From: Candidatus Poribacteria bacterium
Lineage (GTDB): Bacteria > Poribacteria > WGA-4E > WGA-3G
NCBI GenBank assembly: GCA_009845505.1
Contig: VXZL01000031.1
Coordinates: 1 to 14,551 of the forward strand
Direction of reading: 5' to 3'
DNA length: 14,551 nt
Position numbers and translations under genes: made by a program. Below the pieces are notes generated by a model. It did no database searches and was not told the origin of the DNA. It was given only the letters and a program-made list of their open reading frames with translations. Positions 1 through 14,551 of this stretch are shown here, in pieces. How positions within the stretch are numbered: the first letter of the stretch is position 1; each line of letters begins with the position of its first letter.

Positions 1-33
1 ACCTGCCGTGTATACCAATTCCACCACAGGGGC
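1..33 (-). tRNA. tRNA-Leu, 5' portion (truncated by window edge)
   Basis: Read on the minus strand from position 33, the sequence has the 5' layout of a tRNA: a 7-nt acceptor arm GCCCCTG, TG at tRNA positions 8-9, a D arm with stem GTG/CAC around the loop GAATTGGTATA, a G at position 26 and the 5' strand of an anticodon stem (GCAGG) followed by T. The GTGGAATTGGTA-type D arm is characteristic of bacterial tRNA-Leu (a class II tRNA). The anticodon, variable arm and 3' end lie outside the window, so the isoacceptor cannot be named and the acceptor pairing cannot be checked. The consensus promoter just upstream strongly supports a functional gene rather than a remnant. Confidence 0.85.
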
Positions 34-45
34 ATTCTGTGGTTA

Positions 46-74
46 ATTATATCTTATTCAGACCGCGATGTCAA
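46..74 (-). promoter_or_regulatory. Consensus sigma70 promoter for the tRNA-Leu gene
   Basis: On the minus strand TTGACA (74-69) and TATAAT (51-46) are separated by exactly 17 bp, matching the sigma70 consensus at all 12 hexamer positions. Transcription would start near 38-40, leaving a leader of about 6 nt before the mature tRNA 5' end at 33. Such strong promoters are usual for stable RNA genes. The rest of the gap (75-241) shows no comparable plus-strand promoter for the dehydrogenase gene. Confidence 0.9.
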
Positions 75-241
75 ATTTTTCTCAGGTTTTTAACGATTGC
101 TACTGAATCGTCGCGTTCTAATAGGTTCCCAATTGCTAAAGCCATCCATAACCTAAAGGCGGTTGGAATTAACCGAAAACCACCGTGAAACGAAGTGGAA
201 CGGTGACCAGATTTAATAGATTAAAAATTTTGGACAAAAAT

Positions 242-3178
242 ATGGATACCTCCACACCGGAAAACCTTGAACACCTACTATCCGATACGCTTGCTGGAGA
301 GGTTCGCTTCGACCTATACTCTAAAGCACTCTACAGTACAGACGCAAGTCTCTACCAGATACAACCGATAGGCGTTGTAATTCCAAAAGATAAGCAGGAC
401 GTTATCAAGACAGTGCAAATCGCGTCAGAACACAAGATTCCGATCCTTCCGCGCGGTGGAGGCACAAGCCTTGCTGGACAGAGCGTCGGTGAAGCAATCG
501 TGCTGGATATGTCCAAATACATGAATCAACTGCTTGAAGTGAACGTCGCTGAACGCTGGGCGCGGGTCCAACCCGGCATCGTTTTAGACGAGTTGAATCA
601 TAAACTGAAACCCCACGGTCTGATGTATGCCCCGGATGTCGCTACAAGCAGCCGGGCAAATGTCGGTGGAACTATCGGGAATAATTCCGCAGGTTCACAT
701 TCGCTTATCTACGGTAAAACCATCGATCATGTCATATCGCTCGACTTAATCCTCTCCAACGCTGACCAGATCACAACATTGCCCATATCACTCGAAGAAT
801 TAGAAATCAAGAAACAGGGAAACACATTAGAAGCAAATATCTATCGTGAACTCTGCCGAATATGTGCCGACAATGAAGCAGAAATCCGTAAACGGTATCC
901 GCGTATCTTGCGGCGTGTTGCAGGCTATAATCTCGACGAATTTATTCCGGATGCCGGTTCAAAAGAGGTCACCCCCTATCGCCGTGACGGATGCGATGAG
1001 AATCACCCGTTTAGCCTGACGAAAATTCTTGTCGGTTCTGAAGGAACACTCGCCACGACCGCTGAAGCAACGGTGAACCTTGTCCCGATTCCCAAACAGA
1101 CAGCACTATGTGTTGTTCATTTTGAATCGCTCGTCAACGCCATGGAAGCGATGCAACCCATCTTGGAATGTAACCCCACCGCTGTAGAACTTATAGACAA
1201 AACGATTCTCGATATGGCGCGTGGCTCATTAGAATTCTCACGGCTTACCACCTTCATACAAGGTGAACCCGCTGCACTCCTTGCTGTTGAATTTTACGGT
1301 GAAACACAGGCAGAATTGGACGCACAGCTGGATACACTCGAAAAGACGCTGAAAAGTACCGGGTTCGGTTATGCGTTCGTGCGATGTTTCACTGCTGAAG
1401 AAAAAGCACGCGTCTGGGAAACCCGAAAAGCCGGACTCGGGTTGCTAATGGGTATGAAAGGCGATGCCAAACCGGTCGGTTTCGTCGAAGACGCGGCAGT
1501 ACCGATAGAGAACTTGCCGGAATACGTCCGTCGATTTGATGAGATCGTCACAGCACACGATACAACCGCCGCTTACTATGCACATGCAAGCGTTGGGCTG
1601 TTGCATAACCGACCTATCGTCAACCTCAAATCCGAAACCGATATTCAGAAAATGCACGACATCGCTCGTGAAGTCCGAGATCTACTCATGGAATTGGATG
1701 GCGCGATGAGTGGAGAACACGGCGATGGACTCGTTCGGAGTGAGTGGATAGAGAGTATGTTCGGTCCGCAGATATATCAAGCACTCACTGAGGTGAAAAA
1801 AGCCTTTGATCCGGACGGCATTATGAACCCAGGTAAAATCGTTGACGCGCCACCGATGACAGAAAACCTCCGCTTCGGTTCGGACTATAGTACCATTAAA
1901 ATTGACACCTACTTCGATTTCTCCAGTCAAGACGGATTTGGTGGCGCGATTGAGATGTGCAACGGTGTCGGTGCCTGTAGGAAAACGCTCACGGGTACGA
2001 TGTGCCCCTCCTTCATTGGCACACGTGAAGAAGAGCACTCAACGCGGGGTCGCGCGAACGCGCTCCGCTCTATTATTTCAGGAGCATTGCCACACACAGA
2101 ACTCACCAATGAGCGGCTGCAAGAAGTTCTGGATTTATGCCTCGGATGCAAAGCATGCAAAACGGAATGTCCGTCTAACGTGGACATGGCGAAGATAAAG
2201 TATGAGGTACTTGCACACTATCATAAAGCAAACGGTTTACCGTTGCATCGACGGTTGTTCGGCGAAATCGGCGCACTCGCCCCCCTCGGCTCAATGTTTT
2301 CACCCCTCTCTAACTGGGCAGTCAATAATACACTTTCTAAATGGATCGCTGAGAAAATAATCGGCGTTGACCGACGGCGAGACATGCCTACCTTTGTCCG
2401 TCCAACCTATGAACAGTGGTTCCGAAAACGCCGCTCGCGACGAACATCGGATAAGAAAGTTGTCCTTTTTCCCGACACCTTTATGAACTATAGTGAACCT
2501 TCCATCGGCAAGGCTGCCGTAGAGGTGTTAGAAGCGTGCGGATTCGAGGTGCTCCTGCCCAAGAAGCGGTGCTGCGGCCGTCCACTCATCTCGGAGGGGA
2601 TGCTCGACCGGGCAATTGAGAATGCAAACTACAACATTAATGCCCTCCGCGTTTACGCTGATGAAGGGATTCCGATTATCGGATGTGAGCCGAGTTGTAC
2701 GTCTGCCCTCACAGACGATTACCTTGAGTTAATCGGCACACCTGCTGCGAAACGCGTTGCTGAAGCAACTTGTTCGTTTGAGGAATTCTTCGCACAACTG
2801 ACTCAAAACGGCGAATTACCGCTGGAATTTTCGACAGAACCGCGCGACATCCTTCTACACGGACATTGCCATCAGCGAGCCCTCGTTGGTATCCAGCCAA
2901 CTGTGAAGATGTTAAGTTTACCAGCAGAACACGACGTTACAGTGATTGATTCGAGCTGCTGTGGTATGGCGGGCGCATTCGGGTATGAGAAGGCACATTA
3001 CGAACTTTCCATGAAAATTGGTGAATTGCGACTCTTTGGTGCCGTTCGTGAGAAACCGTCAGGAAGTTTCACGCTCAGTGCTGCCGGTTTTTCCTGTAGG
3101 CATCAACTTGAGCACGCGACAGGGGTGAAACCGAAGCATCCGGTTGAAGTGTTACGTGAGACGCTAACGCAAACTTAA
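242..3178 (+). CDS. FAD-linked oxidase / Fe-S D-2-hydroxyacid dehydrogenase (YdiJ type)
   Basis: Membrane-associated or cytoplasmic flavoenzyme expected to oxidise a D-2-hydroxyacid (D-lactate or D-2-hydroxyglutarate) and pass electrons to quinone through Fe-S centres. Using ATG 242 (978 aa), an FAD-binding PCMH domain covers about residues 35-270 with RGGGTSLAGQS at 71-81, followed by the FAD-oxidase C-terminal domain to about 540 with GEHGDG at 491-496. A ferredoxin-like part has C573, C579, C588-P and then C633-x2-C636-x2-C639-x3-C643-P. Two CCG cysteine-rich segments follow (777-779 and 906-908), as in GlpC/GlcF subunits. This fused GlcD-GlcF order and the CNGxGxCRK motif match E. coli YdiJ (about 1018 aa), which has been linked to D-2-hydroxyglutarate oxidation; substrate here is inferred. 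A longer in-frame form could start at GTG 185; neither start has a good Shine-Dalgarno, and homology begins about 10 residues after the ATG. Confidence 0.9.
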   Translation: MDTSTPENLEHLLSDTLAGEVRFDLYSKALYSTDASLYQIQPIGVVIPKDKQDVIKTVQIASEHKIPILPRGGGTSLAGQSVGEAIVLDMSKYMNQLLEVNVAERWARVQPGIVLDELNHKLKPHGLMYAPDVATSSRANVGGTIGNNSAGSHSLIYGKTIDHVISLDLILSNADQITTLPISLEELEIKKQGNTLEANIYRELCRICADNEAEIRKRYPRILRRVAGYNLDEFIPDAGSKEVTPYRRDGCDENHPFSLTKILVGSEGTLATTAEATVNLVPIPKQTALCVVHFESLVNAMEAMQPILECNPTAVELIDKTILDMARGSLEFSRLTTFIQGEPAALLAVEFYGETQAELDAQLDTLEKTLKSTGFGYAFVRCFTAEEKARVWETRKAGLGLLMGMKGDAKPVGFVEDAAVPIENLPEYVRRFDEIVTAHDTTAAYYAHASVGLLHNRPIVNLKSETDIQKMHDIAREVRDLLMELDGAMSGEHGDGLVRSEWIESMFGPQIYQALTEVKKAFDPDGIMNPGKIVDAPPMTENLRFGSDYSTIKIDTYFDFSSQDGFGGAIEMCNGVGACRKTLTGTMCPSFIGTREEEHSTRGRANALRSIISGALPHTELTNERLQEVLDLCLGCKACKTECPSNVDMAKIKYEVLAHYHKANGLPLHRRLFGEIGALAPLGSMFSPLSNWAVNNTLSKWIAEKIIGVDRRRDMPTFVRPTYEQWFRKRRSRRTSDKKVVLFPDTFMNYSEPSIGKAAVEVLEACGFEVLLPKKRCCGRPLISEGMLDRAIENANYNINALRVYADEGIPIIGCEPSCTSALTDDYLELIGTPAAKRVAEATCSFEEFFAQLTQNGELPLEFSTEPRDILLHGHCHQRALVGIQPTVKMLSLPAEHDVTVIDSSCCGMAGAFGYEKAHYELSMKIGELRLFGAVREKPSGSFTLSAAGFSCRHQLEHATGVKPKHPVEVLRETLTQT

Positions 3179-3179
3179 A

Positions 3180-3271
3180 TTAGGACCTACGCAATCTCCT
3201 GGTAGGTGCGGTTTCCTAACCGCACCGATCGCGTGATAAATAGCGGAATCCCGTAATTTTGCGTAAATCCT
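3180..3271. repeat. MITE-like palindromic element with internal hairpin
   Basis: The segment starts 1 nt after the dehydrogenase stop codon. Its ends are imperfect terminal inverted repeats: 3182-3194 (AGGACCTACGCAA) against 3259-3271 (TTGCGTAAATCCT), 11 of 13 positions complementary. Inside lies a perfect hairpin: GGTGCGGTT (3205-3213), loop TCCT, AACCGCACC (3218-3226). No coding capacity. Related copies of the inner hairpin occur near 6906 and at 14501. There is no T-run after the hairpin, so it is not a classical intrinsic terminator, though it may act as a 3'-end structure. Non-autonomous element status is inferred. Confidence 0.6.
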
Positions 3272-3302
3272 GTTATAACGTTAAGCACCGGAGGAAGACA
3301 TA

Positions 3303-4733
3303 ATGTCTAAAATCTATCAACCGCTTGACGATTTTAAAATTGTTGAGTTGCCGGAGAAACAGTTGCCGTTTTGGAAGATTGCGGGCCCAGGGGCTATCTT
3401 AGTAGGTCTGTCTATTGGTGCCGGTGAGAGTGTGATTTGGCCCCTCATTGCCGCTGAGTACGGCGGCAGTATGATCTGGGCAGCCGGATTGGGGGTATTT
3501 CTCCAACTCTGGATTAACTTCGAGGTAGGACGTTGGACAATCGCAACGGGTGAGACGGTATATACAGGTTACAGCCGCATCTGGCGCGGTTTTGGTCCAT
3601 TGTTCATTCTCCTCACTGTCGTGGGTTGGATAGCACCGGGATGGGCGCGGACATCAGGGCTTGCTCTCAAAGCACTCATACTTGGACCCGGCGGTTGGGG
3701 CTCCGATACCTTTTGGACAATCGTGACGTTTGCAGGCGTTGCACTCATCCTTTTCGGACCGAAGATGGTTTACCAATCCCTCGAACGGACTGTCGAAGTA
3801 CTTGTCGGTATTGTAACGATTGGGTTAATTCTGGTCGCCCTCGCTGTCGGCTCAATGGATACATGGAAGGAACTCGGTGCCGGTTTGGTAAATGTTGGGT
3901 ACATCGATCCAGGCATATCCGTGAAAAAACTATTTAGCGCATTAGTCTTCGCGGGTGCAGGTGGAACTGCAAATCTTTTCTATACGTTCTATCTACGCGA
4001 TAAAAATATAGGCATGGGTGCACAGCTACCAGGGCTACAGAACCCCCTTCGGGGCAGGAGCGAAAAGGTCCCCGCAACAGGATTTCTCTTTGAAGCAACC
4101 GAGGAAAATCGAAAACGCTTCACGGCATGGTGGCAATATGTGAAAAACGACCAGATACTCTTCTTTTGGGCACTCAATACCTTCACAATTATGCTCTTTA
4201 TTTTTGGCGCGCTCTCGGTTCTACATCCGCAAGGGATTGTCCCCGAACAGGGAAGACTTATTTATGATGAAGCACAAATATTAGGGGAAATCTGGGGAGT
4301 CGCAGGTCAGAAGATATTCTTATTAGTTGGGGTTGCAACACTTTTTGGAACACAACTCGCACTGGTTGATGGCGTGTCGCGCTCGATTTCTGATATTATC
4401 TACACCAACTTTCAAGGTGCGCAAAAACGGGATTTGAGTTGGTGGTATCTCCTCATTGCTGGCATCTGGATCGTCGGCGGATGCGTCATAACCTTTGTGA
4501 TGGAGCAGTTGAAGGTCAGTGAATTAGGATTTCTCTTTAATGCGGCATACATGGGCGGCTTCGCTATGGCACTTTATGTGCCGCTTACACTCTATATGAA
4601 CTACCGCTTCCTACCTGACTTCGCAAAACCGAAACGACTCTCTACTTTTATGATGCTTATCGCCTCATGTGTCTATATCGGCTTTGCGATTTCAAGTATC
4701 TTATGGGAAATTAAGCAATTGATCGGAGGATAG
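3303..4733 (+). CDS. Divergent Nramp-family-like membrane transporter
   Basis: 476-aa polytopic inner-membrane protein with about 11-12 hydrophobic segments spread along its length, typical of the Nramp (NRAMP/MntH) branch of the LeuT fold. The N-terminal GPGAI (28-32) leading into SIGAGES (37-43) aligns with the first helix of Nramp proteins. The metal-binding signature DPGN is replaced there by G39-A40-G41-E42, and the sixth-helix MPH signature is replaced by T222-A223-N224 in the segment AGAGGTANLFYTF. These residues bind Mn/Fe in true MntH, so metal transport is doubtful; a different solute or ion is possible. There is a hydrophilic insert near residues 228-280. The start is well set by GGAGG at 3290-3294, 8 nt before ATG. 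The stop is 2 nt before the next ATG, implying co-translation with the PhyH gene. Confidence 0.75.
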   Translation: MSKIYQPLDDFKIVELPEKQLPFWKIAGPGAILVGLSIGAGESVIWPLIAAEYGGSMIWAAGLGVFLQLWINFEVGRWTIATGETVYTGYSRIWRGFGPLFILLTVVGWIAPGWARTSGLALKALILGPGGWGSDTFWTIVTFAGVALILFGPKMVYQSLERTVEVLVGIVTIGLILVALAVGSMDTWKELGAGLVNVGYIDPGISVKKLFSALVFAGAGGTANLFYTFYLRDKNIGMGAQLPGLQNPLRGRSEKVPATGFLFEATEENRKRFTAWWQYVKNDQILFFWALNTFTIMLFIFGALSVLHPQGIVPEQGRLIYDEAQILGEIWGVAGQKIFLLVGVATLFGTQLALVDGVSRSISDIIYTNFQGAQKRDLSWWYLLIAGIWIVGGCVITFVMEQLKVSELGFLFNAAYMGGFAMALYVPLTLYMNYRFLPDFAKPKRLSTFMMLIASCVYIGFAISSILWEIKQLIGG

Positions 4734-4735
4734 AA

Positions 4736-5557
4736 ATGCATAAGAATGGACAAAAAGCCTTTTTTGAGAAAGAAGGCTATCTTGTTGTCGAAAATTTGCT
4801 GTCAGCAGCAGAAATTGAGACCTGTCAAGCAGAAATTCACCGGTTGCATCAGTTCGCTGCAGGGCAAGAATCCGACACAGAAAAGGAACGGGCGGATATA
4901 GCACGCCGGCACGTCCAACATGAACCATTCGCCAAGAACGAAACGCAAGGGGATCGGTTACCGGTGCTGCGGAAAGCGGAAAATACACGACAGTACTCCG
5001 ATGTGTTTCGCGATCTCGCGCAGCATCCGAAACTGATCGCTGTCGTCCAAGAACTCATTGGTGAAGAAGACCTGTTACTCTTTAGAAGTACACTGATGTT
5101 TAAACCTGCGTTTCATGGATCTTCGCACGGGCTGCATCAGGATTCGGCATACTGGCCGATGGAGCCGCCGAACCTTGTTACTGTCAGCATTGCACTCAAC
5201 GATGCTACACCGGAAAACGGGTGTTTCAAGGTAATCCCAAAAAGTCATCTATGGGGTATGCAGTCTTGGGGACACATCGCCCGGGAACAAGACGCTGAAC
5301 TTACTGAACGGAAAGAGGTTGCAGAACAACAAATGGACGTTCCCCTTTCCGCAGGAAGTGCCTTGTTCTTTCATAGTTTGATGGTACACGGCTCGGGTCC
5401 AAATACCACGCCACATCCTCGGAATACGGCGTTATACGCCTACTTTTCGCCGCAGGTCCGGTATGTCCCACAAGGTGGAAAACCCGCCGAGAAGACATTT
5501 CCGGTTGTTGCCGGACTCGGTGGAAAAACAGAACTCACGCTTGTTGCACAAACATAG
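4736..5557 (+). CDS. Phytanoyl-CoA dioxygenase (PhyH) family protein
   Basis: 273-aa non-haem Fe(II)/2-oxoglutarate-dependent oxygenase of the PhyH family, predicted cytoplasmic. The iron facial triad is visible: H134-x-D136 in HGLHQDSAYWP and the distal H218 in MVHGSGPN; R229 eleven residues later is the expected 2-oxoglutarate carboxylate ligand. A segment at 161-174, ENGCFKVIPKSHLW, is the conserved PhyH turn before the distal histidine. Length is ordinary for bacterial PhyH proteins, which hydroxylate varied small substrates, so the substrate is unknown. GGAGGA (4725-4730) lies inside the end of the transporter gene, 5 nt before ATG, so the two are translationally linked and the oxygenase may act on something the carrier moves. 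Confidence 0.88.
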   Translation: MHKNGQKAFFEKEGYLVVENLLSAAEIETCQAEIHRLHQFAAGQESDTEKERADIARRHVQHEPFAKNETQGDRLPVLRKAENTRQYSDVFRDLAQHPKLIAVVQELIGEEDLLLFRSTLMFKPAFHGSSHGLHQDSAYWPMEPPNLVTVSIALNDATPENGCFKVIPKSHLWGMQSWGHIAREQDAELTERKEVAEQQMDVPLSAGSALFFHSLMVHGSGPNTTPHPRNTALYAYFSPQVRYVPQGGKPAEKTFPVVAGLGGKTELTLVAQT

Positions 5558-5597
5558 ACACGCTTCATATTTTACGGAGGGCTACACTGCTATTACT

Positions 5598-6530
5598 ATG
5601 GACGAAATTACCAAAGACCTTTCGGAAGAAGACAAGAGCCAGATGCCTGTTGTTAGAAAACCTGGCAGTATGGAAGCCGTGCCAATCAAATCTAATGTCC
5701 CTGCTGTTTATGAAGAACAGAAAGTTACTTCCGAAAAAAAAGGGATCTTCGGAAAGTCGGGGCGAAAGTCGATATTGTCTCGTGGACAACTTGTACAGTT
5801 ACTTCAGGAGAACATTCAGACATTTCCTGACCACGAAAGACAATTTCTACGCGCAATCTTCGATTTGAACACCTTAACAGCACAAGAAATGATGGTCCCG
5901 TTATCAGAGATAGTACCACTGACAGTCGGATCGCCATGTACTGAGATTCTGACCTACTGTCGTCTTTCCAACTATCGTTACATACCTGTTTATAATGAGC
6001 GCGTTGACTGGCTAATTGGCACAGTTGATGCCATGGAAGTCGCTACAAGCGAACAATACGATCAAGATTTAACCATCTTCGTCAGAGAGGTGAGCTATGT
6101 CCCCGCGCTGAAACCTGCTTTGGACTTACTAAATGAGCTGCGGCAATCCGAGATCCCTGTAGCAATCGTGGTCAACGAACACGGCAGTTGTATAGGGATC
6201 GTAGAACTAATAGATATTTTGGAAAAAATTATTGGCGAAATAGCAACGAACCGGAAACGGGAGATACCTCGCATAGATCAATTCGGGGAAAGTGAATGGC
6301 GGATTGACGCGCGCGTCCTAATTTCTGAGGTCAACACAGCGTTAAATACCAACTTGCCCACAGATCGGTGTGATACTATCGGGGGCTTCATTCTCATGGT
6401 GACCGGACGGTTGCCACAAACAGGCGAAAAAATTGAATATGAAGACCTCGAATTTAACGTAAGCGAAGTCTTCAAATACCGAATTTCTGAGATGCAAGTG
6501 CTGAAAAAAACGGATAGACAAACTCAGTAG
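5598..6530 (+). CDS. CorC/HlyC-like CBS-pair protein (soluble, no CNNM membrane domain)
   Basis: 310-aa protein with two CBS domains (about 98-155 and 163-217) followed by a CorC_HlyC (transporter-associated) domain at about 228-303, the order found in the soluble Mg/Co efflux protein CorC of E. coli. Diagnostic stretches are EMMVPLSEIVPL at the start of CBS1, NEHGSCIGIVELIDILEKII in CBS2 and DTIGGFILMVTGRLPQTGEKI in the last domain. CBS pairs usually sense adenine nucleotides; a role in divalent cation homeostasis is inferred from the family. The N-terminal 60 residues are charged and unrecognised. There is no DUF21/CNNM membrane domain. An open frame extends back to ATG 5463 but would overlap the PhyH gene. 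The GGAGG at 5576-5580 is about 17 nt from ATG 5598, unusually far; the in-frame ATT at 5592 would be better spaced. Confidence 0.85.
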   Translation: MDEITKDLSEEDKSQMPVVRKPGSMEAVPIKSNVPAVYEEQKVTSEKKGIFGKSGRKSILSRGQLVQLLQENIQTFPDHERQFLRAIFDLNTLTAQEMMVPLSEIVPLTVGSPCTEILTYCRLSNYRYIPVYNERVDWLIGTVDAMEVATSEQYDQDLTIFVREVSYVPALKPALDLLNELRQSEIPVAIVVNEHGSCIGIVELIDILEKIIGEIATNRKREIPRIDQFGESEWRIDARVLISEVNTALNTNLPTDRCDTIGGFILMVTGRLPQTGEKIEYEDLEFNVSEVFKYRISEMQVLKKTDRQTQ

Positions 6531-6607
6531 TGATATACACGATTTTGTGGGGTGAGGCACCCTGCAAAAAATGGCTAACCCTTACAGAAAAAAGTAAAAG
6601 AACAATC

Positions 6608-6742
6608 ATGAAACTGAAACGTTCGCGGCACCACATTTTTAAAAGAGCTCGTATTCGGGGACTAATTGTGTGGTACCTCATTCTCCTTGGAGCTATCCTT
6701 GTCCTTGTCTGGAAAATGCCAGCAATTGTTGCCCGCTTATAA
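6608..6742 (+). CDS. Small single-pass membrane protein, unknown function
   Basis: Predicted 44-aa protein from ATG 6608: a strongly basic N-terminus (KLKRSRHHIFKRARIRG) followed by one hydrophobic helix (LIVWYLILLGAILVLVW) and a short tail. By the positive-inside rule the N-terminus faces the cytoplasm. I do not recognise the family. The frame is open back to GTG 6530, which overlaps the last base of the CorC-like gene's stop codon and would add 26 residues. Just upstream, ATG 6571 opens an 8-codon reading frame (MANPYRKK, stop at 6595-6597) in another frame that leads directly into this one. Shine-Dalgarno support is weak for all starts. A real gene is likely because the basic-helix design and the position between two genes are not random-looking, but evidence is limited. 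Confidence 0.5.
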   Translation: MKLKRSRHHIFKRARIRGLIVWYLILLGAILVLVWKMPAIVARL

Positions 6743-6880
6743 AATAGGGCAAAAGGATGCGTGTTCCGTATTTTTTGTCAAACTCACGATAACCCGTTTT
6801 TCTGATAGAATTTTTGGACAAAAAAACAGCCTATAACGTTTTTTACTTGATTTAGTTACGTTTGTATGGTATTGTTGCGA

Positions 6881-6925
6881 TTAGGACTTAGGCACTTCAT
6901 CGGTAGGTGCTGTTCCAACCGTACT
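6881..6925. repeat. Degenerate copy of the GGTGCGGTT hairpin element
   Basis: TTAGGACTTAGGCAC at 6881-6895 matches the left end of the 3180 element at 13 of 15 positions. The hairpin arms follow at 6906-6914 (GGTGCTGTT) and 6917-6925 (AACCGTACT), where 8 of 9 positions still pair if two G-T wobbles are allowed. No clear right-hand terminal repeat is seen. It lies in the 252-bp gap (6743-6994), about 70 nt before the M23 peptidase start. The remainder of this gap is A/T-rich with no other gene or convincing promoter. Confidence 0.55.
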
Positions 6926-6994
6926 GAGCCACTACGGATCCATCCGTTGATCATACGCAAATAGTTTTCCCGAAGCCTAAAGGAGGAGTGTTAG

Positions 6995-7969
6995 ATGTAT
7001 ACTGTTATTTTAATGTCATCTCGTAAGAATTCGGTCCGACAGCACGCCATCACACGAGTGCATGTTTTTTTCTTCTGTTGCTTCGTTCTGCTGCTATTCA
7101 CACTAGCGATCGGCGGATTCAATTATGGACTTCTCCAAAAGCGGCAGCGATCCAATTCCGAAAAACAATTACAAGTGAGTACGGAAAAGAAAATTGAACA
7201 ACTCACGCAGGAAAAACTTCGGACTGAATCGGAACTTACTGTTATCAATGAAGAGATGAAAACTATCCGCCAAATGACCGAACAGATCAAGGAAGTCTTA
7301 GGTATTTTCGGTCAAGGCGGTGGGCTTAGTAGTAGTACTGAGGGTGCCACAGGGACTGAAGGAGCCTATGATACACAGCAGGAAAATAGCTCAGCGATTG
7401 ATAGAAACTCAGATGATACACACGAAAACCCGAAATCGCTAACGCCTGAGATCCTCAAGCAAGAAGTTCTGTTTGTCTATAACTATATGATCGAACATCA
7501 AAAACAACTTGGTGAATATCCTTCCATTTTACCGGTGGATCTCCAACAAGCAAATGGAGAGAAACACGCTTATTGGTACTCGTCTCAATTTGGGTGGCGT
7601 CTGCATCCATTGACACAGAAACGCGAATTTCATCAAGGATTGGACATTAAAACCGAACCCGGGGTCCCTGTCATTGCCGCCGCTGCTGGTACAATTGCAG
7701 AAGTGAAACAAGATGGACATTTTGGAAAAACAGTCAGAATCAACCATGAATCACTGCTGCTCGAAACGTTGTACGCGCATTTGCAAGATTACGCCGACAA
7801 TCTCAAAGTTAGACAAGAGGTGACGCGGGGACAACTTATCGGCTACGTCGGAAATACCGGTCGTAGCACAGGTCCACACCTCCACTATGGCATTTATGAT
7901 ATGCAAAAAGAGCGGTGGGTAAACCCGATCAAATACATCTTAGATCAGGAACCAACGATTTCACGTTAA
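6995..7969 (+). CDS. Membrane-anchored M23 family metallopeptidase with coiled coil
   Basis: 324-aa envelope protein likely to cut peptidoglycan cross-bridges or stem peptides, or to position such activity. An N-terminal membrane helix (about 24-46, VHVFFFCCFVLLLFTLAIGG) anchors it with the rest outside the membrane. Residues about 53-104 form a coiled coil rich in E, K and Q, then a Gly/Ser/Thr-rich linker (about 105-145). The LytM/M23 domain spans about 190-318. Its active-site set is complete: zinc ligands H213 and D217 (FHQGLDI) and H297, with H262 (YAHLQDY) and H295 (GPHLHYG) in the catalytic positions. It should therefore be enzymatically active, unlike degenerate EnvC/NlpD-type activators. 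AAGGAGG ending 8 nt before ATG 6995 fixes the start. Transcribed alone by appearance. Confidence 0.9.
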   Translation: MYTVILMSSRKNSVRQHAITRVHVFFFCCFVLLLFTLAIGGFNYGLLQKRQRSNSEKQLQVSTEKKIEQLTQEKLRTESELTVINEEMKTIRQMTEQIKEVLGIFGQGGGLSSSTEGATGTEGAYDTQQENSSAIDRNSDDTHENPKSLTPEILKQEVLFVYNYMIEHQKQLGEYPSILPVDLQQANGEKHAYWYSSQFGWRLHPLTQKREFHQGLDIKTEPGVPVIAAAAGTIAEVKQDGHFGKTVRINHESLLLETLYAHLQDYADNLKVRQEVTRGQLIGYVGNTGRSTGPHLHYGIYDMQKERWVNPIKYILDQEPTISR

Positions 7970-8071
7970 CCGCATGCCTCTGATTTTAGCCAGAAAGGTA
8001 CTACCCATCAGCACTCTGTAAAAACAAGATGAGTCAGTAGCCCTTATACTCGAAAAAAGGAGTATCGAAAC

Positions 8072-9409
8072 ATGTCTTATTTTAAGTCCCTACTTTGGGG
8101 AACAGTCTTATTTTTTCTCGCGCTTCCTATTCTTTCATTTGCCCAAGACCAACTCGTCATCATCTCCCCACACCCTGAAGGCATTGAGACAGAATTCGGC
8201 ACAAATTTCGAGAAATGGTACCACGAACAGACCGGTAGAACCGTCAAGACGGATTGGCGAGATGTCGGCGGAACCTCCTCCAACTACCGATTTATTGAAT
8301 CAGAGTTTAAACGCGTCCCCGACGGTATCGGCATTGATATCTTCTTCGGGGGCGGGACTGACAACTACCTCCGTCTCTCAAACATGGGGTGGCTGCACAC
8401 CTACAAACTTCCTGAGATACAACTGGCACAGATGATGCAATCCTTCCAAGGGATTCCGCTCTATGATGCTGAACATCAGTGGTATGGTGCAGCCTTATCC
8501 AGTTTCGGTATCATGTACAATGAGGAACTTCGTGAAATACTTCAACTCCCTAAAGCCACGGCATGGGAGGATTTAGGGGATCTCGCCCTACTCGGTAAAA
8601 TCGGCGCAGCCGATCCCAGAGAAAGTGGTTCCGCACACATGGTGTACGAGATTATCCTTCAAACCCTCGGATGGGATGAAGGCTTCGCACTCCTAACGAA
8701 AATCGGTGGTAACGTCCGAGGTTTTTCTGCCGGTGCTAATGCTATTCCGACAGATGTCGTTGCTGGACAAGTCATCTACGGCCTCGCCATCGACTTTTAC
8801 GCCTACGGTCAAATCGCTGTCGTCGGGGCGGATAAAATTAAATATACTGTTCCAGCCGACGGTGCGGTCGTCACTGCTGATCCAATTGCAATCCTTAAAG
8901 GCGCACCGAATCTGCCAGTCGCGCAAAAGTTCCTTGAATTCGTTTTATCGGAAGATGCCCAGAAACTTTGGATGCTTCGCGACACCGATCCAGAGGGGCC
9001 CCAATGGAAAGGTGGCTTGAACCGCGCAAGCGTGCTACCAGCACTCTACGATAAACTCGGTGAAAGATGTATTGTTCCAAATCCGTTTGCTATGGAAGGA
9101 ACCCCATTCCGATACGATTCAGATAAAGGTGGTGGACGTTGGAATATCGTCAACGATCTCTTCGGGGTCCTCATTATCGATTCCCACAAAGACCTCGTCA
9201 ATGCCTGGAAAGCGATCCAGAAGTGTAAAGATCCCGCAAAACGTGACGCAGCGATCGCTGTTCTCACGAAGATGCCTACCACTGAAGCAGAAGCAATGCA
9301 GATGGCGGCTACTGACTGGAAAGATCCCAGTATCCGCAATGAAAAGATCAAGGAATGGGGACAATTCGCTAAAGAGAAGTTCAAAGAGGCACGGAATTTG
9401 GCAAAATAG
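8072..9409 (+). CDS. ABC transporter extracellular substrate-binding protein (Fe3+/AfuA-like family)
   Basis: 445-aa secreted periplasmic-type binding protein. Residues 1-24 are a signal peptide ending LSFA before QDQ; there is no lipobox cysteine. The mature part starts with a first beta strand, QLVIISPHPEG, and carries segments typical of the ferric/polyamine-like bacterial extracellular binding proteins: the domain-crossover region SSFGIMYNEE (about 146-155) and ADPRESGSAHMVYEIILQTLGW (start about 186). It is longer than usual for the family (about 340 aa), with a C-terminal helical extension of roughly 80-100 residues. The ligand cannot be told from sequence; ferric iron, phosphonates and phosphosugars are all known ligands of relatives. 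No permease or ATPase of a matching type is adjacent. GGAG at 8059-8062, 9 nt before ATG, supports the start. The stop lies 6 bp from the stop of the convergent permease gene. Confidence 0.85.
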   Translation: MSYFKSLLWGTVLFFLALPILSFAQDQLVIISPHPEGIETEFGTNFEKWYHEQTGRTVKTDWRDVGGTSSNYRFIESEFKRVPDGIGIDIFFGGGTDNYLRLSNMGWLHTYKLPEIQLAQMMQSFQGIPLYDAEHQWYGAALSSFGIMYNEELREILQLPKATAWEDLGDLALLGKIGAADPRESGSAHMVYEIILQTLGWDEGFALLTKIGGNVRGFSAGANAIPTDVVAGQVIYGLAIDFYAYGQIAVVGADKIKYTVPADGAVVTADPIAILKGAPNLPVAQKFLEFVLSEDAQKLWMLRDTDPEGPQWKGGLNRASVLPALYDKLGERCIVPNPFAMEGTPFRYDSDKGGGRWNIVNDLFGVLIIDSHKDLVNAWKAIQKCKDPAKRDAAIAVLTKMPTTEAEAMQMAATDWKDPSIRNEKIKEWGQFAKEKFKEARNLAK

Positions 9410-9415
9410 TTCCGG

Positions 9416-10531
9416 TCATCGCCGCCGTGATGCCATATCAAACCCGACTGCAGCGACGAGTACGACACCTTTGATGATGTCCTGCCACGCGGCACCCATG
9501 TTTGCCATGCTCATCCCGTTGTTGAGACTTTCCATGACGAGCGCGCCTAAAATCGCGCCAAAGATGCTCCCACGTCCACCCATTAAACTGGCACCACCGA
9601 TGACACACGCAGCAATAGTATCCAACTCTAACAACCGGCCGGCTTCTGGACTCGCACTTCCGACGCGTGCTGTTAAGACAACGCCAGCAATCGCCATCAA
9701 TGCCCCCATCGTCGCGAACACCCTCAAGGTAATACTGCGTACGTTGACCCCTGAAAGGTAAGCTGCCTCTGCATTCCCACCGACCGCATAAACATAACGT
9801 CCAAAACGGGTGTGGTTCGCGATAAAATGAAACACAAACGCCAATCCAAACAGAATGCACACTGGAAAAGGAATTCCCTTATGGGCATTCATCACGGCGA
9901 TGAACCCCGCAATCAGTGCCGATATCCCGGCTATCTTCAATAGAACGAGGAGTCGGGAGGCTTTTTCAGTGCCATACTGTAGCCGTCTGGTGTGCTGTCG
10001 GTAAAAGCGTTCACCACTTATGCAGAGCCCAACAACCACGAGCCCCCACCCAAGTGTCGGCGAGAGGTAGGCATTACCGATTGCTTTGAGCCAATTGTCT
10101 GGCAGTAGGATGGTCTCGCCTCTGGTAAAGGCTAACATTAAACCACGATACGCCAAAAATCCACCTAACGTAACAATGAATGCGGGGATGCGTTGATACG
10201 CCACGAGATAACCTTGCATCAGTCCTATTAGAATGCCGATGCAAATAACGGCGAAAAGGGTCAGGAGAATCGGTTGTCCCCACCGCACGTGTATAATTGC
10301 TGCGATAGCACCGAGTAACCCGGCACCATAACCGACAGAAAGATCAATGTTAGCAGAGACAATAACCAGGGTCATGCCTACAGCAAGAATCGCTGTAACC
10401 GCGGCTTGACGGGAGAGGTTAGACAGGTTCCGTGTACTGAGGAAGGTGCCGCCGGTCAGTAGTGTGAAAATCACCCATACACAGACGAGGGCAAGCACCA
10501 TCGCATACATACGGAAATCGAGGTGCTTCAT
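9416..10531 (-). CDS. xylH: Sugar ABC transporter permease, XylH-like
   Basis: 371-aa inner-membrane permease of the BPD_transp_2 (RbsC/XylH) family with about 10 hydrophobic segments. The conserved stretch GMTLVIVSANIDLSVG (52-67), the GGNAEAA cytoplasmic motif near 250 and the C-terminal NNGMSM segment resemble the D-xylose permease XylH of E. coli more closely than RbsC, and its length is similar (393 aa). It would form the channel of a high-affinity pentose or related sugar importer with an RbsA/XylG-type ATPase and a periplasmic binding protein, neither of which is in the window. Its ATG overlaps the TatD stop codon by 4 nt (ATGA, 10528-10531), so it is translated by coupling from tatD. 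Substrate xylose is inference from similarity; other monosaccharides remain possible. Confidence 0.88.
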   Translation of the reverse strand: MKHLDFRMYAMVLALVCVWVIFTLLTGGTFLSTRNLSNLSRQAAVTAILAVGMTLVIVSANIDLSVGYGAGLLGAIAAIIHVRWGQPILLTLFAVICIGILIGLMQGYLVAYQRIPAFIVTLGGFLAYRGLMLAFTRGETILLPDNWLKAIGNAYLSPTLGWGLVVVGLCISGERFYRQHTRRLQYGTEKASRLLVLLKIAGISALIAGFIAVMNAHKGIPFPVCILFGLAFVFHFIANHTRFGRYVYAVGGNAEAAYLSGVNVRSITLRVFATMGALMAIAGVVLTARVGSASPEAGRLLELDTIAACVIGGASLMGGRGSIFGAILGALVMESLNNGMSMANMGAAWQDIIKGVVLVAAVGFDMASRRR

Positions 10532-11292
10532 GTTTGTGCGAATAGAATCTCAAAATTTCTTGTCGTCGTTTCGCCGATTGTCTCCACGGAAGTATCGCGG
10601 AGTTCGGCAATCTTTTCCGCTACAGCCCGGACATAAGCGGGTTCGTTCCGTTTGCCCCGGCGAAACTGCGGTGCCAGCCACGGACAATCCGTCTCTATGA
10701 GCAACCGATCTTCAGGCACTTCCCTCGCAACCGCTTGGACATCCTTGGCATTTGGGTAGGTCACGATTCCACCGACACCGATATGGAATCCGATAGCAAG
10801 GCTTCTGTGCATCAATTCCACATCGCCAGTAAAGCAGTGCAGGACCCCTCGGATTCTCCCGTGTCGTGCTTCCAATATAGGTAGAATGTCCATATACGCA
10901 TCACGATTGTGGATAATGATGGGCATTTGCATCGCTTCGGCGAGGTCTAACTGTTCCTCAAACGCCGCCTTTTGCAGCGGACGCGGTGAGAGGTTGCGAT
11001 AATAGTCCAATCCCATCTCGCCGAGGGCAATCACCTTCGGATGTGCAGCGAGCTTCCGAAATGTCTTAAGAACATCTGGTGTTAGGTCTTTTGCGTCATG
11101 CGGATGCATCCCGACGGTGGCGTAGATGTGTGCATGCTTCTCCGCTAATTCCACTGCGCCGAGGCTCGTCTCCATATCAAATCCGATAACGAGGATAGCA
11201 GAGATCCCAGCTTCCTGTGCGCGTTTTAGCACCACATCACGGTCGCGATCGAATTGGGAGAGCTGAATATGTGCATGCGAATCAATAAGCAT
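10528..11292 (-). CDS. TatD family metal-dependent hydrolase (YcfH/TatD DNase)
   Basis: 254-aa cytoplasmic amidohydrolase-fold TIM barrel. All metal ligands of the TatD family are present: H6 and H8 (DSHAHI), E92 (GEMGLDYY), H128 (IIHNRDA), H152 (LHCFTG) and D202 (ETDCPWLAP). Family members are Mg-dependent 3'-5' exonucleases or D-aminoacyl-tRNA-editing-like hydrolases; the closest E. coli paralog by motif and length is YcfH (265 aa). The start at 11292 (MLIDSHAH) is fixed by the family N-terminus, but no clear Shine-Dalgarno is visible. The upstream 193 bp are filled by palindromic repeats, which would be in or near its leader. It overlaps the next gene, a sugar permease, by 4 nt; a functional link between the two is not known. 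Confidence 0.92.
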   Translation of the reverse strand: MLIDSHAHIQLSQFDRDRDVVLKRAQEAGISAILVIGFDMETSLGAVELAEKHAHIYATVGMHPHDAKDLTPDVLKTFRKLAAHPKVIALGEMGLDYYRNLSPRPLQKAAFEEQLDLAEAMQMPIIIHNRDAYMDILPILEARHGRIRGVLHCFTGDVELMHRSLAIGFHIGVGGIVTYPNAKDVQAVAREVPEDRLLIETDCPWLAPQFRRGKRNEPAYVRAVAEKIAELRDTSVETIGETTTRNFEILFAQT

Positions 11293-11301
11293 TTTTAGAG
11301 C

Positions 11302-11442
11302 TGTACCATAGCCTGTTAGGCTGTGGCTCTTGTATCATAGTTTCCTGTTAGGAGACCGTGGTTCTTGTACCATAGCCTGTTAGGCTGTGGCTCTTTCTAC
11401 AGTTCGCTGTACCATGGTTTCCTATTAGGAGACCGGGGTTCT
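11302..11442. repeat. Array of four palindromic units (A-B-A-B) with conserved GTT/ATT loop
   Basis: Two identical 29-bp units A lie at 11302-11330 and 11366-11394; two 35-bp units B at 11331-11365 and 11408-11442. Each starts TGTAYCAT, folds into a hairpin and ends in a CT-rich tail. Unit A pairs CCATAGCCT with AGGCTGTGG across a GTT loop (9 bp, one T-G wobble). Unit B has arms extended by 3 bp on each side (GTTTCCT/AGGAGAC inner stem), with loop GTT in the first copy and ATT in the second. A 13-nt linker starting TTCTAC precedes the second B (11395-11407) and recurs with one change at 11443-11455. No gene is present in this gap (11293-11485). It separates the SDR stop from the TatD start. 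Confidence 0.85.
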
Positions 11443-11447
11443 TTCTA

Positions 11448-11482
11448 CGGTTCGCGGTCTGCGGTCTGCGGTTCGCGGTTCA
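11448..11482. repeat. Five 7-bp tandem repeats (CGGTCTG / CGGTTCG)
   Basis: Five consecutive 7-mers: CGGTTCG, CGGTCTG, CGGTCTG, CGGTTCG and CGGTTCA. They end 4 bp before the stop codon of the SDR gene on the minus strand. A 7-bp period is a typical product of replication slippage. The first unit overlaps the repeated TTCTAC linker of the adjacent palindrome array, so the two may have grown together. Confidence 0.7.
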
Positions 11483-11485
11483 CCA

Positions 11486-12196
11486 TCACATCAAAGGCGT
11501 TCGGATAACGGTTTCCAAAGTATGTGCGCGCGGTGGTTGCGTCACGAGAAACAGAATTAGATCCGCGACATCCTCTGGAAGCGTGAGATGCGCAATTACA
11601 TCGTCTGGATGGTTATCACGGCGCATCTTGGTATCCACGGGACCCGGACAAACAACCGAGGCTTTCACTCCGTGCGGTCTGCCTTCATTATTCGTCGTCT
11701 CCGTGAAGCCAACAACAGCGAATTTAGATGCGCAATACGCGCCACCGTTGACATGCCCAGATTTGCCAGAGACTGAGGAAACATTGACGATATGCCCATA
11801 TTTCTGCTCGCACATGTGGCTGAAGACGGCTTGCGTGCCGAGAAATACACCCTTAAGATTGACCGCCATCGTCAGATCCCAATCCTCTTCCCGAATCTTC
11901 GGAATCGGGTTGTGGATTGCCACGCCTGCGTTATTAACAAGAATATCCACTTTACCGAAGGCATCAAGCGTTTGGGCAACCATGGCATCGACATCGGTTT
12001 TCAACTGAATATCGGTTTTGATAGCGAGTGCCCGTCTGCCGAGCTCCTCTACCTCTTTGGCGACAGCGTTTATCTCGGCATCGGTGCGTGCAGCGAGGAC
12101 GATATCAGCACCTTCTCTGGCAAACGCTAAAGCGGTTGAATGACCAATGCCGCGTCCGCCGCCTGTGATAATCGCAATACGGTTTTCAAGTTTCAC
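11486..12196 (-). CDS. Short-chain dehydrogenase/reductase (SDR), FabG-like
   Basis: 236-aa cytoplasmic NAD(P)-dependent oxidoreductase of the classical SDR family. The cofactor motif TGGGRGIG is at 11-18, NNAG at 88-91, N113 in the expected helix, catalytic S141 (NVSSVSG) and Y154-x3-K158 (AYCASK), so all four members of the catalytic tetrad are present. An arginine near position 37 (AART) following the second beta strand suggests preference for NADP(H). The substrate is unknown; position downstream of a mandelate racemase-like enzyme and a TIM barrel isomerase-like protein suggests a sugar, sugar acid or other polyol alcohol group. The start is GTG 12196, supported by AAGGAG (12207-12202) 5 nt upstream. 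A gap of 43 bp separates it from the upstream gene, consistent with an operon. Confidence 0.9.
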   Translation of the reverse strand: MKLENRIAIITGGGRGIGHSTALAFAREGADIVLAARTDAEINAVAKEVEELGRRALAIKTDIQLKTDVDAMVAQTLDAFGKVDILVNNAGVAIHNPIPKIREEDWDLTMAVNLKGVFLGTQAVFSHMCEQKYGHIVNVSSVSGKSGHVNGGAYCASKFAVVGFTETTNNEGRPHGVKASVVCPGPVDTKMRRDNHPDDVIAHLTLPEDVADLILFLVTQPPRAHTLETVIRTPLM

Positions 12197-12239
12197 GAAT
12201 TCTCCTTAAAGTAGCCAGCACACTTCGTGCGCCATTCCT

Positions 12240-13331
12240 CTACGATATTTGATACGCCCCAAGTTTCTGTTTGTCAAACAGAATGCCGTGTCCCGGACGA
12301 TCCGGCGGTGAAAAGTGTCCATCTCTAAGCACCAAGGTATCTTCAAGTACTGGGTCAAATGATGGAATGTATTCCACAAAAAGCGAGTGCGGCACCGCTG
12401 CCGAGAGATGCACGTGTAAATCCATCAGGAAGTGTGGCGATACGGAAAGCCCGAAGCATGCCGCCGTATGCGCAACTTTCATCCACTCAGAGATACCACC
12501 AACGCGGACGGCATCGGGTTGGAGGATGTCCGCTGCGCCTTGTGCAATGTACTCCTTAAAGACATATTTATTGTAAATCGTCTCGCCAATAGCAATTGGG
12601 ATAGTCGTTTTCTCGCGGAGTGTGACGTGGCTCTCCACATCGTCCGCCTCAATCGGCTCCTCAAACCAGAAGAGTCCTGCCTCTTCGACGCGGCAGGCAA
12701 GTTGAATCGCTTCCCGTGCGTTCCACTTCATATTCGCATCAATCATGAGGTAGGGTTCTTGACCGATCGCCTTCCTGACGGCAAAGATTCGTGCGACGTC
12801 CTCGTGGAGGCTGTCGCGTCCGACCTTAATCTTGATTCCTTTGAAGCCCTGCTCAACAAATTCGACAGACTGCCTGACAAGCTCATCTTCGGAGAGATGT
12901 AACCATCCGCCGTCTGTATTATAAACAGGAACAGACGCTCTCGCGCCCCCGAGGAGTTGATAGAGCGGCAGTTCCGCGCGTTTTGCCATGAGGTCCCAGA
13001 GGGCGATGTCTACCGCTGCCATGCCTAAAGTGACAATACCGCCTCTCCCTACCCAATGCGTATCCATCCACATCCGGTTCCAAATCCGATCAATGTTGGC
13101 GGCATCCTCTTCAAGGAGGATAGGTGTGAGATAGGCATCCATAATCTGTTTGATCGCCGCTCCACCTTTGCCGATAGTATAGGAAAACCCAGTCCCGATA
13201 ACGCCATCTGCGTCTTCAATCTCAATGAACGGAAACTCCATAGAAACAAAAGTCTGGATAGCATCAACCCGTTCAACTTCAGGTGGGATGTCATAAAGAG
13301 ATGTGCGAACCGCTTTGATTTTCATCAGCAT
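12240..13331 (-). CDS. Mandelate racemase/muconate lactonizing enzyme family protein (enolase superfamily)
   Basis: 363-aa enolase-superfamily enzyme that abstracts the alpha-proton of a carboxylate substrate using Mg2+. The N-terminal capping domain is about 1-130 and the barrel follows. The active site lines up with mandelate racemase at a constant +3 offset: K167-x-K169 (KIKVG), metal ligands D198, E224 and E250, the D273/H300 dyad (QPDAVRVGG, VSPHF) and E320 (LFVEYI). This places it in the MR subgroup with both base catalysts, which includes racemases and sugar-acid dehydratases (for example D-galactonate, L-fuconate, L-talarate types). The identity of the acid is not readable from sequence; linkage to sugar-type genes favours a sugar-acid dehydratase. 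It begins 4 nt after the stop of the upstream gene; ATG 13325 is an alternative start two codons in. Confidence 0.92.
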   Translation of the reverse strand: MLMKIKAVRTSLYDIPPEVERVDAIQTFVSMEFPFIEIEDADGVIGTGFSYTIGKGGAAIKQIMDAYLTPILLEEDAANIDRIWNRMWMDTHWVGRGGIVTLGMAAVDIALWDLMAKRAELPLYQLLGGARASVPVYNTDGGWLHLSEDELVRQSVEFVEQGFKGIKIKVGRDSLHEDVARIFAVRKAIGQEPYLMIDANMKWNAREAIQLACRVEEAGLFWFEEPIEADDVESHVTLREKTTIPIAIGETIYNKYVFKEYIAQGAADILQPDAVRVGGISEWMKVAHTAACFGLSVSPHFLMDLHVHLSAAVPHSLFVEYIPSFDPVLEDTLVLRDGHFSPPDRPGHGILFDKQKLGAYQIS

Positions 13332-13335
13332 CTGC

Positions 13336-14208
13336 CTACTGTTTTAGGTTCTCAATCATCGCCAATAAATTTTGGATACAGATACGAGAGGCTTCCTCAC
13401 CGGCTTCAGAGAATGCTTGCCCTGCTGGACGATTCAGAATGGCTTCGTCAATTTTCAGTGAGGGTCGCCAATGTGTTTCAAGACAGAGATGTCCTTCGTA
13501 ACCATCATCAATCAAGGCTTGTAGTTGCCCTTCCCAGTCGATAATACCGTCGCCAACAGGCACAGATTCTATTTCGCCCGTATCAGGGTTCGGACCCGCA
13601 TCCTTGAGATGGGCATGGATCATCGTCGATTTCATGCGATTGTAGGCATCAGGATACGGAGTCTCACCACCCTTGGCGTGCGCCTCGTTGGCAGGATCCC
13701 AGATACCCCGGATATTCGGTGAATCAATCTCCTCAATAAATTCCCCTGTGAGTTTGGCGGTGCGGAGTGAAGTCGTGGATTCGTTCTCCATGCCGAGGAC
13801 GATGCCTTCGCCATCTATCATTCTGCGCGGTTCATCGTAAGAGGCGATAATCTCGTCCCACCGTTTCTCCGTTTCGCCGGTATCCCAAAAGACGAAGGTA
13901 CGGATGAGGTTGGTATCAAACGCCTTTGCTGTCCGGATACACCCTTTGAGTATCTCAAGATGTTCTTTTCGTTCTGCAGCGTTGTCTATATCGCATTTAA
14001 AAAACGGGGATGCGACCCCAATAATTTCTATATCCGTGCCGTCGAGTAAGCGTTTCATCTCATCGATGTCGGCATCGGTCAACTCGTTAGGCAGTTTGTC
14101 CCAGACCGATCGGATTTCGATGGAGTGCAGATTGAATTCTTTTACAAAATTAACAACGGTAGCAAAGTCCTGTGAGACCTCGTCGTTGATAACACCGAGT
14201 TTAAACAT
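13336..14208 (-). CDS. Xylose isomerase-like TIM barrel protein (sugar phosphate isomerase/epimerase family)
   Basis: 290-aa cytoplasmic AP-endonuclease-2/xylose isomerase-like barrel. Expected metal ligands are visible on consecutive strands: E141 (LGMENE), D171 (GIWDPAN), H200 (MIHAHLKD) and E244 (CLETHW). Members isomerise or epimerise free sugars and sugar phosphates (hydroxypyruvate isomerase, L-xylulose-phosphate epimerase, tagatose/psicose epimerases), and some act as dehydratases or 3-keto-sugar enzymes; the reaction here is not assigned. ATG 14208 (MFKLGVINDE) is chosen because GGAG lies 10 nt upstream and homology starts here; an in-frame ATG at 14268 would add 20 unconserved residues across the likely promoter. 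It is first in the run with the MR-family and SDR genes. Confidence 0.87.
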   Translation of the reverse strand: MFKLGVINDEVSQDFATVVNFVKEFNLHSIEIRSVWDKLPNELTDADIDEMKRLLDGTDIEIIGVASPFFKCDIDNAAERKEHLEILKGCIRTAKAFDTNLIRTFVFWDTGETEKRWDEIIASYDEPRRMIDGEGIVLGMENESTTSLRTAKLTGEFIEEIDSPNIRGIWDPANEAHAKGGETPYPDAYNRMKSTMIHAHLKDAGPNPDTGEIESVPVGDGIIDWEGQLQALIDDGYEGHLCLETHWRPSLKIDEAILNRPAGQAFSEAGEEASRICIQNLLAMIENLKQ

Positions 14209-14239
14209 AGTTACATATCTCCTTTGAAACTTTGACGAT

Positions 14240-14268
14240 ATGTTAGCACAGCGCGGTGTTAATAGCAA
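14240..14268 (-). promoter_or_regulatory. Candidate sigma70-like promoter for the TIM barrel-MR-SDR operon
   Basis: On the minus strand TTGCTA (14268-14263) and TAACAT (14245-14240) are spaced by 17 bp, each matching 4 of 6 consensus bases. Transcription would start near 14233, giving a leader of about 25 nt that contains the AAAGGAG ribosome site. Spacing and position are right, the hexamers are only moderate. Confidence 0.4.
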
Positions 14269-14304
14269 GGGGCATTTTCTCTAACTTAACGCAAGTTGCC
14301 AGTT

Positions 14305-14362
14305 TGTAGCATAACCTGTTAGGTTGTGCATCTGAGGACGCAAACTAACAGTTTGCGGTACA
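14305..14362. repeat. Inverted pair of abutting 29-bp GTT-loop palindromic units
   Basis: Unit C (14305-14333, plus) and unit D (14362-14334, minus) abut exactly. C folds GCATAACCT (14309-14317) against AGGTTGTGC (14321-14329) around GTT. D folds CGCAAACT against AGTTTGCG around a loop read as GTT on the minus strand (14357-14339). Both share the TGTA start, length and loop of unit A at 11302, with different but self-complementary stems. They lie upstream of the minus-strand operon promoter. Confidence 0.8.
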
Positions 14363-14500
14363 AAATGCCTGGATCATTGACAGTTTTCAGTAAAAAACAA
14401 GGTATGCCTGTCTAAAATCGTGTAAGTAGCAACTTGGGTTAACTTAGGGTCATTTATGGTAAACCTGAAAAATAAATAGACCTTTGACCCTCACCTGGTA

Positions 14501-14521
14501 GGTGCGGTTTCTAACCGCACC
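14501..14521. repeat. GGTGCGGTT/AACCGCACC hairpin, third copy
   Basis: Perfect 9-bp stem (14501-14509 with 14513-14521) and a 3-nt loop TCT, against the 4-nt TCCT loop of the 3205 copy. The preceding CCTGGTA is also shared with the 3205 copy. No clear left terminal repeat is present, and the window ends before a right one could be judged. Confidence 0.75.
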
Positions 14522-14551
14522 GGTGCAGAGTGTCCAATTAATTCTAAGATC

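Follow-up and report, generated by a model that had tools for sequence, protein, structure and literature searches.

Two short hairpins, units C and D, abut tail to tail near one end of a 14,551-nucleotide stretch of DNA from a Candidatus Poribacteria bacterium, which is analysed here as a whole and termed the window. The bacterium is akin to others known from sponges. Copies of the same hairpin, termed unit A, occur elsewhere in the window with different arms. The locus raises two questions: why a fold should persist when the letters of its arms change, and how the pair came to lie where it does. The original prediction, made from the sequence alone, took compensated base changes between dispersed units as direct evidence that the fold is maintained while the arms drift, and asked whether single units move.

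Hairpin units in the window

The features of the locus are collected in Table 1. Over the first 29 positions, units C and A differ at positions 5, 10, 20, 25 and 26, as originally claimed. In unit A, pair 5/25 reads C-G and pair 10/20 reads G-C; in unit C they read G-C and A-T, and both changes are compensated; the fifth difference, at position 26, falls outside the stem. The compensated changes claimed for unit D, at 7/23, 10/20 and 11/19, are likewise present, with the GTT loop as in C. Two features of D had been omitted: pair 5/25 is broken (C.T), so that the stem has 8 bp and not 9, and a one-sided change at 8/22 replaces T.G by C-G. The tetranucleotide head is GTAG in unit C and GTAC in units A and D. 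The 30-nt model matches of C and D share 2 nt at their tails, and 9 nt separate the two stems. Each unit folds better as single-stranded DNA than its own shuffles, with z values of -3.7 for C, -4.5 for D and -3.4 for A. In the A array (11302-11443), as in another locus (L223), short-arm and long-arm (TTTCCTGTTAGGAGA) relatives alternate, and similar arrays are seen on contig 343.

Table 1. Features of the C-D locus and of the A array (positions in the window)
Feature	Position	Strand	Details
Unit C, REP hairpin	14305..14334	+	Tag T-GTAG; stem GCATAACCT / AGGTTGTGC; loop GTT; model 42.6 bits
Unit D, REP hairpin	14333..14362	-	Tag T-GTAC; stem CGCAAACT / AGTTTGCG; loop GTT; tail to tail with C; model 40.1 bits
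Unit A	11302..11331	+	Same REP family as C and D; arms AGCC/GGCT; sequence comparison and model match
Longer-armed relative within A array	11331..11366	+	TTTCCTGTTAGGAGA
Unit A, second copy	11366..11395	+	30 nt identical to first copy
Second longer-armed relative within A array	11408..11443	+	
151-bp IS982-type MITE enclosing C and D	14289..14439		Ends like those of the 925-bp IS982 elements of G022
Left terminal inverted repeat	14289..14304	+	ACGCAAGTTGCCAGTT
Right terminal inverted repeat	14424..14439	-	AAGTAGCAACTTGGGT on + strand
Target-site duplication, left copy	14282..14288		TAACTTA
Target-site duplication, right copy	14440..14446		TAACTTA

Copy number and covariation

A pattern consisting of the 5′ head, a free 5′ arm, the loop and free spacing has 64 + 52 = 116 matches in the 4.78-Mb genome from which the window comes (G000), compared to 22 + 12 = 34 for the reversed pattern. 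By hand count, the spacing is exactly that of units A, C and D in 79 among 100 pattern matches listed. A covariance model of the hairpin family, built from 20 copies, finds at least 155 matches in this genome at E<=10 and at least 149 at E<=0.1, with no more than 150 candidates scored in any genome. Of the 155 matches, 150 were listed and 129 of these were analysed; 16 copies of 29 or 33 nt and 5 weak copies of 30 nt were left out. The head, which lies directly before the stem, is GTAG in 104 of the 129 copies, GTAC in 23, GTAA in 1 and GTGC in 1. The arm versions AAA-CTGTTAG-TTT (48 copies), AAC-CTGTTAG-GTT (21) and AAA-CTTTTAG-TTT (18) were counted in the same set.

The 129 copies comprise 65 distinct stems. 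Coupling between columns was measured as mutual information with average-product correction and shuffles, statistics that ignore tree kinship, and the top four of 435 column pairs are the stem pairs 11/19, 7/23, 10/20 and 5/25. Over pairs 6/24 to 11/19 of the 65 distinct stems, 336/390 cells are Watson-Crick, whereas 2000 shuffles average 271 and reach 288 at most. At pair 8/22, every one of the 129 copies has G at position 22, with T or C at position 8; in the 65 distinct stems the pair is T.G or C-G and never C.A. This invariant G22 may mark a base that is read. Mismatch-type cells outside 8/22 number 5 for T.G, 5 for G.T, 6 for C.A and 3 for A.C in the same stems.

Because the model itself scores pairing, the count was redone with 87 copies selected solely by their 5′ arm and loop, which is a partial control in that its loci were mostly fetched for model matches. 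Pairs 11/19, 10/20 and 7/23 again lead the coupling, with 5/25 sixth, and pairs 6/24 to 11/19 are all standard in 78/87 copies. At pairs 6-11, the 39 distinct stems of this set show 33 two-sided changes, 31 one-sided changes that are still paired and 12 broken pairs. By hand comparison, 7 of the 79 exact pattern matches listed are absent from the 129.

A GTAG-tagged REP family

The C-D family is a GTAG-tagged REP family, and its units are neither free-standing nor of unknown kind. C-D itself is a tail-to-tail heterodimer of a GTAC partner and a GTAG partner. Because it is a REP heterodimer like the known REPINs or BIMEs, its compensated arms are already familiar from an established class of element.

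The family has matches in 34/40 genomes, the window's own genome included. All 24/24 genomes of the same genus, to which both the own genome and a sister genome termed G022 belong, carry it, with at least 47-155 matches each (own genome included). No family match was found in six of the 40 genomes, among them both from other families in the class. Among neighbours within 120 nt in G022, 25 are tail to tail, 1 is head to head and 11 are direct; the tail-to-tail excess (25/37 neighbour pairs) has a binomial p of 6e-8 against 1/4. Neighbours among 53 listed matches of the own genome are direct in 19 cases, tail to tail in 9 and head to head in 0, and the excess of direct neighbours stems from a few arrays. 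Judged by eye, 12/20 tail-to-tail pairs of G022 join a GTAC and a GTAG partner. Their outer lengths (L075-L094) lie near 57, 73 and 88 bp, with spacers that look alike within each class.

Comparison of orthologous loci, which the original prediction had called for, suggests that copies come and go. At the orthologous place of C-D, no family match (E<=0.1) was found in 16/16 same-genus relatives fetched, and the upstream DNA fails to align there, so that no clean empty site is seen. The gene junction orthologous to that of the A array has no family match (E<=0.1) in 15/15 same-genus relatives. By eye, the second REP family of the window, treated below, is present at this junction in six of the 15. 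One relative (G012) has one family match and a likely decayed partner within 141 bp, where the window counterpart is 15 bp. Positions 14260-14470 have no match among the PLSDB plasmids.

The cognate RAYT

In G022, which is assembled as a single contig, 11 REP copies crowd positions 1906344-1907863 around, and once within, an open reading frame of 249 aa. This gene has an invariant NHVH and a conserved Tyr218. It matches NCBIfam REP_Tyr_transpos partially, at 57.5 bits and under the cut-off of 80, and no Pfam family at E<=0.01. Its 13 close homologues (at least 62%) are spread over 10/40 genomes, and the REP family flanks both sides (E<=1) of 13/13, although one side at L110 and L111 rests on weak REP matches of 13.6 and 12.1 bits. 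By comparison, 0/6 distant homologues have any REP family match, and matches occur at 3/34 other Y1_Tnp loci fetched.

The own genome (86% complete, 691 contigs) has no G022-type RAYT homologue at E<=1e-10, which may reflect either loss of the gene or a gap in the assembly. Its five Y1_Tnp loci were considered as the cognate gene and rejected, with 0/5 having a match to the C-D REP family. A further single-contig genome (G010) has no close RAYT homologue and two distant matches only; it retains 57 REP matches at E<=0.01. No transposase-like reading frame was seen by eye in a second REP-flanked gap of G022, at 926144-926875.

REP versions differ by RAYT lineage, and include AAA/TTT and AGG/CCT arms, a CTTTTAG loop and a TTCC loop. 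The arm and loop version follows the RAYT tree. On a tree of 20 Poribacteria rows, from which in-gene REP columns were left out and for which version labels were assigned by hand, the labels require 6 changes, compared to a minimum of 5 and a shuffled mean of 11.0, with 0/200 shuffles as low; the two CTTTTAG rows fall apart on this tree. Another tree, in which 5 outgroup rows share a single label, needs 7 changes, compared to a minimum of 6 and a shuffled mean of 15.3. RAYT relatives in Chloroflexi, Planctomycetota and Ignavibacteriales are accompanied by other hairpin arms that are still paired. Across RAYT lineages, 14 hairpins hand-picked from the RAYT-locus scan and the window have 96% of cells as standard pairs and 30 two-sided changes, compared to 71.9% and 7.0 in shuffles. 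A scan of 35 RAYT loci for GTA[GC] hairpins found none at 4 (L302, L313, L315, L321), and the sole such hairpin at L322 lies inside the RAYT gene.

REPs also occur inside the RAYT coding sequence, at one place, in L075 (6924-6953), L096 (1949-1978) and L109 (969-998), and L102 has a REP pair at the same place (1929-1987). These in-gene REPs share the loop version of the REPs that flank the same RAYT. The in-gene REP is weak or degenerate in L097, L098 and L101, and the shorter RAYT genes L103, L104, L110 and L111 have no REP match inside.

An IS982-type MITE around C and D

The 24-nt arms around C-D are 83% complementary, and the flanking TAACTTA duplication matches at 7/7 positions. The motif GTAGCAACTTGGGTTA occurs 44 times in G022, compared to 11 for the reversed control. 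Divergent pairs of it lie 129-158 bp apart in 9 cases, 179-200 bp in 2 and 925 bp in 2. The 925-bp elements encode an IS982-family transposase (173 bits, cut-off 130), and both copies have a 7/7 duplication. Among the 11 short MITEs of G022, the 7-bp duplication is 7/7 in six, 6/7 in four and 2/7 in one; shuffles gave a mean of 1.1 exact duplications and, in 5000, a maximum of 6, which is the observed count. Five G022 elements combine ends of the same kind with the first 29 nt of unit C at a similar distance from the end, and four of these have an exact duplication.

Given the inverted ends, the target duplication and the G022 elements like it, C-D most likely came here as cargo of an IS982-type MITE. 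Rather than moving as single units, a possibility that the original prediction had raised, the two hairpins probably arrived together inside this 151-bp MITE, whose insertion left a 7-bp target duplication. The motif GTAGCAACTTGGGTTA is rare in the own genome (11 matches, 9 in the control). An IS982-type end lies just upstream of the REP in 4/129 copies of the own genome and 2/40 copies of G022, compared to 103/20000 random positions. With such ends at so few copies, the MITE route of the C-D locus is a minority route.

A REP slot in MITE-2 elements

In the own genome, the end GGACTTACGCA of another element, MITE-2, lies 22 nt upstream of the REP in 17/129 copies, and both ends are present in 14. 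This end is carried by 14 of the 26 AAC/GTT copies, and it occurs at 152/20000 random positions. An exact 5-bp duplication flanks 10/14 of the own-genome elements with both ends, compared to a shuffled mean of 0.8 and a maximum of 6. Among the 30 best copies of G010, 15 have a MITE-2 end and 9 have both, and none was found at 40 copies of G022.

Alignment of 23 MITE-2 elements from the own genome and G010, of which 14 have an exact duplication, shows different arms at the same place. The slot holds AAC/GTT in 17, AAA/TTT in 3 and AGA/TCT in 1, and the one-sided versions ATC/GTT and AAC/GTC in one each. Of their REP cells, 205/207 are paired. Identity is 0.94 in the REP, 0.59 in the body, and 0.87 and 0.91 in the ends; in the G010 subset it is 0.92 in the REP, 0.56 in the body and 1.0 in the right end. 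Since the search for these elements started from their REPs, the count is too low for decayed ones.

Scanning all fetched loci by the MITE-2 ends gave 36 elements, of which 28 carry the C-D REP family under a loose rule, 3 another GTA[GC] hairpin in the slot and 5 none; the numbers are small and the loci are not a random sample. The slot holds AGG/CCT in G003 (L052), whereas G020 (L104) and L303 have the TTCC version there, and these versions agree with RAYTs of those genomes. L104 and L303 are RAYT loci, which means that their MITE-2 elements adjoin the RAYT gene; the genome of L303 also holds an AGG-type RAYT (L311). A different REP family occupies the slot in the window (3202) and in L016. 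Different arm versions in one slot of homologous MITEs indicate that arms changed inside the elements, and that some copies travelled as cargo.

It is a speculative and rather unlikely further reading that DDE-type MITEs of Poribacteria keep a standing REP slot at a fixed distance from one end, in which the hairpin is exchanged or converted to match the resident RAYT, in a partnership of single-strand HUH and double-strand DDE transposition. Should the slot hairpin truly track the RAYT of its genome, one element would be served by two transposition systems that are unrelated. Searches of open-access literature turned up no description of DDE-type MITEs that have target duplications and hold REPs nested in a fixed slot.

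Other REP systems

A second REP family (GTAGGTGCGGTTTCTAACCGCACC) is present in the window at 3183-3270 and 14498-14521, and in degenerate form at 6880-6926. At 3183-3270 it lies within a MITE-2-like element with ends GGACCTACGCA..TGCGTAAATCC and no exact duplication, in a slot nearly the same as that of the first REP family in other MITE-2 elements. On contig 183 of the own genome, a RAYT gene (L032, 1438-1911; NF047646, 124.6 bits) has four inverted copies of this second family on one side and three on the other, and is likely its cognate transposase. Other RAYT/Y1 genes lie near a GTAGGGGCTGGGT-type hairpin with repeated RAQLAPTE reading frames (L033), near GTAGCG.ATCTATTTTGGGTGTTGTCGGG-type repeats (L034) and near CACCCCTACAGGGTG-type repeats (L066). 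This suggests several REP systems in the genus.

Alternative explanations

That the fold is maintained while the arms drift holds across the copies of the genome, across RAYT lineages and phyla, and in one slot inside homologous MITEs. Covariation by itself is no demonstration of selection, however, because many copies are duplicates by descent and because templated repair of near-palindromes could yield compensated pairs unselected. Arm pairs may then match through mutation, either by arm copying (template switching in a near-palindrome) or by conversion between copies. The MITE-2 elements lend this some weight: their REPs are almost fully paired and far more alike than their bodies, also in G010, where no close cognate RAYT was found, and three AAA/TTT and one AGA/TCT version sit in a slot where 17 have AAC/GTT. 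One-sided paired changes are, however, about as frequent as two-sided ones in the 39 pattern-only stems, tag and loop are conserved too although arm copying would not renew them, and decayed elements were missed in a set found through its REPs. Mutation of this kind is judged rather unlikely. It could also be that only descent is at work, with few ancestral arm versions copied often and a fold without a role since. Versions are indeed few (48 + 21 + 18 of 129 in three), and more than half of the AAC/GTT copies bear a MITE-2 end. Against this stand the 65 distinct stems with coupling concentrated at stem pairs, the independent paired arm versions across RAYT lineages and phyla, and the occurrence of several paired versions in one MITE slot, and descent only is regarded as quite improbable.

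A hairpin could instead be kept for its work in RNA, as a terminator, or as an element that serves to process or stabilise the mRNAs that read through it. Between 11250 and 14551 there are 8 terminator-like sites, compared to 2.7 in shuffles, and A and its second copy are among them; the restriction of 8/22 to T.G or C-G also fits the reading of one strand in a way that tolerates wobble. Outside 8/22, however, wobble-type cells are about as frequent as C.A and A.C, the whole window has no Rfam match at the gathering score, and C-D sits upstream of the neighbouring gene and not at a 3′ end. Moreover, 40 copies of G022, which were taken from the stronger matches with simple ORF calling and are not a random sample, show no orientation preference. 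No copy is centred within an ORF of at least 90 aa. Those between tandem genes lie on the genes' strand in 13 cases and on the opposite strand in 12, and the others lie between divergent genes (8), between convergent genes (6) or at an edge (1). Extragenic position without orientation preference speaks for a role in DNA. It is accordingly doubtful, and to a high degree, that RNA work explains the fold, but a minor RNA role is possible given the terminator-like matches at A. Readings of the units as CRISPR-like or attC-like arrays, or as free-standing RNA genes, were entertained but not adopted. As for the arrival of the pair, C-D might be an ordinary REPIN moved by a RAYT, with MITE-like ends by chance, since tail-to-tail heterodimers of GTAC and GTAG partners occur elsewhere, most of them without MITE ends. 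This is very unlikely in view of the complementary 24-nt arms, the exact 7-bp duplication and the five G022 elements with like ends and the start of unit C, four of them exactly duplicated.

Proposed origin of the locus

C-D is a tail-to-tail heterodimer of a GTAG REP family that has its cognate RAYT in sister Poribacteria; quite probably, its fold is kept for reading by a RAYT and it arrived as MITE cargo. The RAYT, an HUH/Y1 single-strand nuclease, would read the GTAG strand as single-stranded DNA, in which case tag, stem length, loop and G22 would be held and most arm letters could change in pairs. Arm versions would change in this paired manner as RAYT lineages diverge. An IS982 transposase acting in trans would have inserted the MITE with C-D as its cargo. 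REPs of this family would therefore have two routes of spread, one together with the RAYT and the other by riding in DDE-type MITEs. The best, though unproven, reason for the fold is that the RAYT reads it as single-stranded DNA; points against this are that no close RAYT was found in the own genome or in G010, and that heads are GTAC in 23/129 copies. The surplus of direct over tail-to-tail neighbours in the own genome, and the 4/35 RAYT loci at which no GTA[GC] hairpin was found, also tell against the overall account.

Nature here offers a series of REPs with constant tag, loop and stem length but with arms that change in pairs, and with the sequence of the cognate RAYT alongside, so that it can be asked which protein residues read which hairpin feature. 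In addition, a second spreading route of REPs, as cargo of DDE-type MITEs with target duplications, can mislead counts of REP transposition.

Comparison with known systems

The C-D family shares many features with the GTAG REP families described in the main text of Di Nocera et al. (2013, PMC3733652). These include a GTAG beside a palindrome of 20-40 nt, high copy number, a mostly extragenic position, homo- and heterodimers, a RAYT link and several REP families per genome. Poribacteria are not mentioned in that main text, and the C-D family differs in having GTAC in 23/129 copies. REPs inside longer palindromes are noted there for A. variabilis and T. roseum; the account given of these palindromes describes no target duplications or DDE-type helper, whereas the C-D MITE has a duplication.

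With REPINs, as treated in sections of Bertels and Rainey (2011, PMC3116915), the locus shares the inverted REP doublet as a unit, and paired change of REP versions is noted there too. It differs in its asymmetric tail-to-tail partners, in outer lengths close to 57, 73 and 88 bp, and in the nesting of C-D in a MITE. The work on RAYT orthogroups (BMC Genomics 2013, PMC3686654) describes, in part of its text, orthologous RAYTs flanked by differing but still palindromic REPs, REPs left behind after RAYT loss, and paired REP change with RAYT divergence in Pseudomonas and Stenotrophomonas. The loci studied here share the first two of these, and the third accords with the origin proposed above. The present case differs in concerning Poribacteria, Chloroflexi and other relatives, and a RAYT of 217-249 aa with a partial NCBIfam match.

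The strand-specific reading of tag and hairpin as single-stranded DNA, as set out for TnpAREP in portions of a 2021 NAR paper (PMC8266576), is shared with the reading proposed here and would favour structure over arm letters. According to the same portions, GTAC in place of GTAG abolished cleavage in one studied RAYT and moved the cut site in another. Finally, the C-D MITE resembles MITEs of the IS982 family (compare the Cardinium MITE paper, PMC9769881) in its terminal repeats, which are common to the 925-bp IS982 copies, in its 7-bp duplication and in having no transposase gene inside. It differs from them in that it carries REP hairpins just inside one end.
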